Assembly (NCBI RefSeq): GCF_027497235.1
Contig: NZ_CP114902.1
Location: 5,854,001-5,918,000 of the forward strand
DNA length: 64,000 nt
Direction: 5' to 3'
DNA from: Micromonospora sp. WMMD1128
GTDB taxonomy: Bacteria > Actinomycetota > Actinomycetes > Mycobacteriales > Micromonosporaceae
Part shown: positions 1 through 64,000 of the stretch, piece by piece
How positions within the stretch are numbered: the first letter of the stretch is position 1
Layout of the letters: the number at the start of each line of letters is the position of its first letter
Notes under the pieces: model-generated
What the model was told of the DNA's origin: nothing
The model's input: the letters and a program-made list of their open reading frames with translations, nothing else
The model's database searches: none
Made by a program: the position numbers and the translations under genes

Positions 1-116
1 TTGGTGGTGATGAGCTGGTCCAGCCGCAGTGGACGCGGTGGGATCTCCGCCCACTGCTTCAACGTGAAGTTGTGCTCCGGGTAGGGACGACCGTCCCGGA
101 CCGCCCTGAAGATCAC
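1..116 (-). CDS. Conserved small actinobacterial protein, cut by the window edge
   Basis: Reading leftward from a GTG at 116, the frame stays open to the window edge and gives about 38 residues (MIFRAVRDGRPYPEH...). A good ribosome-binding site (GGGGGAGGAGAG) lies just upstream at about 121-133. The N-terminus resembles a short conserved actinobacterial protein of about 90-100 residues that is often labelled VapB-like or hypothetical. That label is a recollection of the family and no function has been established. The C-terminal part is outside the window, so nothing can be said about a partner toxin. The start is well supported; identity is tentative. Confidence 0.6.
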   Translation of the reverse strand, partial: MIFRAVRDGRPYPEHNFTLKQWAEIPPRPLRLDQLITT

Positions 117-170
117 GGCGCGCTCTCCTCCCCCAGGCCCGGCTGACGATGTGGGTGCCAGCCTAGCCGC

Positions 171-773
171 TCAGCTCCACCGCCCCCGCCGCACCACATC
201 ATCCACCGGACGCCGCCCCCGGCGAAGCGACGGTGACCGATGGTCGACAGCTCGATAACCGATGGTGACGGCACCGATCGGGTGCAGTTCCGGCGGTACC
301 CCGAAGGCGTCCCGGTACGCCTCGATCCGCTGCGGCGGGATGCCGAAGAAGCAGGCGCCGAGCCCCTCGTCCACGGCGGTCAGCAGCATCAGCAGCGCGG
401 CGAAGCCGGTGTCCACGTACCAGTAGGGCACCGGCCAGCGCTCCTCGGCGCGGTCCGCCCAGCCCTTGTCCGGCTCGGCGTACCGGTCGAGGTAGGCGTC
501 GCGGTTGGCGTGCGGCACCACGATCAGCGGCGCCCGGCGCATGCCGGCCAGCCAGCGTTCCCGGCCGCCGCCGTCCGGGGTGGCCGCCGCCCAGAACCGG
601 TCCCGGTCCGCCGGCTCCTCCAACACGAGGAAGCCCCAGCCCTGGGCGAAACCGGCCGACGGGGCCCGGACCGCGTGCGCCAGCAGCCGGTCCACGGTCT
701 CCGGTGGCACCGGCCGGTCGGGGTCGTAGTTGCGTACCATCCGGCGACGCCGGACGACCTCGGCGAACTCCAC
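171..773 (-). CDS. Nitroreductase family FMN oxidoreductase
   Basis: A 200-residue protein of the usual length for single-domain nitroreductases, which use FMN and NAD(P)H to reduce nitro compounds or quinones in the cytoplasm. The N-terminus has the family signature of a basic run followed by RNYDPDRPVP (FMN-phosphate contact region). APSAGFAQGW at about residues 37-46 and GLGACFFGIP in the second half match the FMN/dimer core. The start is a GTG two bases after the stop of the upstream aldose-epimerase gene, so the two are probably translated as one operon; an internal ATG at codon 12 is the alternative start. The substrate cannot be read from sequence. Confidence 0.88.
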   Translation of the reverse strand: MEFAEVVRRRRMVRNYDPDRPVPPETVDRLLAHAVRAPSAGFAQGWGFLVLEEPADRDRFWAAATPDGGGRERWLAGMRRAPLIVVPHANRDAYLDRYAEPDKGWADRAEERWPVPYWYVDTGFAALLMLLTAVDEGLGACFFGIPPQRIEAYRDAFGVPPELHPIGAVTIGYRAVDHRSPSLRRGRRPVDDVVRRGRWS

Positions 774-775
774 GC

Positions 776-1702
776 TCAGACCGCCGGCCGGACGCCCCAG
801 GCACCCCGCCAGGTCTGCCCCGGATCGAGCGTGATCAGGTCCTTGCCGGACCGGAACGCGTCCGGCGGGCAGGTCATCGGCTCCACCGCGACGGAGCGGC
901 GGTGCCGCTCACCGCCGAGCGTGTCCCCGGTGAACACCTGCCACCAGCCGAACTCGCGGTCCGCCCAGATCCGCAGCCCGGTCGTGCCGTCCGGCGCGCC
1001 GAGCGTCACCGCCGAGCCGCCGTCGGCGTCCCGCCGCACGTCACCGAAGGCCAGGTCGAGCACCAGGCCGCCGATCGAGCGGGGCGTGGTGAAGTCGTAT
1101 TCCGTCCCGGCGACCTCGGTCGCCGCCACCGGCAGCAGCCGGCCGTCCACCAGCACCCGCCTGCGCCCCGGCACGCTCAGCAGCAGGTCGTCCACGGCGA
1201 CCTTGGGCAGCTGGAAGTAGGGGTGCACGGAGAAGCCGAACGGCGCCGCCTCGGCGGCCAGGTTCGTCACCTCGTGCGCGGCGTGCAGGCCGTCCGGGCC
1301 GACGCTCCACCGGCTGCGCAGCCGCAGCGCCCACGGGTAGCCGGGGGTGGGCGGCAGGTCGTAGCCGATCGTCACGCTCGCGGGCGACTGCTCGATCAGC
1401 TCCCACCGGGCCCAGTCGACCAGGCCGTGCAGGGCGTTGTGCCGTTCCGGCTCGGTCAGGTCGAGCTGGAACGAGCGGCCCCCGAACGTGTACGCGCCGT
1501 CGCGGATGCGGTTCGGCCAGGGCGCCAGCACGTGGCCGGCCGAGCCGGGGCTCAACTCGTCCTCGGCGTACCCGTCGAGGTAGTCCACCCCGTCGTGGCG
1601 GTAGGCCCGCAGCCCACCGCCGACCGCCACCACGACGGCCTCGTGGCCGTCGGCGGAAATGGTCCACTGTGCCCCGGACGGTGCCTGCGCGTCGATCCCC
1701 AT
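776..1702 (-). CDS. Aldose 1-epimerase family protein
   Basis: A 308-residue galactose mutarotase-like protein (cytoplasmic, interconverts alpha and beta anomers of aldoses). Visible family landmarks are NRIRDG near residue 64, HNALHG at 88-93 (one catalytic His), SVHPYFQL with His160 (second catalytic His), and VAVEPMTCPPDAF with Glu274, the expected general base. The length fits the bacterial family. It is followed two bases later by the nitroreductase gene, suggesting translational coupling. Paralogues include glucose-6-phosphate epimerase-like proteins, so the exact sugar is open. Confidence 0.9.
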   Translation of the reverse strand: MGIDAQAPSGAQWTISADGHEAVVVAVGGGLRAYRHDGVDYLDGYAEDELSPGSAGHVLAPWPNRIRDGAYTFGGRSFQLDLTEPERHNALHGLVDWARWELIEQSPASVTIGYDLPPTPGYPWALRLRSRWSVGPDGLHAAHEVTNLAAEAAPFGFSVHPYFQLPKVAVDDLLLSVPGRRRVLVDGRLLPVAATEVAGTEYDFTTPRSIGGLVLDLAFGDVRRDADGGSAVTLGAPDGTTGLRIWADREFGWWQVFTGDTLGGERHRRSVAVEPMTCPPDAFRSGKDLITLDPGQTWRGAWGVRPAV

Positions 1703-1717
1703 TCGGCGACCCTATCG

Positions 1718-3010
1718 TCAGCGGCGTTCCTCGGCGGGGGTGGTGGCGCGATAGCGCAGCAGCGCCGGGAACGCCACCACCAGCAGCGTCGCCAGCACGG
1801 CCGCGGCGATCCCGCCACCGACCATGGCGAAGCCGGTGCCGAACCCGGCGGCCGTCGCGCCGGCCCGCAGGTCACCCAGGCGCGGGCCGCCGGCCACCAC
1901 CACCGTGTTCACGCCCTGGAGCCGGCCGCGCATCCGGTCCGGCGCGTACACCAGCAGCATCGACTGCCGCAGGGTCGCGCTCACCAGGTCGGCGGCGCCG
2001 GCCACGCCGAGCAGCAGCACCGCCAGCCAGAGCCGGCCGGCCAGCCCGGCGAACGCGATCGCCACGCCCCAGCCGACCACCGCCACGGCGAGCGCCAGCC
2101 CTTGCCGGCGGACCCGGCCGATCCAGCCGGAGGTGAGACCGCCGAGCATCGCGCCGATGGCGATGGAGCTGTAGAGCCAGCCGACCGCCGCGCCGCCGCC
2201 GAAGCGGTCCTGGGCCAGCTCCGGGAAGAGCGCCCGCGGCATGGCCAGGATCATCGCGATCAGGTCGATGGCGAAGGAGAGCAGCAGCACCGGCGTGGTG
2301 GCCAGGTAGCGGAAGCCGTCGACGATGCTGCCCAGCCCCGCCCGGCGGACGCCGCCGCCCGGCTCCGGCTCGGGCGGCATCGCCGGCAGCCGCAGCGTGG
2401 CCCAGAGCGAGACGGTGAACAGCAGCGCGTCCAACCCGTACGCGATGGGCAGCGCCGCGTCGACGCGCCAGCCGGCGAAGATCAGCCCGGCGGCCAGCGG
2501 GCCGAAGACGGCCGCGGCGGTAAACGTGGTGTAGTTCAGCGTGGTGGCCGCCGGGACCAGCTCGGCCGGCACCAGCCGGGGCAGGATCGCGCTGCGGGCC
2601 GGCGAGGTGATCGCGAACGCCACCGCCTGCACGCCCACGAGCAGCAGGAGCAGCACCGGGCTGCGCGCCCCGGCCAGGGACTGCACCAGCAGCCCGAGCG
2701 TCGCGGCCCAGAGCAGGGTGCCGGCGGCGAGCAGCACCCGCCGCCGGTCCCGGGCGTCCGCGACCGCGCCGCCCCAGAGCCCGAAGACCAGCAGCGGTAC
2801 GAACCCGGCGACGCCGAGCAGCCCGACCCAGAACGAGCCGCCGGTGAGGTCGAACATCTCCACCGGCACCGCGACCGCGGTGAACTGGAAGCCGAACATC
2901 GCCACCGCGTTGCCGAGCCACACCCGCCGGTACGCCGGCACGCCCAGCGGACGCAGGTCGATCGCCCAGCGACGCGGTTCACGCGCCCGGGCTTTGGTGA
3001 TTTCCGTCAC
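1718..3010 (-). CDS. MFS transporter, drug/siderophore exporter type
   Basis: About 430 residues with roughly twelve hydrophobic segments, typical of the enterobactin-exporter-like MFS subfamily. The N-terminal motif [14 protein letters not shown] region ([14 protein letters not shown]) starts TM1, and [14 protein letters not shown] around residue 90 is the loop 2-3 motif of MFS proteins. I chose GTG at 3010 because its GTGA overlaps the stop of the upstream pdxH-like gene, giving a 4-base coupled junction; longer in-frame extensions run inside pdxH. The substrate is unknown. Cell location is the cytoplasmic membrane. Confidence 0.87.
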
Positions 3011-3666
3011 GGCGCGAGCCGCTCGACGGCCCAGACGTCCCCGGTGGTACGTCGGAACCGCAGCCGGTCGTGCAGCCGGCCGGCCCGTCCCTGCCAGAAC
3101 TCCACCGTCTCCGGGCGGACCCGGAACCCACCCCAGTGCGGCGGTGCGGGGACCGGCTCGACGCCGGTGAACCGCTCCGTCGCCGCCCGGTACGCGGCGT
3201 CCAGCGCGGCCCGGTCCGGCACCACCTCGGACTGGGTGCTGGCCCACGCGCCGAGCTGCGAGCCGCGCGGCCGGCTGGCGAAGTACGTCTCGGTCTCGGC
3301 CCGGTCGACCCGCTCCACCCGGCCGGTGACGGTCACCTGCCGCTGCATCGGAAACCACGGAAAGACCAGGCTGGCCCAGGGGTTGGCGGTCAACTCGGCG
3401 CCCTTGCGCGAGTGGTGGTTGGTGAAGAAGACGAAGCCCTCCGGGTCGTACCCCTTCAGCAGCACGGTGCGGCCACTGGGTCGGCCGCGGTCGTCGGCGG
3501 TGCCGAGCACCATCGCGTTCGGCTCCGGCAGCGGGTGCGCCACCGCGTCGGCGAACCAGCGGGCGAACTGCGTGGTCCAGTCCGCGGCCAGGTCCGCCTT
3601 GGTCAGGCCCAGGTCGGCGGCGTACTCGTTACGCATGCCGGCCGGGGCGGATGTGTCGCCTGTCAC
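3007..3666 (-). CDS. pdxH: Pyridoxamine 5'-phosphate oxidase
   Basis: A 219-residue protein converting pyridoxine/pyridoxamine 5'-phosphate to pyridoxal 5'-phosphate with FMN and O2. Family landmarks: [23 protein letters not shown] (substrate/FMN region), [13 protein letters not shown] (the SRKG phosphate-binding stretch), [10 protein letters not shown], and the C-terminal [13 protein letters not shown] followed by the terminal RLAP, all as in PdxH. GTG 3666 is preferred because GAGAGGGA lies upstream; an internal ATG follows ten codons later. It overlaps the downstream MFS gene by four bases. PLP supply is relevant to the PLP-dependent serC product encoded nearby. Confidence 0.93.
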
Positions 3667-3908
3667 TCTCGCCGTCCCTCTCCCGGGCGCACCGGCGTCC
3701 CCCGACGCTGGCCAGGCCCCGACGAACAGTCTTCCCCCACCCGAACGGGTGTCCACCGGCGGGGATGTCGCGTGGCGCACAGTGGCTGTGGGTCGCGGAC
3801 CTGGTTACCCACCGGGCAAGATGTCACGAACCACATCCCTGAAGGTCGCCTGAGCTGCGGGGCTGGATCAGCCCGCCGGGCGCACCGCACCGGAAGCCTG
3901 GAGACGAC

Positions 3909-5015
3909 ATGTCCGATTTCAAACCGGGCCTGGAGGGCGTCGTAGCCTTCGAGACCCAGATCGCCGAACCCGACCGCGCGGGTGGATCGCTGCGCTACCG
4001 GGGCGTGGACATCGAGGATCTGATCGGCCAGGTCTCCTTCGGCAACGTCTGGGCGCTGCTGGTGGACGGCCGGTTCGGGCCGGGCCTGCCGCCGGCCGAG
4101 CCGTTCCCGGTGCCGGTGCACTCCGGCGACATCCGCGTCGACGTGCAGTCCGCGGTCGCCATGCTGGCCCCGTACTGGGGGCTCAGCCAGCTCCTCGACA
4201 TCTCCGACGTCCAGGCCCGCGAGGACCTGGCCCGGGTGTCGGTCACCGCGCTCTCCTTCGTCGCCCAGTCGGCGCGCGGGCTGGGCCTGCCGGCGGTGCC
4301 GCAGAAGGAGATCGACAAGGCGGAGACCATCGTCGAGCGGTTCATGAAGCGCTGGCGGGGTGAGCCCGACCCGCGGCACGTCAAGGCCGTCGACGCCTAC
4401 TTCATCTCGGCCGCCGAGCACGGCCTGAACGCCTCCACCTTCACCGCCCGGATCGTCGCCTCCACCGGGGCGGACGCCGCGGCGTGCATCTCCTCCGGCA
4501 TCGGCGCCCTCTCCGGCCCGCTGCACGGCGGCGCGCCGTCCCGGGTGCTCAGCATGCTGGAGGCGGTCGAGCGCGGCGGCGACGCCGAGGGCTACGTCAA
4601 GGGCGTGCTCGACCGCGGCGAGCGGCTGATGGGCTTCGGGCACCGGGTCTACCGGGCCGAGGACCCGCGCGCCCGCGTGCTCCGGCGCACCGCCAAGGAG
4701 CTGGGCGCGCCGCGCTTCGAGGTCGCCGAGGCGCTGGAGAAGGCCGCCCTGGCCGAGCTTCAGGCCCGCCGCCCGGACCGCGTCCTCGCCACGAACGTCG
4801 AGTTCTGGTCGGCCGTGGTGCTGGACTTCGCCGAGGTCCCGGCGCACATGTTCACCTCGATGTTCACCTGCGCCCGGATGGGCGGCTGGTCCGCGCACAT
4901 CCTGGAGCAGAAGAAGCTCCAGCGGCTGGTCCGCCCGTCCGCCACCTACGTCGGCCCGGGCACCCGCAAGCCGCAGCAGGTCGAGGGTTGGGACGCCATC
5001 CCGCACAACGTCTGA
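3909..5015 (+). CDS. citA: Citrate synthase 2
   Basis: A 368-residue citrate synthase of the short type (condenses oxaloacetate and acetyl-CoA in the TCA cycle). It begins FKPGLEGVVAFETQIAEPD, the start signature of the actinobacterial second citrate synthase. Active-site landmarks are the PLHGGA motif near residue 203 (His), GFGHRVYRAEDPRA near residue 240 (His and CoA site), and a late Asp-containing helix before MFTSMFTCARMGGW. The ATG follows GGAGACGAC. It is divergent from pdxH and followed directly by intergenic hairpin repeat R1, which may terminate it. Confidence 0.95.
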   Translation: MSDFKPGLEGVVAFETQIAEPDRAGGSLRYRGVDIEDLIGQVSFGNVWALLVDGRFGPGLPPAEPFPVPVHSGDIRVDVQSAVAMLAPYWGLSQLLDISDVQAREDLARVSVTALSFVAQSARGLGLPAVPQKEIDKAETIVERFMKRWRGEPDPRHVKAVDAYFISAAEHGLNASTFTARIVASTGADAAACISSGIGALSGPLHGGAPSRVLSMLEAVERGGDAEGYVKGVLDRGERLMGFGHRVYRAEDPRARVLRRTAKELGAPRFEVAEALEKAALAELQARRPDRVLATNVEFWSAVVLDFAEVPAHMFTSMFTCARMGGWSAHILEQKKLQRLVRPSATYVGPGTRKPQQVEGWDAIPHNV

Positions 5016-5020
5016 GATAG

Positions 5021-6401
<1,381 letters not shown>

Positions 6402-6415
6402 TCACGTCGTGACGC

Positions 6416-6447
6416 TGGGTGGTCGCCGGGGCTCCGGTGGCCACCCA
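6416..6447 (+). terminator. Putative serC terminator hairpin
   Basis: TGGGTGG at 6416-6422 pairs with CCACCCA at 6441-6447, 15 bases after the serC stop. There is no T-tract, which is common in high-GC actinobacteria. Confidence 0.5.
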
Positions 6448-6591
6448 CCGTGATCATCGCCGCAGCTCAGTCGCGACATGCCGGGGTGTCGTTATCGCCA
6501 CCGCTGGGAAGATGAGCGTACGGTGGTGCGAGGACGCCCGGGTGGCCGGCTCGTGGCGTGACGGCCAGCGAAGCGGGACGGAGGCAAGCCC

Positions 6592-7677
6592 ATGCGCCCA
6601 GTACGCTTCGTCGCCCTTTCCGAGGACGGCCAGGCCCTGGTGCTCACCGACGAGGTGGGCCGCCTGCTGGCCCTGCCCATCGACGAGCGCGTCGCCACGG
6701 CCCTGCACTCCGAGCCGGGCGGCGCCCCGCTCGCCGTGGTGCCCGCGTCCACCGACCCCACGCCGTCGCTGTCCCCGCGGGACATCCAGGCCCGGATCCG
6801 CTCCGGCGAGTCCGCGGAGGACGTCGCCCGCATCGCCGGCGTCCCGGTCGACCGGGTGCTGCGCTACGCCGGCCCGGTGCTCCAGGAGCGGGCCATGCTC
6901 GCCCAGCACGCCCGCCGCACCCGGCTCAAGGGCGCCGAGAAGCCGACCCCGTTGGCCGAGGTGGTGAACGGCCGGCTGGCCCAGCACGGCATCGACACCG
7001 AGAAGATCTCCTGGGACGCCTACCGCCGCGACGACGGCACCTGGCGGATCATCGCCACCTGGCCGTCCGGCAAGGCCACCGCGCAGGCGGTGTGGGATCT
7101 CGACAAGTCCCGGCAGAACGTCATCGCGCACGACGACATGGCGCAATACCTGTGCGCCGAGCGTCCCACGCCGATCCTCGGCCAGGAGCCGGCGCCGGAG
7201 CGGGGCGGTCACGCGCTGCCCGGCCCGTCGCGTGGCGAGCCGAGCCGGGGCGGGCACGGCCTGCCGTCCGGCGTCGAGCAGGCCCGACCGGGGCGGGACC
7301 CGATCCGCGCCGGGCGGGACGCGCTGCTCGCCTCGCTCGACCGGCCGCTCGGCGGCTCCTCCGGCCGTGGCCTCGACAGCCGCTCGCCGGCCGCGCTCGC
7401 CGGCTCCGACGCGCCCCGGCAACGGGCGGTCGCCGGGGGCGCCGCCGCGCTGCTCGGCGGCGGTCAGGGCTCGGCGTTCGACGACGACTCGGACACGCCG
7501 AAGGAGATCCCCGCCGTACCCTCGTTGGCGGTGCTGCGGCCCCGGCGCACCGGCGCCGCGCCGGCATCCGGGTCGGGCAGCGAGGCCGGCGAGGCCGGCG
7601 GCAAGCCGCGTAAGCGGCTGCCGAGCTGGGACGACGTCCTCTTCGGCAGCGGCCCGGCGGCCCGCGAATCCTCCTGA
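6592..7677 (+). CDS. sepH: Septation protein SepH
   Basis: A 361-residue protein whose N-terminus (MRPVRFVALSEDG, then LVLTDEVGRLLALPID) is the DUF3071 signature of SepH, an actinobacterial protein that stimulates FtsZ assembly during division. Residues about 64-110 hold a helix-turn-helix-like segment (SAEDVARIAGVPVDRVLRYA). The second half from about residue 190 is Gly/Pro/Arg-rich and probably disordered, ending in a conserved PSWDDVLFG motif. Start ATG 6592 has GGGACGGAGG upstream. Its stop is only 66 bases before the aldo/keto reductase start, across a strong hairpin. Confidence 0.92.
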   Translation: MRPVRFVALSEDGQALVLTDEVGRLLALPIDERVATALHSEPGGAPLAVVPASTDPTPSLSPRDIQARIRSGESAEDVARIAGVPVDRVLRYAGPVLQERAMLAQHARRTRLKGAEKPTPLAEVVNGRLAQHGIDTEKISWDAYRRDDGTWRIIATWPSGKATAQAVWDLDKSRQNVIAHDDMAQYLCAERPTPILGQEPAPERGGHALPGPSRGEPSRGGHGLPSGVEQARPGRDPIRAGRDALLASLDRPLGGSSGRGLDSRSPAALAGSDAPRQRAVAGGAAALLGGGQGSAFDDDSDTPKEIPAVPSLAVLRPRRTGAAPASGSGSEAGEAGGKPRKRLPSWDDVLFGSGPAARESS

Positions 7678-7681
7678 TCCA

Positions 7682-7743
7682 CAGGTCCACCCTGGGACGC
7701 GCGAAGTGAGGCACTCGAAGTGCCCGCGTGCCAGGGTGGACCC
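7682..7743 (+). promoter_or_regulatory. Long stem-loop covering the ribosome-binding site of the aldo/keto reductase gene
   Basis: GGTCCACCCTGG at 7684-7695 is exactly complementary to CCAGGGTGGACC at 7731-7742; flanking bases extend the pairing (GACGCGCG against CCCGCGT). A smaller hairpin, GCACTCGAAGTGC at 7711-7723, sits in the loop. The right arm contains the AGGGTGG ribosome-binding site and ends one base before the ATG, so folding would hide the start. It could also serve as the sepH terminator or a protein operator. Confidence 0.7.
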
Positions 7744-8730
7744 ATGGAGTACACGAACCTGGGACGCACCGGCCTGTCGGTGAGCCGACTCTGCCTCGGC
7801 ACCATGAACTTCGGGCCGCAGACGGACGAGCCGGACAGCTTCGCCATCATGGACCGGGCGCTCGAACACGGGATCAACTTCTTCGACACCGCGAACGTCT
7901 ACGGCTGGAAGCTCGGCGAAGGCATCACCGAACAGATCGTCGGCCGCTGGTTCGCCCAGGGCGACGGGCGGCGCGACAAGGTCGTGCTGGCCACGAAGGT
8001 CTACGGCAAGATGGGCGAGTGGCCCAACGACCAGGGCCTGAGCGCCCGGCACATCATCCGGGCCTGCGAGGACTCACTGCGCCGGCTCCAGACCGACACC
8101 ATCGACCTCTACCAGATGCACCACGTCTCCCGGACCACCCCGTGGGAGGAGATCTGGCAGGCGATGGAGACGCTCGTCGCGCAGGGCAAGGTGCTCTACG
8201 TCGGCTCGTCCAACTTCGCCGGCTGGCACATGGCGCAGGCGCAGGCCGCGGCCGGCAAACGCAACTTCCTCGGCCTCGTCTCCGAGCAGTCCATCTACAA
8301 CCTGCTCACCCGGCACGTCGAGTTGGAGGTCATCCCGGCCGCCCAGCACTACGGGCTGGGCATCATCCCCTGGTCGCCGCTGCACGGCGGGTTGCTCTCC
8401 GGGATCATCCGGAAGATGGCCGACGGCAGCGCCGCCCGCGGCACCACCGGCCGCTCGGCCGACGCGCTGGCCGAGCACCGGAACACCATCGAGGCGTACG
8501 AGAAGCTCTGCGCGGACCTCGGCCACGACCCGGCGGACGTGGCGCTGGCCTGGCTGCTCTCCCGACCGGGCGTGACCGCCCCGATCGTCGGCCCGCGCAC
8601 CATGGACCAGCTCGACCGCAACCTCGGCGCGCTCGACGTCCACCTGGACGAGCCGACGCTGACCCGCCTCGACGAGCTGTTCCCGCCGATCGGCAACGGC
8701 GGCCCCGCCCCCGAAGCCTGGGCCTGGTAG
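7744..8730 (+). CDS. Aldo/keto reductase
   Basis: A 328-residue NADPH-dependent aldo/keto reductase. The tetrad can be read: Asp and Tyr in FFDTANVYGW (about residues 50-58), Lys in VLATKVYG, and His in LYQMHHVSRTT. The N-terminal YTNLGRTGLSVSRLCLGTMNFG is typical of the YajO/Tas-like subgroup, and the C-terminal region has GVTAPIVGPRTMDQLDRNL, the cofactor-adenine site. ATG 7744 follows AGGGTGG; earlier in-frame starts lie inside the leader hairpin. The physiological substrate is not predictable. Confidence 0.92.
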   Translation: MEYTNLGRTGLSVSRLCLGTMNFGPQTDEPDSFAIMDRALEHGINFFDTANVYGWKLGEGITEQIVGRWFAQGDGRRDKVVLATKVYGKMGEWPNDQGLSARHIIRACEDSLRRLQTDTIDLYQMHHVSRTTPWEEIWQAMETLVAQGKVLYVGSSNFAGWHMAQAQAAAGKRNFLGLVSEQSIYNLLTRHVELEVIPAAQHYGLGIIPWSPLHGGLLSGIIRKMADGSAARGTTGRSADALAEHRNTIEAYEKLCADLGHDPADVALAWLLSRPGVTAPIVGPRTMDQLDRNLGALDVHLDEPTLTRLDELFPPIGNGGPAPEAWAW

Positions 8731-8734
8731 GTGT

Positions 8735-8785
8735 AAGGAGGGGGCCCCTATTAACGCATTCGGTATAGGCGGGGGCCCCTATTAA
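8735..8785. repeat. GGGGCCCC intergenic hairpin repeat R2
   Basis: Same family and orientation as R1: AAGGAGGGGGCCCCTATTAACGC, a CGGTATA spacer, then GGCGGGGGCCCCTATTAA. It lies four bases after the aldo/keto reductase stop. Confidence 0.85.
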
Positions 8786-8850
8786 CCGCTGCCGGCGGCG
8801 AGCGCGCGGCGGCAGGCGCGCGGCGGCGGTGGGCGGTGGGCGCGCAGCGG

Positions 8851-9429
8851 TCAGAGTGACCACGCGGCGAGGCGCGTGTAACGGTCGCGGGAGCCGAGCT
8901 GGCTGCGAACCAGGATCAGTTCGGCAGCCGGCCACGGCGGGCCGGCGTACCCGTGCAGCGTCTCCCGGTCGGCCCGGACATCGGCGGGGTCCACCCGATC
9001 GCCGGGGCGGGCGATGGTCAGGTGCGCGCGGAACGGCTTGTCGTCGTGCGGCAGCCCGGCCCGGCGCAGCCCGTCGCGGACCAGCCGGGCGAGCGCCTCC
9101 AGCGCGTCGATGTCGCCGCGCACGTCCACCCAGAGCACAGTGGACCGGCCCTGTCCGAAGCTGCCCCCACCGCCGAGGCGCAGCCGCGGTGAGCTGCCCC
9201 GGCGGTCCCGGAACGCCGCTGCGGCCAGCCCAAGCGTGCTCTCGACGTCGGCCAGCCGGTCGTCCGGCACCTCGCCGACGAAGGCAAGCGTGAGATGGAA
9301 ATGGGCCGGGTCGGCGAGCCGGACGTTGACGCCGCTCGCGGAGGCGAAAGCGACCCGCAGCTCGGCGACCCTTCCCGTCAGGTCGTCGATGGCGGCCTGG
9401 GGTGGACAGATCGCCGCGAAGAGCCGCAC
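8851..9429 (-). CDS. thpR: RNA 2',3'-cyclic phosphodiesterase
   Basis: A 192-residue 2H phosphoesterase. Both catalytic H-x-T motifs are present: FHLTLAFVG near residue 45 and AHLTIARPG near residue 133. The start MRLFAAICPP is characteristic of ThpR/LigT-type enzymes, which open 2',3'-cyclic phosphate ends of RNA; the in vivo substrate in actinobacteria is not settled. It lies five bases downstream of the membrane-anchored coiled-coil gene at 9434 and may be co-transcribed with it. Confidence 0.92.
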   Translation of the reverse strand: MRLFAAICPPQAAIDDLTGRVAELRVAFASASGVNVRLADPAHFHLTLAFVGEVPDDRLADVESTLGLAAAAFRDRRGSSPRLRLGGGGSFGQGRSTVLWVDVRGDIDALEALARLVRDGLRRAGLPHDDKPFRAHLTIARPGDRVDPADVRADRETLHGYAGPPWPAAELILVRSQLGSRDRYTRLAAWSL

Positions 9430-9433
9430 CCGG

Positions 9434-9943
9434 TCAGCGGTGCCGCTGGTGGTGCGCCGCGCGGGCGGCCGGCAGGGTCAACCCGGCGGCGTGCAGCAGC
9501 CCTTCGACGCGTACCCGTTCGATCTCCCGGTCGACGCCGTTCAGCTCGGTGAGGTGCTCGGTGATGCCCAGGGCGTGGCAGGCGGCGCGCAACCGCTCGT
9601 CGTACGCCTCGATGACCGCGCCGTGCCACACCACCGACCGGTCGGCGGCGGCGAGCCGGTGCCCGCCCAGCCGGCGTAGGTCGTTCGCGAGCTGCTCCAG
9701 GGGGCGGCGGCCCTCCCGTTCGAACTCGGTGAGGTCGATGTCACGGGTCAGCGCCTCGGCCTCGACGGCCCGGTCGAGCCGGTCGATGGTGCGGCGCTCG
9801 CGGCGCTGCTCGCGCCACTCGGCCCAGCCGCAGGCGACCCGGTCGATGATCTCGTCGGCGCAGAAGATCAGCGCGAACAGGGCGGGCAGGCAGCAGACGG
9901 CAAGGATCGCCAGTGTCAGCAGCAGCGCCTGCCCCAATCCCAC
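9434..9943 (-). CDS. Membrane-anchored coiled-coil protein, unrecognised
   Basis: 169 residues: one hydrophobic segment at about 5-28 (LLLTLAILAVCCLPALFALIF) followed by a charged, Arg/Glu-rich region that should be largely helical and coiled-coil. I do not recognise a family. The GTG start at 9943 has no clear ribosome-binding site; an overlapping frame starting further upstream (to 10055) is less convincing because it lacks a sensible composition. It probably forms a two-gene unit with thpR. Confidence 0.6.
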   Translation of the reverse strand: MGLGQALLLTLAILAVCCLPALFALIFCADEIIDRVACGWAEWREQRRERRTIDRLDRAVEAEALTRDIDLTEFEREGRRPLEQLANDLRRLGGHRLAAADRSVVWHGAVIEAYDERLRAACHALGITEHLTELNGVDREIERVRVEGLLHAAGLTLPAARAAHHQRHR

Positions 9944-10017
9944 ACATTGACGCTAGGCCCTGCCGGACGTACCCGCCACCCGATTGCCGAAACCCGGCTG
10001 CTACAGGTGTGCGGGGT

Positions 10018-10068
10018 GTTAAGCGGGCCCCTTCCGATACCGAAAGCGTTAACAAGGGCCCCCGCCTT
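10018..10068. repeat. GGGGCCCC intergenic hairpin repeat R3
   Basis: Inverted-orientation copy relative to R1: GTTAAGCGGGCCCCTTCCG, spacer with GATACCGAAAGCGTTAAC, then AAGGGCCCCCGCCTTT. It abuts the stop codon of the MFS gene at 10069 and could terminate it. Confidence 0.8.
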
Positions 10069-11355
10069 TCACTCGGCGCCGGCGGACACCACGTAGAAGC
10101 GGGGCATCGGGAGTACCCGCAGCCGCAGCCGGGCGCCGGAGCGACGGAGTTGCCAGGTCAGCGCCAGCAACGCGGCGGCCAGCGAGATCAGGCCACCGAT
10201 CCAGATGCTCGCGCCGGCGCCGAACCGTTCGGCCGTCCACCCGATGATCGGCGCGCCGACCGGGTTGGTGCCCAGGAACACCAGCACCCACAGCGCCATC
10301 ACCCGGCCCCGGAAGGAGGCGTCGACGCCGAGTTGCACCCGCTGGTTGGCGGCCTGGGCGAAGAAGACCATGAAGAACCCGGTGGGCATCAGGAGCGCCA
10401 CCACCATCCAGTACGCCGGGGCGAGCCCGACCAGTGTGCCGAAGCTGGCGCAGCCGATCGCGGCGCCGAGCACCAACCAGACCGAGGGGCGGCTGCGCCG
10501 GCCGGTGCCGGCGAGCGCGCCGACCAGAGCGCCGACCGCGAGCGCGGTGCTGAACAGGCCGAACGAGGCGGCCCCGGTCTTGAACACGGTCTTGGCCAGC
10601 GCGGCGAGGGTGAGCTGGAAGTTGAACAGGCTCATCCCGATCACCGACATGAGCATCATGGGCAGCAGCAGGTCGGGGCGGCGGGCGACGTAACGCAGGC
10701 CGTCCACCACCCGGGCCCGGTCCCGCTCACCGGCCGGCGGCAGGGCCTTGCGGTGCAGTTCGGCGGGGCGCATCTTGACCACGTTGACGAGCGGGGCGAT
10801 CGAGCTGAGCGCGGTGAACATGAAGACCGGGCCGACGTCGAAGGCGGCGATGGCGAGGCCGGCGACGGCGGGGCCGACGATCCGGGCGGAGTTGAACACG
10901 GCGGCGTTGAGCGAGAGGGCGTTCGGCAGCAGCGGCACGCCGACCAGTTCGGAGACGAACGCCTGCCGTACCGGTGTCTCCACCGCGTTGGAGACACCGA
11001 GCAGGGCGGCGAACGCGAAGACGTGCCAGAGCTGCACCAGGCCGGTGACGACGAGCAGGCTCATGCCGAGCGCCAGCACGGTCCAGAACGCGTTGGCGAT
11101 GAAGAGCAGCATCCGCTTGTCGTACCGGTCGGCGAGGCGGCCGGAGAGCAGGGTGAGCAGGAGTACGGGGGTGAACTGCAACGCGGTGACCACGCCGAGC
11201 GCGGTCGCGGAGTTGTCGCTGAGGTCGAGGACGAGCCAGTCCTGGGCGATGAACATCATCCAGACGCCGATCAGTTTGATCAGCTGTCCGGTGGCGAAGA
11301 GTCGATAGTTGCGGACTCGTAGGGACTGGAACATCGTGCTCAGCTTGGCCTGCAC
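10069..11355 (-). CDS. MFS transporter, MarR-linked efflux pump
   Basis: About 428 residues with twelve predicted membrane segments; the SLRVRNYRLFATGQLIKLIG N-terminus and SGRLADRYDKRMLLF loop motif are those of the MFS_3 (enterobactin-exporter-like) group. I choose GTG 11355, which has GAGGAGG ten bases upstream, over the longer frame to 11394. It lies 69 bases downstream of a marR gene on the same strand, so it is probably an efflux pump controlled by that repressor. The substrate is unknown. Confidence 0.87.
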   Translation of the reverse strand: MQAKLSTMFQSLRVRNYRLFATGQLIKLIGVWMMFIAQDWLVLDLSDNSATALGVVTALQFTPVLLLTLLSGRLADRYDKRMLLFIANAFWTVLALGMSLLVVTGLVQLWHVFAFAALLGVSNAVETPVRQAFVSELVGVPLLPNALSLNAAVFNSARIVGPAVAGLAIAAFDVGPVFMFTALSSIAPLVNVVKMRPAELHRKALPPAGERDRARVVDGLRYVARRPDLLLPMMLMSVIGMSLFNFQLTLAALAKTVFKTGAASFGLFSTALAVGALVGALAGTGRRSRPSVWLVLGAAIGCASFGTLVGLAPAYWMVVALLMPTGFFMVFFAQAANQRVQLGVDASFRGRVMALWVLVFLGTNPVGAPIIGWTAERFGAGASIWIGGLISLAAALLALTWQLRRSGARLRLRVLPMPRFYVVSAGAE

Positions 11356-11424
11356 TCTTGGTGCGCCTCCTCGCGTCGGGTACGCCTCATCCACAGCGGA
11401 CGAAGCGAACCGCGCGATGCGGTG

Positions 11425-11874
11425 TCAGGCGCGAGCGATCCCCTGGAGGATGTCGGCGGCCCGCCGTAGCGTGTCGCGTTCCTCCTCGGTGAGCGCGGCC
11501 AGCCGGTCGGCCAGCCACTCGTTGCGGGCGCGCTCGAACTGGTCGAGCACGGCCCGTCCCCCCTCGGTCGCCGCCAGGATGACCTGCCGTCCGTCGGTCG
11601 GGTGGGGGGTGCGCTGCACGAGGCCGCGCTCCTCCAGCTTCGCGACGATCCTGGTCATCGTGGGCGGCTGCACCCGTTCGACGTCGGCCAGTTCCCGTGG
11701 CGTGAGGGCGCCTGCCAGGTTGAGGCTGGTGAGCGCCGACAGCTGGGTGACCGTGAGGTCGCCGACCGGCCGGGCTTGTCGGACCCGCCGGTTGAGTCGG
11801 GTGATCGCATCTCGCAGCTGGGGGGCCAGCTGCGCCGGTGGCACGCGTTTCGCCGTCACCGTCCGCTCCGTCAC
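11425..11874 (-). CDS. MarR family transcriptional regulator
   Basis: A 149-residue winged-helix repressor. The DNA-binding region is clear: LTVTQLSALTSLNLAGALTPRELADVERVQPPTMTRIVAKLEERGLVQR with the wing HPTDGRQVILAAT at about residues 93-105, followed by a long C-terminal dimerisation helix. The start is GTG 11874, two bases from a TAGTTA-GCT-TAACTA palindrome that is probably its own operator. The MFS gene downstream is the likely target operon partner. Confidence 0.92.
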   Translation of the reverse strand: MTERTVTAKRVPPAQLAPQLRDAITRLNRRVRQARPVGDLTVTQLSALTSLNLAGALTPRELADVERVQPPTMTRIVAKLEERGLVQRTPHPTDGRQVILAATEGGRAVLDQFERARNEWLADRLAALTEEERDTLRRAADILQGIARA

Positions 11875-11876
11875 AC

Positions 11877-11891
11877 TAGTTAGCTTAACTA
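11877..11891. promoter_or_regulatory. Probable MarR operator
   Basis: TAGTTA-GCT-TAACTA forms a perfect palindrome with a 3-base centre immediately upstream of the marR start. AT-rich composition here stands out from the surrounding GC-rich DNA, consistent with an overlapping promoter. Confidence 0.65.
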
Positions 11892-11934
11892 ATGAGCCTG
11901 GCTAACGACGGGCGTTATGACCAGGCTCACCGGC

Positions 11935-13416
11935 TCACAGCAGCACGGACTCGATCGGCCCGCGCAGGAAGTAGAGGACGAAGAGCGCCGCCACGCCGTA
12001 CAGCAGGGGGTGGACCTCCCGGGCCTTCCCCTTCGCCAGCTTCACCAGCACGTAGCTGATCACGCCGGCCCCGATGCCGTTCGAGATCGAGTAGGTGAAC
12101 GGCATCAGCACGATGGTGAGGAACGCCGGGATCGCGATCTCGTAGTCGGTCCAGTCGATGGTCCGGACCGCCGTCATCATCAGGAAGCCGACCACCACCA
12201 GCGCTGTCGACGCGGCCTCGAACGGCACGATCGCCGACAGCGGCGCCAGGAACATGGCCAGCAGGAACAGCACGCCGGTGACCAGGTTGGCCACCCCGGT
12301 CCGGGCACCCTCACCGACACCTGCGGCACTTTCGATGTACGAGGTGTTGCTCGACACCGACGCCGCGCCACCGGCGGCGGCGGCGATCGAGTCGACGAGC
12401 AGGATTTCCTTGGCCCGGGGCGGGGTGCCCTGCTCGTCGAGCATGTCCCCCTCCTGGCCGATCGCGACCATCGTGCCCATGGTGTCGAAGAAGTCCGTGA
12501 TCAGCAGCGTGAAGACGAACATCAGCGGGACCAGCCAGCCCACCCGGGTCCACGAGTCGAGCACGTTGAAGTTGCCGAGCAACGACAGGTCGGGCAGGTC
12601 CACCACCTGCTTCGGCAGTTCGGGCACGTTCAGCGCCCAGCCCTTCGGGTTCGGCTTGCCGTCGACGAAGGACGGGCCGATGTTGCCGATCGCCTCGACC
12701 ACGATGGCCAGCACGGTGGAGGACAGGATGCCGATCAGGATCGCCCCGCGGACCCGGCGCACCACGAGCACCACGGTGACCAGCAGGCCCACCACGAACA
12801 CCAGCATCGGCCAACTGACGATCTTGCCGTTGATGCCGAGCCCGACCGGCACGGTGCTGTTCGCCGCGTCCGGCACCCGCCGGACGAACCCGGCGTCGAC
12901 CAGGCCGATGATGGTCAGGAACAGACCGATGCCGACGCCGATCGCGGTCTTGAGCTGCGTCGGCACCGAGCGGAACACGGCGGTACGCAGCCCGGTGAGC
13001 ACCAGGATGCCGATCAGCACCCCCTCGATGACCACCAGACCCATCGCGTCCGCCCAGGTCATCTGCGGCGCGATCTCGAACGCCACGAGCGCGTTCACAC
13101 CCAGCCCGGCGGCCAGCGCGATCGGGAACCGGGCCACCACCCCCATCAGGATGGTCATCAGGCCGGCCACCAGGGCGGTCGCCGCGGCGAGCGCCGGGAT
13201 GGCCAGGGTACGGCCGTCGGCGTCCTCCGAGCCGCCGAGGATCAGCGGGTTCAAGACCACGATGTACGCCATCGTGAAGAACGTCGCGAAGCCACCGCGG
13301 ATCTCCCGTCCGGTCGTCGACCGGCGGGCGGAGATCTCGAAGTAACGGTCGAAGGCGTTACGCGGGTGCGCGGGATCGGGCGGCGTGCCGTGGTCCGCCG
13401 GCGGGGCAATGGCCAT
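11935..13416 (-). CDS. NCS2 family purine permease
   Basis: A 493-residue membrane protein of the AzgA/PbuG-like nucleobase transporter group (hypoxanthine, guanine or adenine uptake). Landmarks: RNAFDRYFEISARRSTTGREIRGGFATFFTMAYIVVLNP at the N-terminus (the group signature), GLGVNALVAFEI, and SNTSYIESAAGVGEGARTG in the second half (substrate-site helix). Hydrophobic segments total 12-14. It is divergent from the small DUF2530 gene. Substrate within the purines cannot be resolved. Confidence 0.9.
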   Translation of the reverse strand: MAIAPPADHGTPPDPAHPRNAFDRYFEISARRSTTGREIRGGFATFFTMAYIVVLNPLILGGSEDADGRTLAIPALAAATALVAGLMTILMGVVARFPIALAAGLGVNALVAFEIAPQMTWADAMGLVVIEGVLIGILVLTGLRTAVFRSVPTQLKTAIGVGIGLFLTIIGLVDAGFVRRVPDAANSTVPVGLGINGKIVSWPMLVFVVGLLVTVVLVVRRVRGAILIGILSSTVLAIVVEAIGNIGPSFVDGKPNPKGWALNVPELPKQVVDLPDLSLLGNFNVLDSWTRVGWLVPLMFVFTLLITDFFDTMGTMVAIGQEGDMLDEQGTPPRAKEILLVDSIAAAAGGAASVSSNTSYIESAAGVGEGARTGVANLVTGVLFLLAMFLAPLSAIVPFEAASTALVVVGFLMMTAVRTIDWTDYEIAIPAFLTIVLMPFTYSISNGIGAGVISYVLVKLAKGKAREVHPLLYGVAALFVLYFLRGPIESVLL

Positions 13417-13511
13417 CGGAGGTCCTCATCCTGTCGATCAACCGGTCTCGTCGCGCGCATCGTGCCAGATCACCCGGCGGACAGGGAAGGACGATCACGT
13501 ACGCTGGGCCG

Positions 13512-13769
13512 GTGCCCGAGGAGCAGCCGCGGCCGGAGCCGCTCGACCCGCCGATGGTGCCGTTCGCCGTCGCCGGGCTGATCGTCTGGGCGGTGGCCGG
13601 TCTGGTGTTGCTGATCTTCTTCCGCGGCTGGCTCACCGCACACGGGCACCAGAACTGGCTCTGGACCTGCCTCGCCGGTTTTCTGTGGGGCTTTCCCGGG
13701 CTGGCCACGATGATGCGGCACGACGCCAACAGGCGTCGCCGACGGGCAACCGCCGATCCTCAGCGCTGA
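13512..13769 (+). CDS. DUF2530 family small membrane protein
   Basis: 85 residues, two hydrophobic segments (about 17-36 and 46-65) separated by a short loop, ending in a basic tail RRRRR. The arrangement and its position beside a DUF3027 gene match the actinobacterial DUF2530 family; function unknown. GTG 13512 has TACGCT six bases upstream and no ribosome-binding site, so it may be read from a leaderless transcript. Confidence 0.78.
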   Translation: MPEEQPRPEPLDPPMVPFAVAGLIVWAVAGLVLLIFFRGWLTAHGHQNWLWTCLAGFLWGFPGLATMMRHDANRRRRRATADPQR

Positions 13770-13773
13770 CCGG

Positions 13774-14631
13774 TCAGGGCTGCCCGGCAGGCTCCGCCGG
13801 CTCGACCGCTTTCGCCGGCTCGACCGCCTCCGCCGGGCCCGGGGCCTGGCCGACGGGCATCGCCTCGACCTCGCTGTCGTCGTAGACGGTGGGCAACTCG
13901 TCGACGGGCGTCTCGGCCACCCCGACGAGCGTCTCCGAGTGCGCGCCGCAGCCGTGGTCGGCGCTGACCACCCGGCCGTCGTCGGGGGCGAAGAAGTTGC
14001 CGCACGCCCCGAACGCCTGCCGCAGCGAGCCGGCCAGCGGCAGGTAGAAGCCGCAGGTGCCGCAGCGGGCGGCGGCCGGGGCGGCGGTGGAGATGGCGGC
14101 GTCCGGCCCGTGGTCCCCGTCGTACCAGCGTTGGGCGGTCTCGGCGCGCCCTTCCCGGGACAGCACCCGGGCCCGGCCGAGGCCCAGCTCCCAGGAGGTC
14201 TCCTCCACCGCCGGGTCGTCGGAGAGCAGGTAGCCGGGGGCGAGCCGCTCGTCGTCGGCCGAGGTGGTGATCAGGTCACCCGGGCCCAGGTCACCCGGCT
14301 GGAGCCGCTCCTGCCAGGGCAGCCAACCCGGGGCGAGCAGCGCGTCGGGGCCGGGCAGCAGCACCGTCTCGCAGATCGTGACGTGCTTGCTGCGCGCCAC
14401 CCGGGTCACCGTGACGGCCCACCGCCAGCCGCGGTAGCCGGCCATCCGGCAGTCGAAGTAGTGGGTGACGACCCGGTCGCCTTCGGCGACGGCCTGGAGG
14501 TGATCGCCGACGTCGGTCGGCTCCACCTCGGTGATGGCGTCGCGGGCCACCTCGACGGCGGCGGCGCAGACCTGGTCGAGCCGGGGAGCGCGGGCGGAGA
14601 CGGGCCTGGTCACTCTTCCATTGTTCCCCAT
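13774..14631 (-). CDS. DUF3027 family protein
   Basis: A 285-residue soluble protein. The N-terminal half (APRLDQVCAAAVEVARDAITEV, then VVTHYFDCRMAGYRGWRWAVTVTRVARSKHVTICE) is the DUF3027 signature. Around residue 195 a CGTCGFYLPLAGSLRQAFGACGNFFAPDDG segment supplies a Cys4-type potential metal site (CxxC...C) followed by the invariant DHGCGAHSE. The C-terminus is low-complexity Pro/Ala/Glu with a repeated EPAKAVEPA unit. GTG at 14613 is an alternative start. It is convergent with DUF2530, with a 4-base gap. Function unknown. Confidence 0.85.
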   Translation of the reverse strand: MGNNGRVTRPVSARAPRLDQVCAAAVEVARDAITEVEPTDVGDHLQAVAEGDRVVTHYFDCRMAGYRGWRWAVTVTRVARSKHVTICETVLLPGPDALLAPGWLPWQERLQPGDLGPGDLITTSADDERLAPGYLLSDDPAVEETSWELGLGRARVLSREGRAETAQRWYDGDHGPDAAISTAAPAAARCGTCGFYLPLAGSLRQAFGACGNFFAPDDGRVVSADHGCGAHSETLVGVAETPVDELPTVYDDSEVEAMPVGQAPGPAEAVEPAKAVEPAEPAGQP

Positions 14632-14696
14632 GCCCGTCGGCGGGTTCTCTCCGGGTGAGGCGGCGCGCGGGGAGCGGATGGGCGAGGATGGGTCAC

Positions 14697-16430
14697 ATGG
14701 CGCAGTCCTCCCGCTCCGGCCGCTCCTTCCTCGGGCGGACCGTCGGCACCGGCATCCGCGCCACCCGGCTGCTGCTGCGGGGCTCGCTGCACGGCGGACG
14801 CTGGATGACCCGTCGGGCCGGCACCGCCCGGGCCCGCAGCGCCGGCAACGAGGTGGGCATGGTCCGCCTGTTCGACCTGCACGCGGTCTCCTGCGCCGGG
14901 GACACGCTGATCGCCATCGGCCTGGCCGGGACGATCTTCTTCGACGTGCCGCTGGGCGAGGCCCGCAACAAGGTCGCGCTCTACCTGCTGGTGACCATGG
15001 TCCCGTTCGCCATGCTCGCCCCGGTGGTCGGCCCGCTGCTCGACCACTTCCGCCACGGCCGCCGGTACGCCCTGGCCACCACCATGCTCGGCCGGGCCTT
15101 CCTGGCCTGGTTGATCTCCGATTACATGGGCGGCCTCGGGCTCTACCCGGCGGCGTTCGGGGTGCTCGCCCTCTCTCGCGCCTACGGGGTGGCCCGGTCG
15201 GCAGCGGTGCCCCGGCTGCTCCCCGACGGGCTGGGACTGTCCCAGGTCGGAGCGCGATCCAGCGTCTACGGCACGGTCGCCGGCGCGCTAGTCGCCCCGA
15301 TCGGCTTGGCCGCGTTCTGGTTCGGGCCGCAGTGGCCGCTCCGGGTCGCCGCGGTGATCTTCCTGATCGGCATGGTGATCGCGCTCCGGTTGCCGCCGAA
15401 GGCCGACTCGGAGCCGCCGGAGCGGATGCCGCGCCCGCTACGGGCGATGCGCCGCAGCGACGGCGAGCGCCCGCTGGGCCGGGGACGTCCCGCCGGTCGC
15501 CTGGTGATCGCCACGCTGATCGGAGCTGCGGCGCTGCGCGGGCTCTACGGCTTCCTGCTGCTCTTTCTCGCGTTCGCCATCAAGGCCGGCGACCTGACCA
15601 CCGATTTCTTCGGCCGCGAGCTGAGCGCCCAGGCCGCGCTGGGCCTGGTCGGGGGCGCTCTGGCGGTGGGCACCTTCCTGGCCACCGCGCTCGGCACCCG
15701 GCTGCGCATCCATCGCCCGACCGCGATCCAGTCCAGCGGCACGATCATCGTGGCCGGTGTCGCGCTGCTCGCCGCGATCAAGTTCTCGCTGCCCATGGTG
15801 GCGCTGCTCTGCCTGGTGGCAGCGCTGATGAGTGGGATCGCCAAGCTGGCGGTGGACGCGTCGATCCAGGAGCGGATCCCGGAGCGGCTGCGGGCCAGTT
15901 CCTTCGCGCACTCGGAGACCGCGCTGATGCTCGCCTTCGTGGCCGGCGGCGGGCTCGGGCTGGTGCCGTTCACCGGCCTGATCGGGGTGGCGGTGGCCGC
16001 CGGCGTGGCCGCGCTGGTGGCCGTACGCGGTGTGCTGGTCGCCGGCCGCCTGCGCGGCGAGCGCCTGGTCGGCCGCCCCTTGGGCGACGACGAACTGACC
16101 AGCGGCCGCCCCTTGGGCGACGACGAACTGACCAGCGGCCGGCCCTTGGGCGACGACAAGCTGGCGGCAATGTCGCCGGCCGCCACGCCGGCCGAGCCCG
16201 CCGGCACGGCGCTACACGACCCGACCGGTACCGCGTTCCACGAGTCCGCTGTCACCTCGTTCGACGACCCGGTGCCCACCTCCCCGGCGCCGCAGCGAGC
16301 CGACGTGCCGGCCCCCGACGACGGGCTGGCGCCGCCCGGCTTCCACATCTACCGCCCCTCCTCGTCGGTCGGCGGACCGGGCACGACGGAGGACGAGAAC
16401 CGGCGCGATCCCCGGGGGCCGGTGGCGTGA
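14697..16430 (+). CDS. MFS transporter with repeat-containing C-terminal tail
   Basis: 577 residues. Residues about 60-455 form an MFS-like core of about twelve hydrophobic segments (NEVGMVRLFDLHAVSCAGDTLIAIGLAGTIFF begins TM1). The remaining 120 residues are cytoplasmic, acidic and Pro-rich, and start with nearly three copies of an 11-residue unit GRPLGDDELTS encoded by a 33-bp tandem repeat. ATG 14697 was preferred over one three codons earlier. It ends in GTGA overlapping mqnB, so it is translationally coupled to menaquinone synthesis, although nothing in the sequence shows a transport role in that pathway. Confidence 0.85.
   Translation: MAQSSRSGRSFLGRTVGTGIRATRLLLRGSLHGGRWMTRRAGTARARSAGNEVGMVRLFDLHAVSCAGDTLIAIGLAGTIFFDVPLGEARNKVALYLLVTMVPFAMLAPVVGPLLDHFRHGRRYALATTMLGRAFLAWLISDYMGGLGLYPAAFGVLALSRAYGVARSAAVPRLLPDGLGLSQVGARSSVYGTVAGALVAPIGLAAFWFGPQWPLRVAAVIFLIGMVIALRLPPKADSEPPERMPRPLRAMRRSDGERPLGRGRPAGRLVIATLIGAAALRGLYGFLLLFLAFAIKAGDLTTDFFGRELSAQAALGLVGGALAVGTFLATALGTRLRIHRPTAIQSSGTIIVAGVALLAAIKFSLPMVALLCLVAALMSGIAKLAVDASIQERIPERLRASSFAHSETALMLAFVAGGGLGLVPFTGLIGVAVAAGVAALVAVRGVLVAGRLRGERLVGRPLGDDELTSGRPLGDDELTSGRPLGDDKLAAMSPAATPAEPAGTALHDPTGTAFHESAVTSFDDPVPTSPAPQRADVPAPDDGLAPPGFHIYRPSSSVGGPGTTEDENRRDPRGPVA
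16071..16157 (+). repeat. 33-bp tandem repeat inside the MFS gene
   Basis: Two exact 33-bp copies (16071-16103, 16104-16136) and a 21-bp partial third with one change. The unit is in frame and encodes GRPLGDDELTS, so copy-number change would not break the reading frame. Confidence 0.9.
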
Positions 16431-17077
16431 CCGGACTGTTGGTGGTCACGGCGGTGCCCGCCGAGGCCGAGGCGGTCCGCGCCGGCCTCACCGACCCGAG
16501 CGTGACGGTGCGACCGGTCGGCGTCGGCCCGGCGGTCGCCGGCGCCGCCACGGCCCGGATGTTGGCGCTGGCCGAGGCCGCCGGCCGGCCGTACCGGGCG
16601 GTGGTCAGCGCCGGCATCGCCGGCGGCTTCGTCGGTCGGGTCGAGGTCGGCGCCACCGTGCTGGCCGACCGTAGCGTCGTCGCCGACCTCGGCGCCGAGT
16701 CGCCGAGCGGTTTCCTCCCGGTCGAGGAGCTGGGCATGGCCCCCGAGCTGCTGGGCGTCGGCCGCACCGTGCCCGCCGACCCGGCCCTGCTGGGCGCGCT
16801 GCGCGCCGCCCTCCCCACGGCCACCGTCGGCACGGTGCTGACGGTCAGCACGGTGACCGGCACCGCCGCGAGCACGGCGGCCCTCGCCGACGGGCACCCA
16901 AACGCTGTGGCCGAGGCCATGGAGGGGTACGGCGTGGCCGTCGCCGCTGCCCTGGCCGACGTCCCCTTCGCCGAGCTGCGCACGATCTCGAACCCGATCG
17001 GCCCACGTGACCGCGGCGCCTGGCGCATGCGGGAGGCGTTCACCGCACTCACCACCGCCGCATCAGTCCTGCGTTGA
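16427..17077 (+). CDS. mqnB: Futalosine hydrolase
   Basis: 216 residues with the nucleoside-phosphorylase fold of MqnB, which removes the nucleobase from (aminodeoxy)futalosine in menaquinone biosynthesis. It starts LLVVTAVPAEAEAVRAGL and contains VVSAGIAGGFVGRVEVGATVLADRSVVADLGAE, TVSTVTGTAAS and the catalytic-region NAVAEAMEGYGVA, followed by RTISNPIGPRDRGAW, all diagnostic of this family. The GTG start overlaps the MFS stop by four bases (GTGA). mqnD, the next pathway gene, lies about 1.8 kb downstream on the same strand. Confidence 0.93.
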   Translation: MTGLLVVTAVPAEAEAVRAGLTDPSVTVRPVGVGPAVAGAATARMLALAEAAGRPYRAVVSAGIAGGFVGRVEVGATVLADRSVVADLGAESPSGFLPVEELGMAPELLGVGRTVPADPALLGALRAALPTATVGTVLTVSTVTGTAASTAALADGHPNAVAEAMEGYGVAVAAALADVPFAELRTISNPIGPRDRGAWRMREAFTALTTAASVLR

Positions 17078-18095
17078 CCGGCAGGTCGAGCCGCATCTCC
17101 GCCGCTCGCATCGACTCGACCCGGAAGCCGCAGACCCACAGGAAGCGCGTGCTGCCGCCCTCGGCGAATCCGTGCGCCGACCGCACCCCGCACCGGGCCA
17201 TCTCGGCGGTCAGCGCGTTCACCAACCGTCGGCCGATGCCGAGTCGCCGGTATGCCGGCACGACCAGGATCCCGTCCAACACGATTTGATCCTGCTCGGG
17301 CACCGGATGCCCGAACAGCAACTCGTCGCTGCGCTCGTGTGCGCGCAGTTCGCCCACCAGCTCACCGTCGGGCAACTCGGCGACGAACCGCCAGGAGGTG
17401 GTCGGCAGCTCCGGGGCGAGGTGCCGACGGACCCGGAAGCCTTGCCGCACCCTTTCGCGAATCCGGTCGCGATCACGCAGCTCCCGGTCGAGGCGGTACG
17501 TCACCGCCGGCAGGGCGGTCCAGTAGCCGGCGGACAGGCTCGGCCAGTGCGCCCACCAGGCCCCCGGCCAGTCCTTCGGCTCACGCACCTCCCGGGCGTC
17601 CAGGTGCGCCGGGCAGTGCCGCCCCGCCGCGTCCCGCAGTTCCTCCTGCGGCGCCGCCAGCCCTCCGCCCGGCGCGCCGGGCCCCGTGGCTGGTTCCGGC
17701 GCGCCGGGCCCCGTGGCTGGTTCCGGCGCGCCGGACGTGACTGGCTCCGGCGCGACGTCCGGTGGTGGCGGCACGACGATGATCTGCCCGCCCGCACCGA
17801 TGACCAGCCGCTCGATGGTCCGGAAACTCGGGCCTGCCGACCGGCCAGAGGACCCACCAGCCGACCGGCCGACCGATGGGCTCGGATTTCCGGACTCGAT
17901 GCGCGCCAGGGTGGCCTGCGGCACCCCCGACCTCGCCGCCAGCTCGCGCTGGCTGAGATCGGCCGCCCGGCGTAACGCCCGCAGCGTCGCCCCCAGCTTG
18001 ATGGCCGCTCCGGTGGCCGGTCCGGTGGCCGGCCCGGTGGGATGCTCGACGTCGGTCACCACGCCATGCTCGACCGTCGCCGGCTGTTCCTCCAC
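17049..18095 (-). CDS. XRE helix-turn-helix / GNAT acetyltransferase fusion
   Basis: About 348 residues. After a Pro/Thr-rich lead, residues about 30-80 are an XRE HTH (LRALRRAADLSQRELAARSGVPQATLARIESGNPSPS) with a short extension ending FRTIERLVIGAGGQIIVVP. A linker with a 9-residue repeat (EPATGPGAP) follows. The C-terminal third is a GNAT domain: IVLDGILVVPAYRRLGIGRRLVNALTAEMARCGVRSAHGFAEGG carries the acetyl-CoA motif (RRLGIGRR). The start is uncertain: GTG 18095 or GTG 18059. It is antisense to its neighbours, overlaps the end of mqnB by 29 bases and splits mqnB from mqnD, suggesting insertion. Target and substrate unknown. Confidence 0.8.
   Translation of the reverse strand: MEEQPATVEHGVVTDVEHPTGPATGPATGAAIKLGATLRALRRAADLSQRELAARSGVPQATLARIESGNPSPSVGRSAGGSSGRSAGPSFRTIERLVIGAGGQIIVVPPPPDVAPEPVTSGAPEPATGPGAPEPATGPGAPGGGLAAPQEELRDAAGRHCPAHLDAREVREPKDWPGAWWAHWPSLSAGYWTALPAVTYRLDRELRDRDRIRERVRQGFRVRRHLAPELPTTSWRFVAELPDGELVGELRAHERSDELLFGHPVPEQDQIVLDGILVVPAYRRLGIGRRLVNALTAEMARCGVRSAHGFAEGGSTRFLWVCGFRVESMRAAEMRLDLPVNAGLMRRW
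17671..17734 (-). repeat. 27-bp tandem repeat in the XRE-GNAT linker
   Basis: Two exact copies of a 27-bp unit (17671-17697, 17698-17724) and a 10-bp partial copy, each starting with GGCGCGCCGG. It is in frame and encodes EPATGPGAP repeats in the interdomain linker. Confidence 0.88.
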
Positions 18096-18163
18096 CCCAC
18101 TCGTCCGCCTGTGGACAACCCTGTGGAAAAGCAGAGCCCCTGGGGACGAAGGGGTGCGCGGGC

Positions 18164-18558
18164 TGCCTAGAAACTTGATGACGTGAGTGGATCGGCCGCA
18201 GGCGGGCGGGCGCGCCGAGCCAGGGCCGAATCCCACGCCTGGCAGGGAAGCTCGACGCGGCCGGATTGACCCCGGCCCCATCCGACCCCGGCCGAACCCT
18301 CAACCCACCAACCGACCCCGACCGAACCCTCAACCCCACCCAACCGAACCTCAACCCCACCCAACCGAACCCCCAACCCAACCCAACCCACCCCGACCGA
18401 ACCCTCAACCCACCACCGACCCCGACCGAACCCTCGATCCCACCCAACCGACCCCTAACAGGATGAATCAACCCTGGCGAGGATTCGGTCGAGTCCCCCG
18501 ACGGCGGGGCGAAGCCCGTCCGGGGGCCGATTCATCTACGTCATCAAGTTTCTAGGCA
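18164..18558. mobile_element. 395-bp element with perfect 21-bp inverted repeats (element A)
   Basis: TGCCTAGAAACTTGATGA(CGT) at 18164-18184 is the exact reverse complement of 18538-18558. A further 10-15 bases inside each end match imperfectly (CGTGAGTGGATCGG against CGTAGATGAATCGG). The interior contains no convincing gene; it is made of degenerate ACCGAACCCTCAACCC-type repeats (about 18285-18460), strongly C/A on the + strand. No target-site duplication is visible. Related ends occur at 26834 and 28881. It could be a miniature non-autonomous transposable element; a terminator or regulatory hairpin is the alternative. Confidence 0.6.
18285..18460. repeat. ACC/AAC-rich tandem repeats with a G-quadruplex motif
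   Basis: Irregular tandem copies of CCGACCGAACCCTCAACC and CCCACCCAACCGAACC. At 18370-18389 the - strand reads four G-runs separated by TT (GGGTTGGGTTGGGTTGGGG), a canonical intramolecular G-quadruplex pattern. An open frame of prolines runs through it but is composition-driven. Confidence 0.75.
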
Positions 18559-18844
18559 CCCAAACCGCACCTCGCCGCGCGCCAGCTGCTGCTTGAGCTG
18601 GGTCTGGTCCACCCTGCACCTTCACCGCGGGGAACAATTCCTCGGCCTCCGTCAAAGCGGCACGGCCTGGACCCGGCACACTCCCTGGACCCGGCACACC
18701 CCTGGACCCGGCACTTCGAGCTGAACCCGCCACTTCGAGCTGACCGAGCTGACCCGGCAATTCGCGGTAAGCCCACGGCCTCGCAGGTCACATCGCGGAG
18801 CCGGGGCGGCGGGCGCTGGAGAGGGACGGAGCTACGGTGGGAGC
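18559..18844. other. Gene-free stretch with degenerate repeats upstream of mqnD
   Basis: Between element A and mqnD. It holds three copies of CCTGGACCCGGCAC (18666, 18684, 18701) and two of ACTTCGAGCTGA (about 18713-18745), a decaying repeat of 17-18 bases. A short stretch near 18565-18610 has the look of a dead coding remnant on the - strand. No intact gene is seen. Confidence 0.55.
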
Positions 18845-19675
18845 GTGGCGCTCTCCCTGGCGATCTCCCCCTGCCCCAATGACACGTTCGTCTTCGACGC
18901 CCTGGTGCACGGGCGGGTGCCCGGCGCACCTCCGGTCGAGGTGACCTACGCGGACGTGGACGTCACCAACACGGCCGCCGAGCGTGGCGCGTTCGATCTG
19001 GTGAAGGTCAGTTACGCGGCGCTGCCCTGGCTGCTCGGCGATTACCACCTGCTGCCCTGCGGGGGCGCGCTGGGCCGGGGCTGCGGCCCGCTGGTGCTGA
19101 CCCGGGGCGACCGGACCGACCTGTCCGGCGCGACCGTGGCGGTGCCCGGCGAGCGGACCACGGCGTACCTGCTGTTCCGGCTCTGGGCTACCGGGCAGAC
19201 GCCGAGGCGGATCGAGGTGGTGCCGTTCCACGAGATCATGCCGGGCGTGGCTGCCGGCCGGTACGACGCCGGTCTGGTGATCCACGAGGCCCGCTTCACC
19301 TACCCGCGGCACGGGCTGACCGCCCTGGTCGATCTGGGCGAGTGGTGGGAGAGCGACACTGGGCTGCCGATCCCGCTCGGCGCGATCCTGGCCCGCCGCG
19401 GTGCGGTCGACCCGGTCGAGGCCGCCGCGTGGGTCCGCGAGTCGGTCCGGCATGCCTGGGCCGACCCGGAGGCCAGCCGCGGGTACGTGCTCGCACACGC
19501 GCAGGAGATGGAGCCCGACGTGGTGGACCGGCACATCGGCCTCTACGTCAACGAGTTCACCGCCGACCTGGGTGAGGCCGGCTTCGCCGCCGTGGAGGCG
19601 CTGCTGGGCCGGGCCGCCGACGCCGGGCTCGTCCCTCAGACCTCCAGCTCGCGCGCCACCGCGTGGACCAACTGA
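18845..19675 (+). CDS. mqnD: 1,4-dihydroxy-6-naphthoate synthase
   Basis: 276 residues; the MqnD family converts cyclic dehypoxanthinylfutalosine to 1,4-dihydroxy-6-naphthoate in the futalosine menaquinone route. It begins LAISPCPNDTFVFDALVHG (family signature SPCPNDT) and has the periplasmic-binding-protein-like fold with VKVSYAALPWLLGDY, LLPCGGALGRGCGPLVL, VPGERTTAYLLFRLW and GLVIHEARFTY. GTG 18845 has TACGGT six bases upstream (possible leaderless start) with GGGAG too close to be a normal ribosome-binding site. Its 3' end overlaps the convergent cold-shock gene by 40 bases. Confidence 0.94.
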   Translation: MALSLAISPCPNDTFVFDALVHGRVPGAPPVEVTYADVDVTNTAAERGAFDLVKVSYAALPWLLGDYHLLPCGGALGRGCGPLVLTRGDRTDLSGATVAVPGERTTAYLLFRLWATGQTPRRIEVVPFHEIMPGVAAGRYDAGLVIHEARFTYPRHGLTALVDLGEWWESDTGLPIPLGAILARRGAVDPVEAAAWVRESVRHAWADPEASRGYVLAHAQEMEPDVVDRHIGLYVNEFTADLGEAGFAAVEALLGRAADAGLVPQTSSSRATAWTN

Positions 19676-20022
19676 GCGATCTTCTGCGCGGCCTTGCGGT
19701 CGGGGAAGCGACCCCGGCGCAGGTCCGGCTGGACCTTCGCCTCCAACACCTTGATCATGTCTTCGACGAGGCCGTGCAGCTCCTCCGCCGGCCGGCGGCG
19801 CAACTCCGCCACGGACGGCGGCGCCTCCAGCAGCTTCACCCCCATGGCCTGGGCGCCACGACGGCTGTCCACCACGCTGAAATCGACCCGCTGGCCACCT
19901 TTCAGGTCGGCGACACCCGCCGGTAGCGCGCCCTTCGGCAGGAACACGTCGCCACCCTCGTCACTGGTGACGAACCCGTATCCCTTGGCCGCGTCGTACC
20001 ACTTCACTCGACCCGTCGGCAC
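19636..20022 (-). CDS. Cold-shock domain protein with C-terminal extension
   Basis: 128 residues. Residues 1-66 are a cold-shock domain (GRVKWYDAAKGYGFVTSDEGGDVFLPKGALP), with the RNP1 motif KGYGFVTS and an RNP2-like DVFLP. About 60 extra residues form a charged helical tail (VAELRRRPAEELHGLVEDMIKVLEAKV...) typical of the longer actinobacterial Csp variants; it binds single-stranded RNA/DNA. It overlaps mqnD tail to tail by 40 bases, which could give antisense interaction between the two transcripts. Confidence 0.9.
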   Translation of the reverse strand: MPTGRVKWYDAAKGYGFVTSDEGGDVFLPKGALPAGVADLKGGQRVDFSVVDSRRGAQAMGVKLLEAPPSVAELRRRPAEELHGLVEDMIKVLEAKVQPDLRRGRFPDRKAAQKIAQLVHAVARELEV

Positions 20023-20050
20023 CTGTCGAACCCCGCTCCACTCGAACCGT

Positions 20051-20674
20051 CTACCCCTCCAAGGCTAGCCCGATGATCCGGTCTACCGCCTGCGGGAATT
20101 CGACAAGATCATCCAGCACCAGGTATGCGCCGGCCGCACTCAACTCGTCCACCGGGCAGGGGCCGGTCGCCACTCCCACGCCCGGGATTCCGGCCGCCCG
20201 CGCCGCGGCCATGTCGGCCACGTGGTCACCCACGTAGAGCGTCGCGCCGTGCTCCCGCAGCGCGGTCGCCTTCTGCTCGGCGAACAGGTCCCCGACCAAC
20301 TCGTCGACCGGCAGCCCGAGGTGGTCCAGGTGCAGCTTCGCCAGCCGCCCGATCTTGGAGGTCACCACCATCACCCGTCCGCCGCGCGCGTGCACCGCCC
20401 GGAGCGCGGCCTCCGCGCCCGGCATCGGCGTCGTCGGAGTGATCGCGTACGCGGGATAGAGCTCCCGGTAGAGCGTCACCGCCTCCTCGATCCGCTCCGG
20501 CGGGAACCAGTGTGCCAGCTCGGTACGCAGCGGCGGGCCCAGCCGGGACACGGCCAGATCCGCGTCCACCGGCACGCCCGTGCGCTCGGTCAACGCCCGG
20601 TACGCGGCGGCGATGCCGGGGCGGGAGTCCACCAGGGTCATGTCAAGGTCGAAGCCGACCATCAGCGGAGGCAT
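20051..20674 (-). CDS. HAD family hydrolase, phosphoglycolate phosphatase-like
   Basis: 207 residues with the HAD motifs: MVGFDLDMTLVDS (nucleophile and acid Asp), VMVVTSK (motif II Thr/Ser), a Lys in SKIGRLAKLHLDH, and YVGDHVADMAAARAAG (motif III/IV Asp pair). The cap of about 70 residues between motifs I and II marks the subclass I group. The substrate is not predictable. It sits upstream of the cold-shock gene on the same strand with a 28-base gap. Confidence 0.9.
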   Translation of the reverse strand: MPPLMVGFDLDMTLVDSRPGIAAAYRALTERTGVPVDADLAVSRLGPPLRTELAHWFPPERIEEAVTLYRELYPAYAITPTTPMPGAEAALRAVHARGGRVMVVTSKIGRLAKLHLDHLGLPVDELVGDLFAEQKATALREHGATLYVGDHVADMAAARAAGIPGVGVATGPCPVDELSAAGAYLVLDDLVEFPQAVDRIIGLALEG

Positions 20675-20711
20675 GCCGAGAACCTACCCAGCGGGCTAGC
20701 GTGGTACGACG

Positions 20712-23174
20712 ATGACCACCTCACTCGCCGACCACCTGCGGGCCCTCCCCGACGAGTCCCTGGCCGCCCTGCTCCAGCTGCGACCGGACCTCGTCGTGCC
20801 GGTGCCGGCCGATGTGTCCGCCCTCGCCCTGCGCGCCCAGTCCCGGGTCTCCGTGGCCCGGGCGCTCGACGGGCTGGACCAGTTCACCCTCCAGATCCTC
20901 GACGCCGCCCGGCTCACCCAGGGCCCCGAGGGCAACACCTCCACCGACGAGATCCTGGCCATGGCCACCGCCGGGCCACACCCGCCCGCCCCGACCGCCA
21001 TCCGCGCCGCGGTGGACCGGCTCCGGGCGCGGTTCCTGCTCTACGGCCCCGAACACGACCTGCACGTGGTGGGCGGCGTCGACGAGGTCTCCCCGTACCC
21101 GGCGGGGCTGGGCCGGCCGGCGGCGGAGCTGGACCCGCGCGCGGCGGCCCTGTGCGCGGACCCGGCGAAGCTGCGGCGGACGCTGCTCGCCGCGCCGCCC
21201 TCGGCCCGGGCGGTCCTGGACCGGCTCGCCGCCGGCCCACCGGTCGGCACCGTGGCTCCGGGCGCGCTGGAGGCCCCCGCCACCGGCGACCAGGACGTGC
21301 TCCCGCCCGACCTGGTCAACGGTGGCGCGCCCACCGGCTCACCGATCCGCTGGCTGGTCGAGCACCGGCTGCTGGTGCGGATGTCCGGCGGCCCCAACGG
21401 CACCGTCGAGCTGCCCCGCGAGGTGGGCCTGGTGCTGCGCCGCGACGCCGGTCCGCTCGGCCCGCTGCGCACCGGGCCGCCCGAGGTCTCCGGCCCGCCC
21501 CGGGAGGTCAAGGCCGTGGACTCGGCCGGCGCCGGGCAGACCATGGAGGTGGTCCGGCACACCGAGGCGCTGCTGGAGGCGCTTGTCGCCGAACCGGCCC
21601 CGGTGCTGCGCTCCGGCGGCGTCGGGGTACGCGACCTGCGCCGGCTCGCCCGCGGCCTCGGGCTGGACGAGCCGACCACCGCGCTGATCTTCGAGGTGGC
21701 GTATGCGGCGGGGCTGACCGGCGAGCTGGAACTGACCGGGTCGGCCACCACCCGGTACGGCGGTGACCAGCAGATCCTGCCCACCGGGGGCTACGAGGTG
21801 TGGCGCGCGGCGTCGCTCGCCCAGCGCTGGGAGCAACTCACCCGGGCCTGGCTGGCGATGACCCGCCAGGTGGGCCTGGTCGGCCAGCGGGACGACCGGG
21901 ACCGCCCGATCTCGGTGCTCTCCCCGGAGGCGGAACGCGCCGGCGCGCCGGCCGCCCGACGCGCCGTGCTCGCCGTGCTGGCCGACCTGCCGCAGGCCAC
22001 TGCGCCGACCCCGGACGAGGTGCTGGAGCTGCTCGACTGGCGGGCGCCCCGCCGGGCCCGGGGGCGGGAGACCGCCCACCGCGAGGTGCTGGCCGAGGCG
22101 GCCCGGCTCGGGGTGACCGGGCTGGGCGCGCTCACCACGTACGGGCGGCTGCTGCTGGCCGAGCTGACCGACGCCGACGAGCGGGGCGACGACCCGCTGG
22201 GGTTGCGCTCCGACGCCGAGTCGGGTGACCCGTCGACGGCGGTACGCGCGCTCGACGGGCTGCTGCCCGCTCCGGTCGACCACGTGCTCGTGCAGGCCGA
22301 CCTGAGCGTGGTGGTGCCCGGCCCGCCCGACCCGGCGCTCGCCGCCGAACTGGACGTGGTGGCCGAGCACGAGTCGGCGGGCGGGGCCAGCGTGCACCGG
22401 GTCACCACGGCGAGCATCCGGCGGGCCCTGGACGCCGGCTACACCGCCGACGACCTGCACGCGCTGTTCCGCCGCCGGTCCCGCACCCCGGTCCCGCAGG
22501 GGCTGACCTACCTGGTCGACGACGTGGCCCGGAAGCACGGCGGGCTGCGGGTCGGCTCCGCCGGTGGGTACGTGCGCAGCGACGACGAGGCACTGCTCAC
22601 CGAGGTGCAGGCGGACCGTCGACTGGAGTCGCTGGCGTTCCGCCGGCTGGCCCCGACGGTGCTTGTCACCCCGTACCAGGTCAACCGGATGCTGCTGGCC
22701 CTGCGCGACGCCGGGTACGCGCCGGTGCCCGAGGACGCCAGCGGCGCGACGGTGCTGGCCCGGCCGAAGACCCGGCGGGCGCCGGGCCGCAGCCCGGTCA
22801 CCGGCCGCGCGGTGGACCCGCTGGCCACGCCGAAGCTGCCGATGCCCCGCCTGCTCGGCGTGGTGGAGCAGATCCGCCGGGGCGACATGGCGGCCCGGGT
22901 GGCGCGGCGGGCGCCGGCGGTGGTCCGTGGCGCGGCGACCACCGGCCCGACGCCGGCGCACGGGCACGGCGACGCGCTGGTCGTGCTCCAGCAGGCGGTA
23001 CGGGACAAGGCGCTGGTCTGGGTGGGTTACGTCGACGCGCACGGGGCGACCGCGTCCCGGCTGGTCCGGCCGGTGTCGATCGGCGCCGGCTATCTGCGCG
23101 CCGAGGACGACCGCACCGAGATGCTGCACACGTTCGCGCTGCACCGGATCACCGCCGCCGTGCTGGAGGAGTGA
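20712..23174 (+). CDS. Helicase_C_3 (XPB/Ssl2-like N-terminal) protein
   Basis: 820 residues. The start MTTSLADHLRALPDESLAALLQLRPDLVVPVPADVSALALRAQSR is the signature of the actinobacterial 'helicase C-terminal domain' family (Helicase_C_3), which lacks Walker motifs. A DNA-binding/winged-helix middle part follows, then DHVLVQADLSVVVPGPPDPALAAELDVVAEHESAGGASVHRVTTASIRRALDAG, and a WYL-like C-terminus (VWVGYVDAHGATASRLVRPVSIGAGYLRAED). The family is usually near an XPB helicase, as here (24597), implying a joint role in DNA repair or transcription-coupled processes; this is inference. Confidence 0.88.
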   Translation: MTTSLADHLRALPDESLAALLQLRPDLVVPVPADVSALALRAQSRVSVARALDGLDQFTLQILDAARLTQGPEGNTSTDEILAMATAGPHPPAPTAIRAAVDRLRARFLLYGPEHDLHVVGGVDEVSPYPAGLGRPAAELDPRAAALCADPAKLRRTLLAAPPSARAVLDRLAAGPPVGTVAPGALEAPATGDQDVLPPDLVNGGAPTGSPIRWLVEHRLLVRMSGGPNGTVELPREVGLVLRRDAGPLGPLRTGPPEVSGPPREVKAVDSAGAGQTMEVVRHTEALLEALVAEPAPVLRSGGVGVRDLRRLARGLGLDEPTTALIFEVAYAAGLTGELELTGSATTRYGGDQQILPTGGYEVWRAASLAQRWEQLTRAWLAMTRQVGLVGQRDDRDRPISVLSPEAERAGAPAARRAVLAVLADLPQATAPTPDEVLELLDWRAPRRARGRETAHREVLAEAARLGVTGLGALTTYGRLLLAELTDADERGDDPLGLRSDAESGDPSTAVRALDGLLPAPVDHVLVQADLSVVVPGPPDPALAAELDVVAEHESAGGASVHRVTTASIRRALDAGYTADDLHALFRRRSRTPVPQGLTYLVDDVARKHGGLRVGSAGGYVRSDDEALLTEVQADRRLESLAFRRLAPTVLVTPYQVNRMLLALRDAGYAPVPEDASGATVLARPKTRRAPGRSPVTGRAVDPLATPKLPMPRLLGVVEQIRRGDMAARVARRAPAVVRGAATTGPTPAHGHGDALVVLQQAVRDKALVWVGYVDAHGATASRLVRPVSIGAGYLRAEDDRTEMLHTFALHRITAAVLEE

Positions 23175-23177
23175 CCC

Positions 23178-23411
23178 CTATTCGCCGTTGCGCCGCAGCG
23201 TGCCGATCACCGAGACGGCCAGCAGCAGCGCGAACGCCGCACCGGCCGACTCGCCGACCGAGTCGACGAAGCCCTGCCGCTGCACGAGCAGCCCGAACAG
23301 GAACCACCCGAACACGCCCACGGCGGCGACCGCGTAACCGACCATCGCCGCTGTGGAGACCTCCTGCTGCGTCCGCTCGTCCTCGGGAAGCACGTCCTGA
23401 TCGACGGTCAT
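23178..23411 (-). CDS. Small membrane protein, unrecognised
   Basis: 77 residues with two hydrophobic segments (about 21-39 and 53-70) and a polar N-terminus TVDQDVLPEDERTQQEVSTA. ATG 23411 is preceded by GGGAGGG. It is convergent with the Helicase_C_3 gene, separated by 3 bases. No family recognised beyond small actinobacterial membrane proteins near the XPB locus. Confidence 0.72.
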   Translation of the reverse strand: MTVDQDVLPEDERTQQEVSTAAMVGYAVAAVGVFGWFLFGLLVQRQGFVDSVGESAGAAFALLLAVSVIGTLRRNGE

Positions 23412-23547
23412 GGCCAGTCCCTCCCCGCCCCGTGGTGGACCCGGCTTCCACAGTGACACCGACCGGACCGCGCGGACAGGGGTTAAAACCCTGATCCGGG
23501 TGGTCCGGTCACGGGTAGGGCGGGGCCGGCTGCGGTTTCGGGGCGGC

Positions 23548-24423
23548 TCAGGTGCCGGGACGGTGACCGATCACCACCACGCGGGTGCCGATCGAGCCCA
23601 GCTCCCAGAGGCGTACCGCGTCGCGGTGCAGCAGGTTGACGCAGCCGTGCGAGCCGATCGCGCCGTTGTGCAGGTAGGTGGTGGTCTCGTGGAAGCCGAT
23701 CCCGCCGTTGAACCGCTGCCAGTAGGGCAGCCACACCTCGTACGGGTTGGACCACTCGCGCAGGTTCCGCCCGGCCACCGAGTAGGTGCCGGCCGGCGTG
23801 GCGTACCCGGACATGCCGGTGCGGGTGACGGTCGGGCCCAGCACCACCTTGCCGCCGCGCATCGCCCACACGGTCTGCCGGGTCAGGTCGACGCAGAAGG
23901 TGAGCCGGGAACCGGCCCGGCAGCGCGACACGTCGGTGCCGGCCAGCCGCTTCGCCACGTCGTACGTGGTGGGGCCGGCGCGCCCGGAGGCGGGGCTGAT
24001 GCCGTACCGGCTCTGGAATTTCTTGATCGCGGCGCAGTCGGCGGCGGACTGCGTGCCGTCCACGCTCAGCGTCCCGAAACCGCCCAGCCGACTCAGGTAG
24101 CTCTCCACGGCCTTCTGGTGCTCCCCCTGCGGGCACCCGGCGGGCTGGCTCGGGGTGGCCTTCGGCTTCGGCTTCCTGGTCGCGGTCGGTGACCGGGTGG
24201 GTTTCGGCGTGGCCGTCCGGCTCGGCTGCGCCGACGGGGACGTCGCCGACCGCTCGGGCGTGGGCGGCGCGCTCGCCCCCGATGCTCCCTCCGTCAGCCC
24301 GACCGGCGCGGGGGTGGTGCCCCCGGCGCCCTCCGCCTGCGGATCGAGCGCACACGCGCCGACGCCGACCAGCACGACCACTGCCAGGCCGACGACCCGG
24401 GCGAGAAACCGGACACGCTGCAT
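23548..24423 (-). CDS. L,D-transpeptidase lipoprotein
   Basis: 291 residues. The signal segment ends in a lipobox-like VGAC (Cys24), so it is probably a lipoprotein on the outer face of the membrane. A Thr/Pro/Ser-rich linker (25-95) is followed by a peptidoglycan-binding-like helical domain (about 98-160; VDGTQSAADCAAIKKFQSRYGI) and a YkuD catalytic domain with GFHETTTYLHNGAIGSHGCVNL; Cys261 is the nucleophile. Role: 3-3 cross-linking or remodelling of peptidoglycan. Divergent from XPB. Confidence 0.92.
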   Translation of the reverse strand: MQRVRFLARVVGLAVVVLVGVGACALDPQAEGAGGTTPAPVGLTEGASGASAPPTPERSATSPSAQPSRTATPKPTRSPTATRKPKPKATPSQPAGCPQGEHQKAVESYLSRLGGFGTLSVDGTQSAADCAAIKKFQSRYGISPASGRAGPTTYDVAKRLAGTDVSRCRAGSRLTFCVDLTRQTVWAMRGGKVVLGPTVTRTGMSGYATPAGTYSVAGRNLREWSNPYEVWLPYWQRFNGGIGFHETTTYLHNGAIGSHGCVNLLHRDAVRLWELGSIGTRVVVIGHRPGT

Positions 24424-24596
24424 GGGCCCTCCCTGGACAGTTGTCCCGCTTTCTAGACGTGTGGGGTGAGTATGACGTTGCCTGTCCAGCGAGACTTTTT
24501 TCCGACCTCGCCGGGCGTGCAACACTTGATGGTCCGCCTTCGGCAGGTCAGCCGCCGTGCGGGCACGGATCCCGGGCGATGCGAGGAGAACGCGGC

Positions 24597-26276
24597 GTGA
24601 GCGGTGGACCACTGATCGTGCAGTCGGACAAGACGCTGCTGCTGGAGATCGACCACCCGGACGCGCAGTCCTGCCGGATGGCCATCGCGCCCTTCGCGGA
24701 GCTGGAACGCTCGCCCGAGCACGTGCACACCTATCGGCTGACGCCGCTGGGCCTGTGGAACGCGCGGGCCGCCGGCCACGACGCGGAGGGCGTGGTCGAC
24801 ACCCTGATCAAGTATTCGCGTTATCCGGTGCCGCACGGGCTGCTCGTCGACGTGGCCGAGACGATGGACCGGTACGGCCGGCTCCAGCTCGCCAACGACC
24901 CGGCGCACGGGCTGGTGCTGCGCGCCCTGGACCGGGTGGTGCTGATCGAGGTGGCGAAGAGCAAGAAGCTCGCGGGCATGCTCGGCGCGAAGCTCGACGA
25001 CGACACCATCGCAGTGCACCCGTCCGAGCGGGGCCGGCTCAAGCAGGCGCTGCTGAAGCTGGGCTGGCCGGCGGAGGACCTGGCCGGCTACGTCGACGGC
25101 GAGGCGCACCCGATCGAGCTGGCCGAGTCCGGCAAGGACGGGGGCAGGGCGTGGACGCTGCGCTCGTACCAGCGCGAGGCGGTGGAGGCGTTCTGGGCCG
25201 GCGGCTCCGGCGTGGTGGTGCTGCCCTGCGGCGCCGGCAAGACGCTCGTCGGCGCGGCGGCGATGGCCGAGGCGAAGGCGACCACGCTGATCCTGGTGAC
25301 GAACACGGTGGCCGGCCGGCAGTGGAAGCGGGAGCTGATCGCCCGCACGTCGCTGACCGAGGAGGAGATCGGCGAGTATTCGGGCGAGCGCAAGGAGATC
25401 CGCCCGGTCACCATCGCCACGTACCAGGTGCTCACCTCGCGGCGCGGCGGCGCGTTCACCCACCTGGACCTGTTCGGCGCCCGCGACTGGGGCCTGGTCG
25501 TCTACGACGAGGTGCACCTGCTGCCCGCGCCGATCTTCCGCTTCACCGCGGACCTCCAGGCCCGCCGCCGGCTCGGCCTCACCGCGACGTTGGTACGCGA
25601 GGACGGCCGGGAGGGCGACGTGTTCAGCCTGATCGGCCCGAAGCGGTACGACGCGCCGTGGAAGGACATCGAGCAGCAGGGCTGGATCGCGCCGGCGGAG
25701 TGCACCGAGGTACGGGTGACGCTCACCGACGCGGAGCGGCTGGCGTACGCGACGGCGGAGGCGGAGGAGCGCTACCGGATGGCCGCGAGCGCCCGCACGA
25801 AGCTGCCCGTGGTGCGGGCCCTGGTGGAGCGGCACCCGTCCGAGCAGGTGCTCGTCATCGGCGGCTTCCTGGACCAGTTGCACCAGCTCGGCGAATATCT
25901 GGACGCGCCGATCGTGCAGGGTTCCACCACGAACAAGGAACGCGAGCGGCTGTTCGACGCGTTCCGGGCCGGCTCGTTGCGAACCCTGGTGATCTCAAAG
26001 GTGGGCAACTTCTCCATCGACCTGCCGGAGGCGGCGGTGGCGATCCAGGTGTCCGGCACGTTCGGGTCGCGGCAGGAGGAGGCGCAGCGGCTGGGCCGGG
26101 TGCTCCGCCCGAAGGCCGACGGCCGGCAGGCGCACTTCTACACCGTGGTCTCCCGGGACACCATCGACACCGAGTACGCCGCGCACCGGCAGCGGTTCCT
26201 CGCCGAGCAGGGGTACGCGTACACCATCGTGGACGCCGACGACGTCCTCGGCCCGCCGCTGCCGACGGTCGAGTAG
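24597..26276 (+). CDS. DNA repair helicase XPB
   Basis: 559 residues, superfamily 2 helicase of the bacterial XPB type. Residues 1-130 form the N-terminal damage-recognition-like region (LIVQSDKTLLLEIDHPDAQSCRMAIAPFAELERSPEHVHTYRLTPLGLWNARAAG). Motif I is LPCGAGKTLVG, motif II DEVHLLPAP, motif III LTATLVREDG, and late motifs are SKVGNFSIDLPEA and QRLGRVLRPK (VI). GTG 24597 has GAGGAGAAC upstream. It unwinds DNA 3'-5' in related bacteria; the partnership with the upstream Helicase_C_3 protein is inferred from neighbourhood. Confidence 0.94.
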   Translation: MSGGPLIVQSDKTLLLEIDHPDAQSCRMAIAPFAELERSPEHVHTYRLTPLGLWNARAAGHDAEGVVDTLIKYSRYPVPHGLLVDVAETMDRYGRLQLANDPAHGLVLRALDRVVLIEVAKSKKLAGMLGAKLDDDTIAVHPSERGRLKQALLKLGWPAEDLAGYVDGEAHPIELAESGKDGGRAWTLRSYQREAVEAFWAGGSGVVVLPCGAGKTLVGAAAMAEAKATTLILVTNTVAGRQWKRELIARTSLTEEEIGEYSGERKEIRPVTIATYQVLTSRRGGAFTHLDLFGARDWGLVVYDEVHLLPAPIFRFTADLQARRRLGLTATLVREDGREGDVFSLIGPKRYDAPWKDIEQQGWIAPAECTEVRVTLTDAERLAYATAEAEERYRMAASARTKLPVVRALVERHPSEQVLVIGGFLDQLHQLGEYLDAPIVQGSTTNKERERLFDAFRAGSLRTLVISKVGNFSIDLPEAAVAIQVSGTFGSRQEEAQRLGRVLRPKADGRQAHFYTVVSRDTIDTEYAAHRQRFLAEQGYAYTIVDADDVLGPPLPTVE

Positions 26277-26354
26277 CCCGGCTTCCGGTGTTCCCGGCGT
26301 CCGTCCACAGTGGCAGAATCGGGCACCGTCACTGGAACACCGGAAGGGGCCCGA

Positions 26355-26648
26355 GTGAAACGCCGCATCCTGTCCGCACTGACGCTCGCCACCGTCGGCC
26401 TTGCCGGCGCGGCCGTGGCGCCCACGCCGGCCTCGGCGAGCGACGCGCCCGGTTTCGTCTGCAACCTCACCCAGAACACCTGGCTGCGGGACCAACCGCA
26501 CGGCGGCGTGCTGCGCACCCTGACCGCCGGGCGCGGGTTCCGCGCCCACGGGGGCTGGGCCGAGGACAACGACGCCTGGGTGTACGGCCACGGCGCCGAG
26601 TACCCGTCGATCGACGGCTGGGTGCCGCTGGGCAACACCACCTGCTGA
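26355..26648 (+). CDS. Secreted small SH3-like protein
   Basis: 97 residues. A Sec signal (KRRILSALTLATVGLAGAAVAPTPASA, cleavage after ASA) precedes a mature domain of about 68 residues with VCNLTQNTWLRDQPHGGVLRTLTAGRGFRAHGGWAEDNDAWVYGHGAE, an SH3b-like pattern, and two Cys (near the mature N-terminus and the last residue) that could form a disulfide. GTG 26355 follows GAAGGGG. Such proteins bind cell-wall or surface ligands; the actual ligand is unknown. Confidence 0.82.
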   Translation: MKRRILSALTLATVGLAGAAVAPTPASASDAPGFVCNLTQNTWLRDQPHGGVLRTLTAGRGFRAHGGWAEDNDAWVYGHGAEYPSIDGWVPLGNTTC

Positions 26649-26970
26649 TTCGGGCTGCTGATCAGGGCAGCGGAGGGGACGACCGAGGTGCGAGACGGCC
26701 GTCCCCTCCGAGGCGCGTCAGCCGCGAGGTTGCAAAGCTGCGGGTCGATGACGTCGTCGTCTCGACAAAAGCCACGTCAACGGCGTGCGCAGCAGCCCCG
26801 ACGGCCCGGACGGGGCTGCCTTCCGGTCCCTGCAAACTTGATGGCGTGGATGGCTCAGCGGATGCCGATCAGGCGGCGCCCAGTGTTCGCAGCACTTACT
26901 GACGCGCCGCGCATCCAGGTTAGACGGTCAGTTACCGCCCTCTCACCGTTGGGTTGAGTACGCTGCCTCG
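26649..26970. other. Intergenic stretch: terminator, then left inverted repeat of element B and a leaderless-type promoter
   Basis: No intact gene. It contains a terminator hairpin (26671-26710), GC-rich sequence to 26830, the inverted-repeat arm 26834-26860, and the sequence TACGCT-6-GTG leading into the DUF3800 gene. GC falls noticeably after about 26900. Confidence 0.6.
26671..26710 (+). terminator. Terminator hairpin after the SH3-like gene
   Basis: CGGAGGGGACG (26671-26681) pairs exactly with CGTCCCCTCCG (26700-26710), 22 bases after the stop codon. Confidence 0.75.
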
Positions 26971-27684
26971 GTGCTGCTCGGCTATCTCGATGAGTCCTAC
27001 AGTGCGGATTGGTACTACATGGCTGCCCTGCTGTGTGACGGCACAGGAGCGCAAGCGATCACTACCGCGCTGGACGATGTCATCATCAAAGCCGTCAAGA
27101 GCCACGGCGTCGCCGAGGACGCCGAGCTGCACGGATATGAGCTGTTCCAGGGTGAAGGTTGGTGGCAGGATCTTGCTCCCCGCGCCCGGCTCGGTGTCTA
27201 CAACGACGCGTTCCAGGCGATCGGTCAACATGCAAGAGCGATCATCCTTCGCGGGGTCCATTCCGCAGGGCTGCGGCAGCGATACCTCACACCGGAACCG
27301 CCGCACTCGATTGTTCTCCTGCATCTACTGGAGCGGATTGACGACTACGCCAGATCCCAGGGAGAACATGTCCTGGTCATCGCCGACGAGGTCGGTGAAC
27401 AGGCAAAACACCGGTCAGACATGGCGATGTACCGCAGGTCTGGCACCTGGGGATACCGGGCGAAGAGGCTGACGCAAATCGTTGACACATTGCACTTCGC
27501 TCCATCGAGCGCTTCTCGCCTCGTCCAAGCGATCGATCTGGTCACCTTCCTGTACCGCCGCATGGAGTGCCACACGGAGACCACCTTGAGAGCCACCCGG
27601 GCCAACGACAACCTGTGGGCGCGCATAGAACCCAAGGTGCGGCATCGCCAGTGCTGGCATCCCGTCGCCCAGCAGCAGCGATAG
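26971..27684 (+). CDS. DUF3800 domain protein
   Basis: 237 residues. DUF3800 landmarks: GYLDES at the N-terminus (adjacent Asp-Glu), ELHGYELFQG (Glu/His), VLVIADEVGEQ (Asp-Glu) and a late SRLVQAIDLVTFLYRR helix with Asp. This spacing of conserved acids would suit a metal-dependent nuclease-like fold, but the family has no settled function. GTG 26971 lies six bases after TACGCT with no ribosome-binding site, so translation is probably leaderless. Codon use is less GC-biased than in neighbours, implying horizontal transfer. It ends in a strong terminator (27694). DUF3800 genes are frequent in mobile and defence-like regions. Confidence 0.85.
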   Translation: MLLGYLDESYSADWYYMAALLCDGTGAQAITTALDDVIIKAVKSHGVAEDAELHGYELFQGEGWWQDLAPRARLGVYNDAFQAIGQHARAIILRGVHSAGLRQRYLTPEPPHSIVLLHLLERIDDYARSQGEHVLVIADEVGEQAKHRSDMAMYRRSGTWGYRAKRLTQIVDTLHFAPSSASRLVQAIDLVTFLYRRMECHTETTLRATRANDNLWARIEPKVRHRQCWHPVAQQQR

Positions 27685-27693
27685 ATGCACGAA

Positions 27694-27713
27694 GGCCCCG
27701 CGTAAGCGGGGCC
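27694..27713 (+). terminator. Terminator hairpin after the DUF3800 gene
   Basis: GGCCCCGC-GTAA-GCGGGGCC, a perfect 8-bp stem with a tetraloop, ten bases after the stop. It could also serve the convergent GntR gene. Confidence 0.8.
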
Positions 27714-27842
27714 CAAGGCGGGTTCGGAAGAGAACTTCCTGCACCCATCATAGCGAGCCCCGACGAGGACAGACAGCTTTCCCTGAGTCCGAACCTCGCG
27801 CCTCACCCGATGGACGCCCTCTGCCTGATCTTCTACCGGCGC

Positions 27843-28070
27843 TCAGCTTCGAGGCAGATCGGCGACGAAGACGCCACGGCCGGGACGCCCCACCAGCAGG
27901 CCCTGCTCCCGCAGCCGCGCGACGGCTCGGCTGATCGTGGACTGCGACACGTCATAGTCGTCCGCGAGCTTTCGTCCGGAGGGAAGCTGAGAACCCGGCG
28001 GATAGGTGCCGTCCTTGATCTTCTTTGACAGGTCAGCGAGCAGCTCATCCATGGTGGGCGGGATAGGCAC
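27843..28070 (-). CDS. Minimal GntR-family regulator
   Basis: 75 residues consisting only of a GntR winged helix: LADLSKKIKDGTYPPGSQLPSGRKLADDYDVSQSTISRAVARLREQGLLVGRPGRGVFVAD. There is no effector domain; it resembles the short KorSA-like or antitoxin-like GntR proteins of actinobacterial mobile elements. GTG 28070 has AAGGGG upstream. It faces the DUF3800 gene convergently. Two TGACATAGGTG direct repeats upstream (28147, 28181) are candidate binding sites. Confidence 0.85.
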   Translation of the reverse strand: MPIPPTMDELLADLSKKIKDGTYPPGSQLPSGRKLADDYDVSQSTISRAVARLREQGLLVGRPGRGVFVADLPRS

Positions 28071-28146
28071 GTCGGGCCCCTTGCAGTCGGTTGGCCCGGC
28101 CAGTATCGATCAAGACGCTCGACAGAGGCAACGCATGTAGCACGGG

Positions 28147-28191
28147 TGACATAGGTGGGTAGATAACTCGGAGACGTGCTTGACATAGGTG
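28147..28191. promoter_or_regulatory. Two TGACATAGGTG direct repeats, candidate GntR operators
   Basis: TGACATAGGTG occurs at 28147-28157 and 28181-28191, start to start 34 bases (about three helical turns), in the AT-richer region between the divergent GntR and DivIVA-like genes. Confidence 0.55.
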
Positions 28192-28318
28192 ACTCGGTAG
28201 CAATACCGTCGCTCTCGGTGATGCGGTGCTGTTGCGGTCGGTTGGCGCCTCTCGTACCGGTCTCGCATCGCCGTCGGGACCCCACGCATCCGCGACCCTC
28301 TCGAAGGGCGGTCACCTC

Positions 28319-28594
28319 GTGCGCAACCTGTTCCGCCGGCCGACCCGCCGGCCCGACGAACCCCCACCGCCGTACCGCTCTCCGCTCCGTCCCGCGCAGG
28401 TGCGGGAACGCTGCTTCACCGTGCGCCGGCGCGGGCTCGACCCGGTCGAGACCCGCGCCTTCCTGCACCGCGTCGCCGACGAACTGGCCGTCGCGCAGGC
28501 CACCGTGGTCGCGTTGCGGGAGGAGAACGTACGCGTCAAGAACGCGCTCCGCGCCTGGCAGAGCGCCCAGTCGGCGCGGCACCGCTACCGATGA
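28319..28594 (+). CDS. Small DivIVA-domain protein
   Basis: 91 residues. The core RPAQVRERCFTVRRRGLDPVETRAFLHRVADELAVAQATVVALREENVRVKNALRAW is a DivIVA N-terminal motif followed by a short coiled coil; full-length DivIVA/Wag31 is far longer, so this is a stand-alone mini version. The N-terminus is basic and Pro-rich. GTG 28319 follows AAGGGCGG. It overlaps the next gene by ATGA. Possible membrane-curvature or polar role; inference only. Confidence 0.78.
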   Translation: MRNLFRRPTRRPDEPPPPYRSPLRPAQVRERCFTVRRRGLDPVETRAFLHRVADELAVAQATVVALREENVRVKNALRAWQSAQSARHRYR

Positions 28595-28860
28595 CCGAAC
28601 GTTGGGTGATCCACCTGCCGGTGACCGCGCCGGACCTGCACCGGGCGCGCATCTTCGCGCGTACCGCCGCCCGGGTGCTGGCCCAGATCAGCGCCCGGGT
28701 CGAGCCGGGCGGGGTGACCGTGTCAGCGGAGGACGCGCAGTGCGTACGCCATTGGGTCTTCTGCGATCGGCCGTTGACGGACGGCGGTGGGCGATGTGCG
28801 CTGCCGGTGGACCACGTCTCGGCGTGCGCCCGACGCGCGCCCTGGCTCCGACGACGCTGA
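28591..28860 (+). CDS. Hypothetical protein coupled to the DivIVA-like gene
   Basis: 89 residues, basic (many Arg), start ATGA overlapping the previous stop. It has VIHLPVTAPDLHRARIFARTAARVLAQISARVEPGGVTVSAEDAQCVRHWVFCDRPL and two further Cys near the C-terminus (RCALP, SACARR), possibly a metal site. No family recognised. The stop codon falls inside the right inverted repeat of element B. Confidence 0.65.
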   Translation: MTERWVIHLPVTAPDLHRARIFARTAARVLAQISARVEPGGVTVSAEDAQCVRHWVFCDRPLTDGGGRCALPVDHVSACARRAPWLRRR

Positions 28861-28931
28861 TCCATCCGCACCATCAAGTTTCTAGTCAACCGACCGCATA
28901 CCAACCTCGGGTTGAAGAGAGGGAGGCGCAG

Positions 28932-29174
28932 ATGAGGTACACGGCCACTTGCGTGCGCTCGGGCGGCTGGTGGGCGATCACCGTCCCCGAGGTCACCGGC
29001 GTGTTCTCCCAGGCACGGCGTCTCGACCAGGTCGAGGGGATGGCCCGCGAAGCCATCGCTCTGCTCCTCGACGTCGACCTGGGGAGCGCAAGGGTCGAGG
29101 TGCGGCCCGAGATGCCCGTCGTCAGAGGCGGTGGGTGTGCGGCGGGGCCGGGTGCGCGGGGTTGGCGTGGATGA
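28932..29174 (+). CDS. HicB-like antitoxin, apparently C-terminally truncated
   Basis: 80 residues. Residues 1-62 are a HicB/DUF1902-like fold: MRYTATCVRSGGWWAITVPEVTGVFSQARRLDQVEGMAREAIALLLDV, then VEVRPEMPV. Related actinobacterial proteins, as I recall them, continue with a helical and HTH part of 50-60 residues; here the reading is lost to a Gly/Ala-rich tail that overlaps the convergent gene by 53 bases. No hicA-like toxin neighbour is visible. ATG 28932 has GGGAGGCGC upstream. It is adjacent to the right end of element B, so truncation may be linked to that event. Confidence 0.65.
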   Translation: MRYTATCVRSGGWWAITVPEVTGVFSQARRLDQVEGMAREAIALLLDVDLGSARVEVRPEMPVVRGGGCAAGPGARGWRG

Positions 29175-29838
29175 GGATCCGGGCGCCGGCGGATAGCGGC
29201 GCGAGCAGCCACTTCAACGGCTGCTCGTGCTCGGCCGGGTCGACGAGCAGGCGGTTACCGGCGCGCAGGTCGAGTTGCCCGGCGATCTCCGCGGCCAGTC
29301 GCCGCCACGCGCCGAAGCTGGTGCCGTCCGCGGTGGCCGGGTCGGCCGGGTCGACGGCGGTGTAGTCCGGCGGGTCGGCGGGGTGCCGCGACACCTCGGC
29401 CGACCAGTCCAGCCAGCCCGCCGGCACCGCGTCGAGCGCGCCGGGGCCGGTGCCGACCAGGTAGCGGTGCGTCCCCTCGGGTACGTCCTCCAGCCAGTCG
29501 TCGAGGCGGTCCGGGGTCACGAACACCGCGTCGTAGGGCCGGTCCGCGCCCGGCTCCAGCACCGGCAGCCCGGCCAGCGCCCGGGGCCGGAAGGAGACCG
29601 TGAGCCCGACCGACCAGGCCCCGAGCAGCACCGCCGCGGCGCGCCAGTGCGGCGGCAGCAGCACCGCCACCCGGTCGCCGGGGCGTAGCCCGCAGCCGTC
29701 GCGCAGCAACCCGGCGCTGCGGGCCGTCCAGGCGCCCAGCTCCGACGCGGTCAGCTCGGCGCGCTCGCCGGTGGCGTCGTCGAGGTAGCTGAGCAACGGC
29801 TCGTCGGTGGTGACGGGGGTGGGCGCGGGCGCTGTCAT
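29122..29838 (-). CDS. TIGR03089-like protein (partial AMP-ligase fold)
   Basis: 238 residues matching the N-terminal portion of AMP-dependent synthetases without the catalytic loop: LTASELGAWTARSAGLLRDGCGLRPGDRVAVLLPPHWRAAAVLLGAWSVGL, then GTSFGAWRRLAAEIAGQLDLRAGNRLLVDPAEHEQPLKWLLAPLSAGARILI. This layout is that of the actinobacterial TIGR03089 family, of unknown function. ATG 29838 follows GGGAGGAGC; the longer frame to 29871 begins in the preceding intergenic DNA. Confidence 0.82.
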   Translation of the reverse strand: MTAPAPTPVTTDEPLLSYLDDATGERAELTASELGAWTARSAGLLRDGCGLRPGDRVAVLLPPHWRAAAVLLGAWSVGLTVSFRPRALAGLPVLEPGADRPYDAVFVTPDRLDDWLEDVPEGTHRYLVGTGPGALDAVPAGWLDWSAEVSRHPADPPDYTAVDPADPATADGTSFGAWRRLAAEIAGQLDLRAGNRLLVDPAEHEQPLKWLLAPLSAGARILIHANPAHPAPPHTHRL

Positions 29839-29867
29839 CGGACGTGCTCCTCCCTGGCGGGGTCGCC

Positions 29868-30446
29868 TCACCCTAGCCGGGCGAATCGGTCCACCAGGAG
29901 AGCCAGGCGTCGCTCGTGGTCGGCCCGCCGGAGCCGCCCGTTGCGCATCAGCGTGATCAGGCCGTGCAATCCACTCCAGAACGTCTCGGTGAATGTCCCC
30001 AGGTCGTTGTCCCCGGCGAACGGGCGCAGGGTCTCGGCCAGTTGGGCGAAGCCCCGGGCCAGGTCGACCGGGACGTCCTGGGTGGCGAAGGGCAACTCGA
30101 CGGCGAGGGTGAACATCGCGTCGTAGAGGGCGGGCCGGCGCTCGGCGAACGCGACGTACGCCCGGGCGACGTCGGCCACCGCGCGGCGCGGGTCGGTCGC
30201 GGCGGTCCGGACGGCGGTGAGGTCGTCGGCGAGGTCCCCGAAGCCTTCCACGGCGACCGCCGCCATGATGGCGTCCTTGCCCTTGAAGTGGCTGTAGAGG
30301 ACGGGCTGGCTGTATTCGATCTCGGCGGCGAGCCGGCGGGTGGTGACCGCGTCCCAGCCCTCCGACTCGGCCAGCTCGCGGGCCGTGGCGACGATCGCCC
30401 GCTCGCGCTCCGCCCGCTCCCGCTCCCGGCGCGCCTGAATCGACAT
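29868..30446 (-). CDS. TetR family transcriptional regulator
   Basis: 192 residues. The N-terminal HTH is clear (IVATARELAESEGWDAVTTRRLAAEIEYSQPVLYSHFKGKDAIMAAVAVEGF), followed by a TetR_C-like helical ligand domain. It is transcribed away from a DUF4267 gene, and the region between holds two CTAGC-N3-GCTAG palindromes that are probably its operators, so it likely represses itself and the divergent gene. Confidence 0.92.
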   Translation of the reverse strand: MSIQARRERERAERERAIVATARELAESEGWDAVTTRRLAAEIEYSQPVLYSHFKGKDAIMAAVAVEGFGDLADDLTAVRTAATDPRRAVADVARAYVAFAERRPALYDAMFTLAVELPFATQDVPVDLARGFAQLAETLRPFAGDNDLGTFTETFWSGLHGLITLMRNGRLRRADHERRLALLVDRFARLG

Positions 30447-30456
30447 GACCGAGACT

Positions 30457-30519
30457 CTAGCACCGCTAGCCAGACTGCCGATGCTCTGCTAGCGTCGCCT
30501 TCACATCTAGCAGCGCTAG
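30457..30519. promoter_or_regulatory. Paired TetR operators
   Basis: CTAGC-ACC-GCTAG (30457-30469) and CTAGC-AGC-GCTAG (30507-30519) are palindromes 50 bases apart, one beside the tetR start and the other directly before the DUF4267 ribosome-binding site. A half-site GCTAGC lies between them (30488). Confidence 0.78.
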
Positions 30520-30534
30520 CTTTTGGAGTCGGTC

Positions 30535-30909
30535 ATGCTCAGCTCCCTCGCCTACGGGCTCGCCATCGTCCTCAACCTGTTCATCGTCTTCATCGGCGCG
30601 CGTTTCCTCGTGGCGCCCCGGGCCTCCGCCGCCGGCTACGGCGTCCCGGCGGCGGAGGGCGGAGGCGACCCCGCCTACCTCACGATCAAGGGCGTGCGCG
30701 ACCTCACCTACGGCCTGGTCGGCCTCGCCCTGATCGCCTTCACCAACGCCGAAGCGGTCGCCTGGTTCATGCTCGTCGTCACGCTGGCCCCGCTCGCCGA
30801 CACCGTCATCGTGCTCCGGCACGGCGGCACCCGCGCCACCGCCTTCGGCATCCACTTCGCCACCGCCGTGGTCATGCTCCTCGACACCGCCCTGCTGTTC
30901 GCCCTCTAG
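30535..30909 (+). CDS. DUF4267 family membrane protein
   Basis: 124 residues with four hydrophobic segments; SLAYGLAIVLNLFIVFIGARFLVAPRASAAGYGVP and YLTIKGVRDLTYGLVGLALIAF are the family signature. Function unknown; these small proteins are often paired with TetR regulators, as here. ATG 30535 follows TTGGAG, itself directly after the second TetR operator, so repression would block initiation. Confidence 0.85.
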   Translation: MLSSLAYGLAIVLNLFIVFIGARFLVAPRASAAGYGVPAAEGGGDPAYLTIKGVRDLTYGLVGLALIAFTNAEAVAWFMLVVTLAPLADTVIVLRHGGTRATAFGIHFATAVVMLLDTALLFAL

Positions 30910-30950
30910 ACGCCGGCCGCCCAGCGGCGTCGGCCACCGAAGAGAGCGCC

Positions 30951-30989
30951 CCCGGGTCCGCGAACGTCGACTTTGGTCGCGGACCCGGG
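30951..30989 (+). terminator. Terminator hairpin after the DUF4267 gene
   Basis: CCCGGGTCCGCGA (30951-30963) is exactly complementary to TCGCGGACCCGGG (30977-30989). Confidence 0.75.
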
Positions 30990-31038
30990 CGGCCGATGGC
31001 CGTATCGGCGAGCCGGGCGGCTACGGCACGGTGCGGGC

Positions 31039-31729
31039 ATGACGACCGAACCCCTGCGCCGCCGGCTCCTCCCGGCGATCGCGCTGCTGCTGCTCGCGCC
31101 CTGGTCGAGTCGTACCTCGGTGCGGGTCGCCGGTCGCGGCCCTGGCTGGGCCGCCCGGGGCTGGCCGTGGCCGCGCTGCTCTGGCTCGGCGGCAGCCTGC
31201 TGATCTTCGCCGACGACGGAGGCCGCAAGGGTTTCAGGCCTCGCCGGTCCAGCTCGTGTTCGCCGCCGGGGTGGCGCTGGCCCTGATCGCCGCCGCCCTG
31301 CTGCGCCGCCGTGGCCACGTCGACACCGGTGCCGCGACCGCGCCCCGGCCGGTGTGGGCGGGGCTGCTGGTCGCGGTCGCGTACGCCGGGGCAAGCACCC
31401 TGTCGGGCTGGCCGGGGATCGGGGTCGCGCTCGCCCTCGCCGCAGTCACCGCCGTCCTGCTCACGCGCTGGTCCCGGCGGCCCGGCTGGGGACAACTGCA
31501 CGTACTCGCCGCCGGCTCGGCGAGCGTGCTCGCCGCGGCCGTCTCCGCGTACGACGTGCCGACCTACTCCCCGTCGAGCCCGGCCGCGGACCTGACGGGT
31601 GACGTGGCGATCAGCGTGATCGTGCTGCTCCTGGTGGGCGGCGCGTGGTGGCGGATCAGCGGGCGGGCAGCTCGGGACCGCCGTCGAGCAGCGGAGCCAG
31701 CAGGTCACCCTGCTTCGCCACCCGCGTGA
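31039..31729 (+). pseudogene. Frameshifted membrane-protein gene
   Basis: Three pieces in different frames together read like one multi-pass membrane protein: TTEPLRRRLLPAIALLLLAP (from ATG 31039), then LVESYLGAGRRSRPWLGRPGLAVAALLWLGGSLLIFADDGG (to about 31235), then VFAAGVALALIAAALLRRRGHVDTG through VLLLVGGAWWRISG (31256-31729). Each is strongly hydrophobic and GC3-rich, and each runs into a stop or nonsense outside its stretch. At least two frameshifts, and possibly an internal deletion between the first and second parts, are needed. Sequencing error is an alternative. The tail overlaps the convergent polymerase gene by 74 bases. Confidence 0.55.
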
Positions 31730-32570
31730 GCACCTCGGCGGCGGTGTAGGGGCGGGTCGACGGCCGCTTCCCGGCCGCGCCGGCCTCCACCTCGTCCCAG
31801 GTCAACGGCGTGGACACGGCCGGCACCGGCTGGGCGCGCAGCGAGTACGGCGCCACAGTCGTCTTCGCCGCGTTGTTCTGACTCCAGTCGATGAAGATCT
31901 TGCCGGGGCGCAGGTTCTTCGCCATCTTCGACACGACCAGCTTCGGGTGCGCCTGCTCCAGCTCCCGGGCGACGCCCCGGGCGTAACCGGAGACGACCTC
32001 CGCGTCCTGCGTGCCGGCGATCGGGCAGCAGAGTTGCATGCCCTTCTTCCCGGACGTCTTCGGGTAGGCGTCGATGCCGTCAGCGGCCAGCCGGTCACGC
32101 ATCAGCAACGCCACCTGGCAGCACTGCTTCAACGCGGCCGGGGCGCCCGGGTCCAGGTCGACCACCATCACGTCCGGGTGCGCGCCGATCTTCCACTGCG
32201 GCGTGTGCAGCTCCAACGCGGCCAGGTTCGCCAACCAGACCAGGGTGGGCAACTCGTCGCAGACCACGTAGTCGATGGTCTCCCGCCCCTTGCTCGACCC
32301 GGGGGCGGGCAGGTTCTCCGTGCGTACCCAACCGGGGGTCGCGGCGGGTGCGTTCTTCTCGAAGAACGAGCCGCCCTCGACGCCGTTGGGAAAGCGGATC
32401 CGGGTGAGCGCGCGGTCGCGCAGGTGTGGCAGCAGCACCGGGGCGATCCGGGTGTAGTAGTCGACCACCTCGCCCTTGGTGAAACCCGCCTTCGGGAAGA
32501 GCACCTTGTCCAGGTTCGAAAGCTCCAGCGCGCGTCCCTCGACGTCGACCCTGAACCGGTCAGTCGGCAT
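31656..32570 (-). CDS. ligD: NHEJ DNA polymerase (LigD polymerase domain)
   Basis: 304 residues corresponding to the primase-polymerase domain of LigD as a separate protein. Landmarks: LSNLDKVLFPKAGFTKGEVVDYY, RFPNGVEGGSFFEKNAP, the metal motif VVDLDPG (D-x-D), KTSGKKGMQL (phosphate binding) and FIDWSQNNAAKTTVAPYSLRA. Role: adds ribo/deoxynucleotides at double-strand break ends with Ku. The ATG at 32570 overlaps the upstream ligase stop by 11 bases, so the two are co-translated. Confidence 0.94.
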   Translation of the reverse strand: MPTDRFRVDVEGRALELSNLDKVLFPKAGFTKGEVVDYYTRIAPVLLPHLRDRALTRIRFPNGVEGGSFFEKNAPAATPGWVRTENLPAPGSSKGRETIDYVVCDELPTLVWLANLAALELHTPQWKIGAHPDVMVVDLDPGAPAALKQCCQVALLMRDRLAADGIDAYPKTSGKKGMQLCCPIAGTQDAEVVSGYARGVARELEQAHPKLVVSKMAKNLRPGKIFIDWSQNNAAKTTVAPYSLRAQPVPAVSTPLTWDEVEAGAAGKRPSTRPYTAAEVLTRVAKQGDLLAPLLDGGPELPAR

Positions 32571-33498
32571 CGTCGACCTCCTCGGGCGGCTTGTCCGGGC
32601 GCAGGCGCAGGACCCGCGGAAAGCGCAGCCGGCCGTCCGGGGTGCGCTGGCCGTACTTGACCTCCACCACGACCCGGGGTGATACCCAGATCGCGCCCCG
32701 CGCATCCTCGCGCGGCACTCCGGCGGCGAACGGCGAACCGGCGGCACGCAGCGGTTCCAACTCGCGTAGCAGCTCCCGCTCGATCGCCGCGCCGATCCCG
32801 CCGCCGACCCGCCCCCGGTAGACCAGCCGCCCGTCCGGCCCCGGCACGCCGACGAGCAGCCCGCCGATCCGGCGCGCGCCGGGCCGCCAACCGCCGACCA
32901 CGAAGTCGCCGGTTACCTCCAACTTGACCTTCACCCAGTCCGGCGAGCGCACCCCGGGCCGGTAGACGGAGTCGGCCCGCTTGGCCATCACCCCCTCCAG
33001 CCCGTGCTCGCCCGCCGCCGCGTAGGTGGCCGGGCCGTCGGTGAAGACCGGCGGCACCGCCCACCGGGCGGCGCCCAACCCGAGCGACTCCAGCGCCGCC
33101 CGCCGCTCCCGCCACGGCCGGGGGGTCAGATCCACGCCGTCGAGCCGCAACAGGTCGAAGATCATGTACGTGACGGGTACGGTCGCCGCGAGCCGCGCCG
33201 CTTTCGCCGCATTACGCACGTGCATCCGCTCGGCCAGCGCGGTGAACGACGGCTGCCCGTCGGTGAAGAGCACCACCTCGCCGTCGAGCAGCGCGTCGTC
33301 GACCTGCTCGGCCAGGTTGAGCAGTTCCGGGTACGCGGTGGTGATCTCGACCCCGGACCGGGCGTAGAAGTGCCGGTCGCCGTGGGAGATGTCGGCGAGC
33401 GCGCGGACCCCGTCCCACTTGAACTCGTACGCCCACGCGGCACCCGCCGGGAGCTGCCCGGTCATCGCGAGCATCGGCTTCAACGGCGCGCCGGGCAC
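32560..33498 (-). CDS. ATP-dependent DNA ligase (LigD ligase domain)
   Basis: 312 residues: nucleotidyltransferase domain with the adenylated Lys in EFKWDGVRAL (KxDGxR, about residue 27), LLDGEVVLF (motif III), EGVMAKRADS (motif IV) and WVKVK (motif V), then an OB-fold with DFVVGGWRPG. It lacks polymerase and nuclease domains. The GTG at 33498 sits on top of an AGGAGG, so the true start may be TTG 33483 or ATG 33474 (residue 9), which would space correctly. Seals breaks in NHEJ. Confidence 0.92.
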   Translation of the reverse strand: MPGAPLKPMLAMTGQLPAGAAWAYEFKWDGVRALADISHGDRHFYARSGVEITTAYPELLNLAEQVDDALLDGEVVLFTDGQPSFTALAERMHVRNAAKAARLAATVPVTYMIFDLLRLDGVDLTPRPWRERRAALESLGLGAARWAVPPVFTDGPATYAAAGEHGLEGVMAKRADSVYRPGVRSPDWVKVKLEVTGDFVVGGWRPGARRIGGLLVGVPGPDGRLVYRGRVGGGIGAAIERELLRELEPLRAAGSPFAAGVPREDARGAIWVSPRVVVEVKYGQRTPDGRLRFPRVLRLRPDKPPEEVDDAD

Positions 33499-33585
33499 CT
33501 CCTGACTGTAGTTGCACGCCGAAGGGCGTGCGCCTCGTTCGATCGTTTGCGATTCTGGTCTTCAGCCGGGGAGAGGAGCACGGGG

Positions 33586-34599
33586 ATGCGGGCGATCTGG
33601 AAGGGAGCGGTGTCGTTCGGCCTGGTGTCGATCGGGGTGAAGGTCTACTCGGCCACCGAGGAGAAGGACATCCGGTTCCATCAGGTGCACCGCGAGGACG
33701 GCGGTCGCATCCGGTACAAGCGCACCTGCTCGGTCTGCGGCGAGGAGGTCACCTACGACGACATCGCCAAGGGATACGACATCGGCGGCGGCGAGATGGT
33801 CATCCTGACCGACTCCGACTTCGCCGACCTGCCGCTGAGCACCTCGCACGCGATCGACGTGCTGGAGTTCGTGCCGGCCGAGCAGGTCGACCCGATCCTC
33901 TACAACAAGGCCTACTTCCTCGAACCGGAGGGCACCGCCACCAAGCCGTACGTGCTGCTGCGCGACGCGCTCACCGACTCGGAGCGGGTCGCGATCGTCA
34001 AGGTGGCGCTGCGCCAGCGCGAGCAGTTGGCCACGCTACGGGTCCGTGAGGGCGTGCTGCTGCTCAACACCATGCTCTGGCCGGACGAGATCCGCCAGCC
34101 CGACTTCGGCTTCCTCGACGAGGACCTGAAGGTACGCCCGCCGGAGCTGGCGATGGCCAGCTCGTTGATCGACTCGATGGCCGGCGAGTTCGAGCCGGAC
34201 GCCTTCACCGACGACTACCGGGCCGCGTTGCAGGAGGTCATCGATGCGAAGGTCGAGGGCCGCGAGGTGGTGCAGCCGGAGGAGGAAGAGGCCGCCCCGG
34301 CCGCCGCGGTGGACCTGATGGCCGCGCTGAAGGCGTCGGTCGAGCGGGCCCGGGCGGCCCGGGGCGAGGCGCCGTCCGGCGGCGGCGCCGAGCCGACCCC
34401 GATCTCGTCGGCCCGCTCGGCGAAGAAGACCGCCGCCAAGAAGACCCCGGCCAAGAAGACCGAGCCGGCGAAGAGGACGCCGGCAAAGAAGACCGCCGAG
34501 AAGAAGACCCCGGCCAGGAATACTGCGGCGAAGAAGGCCGAGCCGGCAAAGAAGGCCCCGTCGGCGAAGAAGGCCCCCGCGAAGAAAAAAACCGCCTGA
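33586..34599 (+). CDS. ku: NHEJ protein Ku
   Basis: 337 residues. The core (1 to about 230) has the bacterial Ku signature MRAIWKGAVSFGLVSIGVKVYSATEEKDIRFHQVH, KRTCSVCGEEV and SKGYDIGG-like KGYDIGGGEMVILTDSDFADLPL. From about residue 295 the tail is 40% Lys with repeated AKKTP/PAKK units (histone H1-like), the type that binds DNA non-specifically in actinobacterial Ku. ATG 33586 follows GAGAGGAGCACGGGG. It is divergent from the ligase, forming a compact NHEJ locus. Confidence 0.95.
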   Translation: MRAIWKGAVSFGLVSIGVKVYSATEEKDIRFHQVHREDGGRIRYKRTCSVCGEEVTYDDIAKGYDIGGGEMVILTDSDFADLPLSTSHAIDVLEFVPAEQVDPILYNKAYFLEPEGTATKPYVLLRDALTDSERVAIVKVALRQREQLATLRVREGVLLLNTMLWPDEIRQPDFGFLDEDLKVRPPELAMASSLIDSMAGEFEPDAFTDDYRAALQEVIDAKVEGREVVQPEEEEAAPAAAVDLMAALKASVERARAARGEAPSGGGAEPTPISSARSAKKTAAKKTPAKKTEPAKRTPAKKTAEKKTPARNTAAKKAEPAKKAPSAKKAPAKKKTA

Positions 34600-34603
34600 G
34601 GTG

Positions 34604-34655
34604 TAAGGAGGGGCCCCCGCTTAACGCTTCCGGTATAGGCGGGGCCCCTTCTTAT
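34604..34655. repeat. GGGGCCCC intergenic hairpin repeat R4
   Basis: Same orientation as R1: AAGGAGGGGCCCCCGCTTAACGC, CCGGTATA spacer, GGCGGGGCCCCTTCTTAT. It lies between the convergent ku and PPOX genes and could end both. Confidence 0.85.
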
Positions 34656-35047
34656 CACCCGCGGCCGAGCTTCTCCGTCGGCGTGACGCGGACGATGACA
34701 CGTTCCTCGCCGGGGCGGCGCCACGGATAGGTGTCCTGGCCGAGATACTTCTTCGCCATCCGGTCGATGTGCTCGTCGGCGCCCTCGGTGACGAACTCGG
34801 CGGTGCCCTTGACCCAGAGGGTGCGGAAATCGTCAGCCTTGTCCACCACCGACACCGCGACCACCGGGTTGCGGGCCATGTTCAGGTACTTCTGCCGACC
34901 CTTGGCCGTGTTGAACACGATGTGTTCGCCGTCGGTGTCGACCCAGACCGGGGTGACGTGCGGGGTGCCGTCGGACTCGACCGTGGCCACGTGCGCGAGC
35001 TGCGGCTCGCCGAGCAGGGCCAGGTCTTCTTCGGTGAGGATCGCCAT
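34655..35047 (-). CDS. PPOX-class F420/FMN-dependent oxidoreductase
   Basis: 130 residues, a single split-barrel domain: LTEEDLALLGEPQLAHVATVESDGTPHVTPVWVDTDGEHIVFNTAKGRQKYLNMARNPVVAVSVVD. The size and the TAKGRQK phosphate-binding stretch fit the F420-dependent actinobacterial subgroup, though FMN cannot be excluded. Convergent with ku across repeat R4. Substrate unknown. Confidence 0.88.
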   Translation of the reverse strand: MAILTEEDLALLGEPQLAHVATVESDGTPHVTPVWVDTDGEHIVFNTAKGRQKYLNMARNPVVAVSVVDKADDFRTLWVKGTAEFVTEGADEHIDRMAKKYLGQDTYPWRRPGEERVIVRVTPTEKLGRG

Positions 35048-35218
35048 GGTCGAGACCGTACCGCGACCAGTTGTCGGCCATCGCCGGTTCGCGCCGGCGG
35101 CCCTCGGCCAGCGGCCTGACCTCGAGGGGTCTTCCGCGTCGAGGGCGGAGAGGCGCGAACGGTCGGATCGCGAGGTTCGTCACCGATTTCGCGGCGGGGC
35201 CCACCGAGGGTTGAGCTG

Positions 35219-35272
35219 TTAAGAAGGGGCCCCGCCTATACCAAATGCGTTAAGAAGGGCCCCCGCCTTTAC
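35219..35272. repeat. GGGGCCCC intergenic hairpin repeat R5
   Basis: Opposite orientation to R1: GTTAAGAAGGGGCCCCGCC, TATACCAAATGCGTTAAG spacer, AAGGGCCCCCGCCTTTA. Unlike the other copies, it lies between two divergent gene starts, so it does not follow any 3' end. Confidence 0.85.
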
Positions 35273-35332
35273 TCGGTGTGGGGGTGTGGGCGGGTACCGT
35301 GTGCGCGCACCCACCCACTGCAGGGAGTCGAC

Positions 35333-36001
35333 GTGAGCGAGCGTGTGGAGAACCGGTCGGAGGAGCAGGCCGCCCCGGCCACCAAGGCAGGGCGGCGGCT
35401 GGCTGCCCAACTGGCCGAGAAGAAGGCCGCCGAGGCGCGACGGCGACGGCAGTCGATGCTTGGCGCCGCCGCCGGTGTGCTCGCCGTGGTGGCCCTGGTC
35501 GGCGGCCTGGTCTGGTTGAACAGCGGGGACGACGACAAGCCGGCCACCGCTTCCTCGGCGAGCCCGAGCGCTCCCACCGACCAGGTCGAGCCCACCGCGC
35601 CGCCCGCCCCGGAACTGCCCGCCGACATCGACCCGGCGCTGAAGACCAAGCCGACCGTCAAGGCCGGCTCGGGCGAGCTGACCAAGCTGAAGGTCACCAC
35701 GCTGGTCAAGGGCAAGGGCGCGCCGGTGAAGGCCGGGCAGACGATCACCACGAACTACGTGGGTGTCTTCTACAAGGACGGCAAGCAGTTCGACGCGTCC
35801 TGGGACAACGGCCAGCCGGCCACCTTCCCGATCGGCGTCGGTCAGGTCATCAAGGGCTGGGACCAGGGCCTGGTCGGCGTGCCGGTGGGCAGCCGGGTGC
35901 AGCTGGACCTCCCGGCCGATCTGGCGTACGGCGACAATGCCGAGGGCGGCCGTCCGGCCGGGCCGCTGCGCTTCGTCGTCGACGTGCTGGCTGCGCAGTA
36001 G
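35333..36001 (+). CDS. Membrane-anchored FKBP-type peptidyl-prolyl isomerase
   Basis: 222 residues: a basic cytoplasmic lead, one membrane segment (about 43-63, GAAAGVLAVVALVGGLVWL), a Pro/Ala linker, and a C-terminal FKBP domain (about 115-222) with AGQTITTNYVGVFYKDGKQFDASWDNGQPATFPIG, VIKGWDQGLVGVPVGSRVQLDLPADLAYGD and the closing RFVVDVL strand. The domain should face the outside of the membrane and assist folding of exported proteins. GTG 35333 follows CAGGGAGTCGAC. Confidence 0.92.
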   Translation: MSERVENRSEEQAAPATKAGRRLAAQLAEKKAAEARRRRQSMLGAAAGVLAVVALVGGLVWLNSGDDDKPATASSASPSAPTDQVEPTAPPAPELPADIDPALKTKPTVKAGSGELTKLKVTTLVKGKGAPVKAGQTITTNYVGVFYKDGKQFDASWDNGQPATFPIGVGQVIKGWDQGLVGVPVGSRVQLDLPADLAYGDNAEGGRPAGPLRFVVDVLAAQ

Positions 36002-36046
36002 ATCACTCCAGGCTTCCGCCCGGTCACCAAGCGGCAGTAGGTTCGT

Positions 36047-36078
36047 GTCACCGTGGGCGGTCCACCGCCCACGGTGAC
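36047..36078 (+). terminator. Terminator hairpin after the FKBP gene
   Basis: GTCACCGTGGGCGG (36047-36060) and CCGCCCACGGTGAC (36065-36078) pair perfectly over 14 bases with a TCCA loop. The right arm ends only 24 bases before the next start, so it may affect that gene too. Confidence 0.8.
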
Positions 36079-36102
36079 CTGTTCACCCACGCGGAGGTGC
36101 AC

Positions 36103-36987
36103 GTGGCGGCGCTGGACGACAACGGAACGGCTCGGCAGATGTGGACGCTCTTCGAGCCGGTCCACGCGGTGACCTACTTCCATCCTCGGGCCCGGGCCGC
36201 GTTCGAGGCGGTCGGGCTGCGCGGCTACTGGCGTGGCTACTTCGCCGGCCGGGCCGCGCCGCTCGGGCCGGTTGACGCGCCGACGGTGACGGCCGCGTTC
36301 TTCAGCTTCGCGCCGCCGATGGTGGCCCGGGCGCTGCCGTCGGTGTGGCAGCTGGCTTCGCCGGAGGAGGCGCTGCGGGCCCGGCTCACCGGGGCGGTGC
36401 AGGCGCTCGCCGAGTTCACCTACGAGCTGCCCGAGGCGCACCTGGCCGAGGCCGCCGGTCTGCTGGAGGAGGCGGCCGACCGGGTGGACACCGCCGGGCG
36501 GGTGCTCGGCGCGGTCAACGCCGCCCTGCCGCGCGGTGAATACCCGTTGGCCCGGCTCTGGCAGGCCGCCGCCACGCTGCGCGAGCACCGGGGCGACGGG
36601 CATGTCGCGGCGCTTGTCGGCACCGGCCTGGACCCGATCGAGGTGGTGGCCTGGCGGTGCCGGGTCGACCAGTCGCGCGAGTTCCACCAGCCGGCCCGGG
36701 GCTGGACCGACGAGGAGTGGTCCGCCGCCGAGGAGCGGCTTGTCGACAAGGGTTGGCTGACCGCCGACCGGGGTGCGACCGCGCATGCCACCGCCACGTT
36801 CCGGGCCGTGGAGGAGGCCACCGACCGGGCCGCCTCGGGGCCGTGGCGGGAGCTGGGCGCGGAGCGTACCGGGCGGTTGCGGGAGCTGCTCGAACCGATC
36901 GCGACCCGCTGTCGCACGATCATCCCGCCGCTGGCCCCGATCGGCCTGCCGGCGCAGCGGTCCACCGGGGCCACGCTGCCGGGGTGA
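36103..36987 (+). CDS. SCO6745-family protein
   Basis: 294 residues, mostly helical and soluble. TARQMWTLFEPVHAVTYFHPRARAAFEAVGLRGYWRGYFAGRAAPLG and AFFSFAPPMVARALPSVW are signatures of the actinobacterial family typified by SCO6745; residues about 200-260 (RGWTDEEWSAAEERLVDKGWLTADRGATAHATATFRAVEEATD) read as a winged-helix-like part. Function unknown. GTG 36103 has GCGGAGGTGC upstream. Confidence 0.84.
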   Translation: MAALDDNGTARQMWTLFEPVHAVTYFHPRARAAFEAVGLRGYWRGYFAGRAAPLGPVDAPTVTAAFFSFAPPMVARALPSVWQLASPEEALRARLTGAVQALAEFTYELPEAHLAEAAGLLEEAADRVDTAGRVLGAVNAALPRGEYPLARLWQAAATLREHRGDGHVAALVGTGLDPIEVVAWRCRVDQSREFHQPARGWTDEEWSAAEERLVDKGWLTADRGATAHATATFRAVEEATDRAASGPWRELGAERTGRLRELLEPIATRCRTIIPPLAPIGLPAQRSTGATLPG

Positions 36988-37019
36988 GCCGGGCCGCCGG
37001 CTGGGGCAGGATGGGCGGC

Positions 37020-37676
37020 ATGGTGGACGCGGTGCTCTTCGACCTGGACGGCGTGATCGTGGACTCGGAACCGGTCTGGGAGGAGGTCCGCCGGGCGTAC
37101 GTGGCCGCGCACGGAGGCGCCTGGCAGCCCGACACGCAGCGCCGGTTGATGGGCATGAGCACCGGCGAGTGGGCCGACTACCTGAGCGGCGAGCTGGGCG
37201 TCGACAGGTCGGCCGAGCAGGTCGCCGCCGAGGTGGTGGCCGAGATGACCCGGCGGTACGCGCAGCGCGTACCACTGATCGACGGGGCCGACGCGGTGGT
37301 GCGCCGCATGGCCGCGCGGTGGCCGCTGGGGCTGGCCAGTTCCTCGCCGACCCGGCTGATCGCGGCGGCGCTGGATGCGACGGGCCTGGCCGACGCGTTC
37401 GGCGCGACGCTGTCGACCGAGGAGACCGCCCGGGGCAAGCCGGCGCCGGACGTGTGGTTGGCGGTGGCGGCGCGGCTGGGTGTCGACCCGGCGCGGTGCG
37501 TGGCGGTGGAGGACTCGTCGAACGGGGTGCGTTCGGCGGCGGCTGCCGGGTGCCGGGTGGTGGCGGTGCCGCACGTGTCGTACCCGCTGGATCCGGACGC
37601 CGCGGCTCTCACCGCGGTGTCGCTTCCCTCGATCGGCGCGCTCACCCCCGAGGTGGTCGAGGGGTTGTTGGGCTGA
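37020..37676 (+). CDS. HAD-IA hydrolase, beta-phosphoglucomutase-like
   Basis: 218 residues with all HAD motifs: VLFDLDGVIVDSEPVW (motif I), LASSSPTRLIA (motif II), GKPAPDVWL (motif III Lys), and AVEDSSNGVRSAAAAG (motif IV). The DGVIDSEP form and 70-residue cap match the pgmB/phosphatase group. Substrate unknown. The ATG overlaps the end of the short spacer after the SCO6745-family gene, 32 bases downstream of its stop; the two may be co-transcribed. Confidence 0.9.
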   Translation: MVDAVLFDLDGVIVDSEPVWEEVRRAYVAAHGGAWQPDTQRRLMGMSTGEWADYLSGELGVDRSAEQVAAEVVAEMTRRYAQRVPLIDGADAVVRRMAARWPLGLASSSPTRLIAAALDATGLADAFGATLSTEETARGKPAPDVWLAVAARLGVDPARCVAVEDSSNGVRSAAAAGCRVVAVPHVSYPLDPDAAALTAVSLPSIGALTPEVVEGLLG

Positions 37677-37686
37677 GGCGGGTGGC

Positions 37687-38421
37687 CTACTGGGTGTGCA
37701 CGATCAGGCCGATGTGGGTGAAGTAGTTCAACGCGCCGAACAGCATGAACGCGAGGCCGGCCAGGGTCCAGGCGACGCCGGTCACGACGAGCAGCGGCCG
37801 GCGCATCTGGCGCAGCGCGAACGGAAAGAGCACCGCGCCGATGCCGACCAGGACGTACAGCCCCGAGATGAAGGTCGCCTCGATCCACGGGTAGTCGGCG
37901 AACTGCCCGCTGATCGGCTCCTCGGGCGGGGCGGCGAAGAGGGTGAACGCCCAGCCCGCCGCGGCGATGGCGAAGCAGCAGAGTCCGAGCGCGAAGACGA
38001 ACAGCGAGATCGGCGCGGCCAGTTTCCGGATGAGTTCGAGTCGTCGGTCCACGGCGCCGTCGGCGGTGGTCGTGAAGAGTGGCGCGCGTCGCCACAGCAC
38101 GAGGGCCGAGCCGAGCAGCAGCACGCCGAAGGCGAGCGCCGGCTCCCCGAAGATGATGTTGTCGAAGGCGAACCCGCCGCTGGCCAGCGGCCACGTCAGG
38201 GTCATGTGCAGGCCCGTGGCGGTGAGCAGCGCGCCGAGCACCGCGAAGGCCATCGACCAGCCTTCCGGCGCGATCTCCCGGCCGTCGACCAACTGACGGC
38301 CCAGCGCCACCACCAGCAGCAGCCCGACCCCGGCGGCGACCGACATGATCGTGTTGTAGGTGGGCATCTCCACCCAATTGATCTTCAAGCCGTCCTGCGC
38401 CAGAACGAACACGGTCGTCAC
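37687..38421 (-). CDS. DUF981 family membrane protein
   Basis: 244 residues with six to seven hydrophobic segments. The conserved block GLHMTLTWPLASGGFAFDNIIFGEPALAFGVLLLGSALVLWRR and the ending GALNYFTHIG are characteristic of DUF981. Function unknown; possibly a membrane-integral sensor or transporter accessory. Convergent with the HAD gene. Confidence 0.82.
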   Translation of the reverse strand: MTTVFVLAQDGLKINWVEMPTYNTIMSVAAGVGLLLVVALGRQLVDGREIAPEGWSMAFAVLGALLTATGLHMTLTWPLASGGFAFDNIIFGEPALAFGVLLLGSALVLWRRAPLFTTTADGAVDRRLELIRKLAAPISLFVFALGLCCFAIAAAGWAFTLFAAPPEEPISGQFADYPWIEATFISGLYVLVGIGAVLFPFALRQMRRPLLVVTGVAWTLAGLAFMLFGALNYFTHIGLIVHTQ

Positions 38422-38602
38422 CCTTTCGCGAGTTCGTGCCTGGTGCGGGTCCCCCGCCCCAGCCGGCTCAAACCGCGCCGGCGGCCATCCCGCGGGCAGG
38501 CTGAGCTGCGCGAATCAAAGCGGCCCGCCCGCTACCGGAGCGTCGAGCGGGGACCCTCCTTAGGGTGGGGGTAGCGCACGCGACGACGGCGGAGGGACGG
38601 CG

Positions 38603-39616
38603 ATGAAGGCGATCGTGTACGAGCGCAGCGGTGACGCCTCGGTGCTCCAGCTGGTGGAGCGACCGGTGCCGGAGCCGGGTCCCGGCGAGGTGCTGGTGCG
38701 GATGGCCGTGTCCGGGGTGAACCCGACCGACTGGAAGGCCCGCCAGGCGTGGCCGCTGCCGGCCGGCTGGCAGATCCCGCACCAGGACGGCGCCGGGGTG
38801 GTCGAGGCGGTCGGCGAGGGCGTCGACCAGATCATGATCGGCGAGCGGGTCTGGGTCTGGGAGGCGGCCTGGCAGCGTCCCTGGGGGACGGCCGCCGAAT
38901 ACACGGTGGTCCCGGTCCGGCACGCGGTGTCGCTGGGCTCGGCCCCGTTCGACCTGGGCGCGGCGCTGGGCATCCCGTTCATGACCGCGCACCGCTGCCT
39001 GACCGCCGGCGAGTTCGTGCCGGACAAGTTGCACGCCGGCGCGTTGAGCGACCACGTGGTGCTGGTGCAGGGCGGGGCGGGAGCGGTCGGCAACGCGGCG
39101 ATCCAGCTCGCTCGCTGGGCCGACGCCTGCGTGATCACCACGGTCAGCACTCCGGAGAAGGCGCAGCTCGCCGCCGCGGCCGGGGCCGATTTCGTGATCA
39201 ACTATCGCGAGCAGGACGTGGTCGAGGAGGTCCGCAAGGTCGCGCCCGACGGGGTGCACACGATCGTCGAGGTGTCCGCCGCCCGCAACGCCGCCGCCGA
39301 CGTACGGATCCTGCGCCCCGGCGGCGCGGTCTGCGTCTACGCCGACGACGGCGGCGACGAGGTGACGCTGCCGATCCGGCCGCTCATGGGTCCGAACGCG
39401 CGCTGGCAGTTCGTGCTCGTCTACACCGCGCCGAAGGTGGCGAAGGCGCAGGCGGTGACCGACATCGCGGCGGCGGTGGAGCAGGGCGCGATCCGGGTCG
39501 GCGAGGAGGCCGGCCTGCCGCTGCACCGGCACCCGTTGGCGGAGACCGCGGCGGCTCAGCAGGCGGTACGCGACGGCGCGGTGGGCAAGGTGCTGGTCAC
39601 CACCGCGGACGAGTAG
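38603..39616 (+). CDS. NADPH:quinone reductase-like oxidoreductase
   Basis: 337 residues, zinc-free medium-chain dehydrogenase: MKAIVYERSGDASVLQLVERPVPEPGPGEVLVRMAVSGVNPTDWKARQ, the Rossmann fingerprint VLVQGGAGAVGNAAIQLARWADACVITTVS, and FVINYREQDVVEEVRK. It has no Cys cluster for structural zinc. ATG 38603 follows GGAGGGACGGCG. Ends before a strong terminator (39703). Reduces quinones or enones; substrate unknown. Confidence 0.92.
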   Translation: MKAIVYERSGDASVLQLVERPVPEPGPGEVLVRMAVSGVNPTDWKARQAWPLPAGWQIPHQDGAGVVEAVGEGVDQIMIGERVWVWEAAWQRPWGTAAEYTVVPVRHAVSLGSAPFDLGAALGIPFMTAHRCLTAGEFVPDKLHAGALSDHVVLVQGGAGAVGNAAIQLARWADACVITTVSTPEKAQLAAAAGADFVINYREQDVVEEVRKVAPDGVHTIVEVSAARNAAADVRILRPGGAVCVYADDGGDEVTLPIRPLMGPNARWQFVLVYTAPKVAKAQAVTDIAAAVEQGAIRVGEEAGLPLHRHPLAETAAAQQAVRDGAVGKVLVTTADE

Positions 39617-39702
39617 GAACGCGGATCAGATTTCCCCGACATCGGGACAGAGGCGAACAAGTTTCGCAAGAATGGACGGAGCGGGGCCACCCCGTAACGG
39701 AC

Positions 39703-39739
39703 GGGCGGCCCCGGCGCGGTGCGAACGCCGGGGCCGCCC
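39703..39739 (+). terminator. Terminator hairpin between quinone reductase and acyl-CoA ligase genes
   Basis: GGGCGGCCCCGGCG (39703-39716) and CGCCGGGGCCGCCC (39726-39739), a perfect 14-bp stem with a 9-base loop. Confidence 0.82.
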
Positions 39740-39805
39740 TCTGGGAGGAATGTCCGTTCGGAAAACATGTTCCTACCCGTGTTGGCGACGGTACGCCGGA
39801 AAGTG

Positions 39806-41455
39806 TTACGGCGCGGTCAGTTCCCGCACCTCAAGCCCGCCGTCGGCGTACCGCGAGCGCACCACCTTCTTGTCGAACTTGCCGACGCTCGTCTTCGGCA
39901 CCGCGTCGATGAACGCCCAGCGTTCCGGCAACTGCCAACGGGCCACCGACCCGGCCAGGAAGTCCCGCAGCTCCTCCGCGGTCACCGAGACGCCCTCCCG
40001 GACCACCACCGTGGCCAGCGGGCGCTCGTCCCACCGTTCGTCCGGTACGCCCACCACGCACGCCTCCAGCACCGCCGGGTGCGCCATCAGCGCGTTCTCC
40101 AGCTCGACCGAGGAGATCCACTCCCCGCCCGACTTGATCACGTCCTTGGCACGGTCGGTGAGCGTGATGTACCCGTCCGGCGAGAGCGTGCCCACGTCCC
40201 CGGTCCGCAGCCAGCCGTCCCGGAACTTCTCCGGGTCCGGGACCTCGTCCCCGACGTACCGGGCGGTCACCCACGGCCCACGGACCTCCAGCTCGCCCAC
40301 GGACGTCCCGTCGGCGGGCAGCGGCTCACCGAGCGGGCCGACGATCCGCGCGGCCACGCCCGCCGGAACCCGGCCCTGGGTGTAGCGGTAGCGCCAGGCG
40401 TCGTCGCCGGTGGCGCCGGCCGGTGCTCGCGACACCGAGCCGAGCGGCGACATCTCGGTCATCCCCCAGGCGTGGATGACCTCGATCCCGTGCCGGTCGT
40501 GGAAGGCGTGCATCAGCGCCGGCGGGCAGGCCGAACCGCCCACGATCACCTCGGTCAGCGAGGAGATGTCCACGTCGTGGCCGTCCAGGTAGGCCAGCAG
40601 GTCGGTCCAGATGGTCGGCACCGCGCCGGCCAGGGTAGGTCGCTCGGCGGCGATCATCGCGGCGATCGGCTCGGCCTGGAGGAACCGGTCCGGCATGATC
40701 AGCGAGGCGCCGGAGAGGAACGCCGCGTAGGGCAGGCCCCACGACATGGCGTGGAACATCGGCACGATGGCCAACTCCCGGTCCTTCGGACCGAGGCCGA
40801 AGCCCTCCGGCATGCAGACCTGGAGCGAGTGCAGATAGATCGAGCGGTGCGAGTAGGCCACGCCCTTGGGGTGGCCGGTGGTCCCGGACGTGTAGCAGAG
40901 CGCCGCCGCGTCCCGTTCGTCCACCTCCGGCCAGTCGAAGTGGTCCGGCCGGTCGGCCAGCAGCGCGTCCCAGTGGTGCACGGTGATCCGGTCGCCGGCC
41001 GCCGCCACCAGCGGGGCCGGGTCGCCGCCGCCGACCACCACCACGTGCCGCACCGAGCCCATCTCGCCGATCACCCGGGCCAGCAGCGGGATGAGCGTGC
41101 TGTCGACGAGCACCACCCGGTCCTGCGCGTGGTTGGCGATGTAGGCGACCTGGTCGGGGAAGAGCCGGAGGTTGAGCGTGTGCAGCACCGCGCCCATGCT
41201 CGGCACGGCGAAGTAGGCCACCAGGTGCTCGCTGTTGTTCCACATGAAGGTGGCGACCCGCTCGTCGCCGGTCACCCCGCACTCGTCGCGCAGCGCGTTG
41301 GCCAGCCGGGCGGCGGCGCGGCCCACCTCCGCGTACGTCATCCGGCGCGGTTCGGCACCGGTCCACGTCACCACCTCCGCCGTGCCGTGCACGGTGGCGC
41401 CGTGTTCGAGGATCCGGGAGACCTGGAGGGGGGCGTCCATCATCGTGCTACGCAT
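39806..41455 (-). CDS. Long-chain fatty acid--CoA ligase
   Basis: 549 residues of the AMP-forming superfamily: P-loop ALCYTSGTTGHPKGVAYSH (about residue 195), VPMFHAMSWGLPYAA, AWGMTEMSPLGSV, GWLRTGDVGTLSPDGYITLTDRAKDVIKSGGEWISSVELE, and catalytic Lys in KTSVGKFDKK. These match the actinobacterial medium/long-chain acyl-CoA synthetase (FadD) group. The start ATG 41455 has no clear ribosome-binding site; ATG 41443 (MMDAP) is an alternative. Substrate chain length unknown. Confidence 0.93.
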   Translation of the reverse strand: MRSTMMDAPLQVSRILEHGATVHGTAEVVTWTGAEPRRMTYAEVGRAAARLANALRDECGVTGDERVATFMWNNSEHLVAYFAVPSMGAVLHTLNLRLFPDQVAYIANHAQDRVVLVDSTLIPLLARVIGEMGSVRHVVVVGGGDPAPLVAAAGDRITVHHWDALLADRPDHFDWPEVDERDAAALCYTSGTTGHPKGVAYSHRSIYLHSLQVCMPEGFGLGPKDRELAIVPMFHAMSWGLPYAAFLSGASLIMPDRFLQAEPIAAMIAAERPTLAGAVPTIWTDLLAYLDGHDVDISSLTEVIVGGSACPPALMHAFHDRHGIEVIHAWGMTEMSPLGSVSRAPAGATGDDAWRYRYTQGRVPAGVAARIVGPLGEPLPADGTSVGELEVRGPWVTARYVGDEVPDPEKFRDGWLRTGDVGTLSPDGYITLTDRAKDVIKSGGEWISSVELENALMAHPAVLEACVVGVPDERWDERPLATVVVREGVSVTAEELRDFLAGSVARWQLPERWAFIDAVPKTSVGKFDKKVVRSRYADGGLEVRELTAP

Positions 41456-41540
41456 GGGTGACAACGTAGTGTCGCCGTTCACACCAGCGGAACCCCCCGG
41501 AAAGACCGAGCCGGCCGGAATTGATGCGTAGATTGTCCGG

Positions 41541-42032
41541 GTGAGCATCTCGTGGGCGGACTCGTACGTCGGACAGCTCCGCGCCCTGGCCGGTGACCGG
41601 ACCCTGATGTTCGTCGGCGCCCGCGCCGTGGTGCGCGACAACGCCGCCCGGGTGCTGCTGATCCGGCGCTCCGACAACGGCCAGTGGGCGTTGCCGGCCG
41701 GCGCGATGGAACTCGGCGAGTCGATCGCCGACTGCGCGGTCCGGGAGGTGCGCGAGGAGACCGGCCTGCGCGCGCTGCGGGTGAGCGCATTCGCGCTCTA
41801 CACCGGGCCGGACCGCACCCACACCAACATGTACGGGCACACCTACCAGGTGTTCACCGCCGCGTTCCGGGTCGACGAGTGGGACGGCACGCTGTCCCGG
41901 TTCACCGACGAGACCACCGACGCCGGCTTCTTCCACCGGGCGGAGTTTCCCACCCCGCTCTCGTCCAGCGTGCCCGAGACACTCGCCGACCTGGACGTCT
42001 TCGAGCAGACCAACCGCCTGATCCTGAAGTAG
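41541..42032 (+). CDS. NUDIX hydrolase
   Basis: 163 residues with a complete Nudix box, GAMELGESIADCAVREVREETGL, at about residues 58-80. It hydrolyses a nucleoside diphosphate-linked substrate; LYTGPDRTHTNMYGHTYQVFTAAFRV suggests a standard single-domain fold. GTG 41541 lies seven bases after TAGATT and has no ribosome-binding site, so a leaderless transcript is likely. Divergent from the acyl-CoA ligase gene. Confidence 0.92.
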   Translation: MSISWADSYVGQLRALAGDRTLMFVGARAVVRDNAARVLLIRRSDNGQWALPAGAMELGESIADCAVREVREETGLRALRVSAFALYTGPDRTHTNMYGHTYQVFTAAFRVDEWDGTLSRFTDETTDAGFFHRAEFPTPLSSSVPETLADLDVFEQTNRLILK

Positions 42033-42039
42033 GCGAGCC

Positions 42040-43713
42040 TCAGAGCATCGTCTGCGACTTCGCCTCCATCTCGGCGGCGGCCTCGTCCTTCGACTCCTTG
42101 GGGAGCGGCTTGCCGCCCGGGGCGGCGGCCTGACCGCCCAGCGGGTCGGCGCCGCCGGTGACGCCCCGCGGTCCGGCACCGCGTAGCTGGTGGTTCGGCA
42201 TGGCCAGGGTGACCAGCACCGCCAGCACGGCGACCAGCCCGGTGGTCAGGAAGACCACGTGCAGCGCGTCGACGAACGACGCCTGGATCGCGGCGCGTAC
42301 CGGGGCGGGCAGGGCGAGGATGGTCGCCGGGTCGTTGATCGAGATGTTCCCGGCGCCGCCGGCCGCCACCGCCGCCCGCTGCTGCGGCGGGAGCTGGGCG
42401 ACCGCGCCGGGCAGCCGGTCGCCGAGCGCGGCGGCGAGCCGCGTCGACAGCACCGCGCCCAGGATCGCCACCCCGAACGACCCGCCGAGCGACCGGAAGA
42501 AGGTGGCCGAGGAGGTGCCCGCGCCCAGGTCGCGGACGTCCACCGCGTTCTGCACGGCCAGGATGAGGGACTGCATGCACAGGCCCAGCCCGACGCCGAT
42601 CACCACCATGTAGCCGAACGCCACCCAGAGCGACGTGGTCACCTGAAGTTGCCGGAACAGCAGCATGCCGGCCACCAGCACGGCGGAACCGGCCACCGGG
42701 AACCACTTGTACCTGCCGATCCGGCTCATCGCCCGGCCGGTGAGGATCGACGTGACGATGATGCCGGCCATCATCGGCAGCATCAGCAGACCGCTGCGGG
42801 TCGGCGAGGCGCCCTTGACGATCTGGAGGTAGAGCGGAATGAAGATGATCGACCCGAACATCACCAGGCCGAGCACGAAACCGGCGGAGTTCGCGAGCGC
42901 GAACGTCCGGCTGCGGAACAGCCGCAGCGGCAGGATCGGCTCCCGGGTCCGGGCCTCCTGGACCAGGAACGCCGCGCCCAGCACCGCGCCGGCCACGAAC
43001 AACCCGACGATCAACCCGGAACCCCAGGCGTACGAGTTGCCGCCCCAGCTCAACGCCAGCAGCAGGCAGCTCACGCCGGCGACGAGCAACGCCGCGCCGA
43101 TCCAGTCGACCGTGTGCTCGCGGCGCTGGAACGGCACCAGCCGCATGACATGCCAGCAGACCACGATGGCGAGGATCGCCAGCGGCACGTTGAGATAGAA
43201 GATCCACCGCCAGTTGGTCTCCGCGAAGTAGCCACCGACGAGCGGGCCGGCCACCGACGACAGGCCGAACACGGCACCGAACAGGCCCTGGTAGCGGCCC
43301 CGCTCCCGGGGTGGCACCACGTCCGAGATGATGACGAACGCCAGCGTCATCAGGCCGCCCGCGCCGAGGCCCTGCACACCCCTGGTGACGATCAACTGGG
43401 TCATGTCCCGGGACAACCCGGCCAGCAGCGAGCCGACCAGGAACGCGCCGATGGAGAACAGGAACACCGGGCGGCGACCGTACAGGTCGGCCATCTTGCC
43501 GTAGAGCGGCGTCGAGGCGGTCGACGCCAGCAGGTACGCCGTGACGACCCACGAGTAGTGGTCGATCCCGCCCAGCTCACCGACGATGGTGGGCAGCGCG
43601 GTGCCGACGATGGTCTGGTCGAGCGCCGCCAGCAGCATGCCGGTCATCAGCCCGAACATCAGCAGGCGGATCTGGCGGGCGGGCAACGAGGGACGAGCGG
43701 CCTGGGCGGTCAT
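42040..43713 (-). CDS. MFS drug transporter, EmrB/QacA (DHA2) type
   Basis: 557 residues with about fourteen hydrophobic segments. Start motif LLMFGLMTGMLLAALDQTIVGTALPTIVGELGGIDHYSWVVTAYLLASTASTPLYGKMADLYGRRPVFLFSI is diagnostic of the 14-TM multidrug H+ antiporters. A cytoplasmic Gly/Ala/Lys-rich tail of about 60 residues ends the protein. Stop codon seven bases from the convergent Nudix gene. Substrate not predictable. Confidence 0.92.
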   Translation of the reverse strand: MTAQAARPSLPARQIRLLMFGLMTGMLLAALDQTIVGTALPTIVGELGGIDHYSWVVTAYLLASTASTPLYGKMADLYGRRPVFLFSIGAFLVGSLLAGLSRDMTQLIVTRGVQGLGAGGLMTLAFVIISDVVPPRERGRYQGLFGAVFGLSSVAGPLVGGYFAETNWRWIFYLNVPLAILAIVVCWHVMRLVPFQRREHTVDWIGAALLVAGVSCLLLALSWGGNSYAWGSGLIVGLFVAGAVLGAAFLVQEARTREPILPLRLFRSRTFALANSAGFVLGLVMFGSIIFIPLYLQIVKGASPTRSGLLMLPMMAGIIVTSILTGRAMSRIGRYKWFPVAGSAVLVAGMLLFRQLQVTTSLWVAFGYMVVIGVGLGLCMQSLILAVQNAVDVRDLGAGTSSATFFRSLGGSFGVAILGAVLSTRLAAALGDRLPGAVAQLPPQQRAAVAAGGAGNISINDPATILALPAPVRAAIQASFVDALHVVFLTTGLVAVLAVLVTLAMPNHQLRGAGPRGVTGGADPLGGQAAAPGGKPLPKESKDEAAAEMEAKSQTML

Positions 43714-43768
43714 CCCGCTTCCTATCCCACCGGGGGCGGATCATGCCCCCGGTGGGCGGGCGAGTTTC

Positions 43769-44326
43769 CTAGCCGGCGGTGTGCCGGCCCTCGGCGAACT
43801 CTTCGACGATCTTGGCGCAGAACGCCGGCAGGTCGTCCGGCTTGCGGCTGCTGACCAGCCCGTTGTCGGTGACGACCTCCTGGTCCACCCAGTTGGCGCC
43901 GGCGTTGGTGAGGTCGGTGCGCAGGCTCGGCCAGGAGGTGATCGTGCGGCCCCGCACCACGTCCGCCTCGACGAGCGTCCACGGGCCGTGGCAGATCACC
44001 CCGACCGGCTTGCCGGCGTCGAAGAACGACTTCACGAACCGGACCGCCTCCGGGTCGGTCCGCAGGAAGTCCGGGTTCGCCACCCCGCCGGGCAGCACCA
44101 GACCGTCGTACGCCCCGGCGTCCGCTTCCTTCGTGGTCACGTCGACCTGGTACTGCTTGCCGTGGTCCAGGTGGTTGAACGCCTGGATCGAGCCGGACTC
44201 GATGGAGACCAGCTCCACCTGGGCCCCGGCGTTCTCCACCGCCTCGCGCGGCTTGGTGTACTCGACCTCCTCGACGCCGTCGGCGGCCAGGAAGGCGATG
44301 CGCTTGCCCTGAAGTGTCGCTGCCAT
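43769..44326 (-). CDS. DJ-1/PfpI family protein
   Basis: 185 residues, type 1 glutamine-amidotransferase-like: KRIAFLAADGVEEVEYTKP, LVLPGGVANPDFLRTD, and the nucleophile elbow VGVICHGPWTLVEA (Cys in CHGP), then a C-terminal VVTDNGLVSSRKPDDLPAFC. Such proteins act as proteases, deglycases or chaperones; which one cannot be told. ATG 44326 has GAGGAGAAG upstream. Divergent from the heptose kinase-like gene. Confidence 0.92.
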   Translation of the reverse strand: MAATLQGKRIAFLAADGVEEVEYTKPREAVENAGAQVELVSIESGSIQAFNHLDHGKQYQVDVTTKEADAGAYDGLVLPGGVANPDFLRTDPEAVRFVKSFFDAGKPVGVICHGPWTLVEADVVRGRTITSWPSLRTDLTNAGANWVDQEVVTDNGLVSSRKPDDLPAFCAKIVEEFAEGRHTAG

Positions 44327-44466
44327 GCTGCTTCTCCTCTCCGGGGTGTGTCTGCACGGTTCCCCCGGCCGATGCCCCGAAACCGGGCGCATCGGGTGGC
44401 CGGCGTCGCACCCGGACCGCCGGGCGGCCAGGTTTGGCCGGTCGCCCCACGGGGACCCGGAGGGGC

Positions 44467-46245
44467 ATGGCAGGAGCAGCGGCGGAAGAGCGCCGGCTGG
44501 CCACCGTCGTGGCGAGCTGGCAGGAACGTCCTGTGCTGGTCGTCGGCGACGCCATGCTCGACGAGTGGCGGTTCGCCGAGTCGGAGCGGCTCTGCCGGGA
44601 GGCGCCCGCGCCGGTCCTCACCCTGCGCCGCCGGATCTCCGCCGCTGGCGGGGCCGCGAACACCGCGGTGAACGTGGCCGCGCTCGGCGGCCGGGCCGTG
44701 CTCGTCGCCCCGGTCGGCGCCGATGTCGCCGGGGACGAGCTGCACGACTGCCTGGACCGGGCGACGGTCTGGGACCGTACGGTGAGCCAGCCCGGCCGGC
44801 CCACCCCGGTCAAGCGGCGGATGCTCGCCGGCAACCAGATCCTGCTCCGGGAGGACTCCGGCGGCCCGGAGGACACGCTCGACGAGGACGCGGTGGCCCG
44901 CCTGCTGACCGCGCTGCACTGCGCCACCGAGGAGCTGCGCGCGGTGGCCGCCGGACGGCCACTCACGCTCGTGGTCTGCGACTACGGCCTGGGCGGGCTG
45001 CCCTCGACGGTCCGCGCCTGGCTGGTCGCCAACCGCGACCGGTACGGCACGGTGGCGCTCGACGCGCACGACCTGGCCGACTGGCGCGGGCTCAACCCGA
45101 CCGTGGTCACCCCCAGTTTCGCCGAGGCCACCCGGCTGCTGGCCCGCGCCGCGGCCGGTTTCGCCCACCCCGGACGGAACACCGTCCCCACCGGCGGTGA
45201 CCTGCACCTGGACCACGCGGCGGACGACGACGGCCCGTCCGAGCTGGTGGTCGGCGCCGCGCCCGGCGGAGCCGGCGAACGGGAGGCGGACGCCCCGTCC
45301 GGGCCGACCGGCGAGCCGACGCCCGGCGAGGGGCGGGTGGCGTTGACCGGCAACGGGCTCAGTGTCACCGGCACCGGGGTGACCGTGAACGCGACGGCCG
45401 GTGCGGGCGTGGACCGGGCCGTGCTGGCCGAGTCGCGCCTGTCCGAGCTGCGCGCGCACACCGGCGCGGACGTGGTGGCGGTGACCCTGGACACCGAGGG
45501 CGCGGTGGTCGGCGGCGCCGACGGCTCACCCCGGCGCAGCCACAGCACCCCGGTCCCGGCCAGCCACGCCGTCGGCGCCGGGGACGCGTACCTGGCGGCC
45601 ATGACGCTGGCGCTGGCCGCCGAGGCGGGCCTGCCGACCGCCGCGCAACTCGCCCAACTCGCCGCCACCATCACGGTCGCCGACACCGGCACCTGCGTGT
45701 GCCGGCGGGAGGACCTGCTCGCCGCGCTCGGCACCGCCGGCGGGGACGCCGGGCACCCGGCGCTCGTCGACGCCGGGGAGTTGGCCGCGATCGTCGCCGA
45801 ACACCGCGCGGCGGGCCGGTCGGTGGTGTTCACCAACGGCTGCTTCGACGTGCTGCACCCGGGGCACGTCCGCTACCTGACCCAGGCCCGCGCGCTCGGC
45901 GACCTGCTCGTCGTGGCGGTCAACTCGGACGGCAGCGTCCGCCGGCTCAAGGGCCCGGACCGGCCGGTCAACCCGGTCGAGGACCGCACCGCCCTGCTGG
46001 CGGCGCTCGCCTGCGTCGACCACGTGGTGGTCTTCGAGGAGGACTCGCCGGTCCGGCTGATCGAGGCGGTCCGCCCCGACGTCTACGTCAAGGGCGGCGA
46101 CTACCCGCCGGAGATGGTGCCCGAGGCGCCGCTGGTGCGCCGCCTCGGCGGGCAGGTGCGCACGCTCGGATACGTGCCGGACCGCTCCACCTCGGCGATC
46201 ATCGACCGGATCCGGGCCCAGGCGGTCGAGAGCAGGCCGGCGTGA
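44467..46245 (+). CDS. Bifunctional heptose-phosphate kinase/adenylyltransferase (HldE-like)
   Basis: 592 residues, two fused domains. Residues about 1-420 are a PfkB/ribokinase kinase (VLVVGDAMLDEWRF, GGAANTAVNVAALGG, and the catalytic end SHAVGAGDAYLAAMTLALA); within it about 250-320 is a low-complexity Gly/Ala/Asp-rich insert not expected in the family. Residues about 450-592 are a cytidylyltransferase fold (VVFTNGCFDVLHPGHVRYL, NSDGSVRRLKGPDRPVNP). As in HldE, it would make ADP-activated heptose or a related sugar. Start ATG 44467 follows GGAGGGGC. Overlaps the next gene by GTGA. Confidence 0.88.
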   Translation: MAGAAAEERRLATVVASWQERPVLVVGDAMLDEWRFAESERLCREAPAPVLTLRRRISAAGGAANTAVNVAALGGRAVLVAPVGADVAGDELHDCLDRATVWDRTVSQPGRPTPVKRRMLAGNQILLREDSGGPEDTLDEDAVARLLTALHCATEELRAVAAGRPLTLVVCDYGLGGLPSTVRAWLVANRDRYGTVALDAHDLADWRGLNPTVVTPSFAEATRLLARAAAGFAHPGRNTVPTGGDLHLDHAADDDGPSELVVGAAPGGAGEREADAPSGPTGEPTPGEGRVALTGNGLSVTGTGVTVNATAGAGVDRAVLAESRLSELRAHTGADVVAVTLDTEGAVVGGADGSPRRSHSTPVPASHAVGAGDAYLAAMTLALAAEAGLPTAAQLAQLAATITVADTGTCVCRREDLLAALGTAGGDAGHPALVDAGELAAIVAEHRAAGRSVVFTNGCFDVLHPGHVRYLTQARALGDLLVVAVNSDGSVRRLKGPDRPVNPVEDRTALLAALACVDHVVVFEEDSPVRLIEAVRPDVYVKGGDYPPEMVPEAPLVRRLGGQVRTLGYVPDRSTSAIIDRIRAQAVESRPA

Positions 46246-47114
46246 CCCGACCGCTCGACCCGGGCACGCCCGAGCAGTTCCGCCGACCCCGGCGCGTCGA
46301 CGTGCTGATCCCCACCCGCAACCGGCCCGCCGAGCTGGCGGTCACCCTCGCCGGGCTGGCCGCCCAGGAGGGCGTACCCGGTTTCGGGGTGGTGGTCAGC
46401 GACCAGTCCGACGGCGATCCCGCGTACGCCCACCCGGCGGCGGCCACCATGATCCGCGCCCTGCGGCACCGGGGGCACCCGGTGTTGCTGACCCGGCGGC
46501 TGCCCCGGCGCGGGCTGGCCGAGCACCGGTCCTACCTGCTGGCCCGGTCGGCGGCCGACGCGGTGCTCTGCCTCGACGACGACGTGTGGCTGGAGCCGGG
46601 CAGCCTGTCCCGGCTGGTCACCGCGCTGGCGGAGCTGGGCTGCGGGTTCGTCGGCAACGCGGTGCACGGGCTGTCCTACGTCGACGACGTGCGCCCGGAC
46701 ACCCACCGACACTACGAGGAGTGGCCGGGCCCACCGGAGCCCGAGCGGATCCGCCCGGGCACGCCGGAGTGGCAGCGGGCGTCGATCCACCCGGCGGCGA
46801 ACCTGCTGCACGTCACCGAGAAACTGGCGCTGCCGGCGGACGCCTGGCGGGCGTACAAGGTGTCCTGGATCGGCGGCTGCGTGCTCTACGACCGGGCGAA
46901 GCTGGTCGACTCCGGCGGCTTCGACTTCTGGGACCGGCTGCCCGAGCGGCACCAGGGCGAGGACGTGGCCGCCCAGCTCGCGGTGCTGGAGCGCCACGGC
47001 GGCGCCGGCGTGCTGCCGAGCGGCGCCTACCACCTGGAGTCGCCGACCACTGTCACCGAGCGGGACGTGGAGGCGTGGGAGGTCGTGCTCAACGAGCCGG
47101 TGGCGGAGGTGTGA
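46242..47114 (+). CDS. Family 2 glycosyltransferase
   Basis: 290 residues, GT-A fold: VDVLIPTRNRPAELAVTLAGLAAQ at the N-terminus, VLCLDDDVWLEPGSL with the DDD metal motif near residue 108, and ERHQGEDVAAQLAVLERHGG (ED catalytic-base region). GTG 46242 overlaps the upstream heptose gene by GTGA, so they form one operon; the product probably adds the activated sugar or a further sugar to a cell-surface glycan. Acceptor unknown. Confidence 0.88.
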   Translation: MTRPLDPGTPEQFRRPRRVDVLIPTRNRPAELAVTLAGLAAQEGVPGFGVVVSDQSDGDPAYAHPAAATMIRALRHRGHPVLLTRRLPRRGLAEHRSYLLARSAADAVLCLDDDVWLEPGSLSRLVTALAELGCGFVGNAVHGLSYVDDVRPDTHRHYEEWPGPPEPERIRPGTPEWQRASIHPAANLLHVTEKLALPADAWRAYKVSWIGGCVLYDRAKLVDSGGFDFWDRLPERHQGEDVAAQLAVLERHGGAGVLPSGAYHLESPTTVTERDVEAWEVVLNEPVAEV

Positions 47115-48252
47115 GCAGGTCACGGGCCGCCTCGATCACCTCGACGGCCGGCACGTCGGCGACGAACGACACCCGGTGCGGGCAGTTCCCGTCGCCGGGG
47201 CGGTGCGGATAGATCCCGGGCGTGCAGTCGACGCCGCAGACCGGGCAGCGGATGGTCCAGGCGGCGATCGGGCGGTGCCGGCCACGCAGCGGCGACGCCC
47301 CGTTGATCAGGTTGCCGATCCAGAAGATCCCGACGGTCGGTGCGCCCACGGCGGCGGCCAGGTGCAGCGGGCCGGTGTCGTTGGAGACCACCAGCGCGCA
47401 GTCCGCGTAGGCGGCGGCGAGCGCGCCGAGCCCCAGCGTGCCGACCTGCGGACGCACCGGCACGCCGGCCGCCGCGACCACCGCGTCGACCGTCTCCCGC
47501 TCGGCCGGGGTGCCGGTGACAAGCACCTCGTACCCGTCCCCGGCCAGCGCCCGGGCGACCTCGGCGAAGCTCTCCGGCGGCCAGCGCCGCCGGGTGTCGG
47601 TGGCCCCCGGGTGCAGCGCCACCCGGGGTCGGGTCGGCGCGCCGAGCACCACGGACGCCTCGGCCCGGTCGGCGTCGGTCACCGCCAGCACCGGGGTGAT
47701 CGTGGTGGCCGGCGCCCCGACCAGGGCCACCACCTCCAGGTAGCGGACCACCTCGTGCTGGTAATAGACGTAGCGCAGCCAGCGGTCGAGCGGCGGCGCG
47801 TCCTCGGCCCGCAGGCCGGCGGTGACCCGGGCGCCGAGCCGCGCCACGAACGGGTTGGAGTTGGCGCCACCGCCGTGCACCTGCAACGCCAGGTCGAACC
47901 GTTCGGCGCGGGCGGCGGCCAGGAAGTCCGCCGGCTCGACCGGCGACTCGTCCGGCCCGGGCTCGCGGATGCCCGGCGTCGGCGGCACCACCAGCACCCG
48001 GTCCACCGGGCCGGGCCGGTCGCGCCAGAACGCCGCGTGCCACGGCGCGCCGAGCAGCACGATCTCCGCCGACGGGTACGCCATCCGCAGCGCGTCAAGC
48101 GCGGGGAGCAGGAAGATGAAGTCGCCGAGCGCGTTGGCCCGCAGCACGGCGATCCGTTCGACGTCCGGTATGCGCTCGCCGGTCGGGCCGAGCGCCGACG
48201 ACGGCTCCCGGCCGCAGCGCGCCGAGCTGGAGCCGTCGGACGGGGTGGTCAC
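47089..48252 (-). CDS. Family 9 glycosyltransferase (heptosyltransferase-like)
   Basis: 387 residues with the GT-B fold of ADP-heptose transferases: IAVLRANALGDFIFLLPALDALRMAYPSAEIVLLG, VALHPGATDTRRRWPPESFAEVARAL, and VSNDTGPLHLAAAVGAPTVGIFWIG (nucleotide-sugar site). The C-terminus has a Cys cluster (CPVCGVDCTPG...CPHRV), plausibly zinc binding. It is antisense to, and overlaps by 26 bases, the family 2 transferase gene. Paired with an HldE-like enzyme, it implies a heptose-containing glycan in this Gram-positive host. Confidence 0.88.
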   Translation of the reverse strand: MTTPSDGSSSARCGREPSSALGPTGERIPDVERIAVLRANALGDFIFLLPALDALRMAYPSAEIVLLGAPWHAAFWRDRPGPVDRVLVVPPTPGIREPGPDESPVEPADFLAAARAERFDLALQVHGGGANSNPFVARLGARVTAGLRAEDAPPLDRWLRYVYYQHEVVRYLEVVALVGAPATTITPVLAVTDADRAEASVVLGAPTRPRVALHPGATDTRRRWPPESFAEVARALAGDGYEVLVTGTPAERETVDAVVAAAGVPVRPQVGTLGLGALAAAYADCALVVSNDTGPLHLAAAVGAPTVGIFWIGNLINGASPLRGRHRPIAAWTIRCPVCGVDCTPGIYPHRPGDGNCPHRVSFVADVPAVEVIEAARDLLTPPPPAR

Positions 48253-48258
48253 CCGGAC

Positions 48259-48786
48259 CTACGGCCGGTCGGTCTCGTCGAGCGCGGTGTCCGGGTGGTG
48301 CAGCTCCCGGTCCGCGGCCGGGTCGGCCCAGGTCGGCGTACGGTCAACGGTGGCGCGCGGGCCGGTGCGGCCGACGGTGATGGTGCGCGTCGCGGGCCGG
48401 GCCGCCCGGGGCAGTCGCACCCGCAGCAGGCCGTGGTCCATGACCGCGTCGATCCGCTCCGGGTCGACGCGCGCCGGCAGGTCCACCCGGTATTCGAAGC
48501 CGCGGGTGGTGAACCCGCCCGGGATGCCCTGGTCGGCGTTGACCTCGGCCTCCGACCGGGCCCGTACGCACAGCTCCCGGTCGTCCAGCTCGACGGCCAC
48601 CTCCTCCGGCGCCACGCCGGGCAGCCGGACCACCACCTCCCAGCCGTCGGCCACCTCGGCCATCTCCACGTCGGGGGTGCCGGCCCGACCGCTGACCAGC
48701 CGGCTCAGCTCGGCGCGCAGCGACTGCAACTCGCCCATCGGGTCCCAGCCCTGCTGGCGACCCCGCCAGCCCTTCGGGTCCGTCAT
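48259..48786 (-). CDS. Hsp20/alpha-crystallin small heat-shock protein
   Basis: 175 residues. The alpha-crystallin domain spans about 37-130: PDVEMAEVADGWEVVVRLPGVAPEEVAVELDDRELCVRARSEAE, FTTRGFEYRVDLPARVDPERIDAVMDHGLLRVRLPRA. It holds unfolding proteins in an ATP-independent way. ATG 48786 overlaps the upstream DUF2231 gene stop by four bases (ATGA), so the two form an operon. A hydrophilic 40-residue tail follows the domain. Confidence 0.9.
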   Translation of the reverse strand: MTDPKGWRGRQQGWDPMGELQSLRAELSRLVSGRAGTPDVEMAEVADGWEVVVRLPGVAPEEVAVELDDRELCVRARSEAEVNADQGIPGGFTTRGFEYRVDLPARVDPERIDAVMDHGLLRVRLPRAARPATRTITVGRTGPRATVDRTPTWADPAADRELHHPDTALDETDRP

Positions 48787-49295
48787 CGTGCGTCGCCGAT
48801 CCGCTGCGGGCCGGGTCGCAACGAGCTGGGGGCGTCGAGGTCGTGCTCCGGGTCGACGCCGACGCCCAGCCGGTCCACCAGCTCACCGCCGAGCCAGGCG
48901 CTGATCCCGAGGATCGCCACGGCGACCACCTCGATGGCGATCAGGGCGCCCCCGGCCGCGCGCGAGTCGGCGTTGAGCCGGACCACCCAGACCGCGGCGA
49001 AGAGCAGGATCACCGCCACGTTGGCGCCGGCGTGGGTGAGCCCGACCCGCTTGGCGCGGGTGCCGGCCGGCAGGGCGAGCAGGTCGAAGGCCCCGGCCGC
49101 GGCGGCCAGCAGGCCGCCGATCAGGCCCACCGTGATGTTCCAGTACGCGACCTCGCCGAGGAAGTCCGGCCCGCCCACGGTGTCGACCAGGTCGAAGATC
49201 ACCGCGGTGACCAGCAGGCCCAGCGGGAACATCACGAGCATCGGGTGCACGGGATGGCCGAGTACCTTCAGCCGGCTCTCCATCTCGGTCTCCAT
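48783..49295 (-). CDS. DUF2231 membrane protein
   Basis: 170 residues with four hydrophobic segments. It starts SRLKVLGHPVHPMLVMFPLGLLVTAVIFDLV, the diagnostic DUF2231 start with GHPxHP, and includes VGLTHAGANVAVILLFAAVWVVR. Function unknown; such proteins are associated with redox or stress operons. Translationally coupled to the Hsp20 gene, consistent with a stress role. Confidence 0.88.
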   Translation of the reverse strand: METEMESRLKVLGHPVHPMLVMFPLGLLVTAVIFDLVDTVGGPDFLGEVAYWNITVGLIGGLLAAAAGAFDLLALPAGTRAKRVGLTHAGANVAVILLFAAVWVVRLNADSRAAGGALIAIEVVAVAILGISAWLGGELVDRLGVGVDPEHDLDAPSSLRPGPQRIGDAR

Positions 49296-49434
49296 CCGTT
49301 GCTGCGTTTCGGTCCGTAACCGCCGCCGTCCGGGACAAACCCGACGGCCGACAGGCTCCTACACTCACGATGGCGGATCCCGACCCGCTCCGGGCCGGAA
49401 CCGTCGTCGAGGTCAACGGACGGGGGAGGAAGAC

Positions 49435-50055
49435 GTGACGACGCAGGAGATCACCAACGCGGAGGAACTACGCGAGCTGCTCGGCGCACCGATGCCGCGG
49501 GCGGTCGCGAAGGAGCGCCGCACGCTGCACCAACGAGACCGGGAATGGCTTGCCGCCTCGCCGTTCTGCCTGGTCGCCACCGCCGGGGCGGACGGCAGTT
49601 GCGACGTCTCCCCGAAGGGTGACCCGCCCGGCTTCGCGCTGGTGCTCGACGACACCACCGTGGCCATCCCGGAACGCCCCGGCAACCGGCGCGCCGACGG
49701 CTACCGCAACATCCTGGAGAACCCGCACGTGGGCCTGCTCTTCCTGATCCCCGGGCGCACCGACACGCTGCGGATCAACGGCCGGGCGCGGCTGCTCCGC
49801 GACGCGCCGTGGTTCGCCGACATGGAGGTCAAGGGCCACCGGCCGGTGCTCGCCGTCGAGGTGGCCGTCGAGCAGATCTTCTACCACTGCGCGAAGGCGT
49901 TCCTCCGCTCCGAGCTGTGGGCGCCGGAGACCTGGCAGCCGGACGTGCTGCCGTCCCGGCCCCGGCTCGTCAAGGAGGTGGAGGCGCCGGCGGAGAGCCT
50001 GGCCGACCTGGAACGGCACTACGGCCCGGACTACGCGAAGAAGCTCTACGTCTGA
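49435..50055 (+). CDS. PPOX-type flavoprotein, MSMEG_1061-like
   Basis: 206 residues: split-barrel domain with AKERRTLHQRDREWLAASPFCLVATAGADGSCDVSPKGDPPGFALVLDDTTVAIPERPGNRRADGYRNILENPHVGLLFLIPGRTDTLRINGRARL, the conserved layout of the MSMEG_1061 family of FMN-binding PPOX proteins. GTG 49435 follows GGGGGAGGA. The reaction is unknown. Its start lies 139 bases from the divergent DUF2231 operon. Confidence 0.88.
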   Translation: MTTQEITNAEELRELLGAPMPRAVAKERRTLHQRDREWLAASPFCLVATAGADGSCDVSPKGDPPGFALVLDDTTVAIPERPGNRRADGYRNILENPHVGLLFLIPGRTDTLRINGRARLLRDAPWFADMEVKGHRPVLAVEVAVEQIFYHCAKAFLRSELWAPETWQPDVLPSRPRLVKEVEAPAESLADLERHYGPDYAKKLYV

Positions 50056-50127
50056 CCGACGGTCGATTAGGCCGGGGCCGCCGGGGTACCGATTCCGGTG
50101 CAGACGACGGGACGACAAGGAGTGGTC

Positions 50128-50715
50128 ATGACCAGGAAGGTCGAGAGGTCCATCGACGTCGACGTGCCGGTCACCACCGCGTACAACCAGTGGACCCAGT
50201 TCGAGGACTTCCCGCGGTTCATGGGCGGCGTGCGGGAGGTGCGCCAGCTCGACGACAAGCGGATGCACTGGGTGGCCGAGATCGCCGGCGTGCAACGCGA
50301 GTGGGACGCCACGATCGTCGAGCAGGTGCCGGACCGGTCGGTGGCGTGGGCGGCGACCGGCGGCACGCCGAACGCCGGCATGGTCCGGTTCGCGCCGCTC
50401 GGCGCCGGCCGCACCCAGGTCCAGCTCCTGCTGGAGTACGAGCCGGAGGGCTTGGTCGAGCAGGCCGGCGACCGGCTGCACCTGGTGGACCGGCAGGCCG
50501 AGTCCGACCTGGAGCGGTTCAAGGACTACATCGAGGGCCGGCAGGTGGAGTCGGGCGGCTGGCGCGGGACCATCGCCCCCGGCGGCCTCCCCGACCCGTC
50601 TCCGCAGGATCCGGTGGCCCGGCACCGCGCGGACTCCGACGAGGAGCCGCCGCCACCGGAGACCGAACCGGAGTACGCCCCGGCGCGCTCGGCGGGCATC
50701 CTTCCGCCCCGATAG
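50128..50715 (+). CDS. SRPBCC family protein
   Basis: 195 residues. An SRPBCC/polyketide-cyclase-like domain covers about 1-150 (VERSIDVDVPVTTAYNQWTQFEDFPRFMGGVREVRQLDDKRMHWVAEIAGVQREWDATIVEQVPDRSVAWAA), a hydrophobic ligand-binding fold. The last 45 residues are acidic and Pro-rich. ATG 50128 follows AAGGAG. Ligand unknown; it may cooperate with the upstream flavoprotein, since they are 72 bases apart on one strand. Confidence 0.88.
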   Translation: MTRKVERSIDVDVPVTTAYNQWTQFEDFPRFMGGVREVRQLDDKRMHWVAEIAGVQREWDATIVEQVPDRSVAWAATGGTPNAGMVRFAPLGAGRTQVQLLLEYEPEGLVEQAGDRLHLVDRQAESDLERFKDYIEGRQVESGGWRGTIAPGGLPDPSPQDPVARHRADSDEEPPPPETEPEYAPARSAGILPPR

Positions 50716-50739
50716 ACCCTCCTCCGCCCTGCCGGAGTG

Positions 50740-50777
50740 AGCCCGGTGGACCGGCCGACGTGGCCGCCCACCGGGCT
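50740..50777. terminator. Hairpin between convergent SRPBCC and HxlR genes
   Basis: AGCCCGGTGG (50740-50749) pairs exactly with CCACCGGGCT (50768-50777); it could terminate both genes. Confidence 0.72.
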
Positions 50778-50832
50778 CCCTCCGCTACGCCGCCCGGGCC
50801 GGCGGGCCCTGTCCGAGGAGTGTGCGGCTGTC

Positions 50833-51486
50833 CTACGGGTGCGCGGCTGTCCCAGAATCGGCGGCGGTGAAGAGTCGGCGTAGTCCGGCCTCGTCGCCGC
50901 TGACGGTCGCGTTTCCGGCGGCGAGCGCGGCCGGGAGCGAACCGGAGCCGTCGAGCAGGGCGTTGAGCGTGGTGGGGTCGGTGCGCAGGCAGGCGTCCGC
51001 GCGCGCCGGCTCGCCCGGCTCGACGTCGATCCGGCCGTCCCGAACGCGCACCGTCCACACATGGTCGTCAAGCTCGACGCGATAGGTGGCCGGGAGCCTG
51101 TCGGGGGGCCGGGAACCGCGCAGGAACAGGAGCACCGAGGTCGCGCTGAGGTGGACCGGGGCCGGTGGCGGCGGGAAGCGCAGGCCCCAGCCGCCGAGCG
51201 CGAGCAGGACCGGCTCCAACTCGCGCCCGGAGCCGGTCAGCTCGTACACCGTCGAGGCCGCCGGGGCCGGAAGCCGACGCCTGCGGATCACCTCATGATT
51301 CTCCAGCTCGCGCAGCCGGTCGGTGAGCATGTTCGAGCTGGCCCCGGGCAGCGCCCGGTGGAGGTCGGAGAAGCGTTGCGGCCCGAAAAGCAGCTCGCGG
51401 ACGACGAGGAGTGCCCAGCGCTCGCCGACGACATCGAGGGCGCGGGCGATCCCGCAGGCGTCACCGTAGGTGCGGCTGGTCGGCAT
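50833..51486 (-). CDS. HxlR-type regulator with C-terminal sterol-carrier-like domain
   Basis: 217 residues. The N-terminus is an HxlR winged helix (ALDVVGERWALLVVRELLFGPQRFSDLHRALPGASSNMLTDRLRELENHEVIRRRRL). The C-terminal half (YRVELDDHVWTVRVRDGRIDVEPGEPARADACLRTDPTTLNALLDGSGSL) looks like an SCP2-type ligand domain. Such fusions are common in actinobacteria and may sense a lipid-like ligand. The ATG at 51486 is next to a palindromic operator (51501) shared with the divergent VOC gene. Confidence 0.9.
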   Translation of the reverse strand: MPTSRTYGDACGIARALDVVGERWALLVVRELLFGPQRFSDLHRALPGASSNMLTDRLRELENHEVIRRRRLPAPAASTVYELTGSGRELEPVLLALGGWGLRFPPPPAPVHLSATSVLLFLRGSRPPDRLPATYRVELDDHVWTVRVRDGRIDVEPGEPARADACLRTDPTTLNALLDGSGSLPAALAAGNATVSGDEAGLRRLFTAADSGTAAHP

Positions 51487-51500
51487 GCGAAAACACTACC

Positions 51501-51526
51501 ACTTGGTTGTTAATAACAAGTACGCT
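51501..51526. promoter_or_regulatory. HxlR operator and leaderless-type promoter of the VOC gene
   Basis: ACTTGGTTGTTAATAACAAGT (51501-51521) is a near-perfect palindrome (outer ACTTG/CAAGT, inner GTTGTTAATAAC). It is followed by TACGCT (51521-51526) seven bases before the VOC ATG, giving a -10 with no room for a ribosome-binding site. Confidence 0.72.
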
Positions 51527-51533
51527 CGCTGTC

Positions 51534-51920
51534 ATGAGCCAGCCAGTGGTGCACTTCGAAATCATCGGGACTGATCCCCAACGGCTACGCGGCTACTACA
51601 GCACCCTGTTCGGGTGGGAGTTCGACGTCGGCGGCCCGGTCGCGGAGTCGGTCTCCCGACCCGGTGAGTACGGCTTCACCGACCCCGCCGCCGGCAGCGA
51701 CCAGTCCGGCATTCCGGGCGGCGTCGGCGGCGGAGCCGACCACCGGCCGCACGTCGTCTTCTACGTCGGCGTCCCCGACGTGGAGGCCGCGCTCCGGCGC
51801 GCCGAGCAGTTGGGCGGCAGCCGCGCCATGGGCCCCGAGCGGGCGCCCGGGCGGGACCTGGTGGTCGCCCACTTCACCGACCCCGAGGGCAACCTCGTCG
51901 GCCTCGCCGGACCGGCATAG
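51534..51920 (+). CDS. VOC (glyoxalase/bleomycin-resistance fold) family protein
   Basis: 128 residues with one VOC repeat pair: VVHFEIIGTDPQRLRGYYSTLFGWEFDVGG (first beta-alpha-beta) and HVVFYVGVPDVEAALRRAEQLGGSRAMGPERAPGRDLVVAHFTDPEGNLVGLAGPA (second). The His/Glu metal ligands are in place. Function cannot be fixed; enzymes and sequestering proteins both occur. Divergent from, and probably repressed by, the HxlR regulator. Confidence 0.88.
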   Translation: MSQPVVHFEIIGTDPQRLRGYYSTLFGWEFDVGGPVAESVSRPGEYGFTDPAAGSDQSGIPGGVGGGADHRPHVVFYVGVPDVEAALRRAEQLGGSRAMGPERAPGRDLVVAHFTDPEGNLVGLAGPA

Positions 51921-52003
51921 TTCTCACTCGCCACCGTTTGCCGGCGGCCCCACCCGCCCTACTGAGCGAGCGGTCGGGGCGCGGACCGGGCTAGGTTGAC
52001 GCC

Positions 52004-52582
52004 GTGACCGCACCTGAGATCGCCGTCGCCGCGCCGGAAGACCGTGAGCAGGTCCTCGCCTCGTTGGTCGCCGCATTCACCAAGGACCCGGTCCTGCGAC
52101 ACCTGTTCCCCGACGACCCGACCTATCCGCGGTACGCGACCGCCTTCTTCGGGCACCTCTTCGACAAGCGGGTGCACAAGGGAACGATCTGGACGATCGA
52201 ACATGGCAGGTCGGTTGCGATCTGGGAGCCGCCCTCGGCCGACGACGGGTGGCCCGACGACAGACTCGCCGCCCAACTCCCGGCTGACGCGTTGACCCGC
52301 GTCCGCGCCTACGACGAGGCCGTGCACGCCGCACTGCCGGCTGCCCCCTTCTGGTATCTCGGGGTGTTGGGCACGCACCCGGACAGCGCCGGCCGCAGAT
52401 GGGGCCACGCGGTCATGCGGGCGGGGCTCGACCGGGCCGCCGCCGACGGCCTGCCGGCCGTCCTGGAGACGAGCAACACCGACAACGTCGAGGTGTACCG
52501 GCGCGCCGGCTGGGAGGTGGTGGACCGCTTCGCGGAGCCGTTACCCACCTGGATCATGCGGCTGCCAGCGCGGGTGCGGTGA
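52004..52582 (+). CDS. GNAT family N-acetyltransferase
   Basis: 192 residues. The acetyl-CoA region is WYLGVLGTHPDSAGRRWGHAVMRAGLDRAAADGLPAVLETSNTDNVEVYRRAGWEVVDR; note that the usual Q/RxxGxG/A loop reads SAGRRWGHA, so the pyrophosphate loop is slightly altered. GTG 52004 lies six bases after TAGGTT without a ribosome-binding site: probable leaderless start. Acyl acceptor unknown. Confidence 0.88.
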   Translation: MTAPEIAVAAPEDREQVLASLVAAFTKDPVLRHLFPDDPTYPRYATAFFGHLFDKRVHKGTIWTIEHGRSVAIWEPPSADDGWPDDRLAAQLPADALTRVRAYDEAVHAALPAAPFWYLGVLGTHPDSAGRRWGHAVMRAGLDRAAADGLPAVLETSNTDNVEVYRRAGWEVVDRFAEPLPTWIMRLPARVR

Positions 52583-52810
52583 AGGCCAAGTCAAGCGCAC
52601 CGTACTCAGCCGGAGGTTCGACGAGTTCCCGGATGCCGGTCAATCCGACTTGGGGGCAAAGGGATGCCAGCGGGGTTGTCGTAGCTCCCCGTCGACAGGC
52701 GGCCAGGAGGCGCAGAACGACGCCGGATCGGTGAGACCGAGTTGCTCGCAGTCGTATGCGCTGCCGGCGCCTTCGGGTCGGCCCCCGCCCAGTCCTTCAC
52801 GCGCTTGACA

Positions 52811-52836
52811 CTGCCGAAGGCCACGCCCTTCGGCAG
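52811..52836 (-). terminator. Terminator after the secreted-protein pair
   Basis: CTGCCGAAGG (52811-52820) pairs with CCTTCGGCAG (52827-52836), directly past the stop codon of the gene ending at 52838. Confidence 0.78.
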
Positions 52837-52837
52837 C

Positions 52838-53197
52838 TCAGCAGTAGGTCCAGTCGCCCCACTGATCCGTCGGGACGTTGCAGTTGCTGCCCCTGGCGAA
52901 AGTCCCGTTGGAGTTGTAGAACTTCACGGTCACGCTTCCCCGCCACCACCAGCCGTCGAGCTGGCCGTAGCCGTAATAGTCGAGCTGGATCGACGGGGAG
53001 TAGACCCAGTTTCCGTCCTGGTTCCACCCCTCCAGGTACACGAAACCGTACGACGGCCCGTTGTAGTTGAATGCGATCTGCTGGCCGTTCGACCCGGCGA
53101 AAGCCGGTGCCGCGGCGGCCGTCACGACGACCGGAACGGTGGCCGTGACCATGGCCACGCCGACCGCGAGCTTGCCAATCCTCGTCCGCATGTTCAC
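52838..53197 (-). CDS. Secreted small Cys protein, paralogue 2
   Basis: 119 residues. A Sec signal ends AAAAPAFA-GS, leaving about 85 residues: SNGQQIAFNYNGPSYGFVYLEGWNQDGNWVYSPSIQLDYYGYGQLDGWWWRGSVTVKFYNSNGTFARGSNCNVP...WTYC. It is rich in Tyr, Trp and Gly with a Cys pair near the C-terminus that may form one disulfide; the fold is probably all-beta. No family recognised. GTG 53197 follows GGGAAGGG. It is 16 bases downstream of its paralogue and shares NQDG, SPSIQL and WWW motifs with it. Confidence 0.75.
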   Translation of the reverse strand: MNMRTRIGKLAVGVAMVTATVPVVVTAAAAPAFAGSNGQQIAFNYNGPSYGFVYLEGWNQDGNWVYSPSIQLDYYGYGQLDGWWWRGSVTVKFYNSNGTFARGSNCNVPTDQWGDWTYC

Positions 53198-53213
53198 GTC
53201 TGTCGACCCTTCC

Positions 53214-53585
53214 CTAGCAGCCGTACCAGTCGCTGCCGCCCTGGTTCTCCGGCACCTGGCATTTCCAGTAGTCCCGACTGGTGCCGTCCAGGTTGTAGTA
53301 GGCGATCTCCACCTCGCCCTTCCACCACCAGCCGCTCAGCGAGCCGTATCCGGTGCCGCCGAGCTGGATCGACGGGGAGTGCACGTACTGCCCGTCCTGG
53401 TTGAACCCGTCAATCGTGGCCCGTCCCCAGGCGGGTCCCCAGGAGACATAGATCTGTTGCCCGTTCGAGCCGGCGAAGGCCGGCGCCGCGGCGAACAGGC
53501 TGCCGCCCGCGCTCAGTGCCAGTACCGCGGTGGTCGCGGTAACCAGCCGACCCAGCCTGGTCCGACCCACTCCTGCTGCTTTCAT
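53214..53585 (-). CDS. Secreted small Cys protein, paralogue 1
   Basis: 123 residues with signal peptide (cleavage after AAPAFA) and a mature part of about 84 residues: GSNGQQIYVSWGPAWGRATIDGFNQDGQYVHSPSIQLGGTGYGSLSGWWWKGEVEIAYYNLDGTSRDYWKCQVPENQGGSDWYGC. The mature start GSNGQQI and the core FNQDG-x(4)-SPSIQL-x(4)-GYG-x-L-x-GWWW-x-G are shared with the downstream paralogue. Two C-terminal Cys are present. The family is unknown to me; cell-wall binding, signalling or bacteriocin-like roles are all possible. ATG 53585 follows AAGGGCG. It lies on the host side of the tRNA-Thr attachment site. Confidence 0.75.
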   Translation of the reverse strand: MKAAGVGRTRLGRLVTATTAVLALSAGGSLFAAAPAFAGSNGQQIYVSWGPAWGRATIDGFNQDGQYVHSPSIQLGGTGYGSLSGWWWKGEVEIAYYNLDGTSRDYWKCQVPENQGGSDWYGC

Positions 53586-53770
53586 GGCATCGCCCTTCGG
53601 TGGATGTCATGGCCGATCCCGCGTCACCCAGAGTGTGTGAGGCGTTCGTATCCGTAGGGTATCGATCGGCGGTCACGCTTCCCACCCCTGATCGCCCACC
53701 TTCGCGCCGCGGCGGTTGTGCGGCACGAAGGCGCTGTCGAACGCCGCTGTCGTCGACCTCGAAAAACGGC

Positions 53771-53798
53771 GAAGCCCAGGCCATGTGACCTGGGCTTC
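53771..53798 (-). terminator. Terminator downstream of the tRNA-Thr
   Basis: GAAGCCCAGG (53771-53780) and CCTGGGCTTC (53789-53798), a perfect 10-bp stem, eight bases past the tRNA 3' end on the - strand. Confidence 0.8.
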
Positions 53799-53805
53799 CG
53801 TGCCG

Positions 53806-53848
53806 AGCCGCCTGACGGAATCGAACCGTCGACCTACGCATTACGAGT
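53806..53848 (-). tRNA. 3'-half tRNA-Thr(CGT) fragment, probable attachment site
   Basis: On the - strand: anticodon loop CTCGTAA (anticodon CGT), 3' anticodon strand TGCGT, variable loop, T-arm GACGG-TTCGATT-CCGTC, acceptor 3' strand AGGCGGC and discriminator T. The 5' half (which should begin GCCGCCT and end in ACGCA before the loop) is absent; the sequence beyond the anticodon loop is unrelated. This is the pattern left when an integrase inserts an element within a tRNA gene: the intact tRNA is rebuilt at the far end, and the fragment remains here. CCA is not encoded. Confidence 0.82.
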
Positions 53849-53955
53849 TGATCGGTGTGCCTGGTTACCTCTGGCACGGGCTGGCACCGTTGGCCGCCTC
53901 TCCCCTGCAAGAGGCGGTTTCGCCAGCCATTGCCAGTCAGTGCCATCTGCGGTAC

Positions 53956-53986
53956 TGCAACGCATAGTGCAACGGCGTGTGCAACG
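53956..53986. repeat. Three TGCAACG direct repeats, 12-bp period, next to the attachment site
   Basis: TGCAACG at 53956, 53968 and 53980, each exactly 12 bases apart. This short direct-repeat array is of the type used as integrase arm-binding sites. Confidence 0.55.
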
Positions 53987-53987
53987 G

Positions 53988-54275
53988 TCAGGGCTCGATG
54001 TCGGCGCCCGGGGCGGAGTCGTCGCCGCGATCCTTGTAGCCCCGCCAATACTGCTCCCGGGGTGCCCGGGCCACCGCGACGGCCAGGCCGCCGGCGACCT
54101 GGCGGGTGTTCACGACAACCGCGACGGTGGCGAGGATCAGGCCGACCACCGTGGCGGCGAAGGCGCGACCGCTGACGCGGCCGTCGACAAGGCCCAGGGC
54201 GCCGGCGACGGCGAACGCAGCACCGGCGGCGGTCAGCAGGATGTTGGCGGTGCGGGTCTTGCAGTGGTGTTGCAC
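53988..54275 (-). CDS. Small membrane protein of the integrated element
   Basis: 95 residues with two hydrophobic segments (about 10-31 and 40-58; ILLTAAGAAFAVAGALGLV and FAATVVGLILATVAVVV) and a polar C-terminus PREQYWRGYKDRGDDSAPGADIEP. GTG/ATG at 54275. It is the gene closest to the attachment site, where an excisionase or integrase might be expected, but no such motif is present. No family recognised. Confidence 0.6.
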   Translation of the reverse strand: MQHHCKTRTANILLTAAGAAFAVAGALGLVDGRVSGRAFAATVVGLILATVAVVVNTRQVAGGLAVAVARAPREQYWRGYKDRGDDSAPGADIEP

Positions 54276-54715
54276 GGGGGTGCTCCGATCTGTCGAGCAG
54301 GTTTGGTGATCGGAGGTCGGGGGCCCTCCAGCCGGCGGGACGAGCGGGCCGGCATCACCCTCCGCTATCCAGTGTGGCGCTTGATGATCGGCTCAGGCGG
54401 GAGGCGAGGTCGGGCGTGTCGGCACGGCTGGCTGCGATCAGGCGTGCACACCGCCCCTCCCCCCTGGTGGGTCGATCCCCCGGTTCCGTAGACGGGACCG
54501 GGAGGGGGTCCATGGTGGCGCAGTCGTCGATCTGGCGCGACCCTCACGCATCGATATCCTGCAATTTGCATGTCGGATCCGTGCAGCTTTGGGTCGGTAA
54601 TTGCGGTCCGGTAGGTGATCACTATTCGCTATATGCGAAATGCGGCGCGTGACATTCCCGATTCAGGTGGCCCGTCCGTACGCGGACACCTGGCCGATCA
54701 TCCCAAGATCGTCGA
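54276..54715. other. 440-bp gene-free regulatory region with palindromes
   Basis: No supported gene. It holds GATCCCCCGGTTCC/GGACCGGGAGGGGGTC (54475-54512, terminator-like), the perfect palindrome TGCAATTTGCA (54562-54572), TTCGC-TATAT-GCGAA (54626-54640) and a markedly AT-richer patch 54545-54650. Such features fit an operator/promoter or replication-origin region of the element. Confidence 0.5.
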
Positions 54716-55153
54716 TCACGAGAGCGTCAGCACCACCCGATCGGCCGCGTACACACCCCTCACCCGGCCACCCAGGCTGACCACCAGGACCGGCACCACC
54801 GCCCCCGGCTCGATGCCCAGCTCGGCCCGCTCCGCCTCGGTCGGCATCCGCGACCGGACCTGCGCGCCGCGCGGCACGGCCACCCGGGTCAGCTCCTGCT
54901 CGACGGCCACGCGCGTACCGTAGCCGCGCTCCGTGACGACCAGGCCCTCGTTGCGCAGGATGCCAACGGCGGCCTGGACTGCTGCCTTGCCCACGCCGTA
55001 GTCGTACCCGATCCGGGACTGCGCCGGCAGCAGCCCGCCCGCCGGCCACTCCCCGGCGGCGATCCGGGCCCGCAGCGCGGCGGCCAACTGCCGATGCAGG
55101 GGCACCCCTGAGTGCGGGTCGAGGCTCACGGGTCGGACGGTAGGGAGGGTCAC
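54716..55153 (-). CDS. GntR-family regulator with short C-terminal domain
   Basis: About 145 residues. Residues 10-75 are the GntR winged helix (VSLDPHSGVPLHRQLAAALRARIAAGEWPAGGLLPAQSRIGYDYGVGKAAVQAAVGILRNEGLVVTERGYGTRVA). The remaining 70 residues, EQELTRVAVPRGAQVRSRMPTEAERAELGIEPGAVVPVLVVSLGG, form a reduced effector region as seen in element-borne GntR proteins. GTG 55153 is my choice; ATG 55225 would overlap the upstream GntR gene. Probably part of the element's copy/transfer control. Confidence 0.82.
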   Translation of the reverse strand: MTLPTVRPVSLDPHSGVPLHRQLAAALRARIAAGEWPAGGLLPAQSRIGYDYGVGKAAVQAAVGILRNEGLVVTERGYGTRVAVEQELTRVAVPRGAQVRSRMPTEAERAELGIEPGAVVPVLVVSLGGRVRGVYAADRVVLTLS

Positions 55154-55193
55154 CCGGACCACCGGATCACCGGTTAACCGGTTGGCCGGTGAT

Positions 55194-55427
55194 CTACTCG
55201 CCGTCGCCTGTCCGACGGCGGACATACATACCCCGGCCCTGCCACGTCTCGATCAGGCCAGCCTCCTCGAGCACGCGCATCGCGAACTTCACCGGCGTCG
55301 GCGACACCTGGTACTGCTCGCAGAACTGGGCGATCGTGGGCAGCCGGTCGCCGGGCTTGAGCTGGCCGGTCTCGATCGCGGTGCGGATGTCGCTGATGAT
55401 CTCCCGGTACACGGGTGGTCTGGGCAT
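55194..55427 (-). CDS. Minimal GntR-family regulator (KorSA-like)
   Basis: 77 residues, only a winged helix: YREIISDIRTAIETGQLKPGDRLPTIAQFCEQYQVSPTPVKFAMRVLEEAGLIETWQGRGMYVRRR. In pSAM2-like integrative elements similar short GntR repressors (KorSA) control transfer and replication genes. ATG 55427 follows GAGGTAG. Its stop is 41 bases from the next GntR start; the two genes are tandem. Confidence 0.85.
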   Translation of the reverse strand: MPRPPVYREIISDIRTAIETGQLKPGDRLPTIAQFCEQYQVSPTPVKFAMRVLEEAGLIETWQGRGMYVRRRTGDGE

Positions 55428-55636
55428 GAGCTACCTCGGTCTCGTTGGCACCTCCGAGCCTGCCACCGTCGATCACGCAGCGTGTGTCCTAGGTTGACTT
55501 GGTGTACCAAGAGTCCTAGCGTCGGACGTGGCTGGGTCTCGTTGGCGCGGGCCGGGCCGTACCGCCGGGCCGGGTTGGACCCCCCGTGCCACCTCGGCCC
55601 GGCACCCTCGCCGCACCACCGGCTGGAGGCACCGCG

Positions 55637-55837
55637 ATGATCGAGCGCCCGCACGACGGCCCACTCCCACTCGCCCACCCCGTAGCGCACGGCCGGCCGC
55701 CGACGGCCGACGGGGACCGCGTCCCCCAGCCACCCCGCCCGCAACCGCCGGCCCGCCGGCACCTGCTCGCCGGCGGGATCGCCGCCGCCGTCGTCCTGGC
55801 GCTGATGGTCGCCGGGATCGCCGGATGGTGGGCGTGA
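55637..55837 (+). CDS. Tiny membrane protein
   Basis: 66 residues: Pro-rich N-terminus and one membrane segment (about 44-64, LLAGGIAAAVVLALMVAGIAGWW). ATG 55637 follows GGAGGCACC. It ends in TGA overlapped by the next start (GTGA). Confidence 0.62.
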   Translation: MIERPHDGPLPLAHPVAHGRPPTADGDRVPQPPRPQPPARRHLLAGGIAAAVVLALMVAGIAGWWA

Positions 55838-56013
55838 CCGCCATGTGCGACGACCTCGGCCAGCGGGGCGACGTCGCGGTGGGGGCGATGATCCTGGAGG
55901 CGCACCGCGAGTGCGGGGCGTGCCGGGCCGGGACGTGCGAGACCGGCGCCTACGCGGCCGAGCTGCTCGCCGAGCACCGCCGGGAACGGGCCGAGGCGCT
56001 CGGCCGCCGCTGA
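55834..56013 (+). CDS. Tiny Cys-rich protein
   Basis: 59 residues: TAMCDDLGQRGDVAVGAMILEAHRECGACRAGTCETGAYAAELLAEHRRERAEALGRR. Four Cys including CGACRAGTC suggest a metal knuckle. GTG 55834 overlaps the previous stop by four bases. A terminator (56021) follows directly. No family recognised. Confidence 0.6.
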   Translation: MTAMCDDLGQRGDVAVGAMILEAHRECGACRAGTCETGAYAAELLAEHRRERAEALGRR

Positions 56014-56020
56014 ACGCGAA

Positions 56021-56049
56021 GACGCCCCCGACCGGTAGTCGGGGGCGTC
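56021..56049. terminator. Bidirectional terminator hairpin
   Basis: GACGCCCCCGAC (56021-56032) and GTCGGGGGCGTC (56038-56049), perfect 12-bp stem, between convergent genes ending at 56013 and 56056. Confidence 0.88.
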
Positions 56050-56055
56050 GCTGCG

Positions 56056-56337
56056 TCAGGATGCCGCCTTGCGGACCCGGGCGAACCGGTTCCACACCTT
56101 CCGGCCGAACCGCAGCCGCGACCCCGTGCCCTTGCACCGGCGGCACGGCCGGCGGACCTTCCGGCCCTTCGGCTGGAACTTGCCGCGGCCCTCGCACTTG
56201 CGGCAGTCGGTGATCGGCCACCACCGGCACTCGGCGAGGTAGTAGAGGCCGCCGCCGAGCCCGAGCAAGGCGAGCCACAGCCACCAGGGCAGGCCGCCGG
56301 GTGAGGGGGTAGCGGTAGCGGCGCGAAGGGCGTCCAT
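56056..56337 (-). CDS. Membrane-anchored zinc-ribbon-like protein
   Basis: 93 residues: one membrane segment (about 18-36, WWLWLALLGLGGGLYYLAE) and a DnaJ-type CxxCxGxG pair, CRKCEGRGKF...CRRCKGTGSRLRFG, likely binding one zinc. The tail is strongly basic (GRKVWNRFARVRKAAS), suggesting nucleic-acid contact. It lies directly after the translocase repeat cluster, whose first two 8-mers fall within its N-terminal codons. Confidence 0.72.
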   Translation of the reverse strand: MDALRAATATPSPGGLPWWLWLALLGLGGGLYYLAECRWWPITDCRKCEGRGKFQPKGRKVRRPCRRCKGTGSRLRFGRKVWNRFARVRKAAS

Positions 56338-56480
56338 GTGGCCTCCAGGGCGGTTTTCGGGGGTGTACGCGGGCCTGCCGTCACCCGCTACCGGGCTGGC
56401 GTTTCCGCAGGTCTTGACGTGTGGGGCAGGTAGCGAAACGAGGTAGCGGGTCCGCTACCTGTAGCGGCAGGTCCGCTACC
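56308..56480. repeat. Cluster of 8-bp GGTAGCGG repeats beside the translocase gene (candidate transfer locus)
   Basis: GGTAGCGG or its complement occurs exactly at 56308, 56314 (+), 56385 (-), 56442 (+), 56452 (-) and 56473 (-), with one-mismatch copies at 56429 and 56460. 56442-56459 is a palindrome, and ACGAGGTAGCGG (56438) pairs with CCGCTACCTCGT (56473). TraB-type translocases recognise clustered 8-bp sequences in a cis-acting transfer locus, usually next to the traB gene; this array ends five bases from the stop of such a gene. Confidence 0.68.
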
Positions 56481-56484
56481 TCGT

Positions 56485-58605
56485 TCATCGAGAATCCTTG
56501 GCGTTCCGGGCCTCCAGAGCACGCCGCAGATTCGCCAGATACACGCCGCGGGGACGCTCCCCGGGCCGGTCCTTCTCAGCGCCGGACTTCGACTCGATGC
56601 CCAGCTTCATCTCCCGCAGCGTCTTCGACAGGGCGTCGCCGGACGTCTTCGCGTACCGCTCCGGCTGCTGCTCACCCATCCGGGTGGCCAGCGTCCCCCA
56701 GGACAGGAACGTCTCGTCCCCGCGGAAGGCGTCGAGCGCGTCGGTCAGCGGGTCGCGGGCCTGCGCGGCGACCTCGGCGCCGGCCGCCATTCCCTCCAGC
56801 GTGCCGGCTCGCTCCCGGTACCGGCGGGCGGCCTGGAGGATCTTCTCCGCGTCCTGGCCGTCGGCGAAGTAGGTGCGCACCGTGGCGTTCGGCACCGGCG
56901 CGTCGTACAGGATGCCGATGCCACGGAAGTCGGGGCCGCCGTCGGAGCCGTCACCCACCGGCAGGGCCGACGAGTCGAAGCCCTCCGAGTAGGCGCCGGA
57001 TCCGAGCACGGCGTCGCTGACCTGCCACGATCCGGTCTTGAGGGCGAAGCGGGTCAGGTGGTTGTCCCGGTAGTCGGTGAACCGCTTCCCCACCTTGCTG
57101 GTGGAACCCAGTCCGGACGGCTTCTGCGTGCTGGACAGCATGATGACGCCGACGCTCGGGCCGACCTTGACGCAGAACACCAGCAGCTCGGCGATCTCCT
57201 CGTCGAATTCGGTGTCGCCGGTGTTCAGGTACTCCTGGAACTCGTCCAGGATGATTACCCAGACGGGCATGCCGAACCGGGGATCGCGGGCGATGTCCCT
57301 GGTCAGCTTGCCTTCCGGGCAGATGCTCGACGGCAGCTCCGACAGTTTCGCGTTGCGCTGGAGGATGTCCTGCTTCGCGCCGCGCAGCGTGGACCGCAGA
57401 TTCTCCAGCGGGTCACCCTGCATCCGGTCGGGCAGCAGCCCGAAGCCGTAGGTGTAGGCGACCAGGGCGAAGTTGCGCCAGTCCGGGGAGCCCTTGCCGT
57501 CGAACACCGACAGCCGCACGTACGGGTCGAGGGCGGCGAACAGGCCCAGGGAGCGGGCCGTGAACGTCTTGCCCTTGCGGGGCTGCGCGCCGACCAGGAT
57601 CGACGTCCACATCATCGGCAGCATCACCCGGCGGGCGCGCTTGTCGAGGCCGAGGGGGCATGCCCGCCAGATGTCGCGGGGCTTGCAGTCCAGCAGCGGT
57701 GTGCGGCCAGCGGGGATGGACAGCGGGTCGACGTAGCCAACCCACAGCTGGTGCCGCCGGTTCGACGACGGGTCGAGCGTCATGTCGACCTGCGACATGG
57801 CGACGTCGAGGCCGCTGGCGAGCTTCTCCCGCCGCGCGACGACCTCGGAGAACGTGACGCCGTGTGGCAGGTCGACAAGCACCTGCATGCCGGTGGCGGT
57901 GTTGTCCTCGCCCATCCGTCCCGCGAAGGTGATCTGCTGGCCCGGCTTGTCGGGGTGCCCGAGGCCGGCGACGTAGTAGGCGGCGGCGACGACATCCGGG
58001 TTGAGCTTGCGGTGTCGGGGCACGACAACCGCAGCAGGAATGATGCGCTTGTCGGCGGGCCGCCCGATACGCGCCAGCGGCGGGATCAGGATCAGTGCGA
58101 CGACGATGAGCACCCACCGCGGCGCGAAGGCCAGCAGCACGCCAGCCAGCACCATGGTGGCGACCAGCTCGATGGCGAGCACGACCGCGCGGTTGGTGCG
58201 GCGGCTGGCGAGCTGCTGCTCGATGGTGCGTCCCTCTTTGAGGTCGCCCTTGGTGGCGGCTTCCTGGAGCAGGGACGACAGCTCGGCGTGCCAGGCCCAA
58301 CGCAGTTGCCGGCCGATGAGGACAAGCAGCCCCCAGCACGCCCAGAAGACGCCTTCGACCAGATACCAGGGGGATCGGATGGCATGGGCGCCAGCACGGT
58401 AGGCGGTGCGATAGCTGACGGCCTTGGTCCACCGCTTGGTGCCCTCCCAGGTGCGGAACTGGGTGGGGATGATGGGTATCTGGAGCGGCTGCTTGTCGAC
58501 GGTGTCGACGTAGACAGGCGGCGCGGCGCCGGGGCTCTCGTCCAGCTCGACGTCGAAGTGAACGGACTCGGCGGGGCTGGTGTCGCGGGGCGTCAGCTCG
58601 GTCAT
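56485..58605 (-). CDS. FtsK/SpoIIIE-type DNA translocase (TraB-like)
   Basis: 706 residues. Hydrophobic stretches at about 78-105 and 140-180 (AIELVATMVLAGVLLAFAPRWVLIVVALILI) anchor the protein. The FtsK motor domain follows: Walker A GAQPRKGKTFTAR near residue 340 and Walker B VWVIILDEFQEY near 450, then SSTQKPSGLGSTSKVGKRFTDYRDNHLTRFALKT. The C-terminal about 90 residues (DETFLSWGTLATRMGEQQPERYAKTSGDALSKTLREMKLGIESKSG) read as a winged helix, the part that recognises 8-bp sites in TraB proteins. Likely moves double-stranded element DNA between mycelia. It follows the DUF2637 gene by three bases. Confidence 0.9.
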   Translation of the reverse strand: MTELTPRDTSPAESVHFDVELDESPGAAPPVYVDTVDKQPLQIPIIPTQFRTWEGTKRWTKAVSYRTAYRAGAHAIRSPWYLVEGVFWACWGLLVLIGRQLRWAWHAELSSLLQEAATKGDLKEGRTIEQQLASRRTNRAVVLAIELVATMVLAGVLLAFAPRWVLIVVALILIPPLARIGRPADKRIIPAAVVVPRHRKLNPDVVAAAYYVAGLGHPDKPGQQITFAGRMGEDNTATGMQVLVDLPHGVTFSEVVARREKLASGLDVAMSQVDMTLDPSSNRRHQLWVGYVDPLSIPAGRTPLLDCKPRDIWRACPLGLDKRARRVMLPMMWTSILVGAQPRKGKTFTARSLGLFAALDPYVRLSVFDGKGSPDWRNFALVAYTYGFGLLPDRMQGDPLENLRSTLRGAKQDILQRNAKLSELPSSICPEGKLTRDIARDPRFGMPVWVIILDEFQEYLNTGDTEFDEEIAELLVFCVKVGPSVGVIMLSSTQKPSGLGSTSKVGKRFTDYRDNHLTRFALKTGSWQVSDAVLGSGAYSEGFDSSALPVGDGSDGGPDFRGIGILYDAPVPNATVRTYFADGQDAEKILQAARRYRERAGTLEGMAAGAEVAAQARDPLTDALDAFRGDETFLSWGTLATRMGEQQPERYAKTSGDALSKTLREMKLGIESKSGAEKDRPGERPRGVYLANLRRALEARNAKDSR

Positions 58606-58608
58606 GGG

Positions 58609-59880
58609 TCAGTCCTTGCTGTTCTGGCTGGCGGGCTTGGGCCAGTACCGCTGTACGGTGCGCTCGCTGACGCGCAGTTTCGCGGCGGCCTTCTTCTGCG
58701 TCATGTCGGGTTGCTTGGCGAGCGCGGCGACCCGCTCGGCGGTCGTGGCGGGTCGGGTGGCGACTCGCCGGGTGATGCGCGTGGCGGGTGCGGTGGCGGC
58801 CACCGTGGCGGGTCGGATGTCGGGCTCCGGGGCCGCCACGATGGCGTCCGGTGGCGGGTCGGGCTGTCGGGGCGATGGCGGGTTGATGGCGGCCGGCGTG
58901 GCGGGTACGGAGGTCGCCACGACGAGCGCCTCCAGGTCGTCACCGTGTCGGGTTAAAGGCGGGTCCAGGTACGCCCGCTCGGTCGCCATCAACGCCCGCA
59001 GCCGTGGCCCCGCCGTACGTGCCTGAGCGAGCGCGTCCTCCACCAACTCCCGCTCCCGGTCGGTCATCTCTCCCGGCCGGGCCACCGACACCTCCGCCGC
59101 CATTGGCTCGGCCGCCGGCGGCGGCGTCAGGTCCAGCTCCGCCAGGCGCGGCGCCCCCTCCCACGGGTTCGCCTCCGACACGTACGACACGAACAGGCCG
59201 ATGAGGAACGCCGTCCCGGCGGCACCGATCGGGCCGACCGAGTGGGCGAGCGCACCAGCGGCGGCCTCCCAACCGTCGCCCGCCCAGCCACCGGCCATGT
59301 TCAGGGCCACCGACGTCGACAGGGCCACCCACTCGGCGAGCGTGGCCCGCCAGTCCGTCGCGCCGCCGGAAGACCGCAGAACGGCCCGGCCGATGATAAT
59401 GAGCGCGACGATCGCGATGAGGGCGGGCTCGACCGCCCACGCCGCCGTCCAGCTCGCTGAGCCGGTGTCGAGGCTGAACACCCTGACCATGCCAGCCTGC
59501 ACGCCGGCCGTGGACCAGAGGCCGAATGCGGCGAGCACCGGCACGCCGGCGAGCAGGGTCGCCGAGCGGACCCGGGCAATGCGCAGGGCGCGCATTTCAG
59601 CTGACCGGTCGATGTCGGTGCGTATACGGGCGCGGGCGCCGGATCGGGCGGCCCTCCGGTACAGCTCGGCCAGGGCGGTGGACTCCTCGCCGTCGCGGGC
59701 GCGCTCGCGACGGGCCCGGTCGAGGGTGCTGGTCTGCTCGGTGACCTCGGCGAGGGCGTTGCGGTACTGCGCGTCGAGCTGCCGGCGGATCCGGTCGTCG
59801 TCGCGGCGCACGGTGATGAGGGCTCGCTCTTCGGCGAGCTGTTCGGCCAGCTCGCGGGCGGTGAGCTTCGGCGTGTTCAT
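58609..59880 (-). CDS. DUF2637-type membrane protein with C-terminal HTH
   Basis: 423 residues. A charged coiled-coil lead (about 1-95) is followed by DUF2637-like membrane segments (about 100-225, IARVRSATLLAGVPVLAAFGLWSTAGVQAG, PALIAIVALIIIGRAVL, AGTAFLIGLFVSYVS). A long Pro/Ala-rich linker leads to a C-terminal HTH (TTAERVAALAKQPDMTQKKAAAKLRVSERTVQRYW). DUF2637 proteins are typical of actinobacterial conjugative elements beside TraB. ATG 59880 overlaps the upstream stop by one base (TGATG). Confidence 0.85.
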   Translation of the reverse strand: MNTPKLTARELAEQLAEERALITVRRDDDRIRRQLDAQYRNALAEVTEQTSTLDRARRERARDGEESTALAELYRRAARSGARARIRTDIDRSAEMRALRIARVRSATLLAGVPVLAAFGLWSTAGVQAGMVRVFSLDTGSASWTAAWAVEPALIAIVALIIIGRAVLRSSGGATDWRATLAEWVALSTSVALNMAGGWAGDGWEAAAGALAHSVGPIGAAGTAFLIGLFVSYVSEANPWEGAPRLAELDLTPPPAAEPMAAEVSVARPGEMTDRERELVEDALAQARTAGPRLRALMATERAYLDPPLTRHGDDLEALVVATSVPATPAAINPPSPRQPDPPPDAIVAAPEPDIRPATVAATAPATRITRRVATRPATTAERVAALAKQPDMTQKKAAAKLRVSERTVQRYWPKPASQNSKD

Positions 59881-60197
59881 CAGACGTTGGCCTCCTTCTT
59901 CAGTCGGAGGTCGACGAGGGTCGGCTCGGTCGGCTGCTGCGGCAGCCCGGCGGGTGGCTGCCGGTCGAGCACCACCGGGCGGGTCGCCCAGCGGTGCCGG
60001 GCCGACCGGTAGCCGCGGCGGGCCAGCCGATAGGCGCGCGGCGTCGCCCACTTCCCGGCGAGGATCAGCAGGACCAGGGCGAGGAGCAGCGCGTGGGCGG
60101 CGGCCTTGACCAGCCACAGCAGCATCTGGCCGCCGAGGGCGAGCAGGAAGGTGCCGGTGCCGCGGTCGCAGCCGCACGTGCCGGAGATCGTGCACAT
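59880..60197 (-). CDS. Small membrane protein of the transfer operon
   Basis: 105 residues, N-terminal membrane segment (about 15-45, TFLLALGGQMLLWLVKAAAHALLLALVLLILAG) and basic C-terminal domain (RAYRLARRGYRSARHRWATRPVVL). Resembles spread (Spd)-type proteins of Streptomyces plasmids in size and layout only. Overlaps both neighbours by one base (TGATG). Confidence 0.65.
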   Translation of the reverse strand: MCTISGTCGCDRGTGTFLLALGGQMLLWLVKAAAHALLLALVLLILAGKWATPRAYRLARRGYRSARHRWATRPVVLDRQPPAGLPQQPTEPTLVDLRLKKEANV

Positions 60198-60445
60198 CAG
60201 CGGGCCACCCCCTCGTCGGAGACGACACCGAGGACGTGCGGGCCGTCCAGGGTGGCCAGCTCGGCGCACAGCTCCGGCCATGACCACGGCTGGACGCCCG
60301 TGCCCTGGCCGTACTGGTGGGCCTCGATCCAGCGGCGTCCGTCGGAGGTGCACGTGTCGTCGCGCCACCACACCTGCCACGGCCGGCGGTAGACCGGGCA
60401 GAACCACACGACGAGCGTGTGCTCCGGCGGCTCGGGCGGGATCAT
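60197..60445 (-). CDS. Hypothetical protein of the transfer operon
   Basis: 82 residues, soluble, Trp-rich: PPEPPEHTLVVWFCPVYRRPWQVWWRDDTCTSDGRRWIEAHQYGQGTGVQPWSWPELCAELATLDGPHVLGV. Three Cys. No family recognised. Overlaps both neighbours by one to four bases within the polycistron. Confidence 0.6.
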   Translation of the reverse strand: MIPPEPPEHTLVVWFCPVYRRPWQVWWRDDTCTSDGRRWIEAHQYGQGTGVQPWSWPELCAELATLDGPHVLGVVSDEGVAR

Positions 60446-60687
60446 CGGGCCAGTTCCTTCCGCGTCGGCTGCGGCCGGCGCTGCTGCTGCGGCACCGGGG
60501 CCGGCTCCGAGCGGCGCTGCGAATCCGCGCCCGCCAGCAGCGAGATACCGGCGACCAGGAACGGGGCGACACCGGCGGCCTGCAACAGCAGCCCCGGCTC
60601 CCCGGCGGGCATGTTCACGGCGACCTCCCACACGACGGTGGTCAGGCCAGCGACCACCACGTGGGCGGCGATCGTGCCGGCGTTCAC
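60442..60687 (-). CDS. Small membrane protein of the transfer operon
   Basis: 81 residues with two hydrophobic segments (about 3-24, GTIAAHVVVAGLTTVVWEVAV, and 34-52) and a Gln/Arg-rich tail (VPQQQRRPQPTRKEL). GTG 60687 overlaps the upstream stop (GTGA). Probable spread or pore-like accessory; inference only. Confidence 0.62.
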   Translation of the reverse strand: MNAGTIAAHVVVAGLTTVVWEVAVNMPAGEPGLLLQAAGVAPFLVAGISLLAGADSQRRSEPAPVPQQQRRPQPTRKELAR

Positions 60688-60845
60688 GCGGCACCGCCGA
60701 TCTGGGTCGGGACGCACATGCCGGCGGCACCGACGCTGGCACCGGTGCACGGGTGGTCGTGGTGGTTGACGCCGACGGCGACGGGGAGGAACGCGGCGCA
60801 CACGAGGACGGTGCGCACAACGAACTTCTGGATCATCATGGACAT
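60684..60845 (-). CDS. Tiny secreted or membrane protein
   Basis: 53 residues: MSMMIQKFVVRTVLVCAAFLPVAVGVNHHDHPCTGASVGAAGMCVPTQIGGAA. The first 25 residues are a signal or anchor; the rest carries HHDH and two Cys. ATG 60845 follows GGAGGCCCG. It leads the overlapping gene chain that ends with the translocase gene. Confidence 0.6.
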   Translation of the reverse strand: MSMMIQKFVVRTVLVCAAFLPVAVGVNHHDHPCTGASVGAAGMCVPTQIGGAA

Positions 60846-60872
60846 GGGTCGGGCCTCCTGGGGTCCGGTCAA

Positions 60873-60911
60873 GGCCCCCGGCCGGCGGTGGAGTCGCCTT
60901 GGCCGGGGGCC
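60873..60911 (-). terminator. Terminator hairpin of the element
   Basis: GGCCCCCGGCC (60873-60883) and GGCCGGGGGCC (60901-60911) pair perfectly, between the small basic gene at 60923 and the transfer operon. Confidence 0.8.
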
Positions 60912-60922
60912 GCCTACGTTGG

Positions 60923-61090
60923 TCAGCTCTGGTTGGCCTTGCCCTGCTGCGCCTGAGACGCCTTGCGCTGGCGGATGGCCTTGGCGGTGAACATCTGCGG
61001 GTTGGCCTTCTGCGCCCGGCGGGACAGGTCGGCCATCTGCTTGCCGCTGATCGTGTTCGGGACGCTCGACTTGCTGCTGAACAGGCCCAT
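60923..61090 (-). CDS. Small basic protein
   Basis: 55 residues: GLFSSKSSVPNTISGKQMADLSRRAQKANPQMFTAKAIRQRKASQAQQGKANQS. Lys/Arg/Gln-rich, probably helical and DNA- or RNA-binding. ATG 61090 has AGGAGGGG upstream, a very strong site. The upstream region holds a TTGACA/TGTCAA inverted repeat shared with the divergent gene. No family recognised. Confidence 0.68.
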   Translation of the reverse strand: MGLFSSKSSVPNTISGKQMADLSRRAQKANPQMFTAKAIRQRKASQAQQGKANQS

Positions 61091-61130
61091 CTGGGTGCCC
61101 CTCCTTCGCGTCTTGCAGTTATCGTCTCTG

Positions 61131-61167
61131 GTTGACACACTAACCCCATGCGTCAGAGAGTGTCAAC
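61131..61167. promoter_or_regulatory. Inverted-repeat operator/promoter between divergent element genes
   Basis: GTTGACAC (61131-61138) and GTGTCAAC (61160-61167) form a perfect inverted repeat holding a TTGACA -35 box on each strand. A direct-repeat copy of the left half (GGTTGACACAC) recurs at 61512. Confidence 0.7.
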
Positions 61168-61188
61168 ATGAAACAGGAGAGTGATACC

Positions 61189-61425
61189 GTGACCACCGTG
61201 ATCAGGCCGACCTTCAACGCCACCGACGAGCAGCGCGCCGCCATCGAGCGCACCCGCGCCACCTGGGACCAGCGCGACGAGCTGGAGGAGCGGGCGTGGC
61301 GGGACACGCAGGCGCTGCGCGACCTGGGCGTGCCGGACCTGGTGATCTGCGAGCTGATCCCGCAGGTGAGCAAGCCGACGCTCAACCGCGAACTCGGCCC
61401 CCGGAAGGCACCGAAGCGGCGCTGA
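61189..61425 (+). CDS. Small HTH-like protein
   Basis: 78 residues: TTVIRPTFNATDEQRAAIERTRATWDQRDELEERAWRDTQALRDLGVPDLVICELIPQVSKPTLNRELGPRKAPKRR. The end (DLVICELIPQVSKPTLNREL) reads as a helix-turn-helix, so a small DNA-binding protein. GTG 61189 has AGGAG eleven bases upstream; ATG 61168 is an alternative. Followed by a terminator (61442). Confidence 0.68.
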   Translation: MTTVIRPTFNATDEQRAAIERTRATWDQRDELEERAWRDTQALRDLGVPDLVICELIPQVSKPTLNRELGPRKAPKRR

Positions 61426-61441
61426 CCCCTGGACGCACGAA

Positions 61442-61473
61442 GCGGCCCCGACCTCCGAAGAGGCCGGGGCCGC
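61442..61473 (+). terminator. Terminator hairpin
   Basis: GCGGCCCCG (61442-61450) pairs with CGGGGCCGC (61465-61473), 17 bases after the HTH-like gene stop. Confidence 0.82.
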
Positions 61474-61513
61474 ACTGCGTCTGAGCTGGGAACAACTTCT
61501 TTACTGTCTCAGG

Positions 61514-61542
61514 TTGACACACACCCGGGAGGGCATTAAAGT
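61514..61542 (+). promoter_or_regulatory. Consensus sigma-70-like promoter
   Basis: TTGACA (61514-61519), a 17-base spacer, TAAAGT (61537-61542), 33 bases before the ATG of the zinc-ribbon-like gene. This is near-perfect consensus, unusual in high-GC DNA. The bases ahead of it (TGTCTCAGG) repeat those at 61122-61131. Confidence 0.82.
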
Positions 61543-61575
61543 ATCAGATAGATACAGCGAGCGAGGGAGACGGAA

Positions 61576-61797
61576 ATGGCCACCAGCACCATCGAGCGGA
61601 TGATCGAAGAGGTCGAGGCGCTGACCGACAAGGCGGACTGCACCTACTGCAAGGGTCGCAAGCAGGGCCGGATCCCCTGCCCCGCCCACCTGGTCGAGGG
61701 TGAGTGCGAGATCGACCCGGCGACCGGGCTGGCCTGGTGCTGGAACTGCGACACCGCCGAGGTGGTCGCGCCGACGATCATCTGCCCCTGCTGGTGA
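61576..61797 (+). CDS. Small zinc-ribbon-like protein
   Basis: 73 residues: TIERMIEEVEALTDKADCTYCKGRKQGRIPCPAHLVEGECEIDPATGLAWCWNCDTAEVVAPTIICPCW. Four Cys pairs (CTYC, CPAH, CWNC, CPC) strongly suggest one or two zinc sites. ATG 61576 follows GAGGGAGACGG and a consensus promoter. Role unknown; high expression predicted. Confidence 0.72.
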   Translation: MATSTIERMIEEVEALTDKADCTYCKGRKQGRIPCPAHLVEGECEIDPATGLAWCWNCDTAEVVAPTIICPCW

Positions 61798-61870
61798 GGG
61801 GCGCGGGGGCCGGGCAATCGGCCCCCAAGGTCAGCTTCCCTCCCCTCGACCCGGACCTCTGGAGGCAACC

Positions 61871-62242
61871 ATGGCCATCGTCGGCATCCAGTTCATCAGC
61901 CCCGACGGCAGCGTCTACGACCCCGACAGCGACGACCGGCACGCCGCGTGGCTCGCCGAGCACCGGCCCGACCGGGTCGCCCAGTTCGCCGAACTGCGCG
62001 CCGCGTACGCCGACCGCCCCGCCTGGCGGAGTGTCCGCCGCACCGGCTACGCCTCCCACGCCATCACCATCCGCCGCGAGCACGTCGCCATCGTCATCGG
62101 CGAGCACAGCGGCTGGTGGTGGCAGGTTTACCGCGTCGGCGGGAGCCGGCCGGTACGCGACATCCATGGCACCCCGGCCGCGACCGCCGCCGAGGCGATG
62201 CGCCTGGCCGATGAGGTCATCGACCGCCGCCGCGCCCGCTGA
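61871..62242 (+). CDS. Hypothetical protein of the element
   Basis: 123 residues, soluble: AIVGIQFISPDGSVYDPDSDDRHAAWLAEHRPDRVAQFAELRAAYADRPAWRSVRRTGYASHAITIRREHVAIVIGEHSGWWWQVYRV. No family recognised; the mixed alpha/beta pattern suggests one compact domain. ATG 61871 has GGAGGCAACC. Probably in the same transcript as the zinc-ribbon-like gene 73 bases upstream. Confidence 0.68.
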   Translation: MAIVGIQFISPDGSVYDPDSDDRHAAWLAEHRPDRVAQFAELRAAYADRPAWRSVRRTGYASHAITIRREHVAIVIGEHSGWWWQVYRVGGSRPVRDIHGTPAATAAEAMRLADEVIDRRRAR

Positions 62243-62290
62243 CTCCCCCTCCCGCAAGGTCAACTTCTCGGACCCGATCCCGCACACACA

Positions 62291-62330
62291 GAAGCGCCCC
62301 CACCCGGCCGGAGCCGAGCGGGGGCGCTTC
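62291..62330. terminator. Bidirectional terminator hairpin
   Basis: GAAGCGCCCCC (62291-62301) and GGGGGCGCTTC (62320-62330), perfect 11-bp stem between convergent genes. Confidence 0.88.
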
Positions 62331-62368
62331 GTCGTGCGCGGGATCAGCCGCCGAGGTGCGACGGCCGG

Positions 62369-62695
62369 TCACCCGCCGGTTGTCGGCTCCACCTGCGGCC
62401 GGATGCCGAACAACGCGAACCCGGCCAGCACCGCCGCGCTCACGGCCCCGGTGACACCGTCCGGGACGTTCATGCCGTACTCGGCCACCAAGGCGGCACC
62501 GGCCGCCACCACCCCGGTGAACAGGGCCGGCGCGACCGGCCGAGTCGTCACGGCGATGATCAGCGCCGCGACGAACGCGGTGATCGCCGCCGCCGCTCCG
62601 GCGTCGATGCCGGGCACGTTGAGGGACGCCAGCACCGTCAGGGCAGCGCCGACGGCGCCGATGACGAGAGCCGGCTCACGACCGAAGATCTCCAC
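62369..62695 (-). CDS. Holin-like membrane protein
   Basis: 108 residues with three or four hydrophobic segments (about 8-28, 32-50, 55-72, 82-100) and very few charges: PALVIGAVGAALTVLASLNVPGIDAGAAAAITAFVAALIIAV, then PALFTGVVAAGAALVAEYG. Size, Ala/Gly/Val composition and position after an endolysin-like gene fit an actinophage holin. GTG 62695 follows AGGAGCCCCC. Confidence 0.68.
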   Translation of the reverse strand: MEIFGREPALVIGAVGAALTVLASLNVPGIDAGAAAAITAFVAALIIAVTTRPVAPALFTGVVAAGAALVAEYGMNVPDGVTGAVSAAVLAGFALFGIRPQVEPTTGG

Positions 62696-62717
62696 GGGGG
62701 CTCCTATGGTGAGAGGT

Positions 62718-62912
62718 GTGCAGCGGTACGAACGGACGCCAGCCGGGCTGGCGGAGATCCCCGAGCCCTGCCCGGACGGGCACACCGGCACCACCCCGGC
62801 GTGGGGCGCGTGCCCGGTCGAGGGCTGTCGGGAGATGGGCCGGCAGTGGCGCTGCCGGGAGGACGGCTGCGGACGGGTGACGCAGCACCAGCACGAACAC
62901 CGGGGGCGGTAG
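62718..62912 (+). CDS. Small Cys/His-rich protein
   Basis: 64 residues: VQRYERTPAGLAEIPEPCPDGHTGTTPAWGACPVEGCREMGRQWRCREDGCGRVTQHQHEHRGR. Cys/His pairs suggest a zinc site. GTG 62718 lies seven bases after TATGGT with GAGAGG between, so either a leaderless or a short-leader start. It is antisense-facing between lysis-type genes. No family recognised. Confidence 0.6.
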   Translation: MQRYERTPAGLAEIPEPCPDGHTGTTPAWGACPVEGCREMGRQWRCREDGCGRVTQHQHEHRGR

Positions 62913-63152
62913 CTACCGGGCCGGCGGGCAGCCGAAGTCGGCGCGCAGCCTGGCCAGCGCGTCAGCGACGTTCTGGCCCGCCGGAGTGGACGGCGGCAAC
63001 TCCCGGTACGCATCGTCCTGGGCCACGACGATCCCGCACCACCGGCGCTCCGAGTCGCGAGCGACCCGGTTCGCGTACGCCATAGCGGTGCCCGCCGAAA
63101 CGACCGCCGCGACCAGGCCCACCACCAGCACCTGCCAACCGCGGAACGTCAC
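62913..63152 (-). CDS. Small membrane-anchored protein of the lysis-like set
   Basis: 79 residues: N-terminal membrane segment (TFRGWQVLVVGLVAAVVSAGTAMAYANRV) then a periplasm-type domain with two Cys (WCGIVVAQDDAYREL...FGCPPAR). This one-TM-plus-Cys layout is common in phage lysis cassettes. GTG 63152 overlaps the upstream stop (GTGA). Confidence 0.65.
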   Translation of the reverse strand: MTFRGWQVLVVGLVAAVVSAGTAMAYANRVARDSERRWCGIVVAQDDAYRELPPSTPAGQNVADALARLRADFGCPPAR

Positions 63153-63448
63153 GGCGGATCACCCGCCCCGGACGGCGCCGGCGACGGCGATGATGATGCT
63201 GGCGGCGGTGAGGCCGGCCCCGGAGACGGCGATGGCGGTCCGGTTGTACCGCTCCCGCCACTGGTGCGCAGCGAGAGCAACCCCACCCCCGCCGGGATGC
63301 CGAGGATCGCGACGAACGTAGCCAGCAGCGACTCCGACGCCTGCCCCGGCGCGACGATGACCGTCTGGTGCACGATCCCGCCCAGGCCCACGAGGATGCA
63401 TCCCACGTCGAGACCGATCCGGATGACCCGCTCTGCTTTCATCGCCAC
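63149..63448 (-). CDS. Small membrane protein of the lysis-like set
   Basis: 99 residues: two hydrophobic segments (about 9-28, IRIGLDVGCILVGLGGIVHQ, and 38-60, LLATFVAILGIPAGVGLLSL) and a Pro/Ser/Gly tail (PSPSPGPASPPPASSSPSPAPSG). A second holin or holin partner is the likeliest role by position. ATG 63442 is an alternative start. Confidence 0.65.
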   Translation of the reverse strand: MAMKAERVIRIGLDVGCILVGLGGIVHQTVIVAPGQASESLLATFVAILGIPAGVGLLSLRTSGGSGTTGPPSPSPGPASPPPASSSPSPAPSGAGDPP

Positions 63449-63508
63449 GCACAGGCCCTAACCTTCCCGCCGTCAGCCCCGCCGAACCTGTCCGGCTCAC
63501 CCCTGCGG

Positions 63509-64000
63509 TCACTCCCGCAGCCGGGCGGTCAGCTCGTCGACGACCTGGCGGGCCACCTCCGGCGGGATGGCCGCGGCGATGCGCTCCGGCGGCAGGCCGG
63601 CGAGGACCCCGGCGACGATGGCCTGCTCGTCGACGTCGACCCCGCTGCCGGTGATGACCTTCTCGAACACGCGGGCCCACAGCGTCCACGGGGCGATGTC
63701 CGGGCCGTAGGAGGAGCCGAGCTGCCCCATCCGGGTGCCGATCGCCCCGGGCAGGGTCATCCGCTCCTGCAACGCCTCGCGCACGGCGGCCTTGACGTCG
63801 TCCCTGGTCATGTCGTCCTCCTCGGTGGCGATGACGCCGATGGTGGTCAGGTAGCGGCGGAACACGCCGGTCTGGTCCCGGCCCGCCTTGATCGCGTCCC
63901 GGTGGAACGAGATGTGCGTGTGCCAGCGGTGCGAACTGTCCCCGGTGCGGCGCCGGCCGAGCCGGTCCCATCGGACCACCGTCGACCCGTCCAGCGAGTA
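63509..64000 (-). CDS. Endolysin-like protein, 5' part outside the window
   Basis: The frame is open from the right edge to the stop at 63509 (about 163 residues visible). The visible part starts YSLDGSTVVRWDRLGRRRTGDSSHRWHTHISFHRDAIKAGRDQTGVFRRYL; HTHIS resembles the final zinc-ligand His-x-His of M15-type D-Ala-D-Ala peptidases, and the whole motif recurs, as far as I recall, in actinophage lysins. The remaining C-terminal part (DDVKAAVREALQERMTLPG...PEVARQVVDELTARLRE) is a helical tail that could bind or dimerise. Starts beyond base 64000; phage-type lysis assignment is inference. Confidence 0.6.
   Translation of the reverse strand, partial: YSLDGSTVVRWDRLGRRRTGDSSHRWHTHISFHRDAIKAGRDQTGVFRRYLTTIGVIATEEDDMTRDDVKAAVREALQERMTLPGAIGTRMGQLGSSYGPDIAPWTLWARVFEKVITGSGVDVDEQAIVAGVLAGLPPERIAAAIPPEVARQVVDELTARLRE

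Follow-up and report, generated by a model that had tools for sequence, protein, structure and literature searches.

Two inward-facing repeats around a 2-kb gene block in Micromonospora are probably solitary members of a dispersed inverted-repeat family

The two inverted repeats that face each other across some 2 kb of a Micromonospora chromosome are best read as two unconnected solitary arms from a repeat family that is dispersed in this genus, and the genes between them as something other than cargo, a reading to which we give a probability of about 0.75. The DNA analysed, here called the window, is a stretch of 64,000 nt that covers positions 5854001-5918000 of the 6.81-Mb chromosome of Micromonospora sp. 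WMMD1128. An earlier note had taken the repeats for the ends of a mobile cassette with four genes. Very probably there is no mobile cassette, because scattered copies of the repeat flank mostly ordinary resident genes, and a false claim is thereby removed. The repeat family itself, with arms of ~28 nt, looks real, widespread in Micromonospora and undescribed; among open-licence PMC papers, none was found on such a family in the genus.

The resemblance of the two arms reported in the earlier note is genuine. By direct reading, the left arm AAACTTGATGGCGTGGATGGCTCAGCG (26834-26860, + strand) and the right arm AAACTTGATGGTGCGGATGGATCAGCG (28881-28855, - strand) differ at three of 27 positions and match at the other 24, and a repeat search returned the inverted pair 26817-26860 / 28855-28898 at 75% over 44 nt. 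With improved limits (Table 1) the arms are 31 nt each and 25/31 identical. Also borne out is the core shared with element A, an inverted doublet elsewhere in the window: AAACTTGATGRCGTG occurs twice in element A and twice at the arms, four matches in the window at up to two mismatches, compared with 0.04 expected and with a count of four reached by 0/100 shuffled controls. It is the repeat family that exceeds chance, not the likeness of the left and right arms to each other. When the arms were compared with the 34 others of the genome (28 from doublets and six single), the left arm agreed with five of them at 27-28/31 positions and with its supposed partner at 25/31; the right arm, too, is closer to five of the 34 (26-27/31) than to the left arm. 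Because the left arm is nearer to five other arms than to its partner, the 24/27 match is a family resemblance. No decayed partner was found beside the left arm in 26862-27842 or 26277-26826 (best 17/29, within the null range), and none above the null beside the right arm.

Table 1. Features of the window discussed in the text
Feature	Position	Strand	Basis or remark
Element A, closely spaced inverted doublet (391 bp by the present limits)	18166..18556	.	between divergent genes
Helicase-like gene, left synteny anchor	24618..26276	+	
Small, apparently secreted protein	26355..26648	+	between helicase and left arm
Left solitary arm, variant CTGCAAACTTGATGGCGTGGATGGCTCAGC	26829..26859	+	pattern scan, arm comparison
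DUF3800 gene	26971..27684	+	PF12686, 44.6 bits, cut-off 21
Minimal GntR DNA-binding protein, 75 aa, a resident chromosomal gene	27843..28070	-	PF00392, 60 bits
Small DivIVA-domain protein, a resident chromosomal gene	28226..28594	+	TIGR03544, 24.1 bits, cut-off 22
89-aa protein without family, a resident chromosomal gene	28591..28860	+	kept in 11/11 relatives
Right solitary arm	28856..28886	-	overlaps stop codon (28858-28860) of 89-aa gene

The enclosed genes are those described before: a DUF3800 gene of lower GC (61.3%, vs 72.4% for the window), a minimal GntR protein, a small DivIVA-like protein and a protein without family. Against the Pfam DivIVA profile the third of these scores 16.6 bits, under the cut-off of 28, and the 89-aa protein has zero matches in Pfam, NCBIfam and PADLOC at E 0.01. 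The DUF3800 gene was also considered as a defence gene, and this was set aside for want of a PADLOC match. To the left lies a helicase-like gene, presumably of XPB type, followed by the small secreted-protein gene, which adjoins the helicase in the relatives G008, G012 and G006 as well.

The locus was compared with that of 11 relatives, which were fetched as the best matches to it and are not a random sample. The GntR and 89-aa genes stand no more than 800 bp apart in 11/11, a DivIVA-like frame is present in 9/11, and the helicase lies within 6 kb of this block in 8/11 of the stretches; G006 has it at a distance of ~20 kb, and for G014 and G015 it falls beyond the fetched stretch. A three-pattern arm scan, which recovers both window arms, found arms on both sides of the block in 0/11 relatives. 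Arms stand solely to the left in four (G008, G002, G024, where the arm is degenerate, and G010, where there are two) and solely to the right in one (G004), and in six the scan found none at the block (G013, G012, G006, G011, G015 and G014). The same gene order, which the earlier note had itself named as grounds for rejection, thus exists without the pair of arms, and the description of the interval as a 2-kb cassette fails at this point, since the GntR and 89-aa genes stay at the site in every relative fetched.

The left and right arms come and go separately. The G004 arm (L167:5295-5322) overlaps the 89-aa gene's stop codon and starts there just as its counterpart does in the window, yet it is of a different variant, CTATGGAGCTGATGACGTGAACGACTCA. 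The left-side arm precedes the small secreted gene in G008 and follows the same gene in the window; the left arms need not, therefore, be one insertion. Inversion of the block through recombination between arms was considered and rejected, its orientation relative to the helicase being constant in the relatives compared. Roughly 26649-27858, the part that holds the left arm and the DUF3800 gene, found no alignment at the corresponding place in any relative, so that, compared with the 11 fetched, this genome alone has a DUF3800 gene here. Only G006 among them carries a DUF3800 gene close to the block (50% amino acid identity); it lies on the opposite side and in the opposite orientation, and no family arms were found in the fetched stretch that would bound it. 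A similar hairpin was seen by eye just 3' of the stop codon of both DUF3800 genes (window:27685-27760 and G006 L169:5680-5770), as if the gene were travelling with its own terminator, to judge from the two sequences.

A search for the end sequence over the whole genome, the check that the earlier note had called for, found CCTASAAACTTGATG 38 times when one mismatch was allowed, against 0 for the reversed control (37 against 5 with a looser core). Thirty of the 38 arms stand in 15 close inward-facing pairs, six are single and two are the arms at 26829-28886. Fourteen of the 15 doublets were read (the pair at 3980544 was left out) and span 65-391 bp. They combine conserved arms, most commonly CCTA(C/G)AAACTTGATGRCGTRRAYGRNTCA, with variable interiors that, by BLAST within this genome, are mutually unrelated except at sites 386353 and 1199629; one arm counted as single, at 3120713, has a visible decayed partner. 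The whole 2.1-kb interval is, by comparison, single copy in the genome, its remaining matches being short pieces. At the site of element A, family arms were present in 6/7 relatives fetched there. The interior of element A (window:18290-18450) consists, by eye, largely of imperfect CCCAACCGAACCCTCAA-type repeats.

The family occupies gene junctions. Of 22 sites in this genome, made up of the 14 doublets, both arms at 26829-28886 and the six single arms, 12 are convergent, eight tandem, one divergent and one unresolved, and the 21 resolved ones are all between genes. Convergent junctions are therefore enriched (12/21 resolved sites vs 7/41 junctions in the window; Fisher p 0.002), as judged with a crude, home-made gene caller that on checking missed the DUF3800 and GntR genes. 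A further set of loci gave 15 convergent of 28, which does not stand for 28 independent sites because both arms of some doublets are included in it. When four doublet sites were followed into relatives, family members were found in 2/4, 2/7, 0/5 and 2/4 of them; at a 2/4 site one relative has another arm type, and at the 2/7 site one member is degenerate and one is without an inverted partner. Even in relatives at 90-95% identity the intergenic DNA is unalignable, so that neither an empty site resolved to the base nor a duplicated target could be seen. At the convergent junction 1510326-1510687, for example, comparison with L379 and L383 gave zero alignable intergenic sequence at a coding identity of ~91-94%. 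At this one junction, the pattern suggests fast replacement of junction DNA in Micromonospora. A second inverted repeat, formed by TTGATCAAG(A/G)(A/G)GTTTGCGTCA and, 15-25 nt away, its complement, was noticed at convergent junctions of G021, G047 and G012 (L384:330-485, L388:330-1060 and the right junction of L165, 7660-7990). It looks like a terminator-like hairpin and occupies sites that hold the ~28-nt repeat family in other genomes.

Across the genus, TGATGNCGTNAACGANTCA at up to one mismatch was found in 107/160 Micromonospora genomes, the reversed control giving 0 in all 160, and the variant of this genome, CTASAAACTTGATGRCGT, at up to two mismatches in 52/160; about one third of the genus is without the motif as searched. 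Among 300 genomes of the taxonomic family, 78 have a match. Five of the matching genomes, each with a single match, belong to other genera, and two of the 300 match the reversed control, so that occurrence outside the genus was taken as chance. A scan of viral contigs with TGATGNCGTNAACGANTCAG returned two contigs with one match each. The arm variant differs from genome to genome: the type of this genome is AAACTTGATG, that of G004 and G002 is GGAGCTGATG, and that of G086 is GCATCAATGA; further variants are CTACCAACTTGATGTCGTAAACGAATCA in G142, CTTTCGAGCTGATGTCGT... and CTGTCGAGCTGATGTCGT... in G107, and CTACGAACTTGATGGCATCAATGAATCA in G086. In G107 a region (L335, L336 and L337; C1:4981000-5042000) holds seven near-identical arms, CTTTGGAGCTGATGTCGTAA..., on one strand and without a close partner, several of them at intervals of ~5.3-5.4 kb that recall a long tandem array.

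Several genomes hold repeated copies of one doublet. Twenty doublets were read in G142, of which 12 are 101 bp long, and eight of these 12 share their interior and ~20 nt of flank. Outside the arms the eight are alike at 87-108/185 positions, compared with 64-76 in the wrong orientation; mean information falls from ~1.9 bits in the nearly invariant arms to 1.0 in the interior and near flank and ~0.5 farther out, against 0.35 in random columns, figures slightly lifted by choosing the orientation that maximises likeness. One 101-bp unit recurs in 4/6 stretches read from G086, with unrelated surroundings, and a 77-bp doublet occurs twice in G063 (L402 and L403) with shared flanks, the copies being 92% identical over 152 bp. 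Such patterns are what copying of the doublet as a unit would leave in sequence. The G063 pair is a good place for defining the true ends of the unit.

The usual unit of the family is a close inverted doublet with ~28-nt arms and a short, variable interior, which, most likely, an arm-recognising enzyme would copy in trans to new gene junctions, by analogy with MITEs and REPINs. Solitary arms, the two at 26829-28886 among them, would be the halves left after decay or loss of a partner. The GntR, DivIVA-like and 89-aa genes belong to the resident chromosome, and the DUF3800 gene would have been gained separately by this genome, as a piece with boundaries of its own. Plain copying from a single master would leave the mostly unrelated interiors in this genome unexplained. 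A more elaborate scheme, which we put forward tentatively and consider less likely than not, is that Micromonospora has kept REPIN-like doublets without any Y1 transposase, the arm-recognising enzyme copying them between junctions while the arms of any one genome evolve in concert and the interiors are swapped freely, occasionally taking in whole genes where arms are distant, as here and in G107 and G008.

The cassette deserves a fair hearing. Its arms would be true ends, and a recombinase acting in trans would move the four genes; their inward orientation and 24/27 match are what such ends would have, and the DUF3800 stretch is low in GC and absent from the gap in relatives. The nearness of the arms is also unusual, since two solitary inward-facing arms would fall within 2,058 bp with a probability of 0.4% (eight solitary arms) or 1.0% (twelve), under a uniform-placement model from which real arm placement departs, and several relatives carry arms in this stretch. 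As for other pairs with cargo, which the earlier note had wanted sought, genes do lie between distant arms elsewhere, one in G107 (744 bp apart) and, at the element A site of G008, a frame that we take to be TPR-like (1,365 bp apart). Three of the four genes are nevertheless at the same place in relatives that do not have both arms, each arm is nearer to unrelated arms than to the other, and the single-copy interval contains no recombinase gene (ORFs; Pfam and NCBIfam searches), which makes the cassette very improbable. From the earlier proposal of a mobilisable repeat family with cargo there remains one family, genome-wide, mostly in inverted pairs and apparently dispersing, but not the 2-kb interval as its cargo unit. 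Less improbable, and still unlikely, is that the doublets are immobile, acting either as terminator hairpins or as sites bound by a chromosomal protein and maintained at gene ends by selection, with the two arms serving two junctions. Against this speak clear dispersed copies, whose surroundings are unrelated in G086 and whose flanks are shared in G063 and G142, the tandem and divergent sites, element A included, and the roughly one third of the genus in which the motif was not met. Within-pair matching of arms is, moreover, no better than between-pair matching in this genome (p 0.20) or G142 (p 0.28), so that base pairing as such is not preserved there, although it is better in G107 (p 0.0004). 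In its favour are the excess of convergent junctions, the far stronger conservation of arms than of interiors, the occurrence of other inverted repeats at the same junctions in relatives, and orthologous sites that keep a member while its variant changes, as at element A and at the stop codon in G004.

The remaining alternative, an ordinary REPIN family mobilised by RAYT, is the least probable of the three. The presumed mover of REPINs is a Y1 transposase, RAYT. A profile search for Y1_Tnp (PF01797) found none in this genome or in 26/30 genus genomes, the negative ones comprising 12/16 chosen as motif-bearing and 14/14 chosen as motif-poor; the matches came from four of the 30, all among the 16 motif-bearing genomes, and the same search was positive in 5/14 control genomes. 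Nor was a transposase recognised by eye in wider arm intervals of G008 (L343), G107 (L396) and G086 (L395), where the contents were a TPR-like frame along with tandem repeats, a gene of membrane-protein type, and GC-rich repeats. Folded as DNA, the arm of this genome's type shows no evident hairpin (z 0.27), and among three other variants (z -4.07, -1.50 and -1.17) only the first clearly folds. PMC3116915 describes REPINs as extragenic inverted doublets of REP arms in which the arms are conserved and the spacers vary, with solitary arms left as remnants and with tandem clusters. The Micromonospora elements share with them, and with the GTAG-tagged REPs of Pseudomonas and E. coli, the inverted doublets, variable spacer, solitary arms, tandem clusters, extragenic position and many copies, and also genome-specific variants. 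They differ in that doublets reach 391 bp, that the Y1 transposase is missing from this genome and most of the genus genomes searched, and that the arm hairpin appears lost in the variant of this genome. CTAC, which is the complement of GTAG, may stand at the end of a Micromonospora arm, but the G107 variants begin with CTGT or CTTT.

The significance of the family lies in its being a genus-wide, REPIN-like inverted-repeat family in Actinobacteria without a detectable RAYT, so that the spread of REP-like doublets without the usual transposase is now testable in a genus with 160 genomes. CGTC-tagged REPs offer another comparison: in PMC3733652 they are described as palindromic, extragenic and mostly dimers, are said to lack a dedicated transposase, and are reported from Proteobacteria, Chlorobi, Bacteroidetes, Spirochaetes and Thermotogae; its main text mentions neither Actinobacteria nor Micromonospora. 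The Micromonospora arms have no CGTC tag; their ends read CCTAC/CCTAG and ...TCA. A search of Rfam at E up to 1, covering eight loci from relatives and window 17500-29900, gave nothing near the gathering score. MITEs, including the Correia elements of Neisseria, are short, have terminal inverted repeats and no coding capacity, and occur as dispersed copies. The Micromonospora doublets resemble them in all these traits, with dispersed copies of one unit found in G142, G086 and G063 and not in the genome studied here, where interiors are mostly unrelated; a further difference is that no parental insertion sequence with the same ends was found in the few wider intervals read, and no target duplication is defined. 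With no Y1 transposase in this genome and no fitting Rfam family, the Micromonospora family is filed, by its looks, beside REPINs and MITEs and as a member of neither group.
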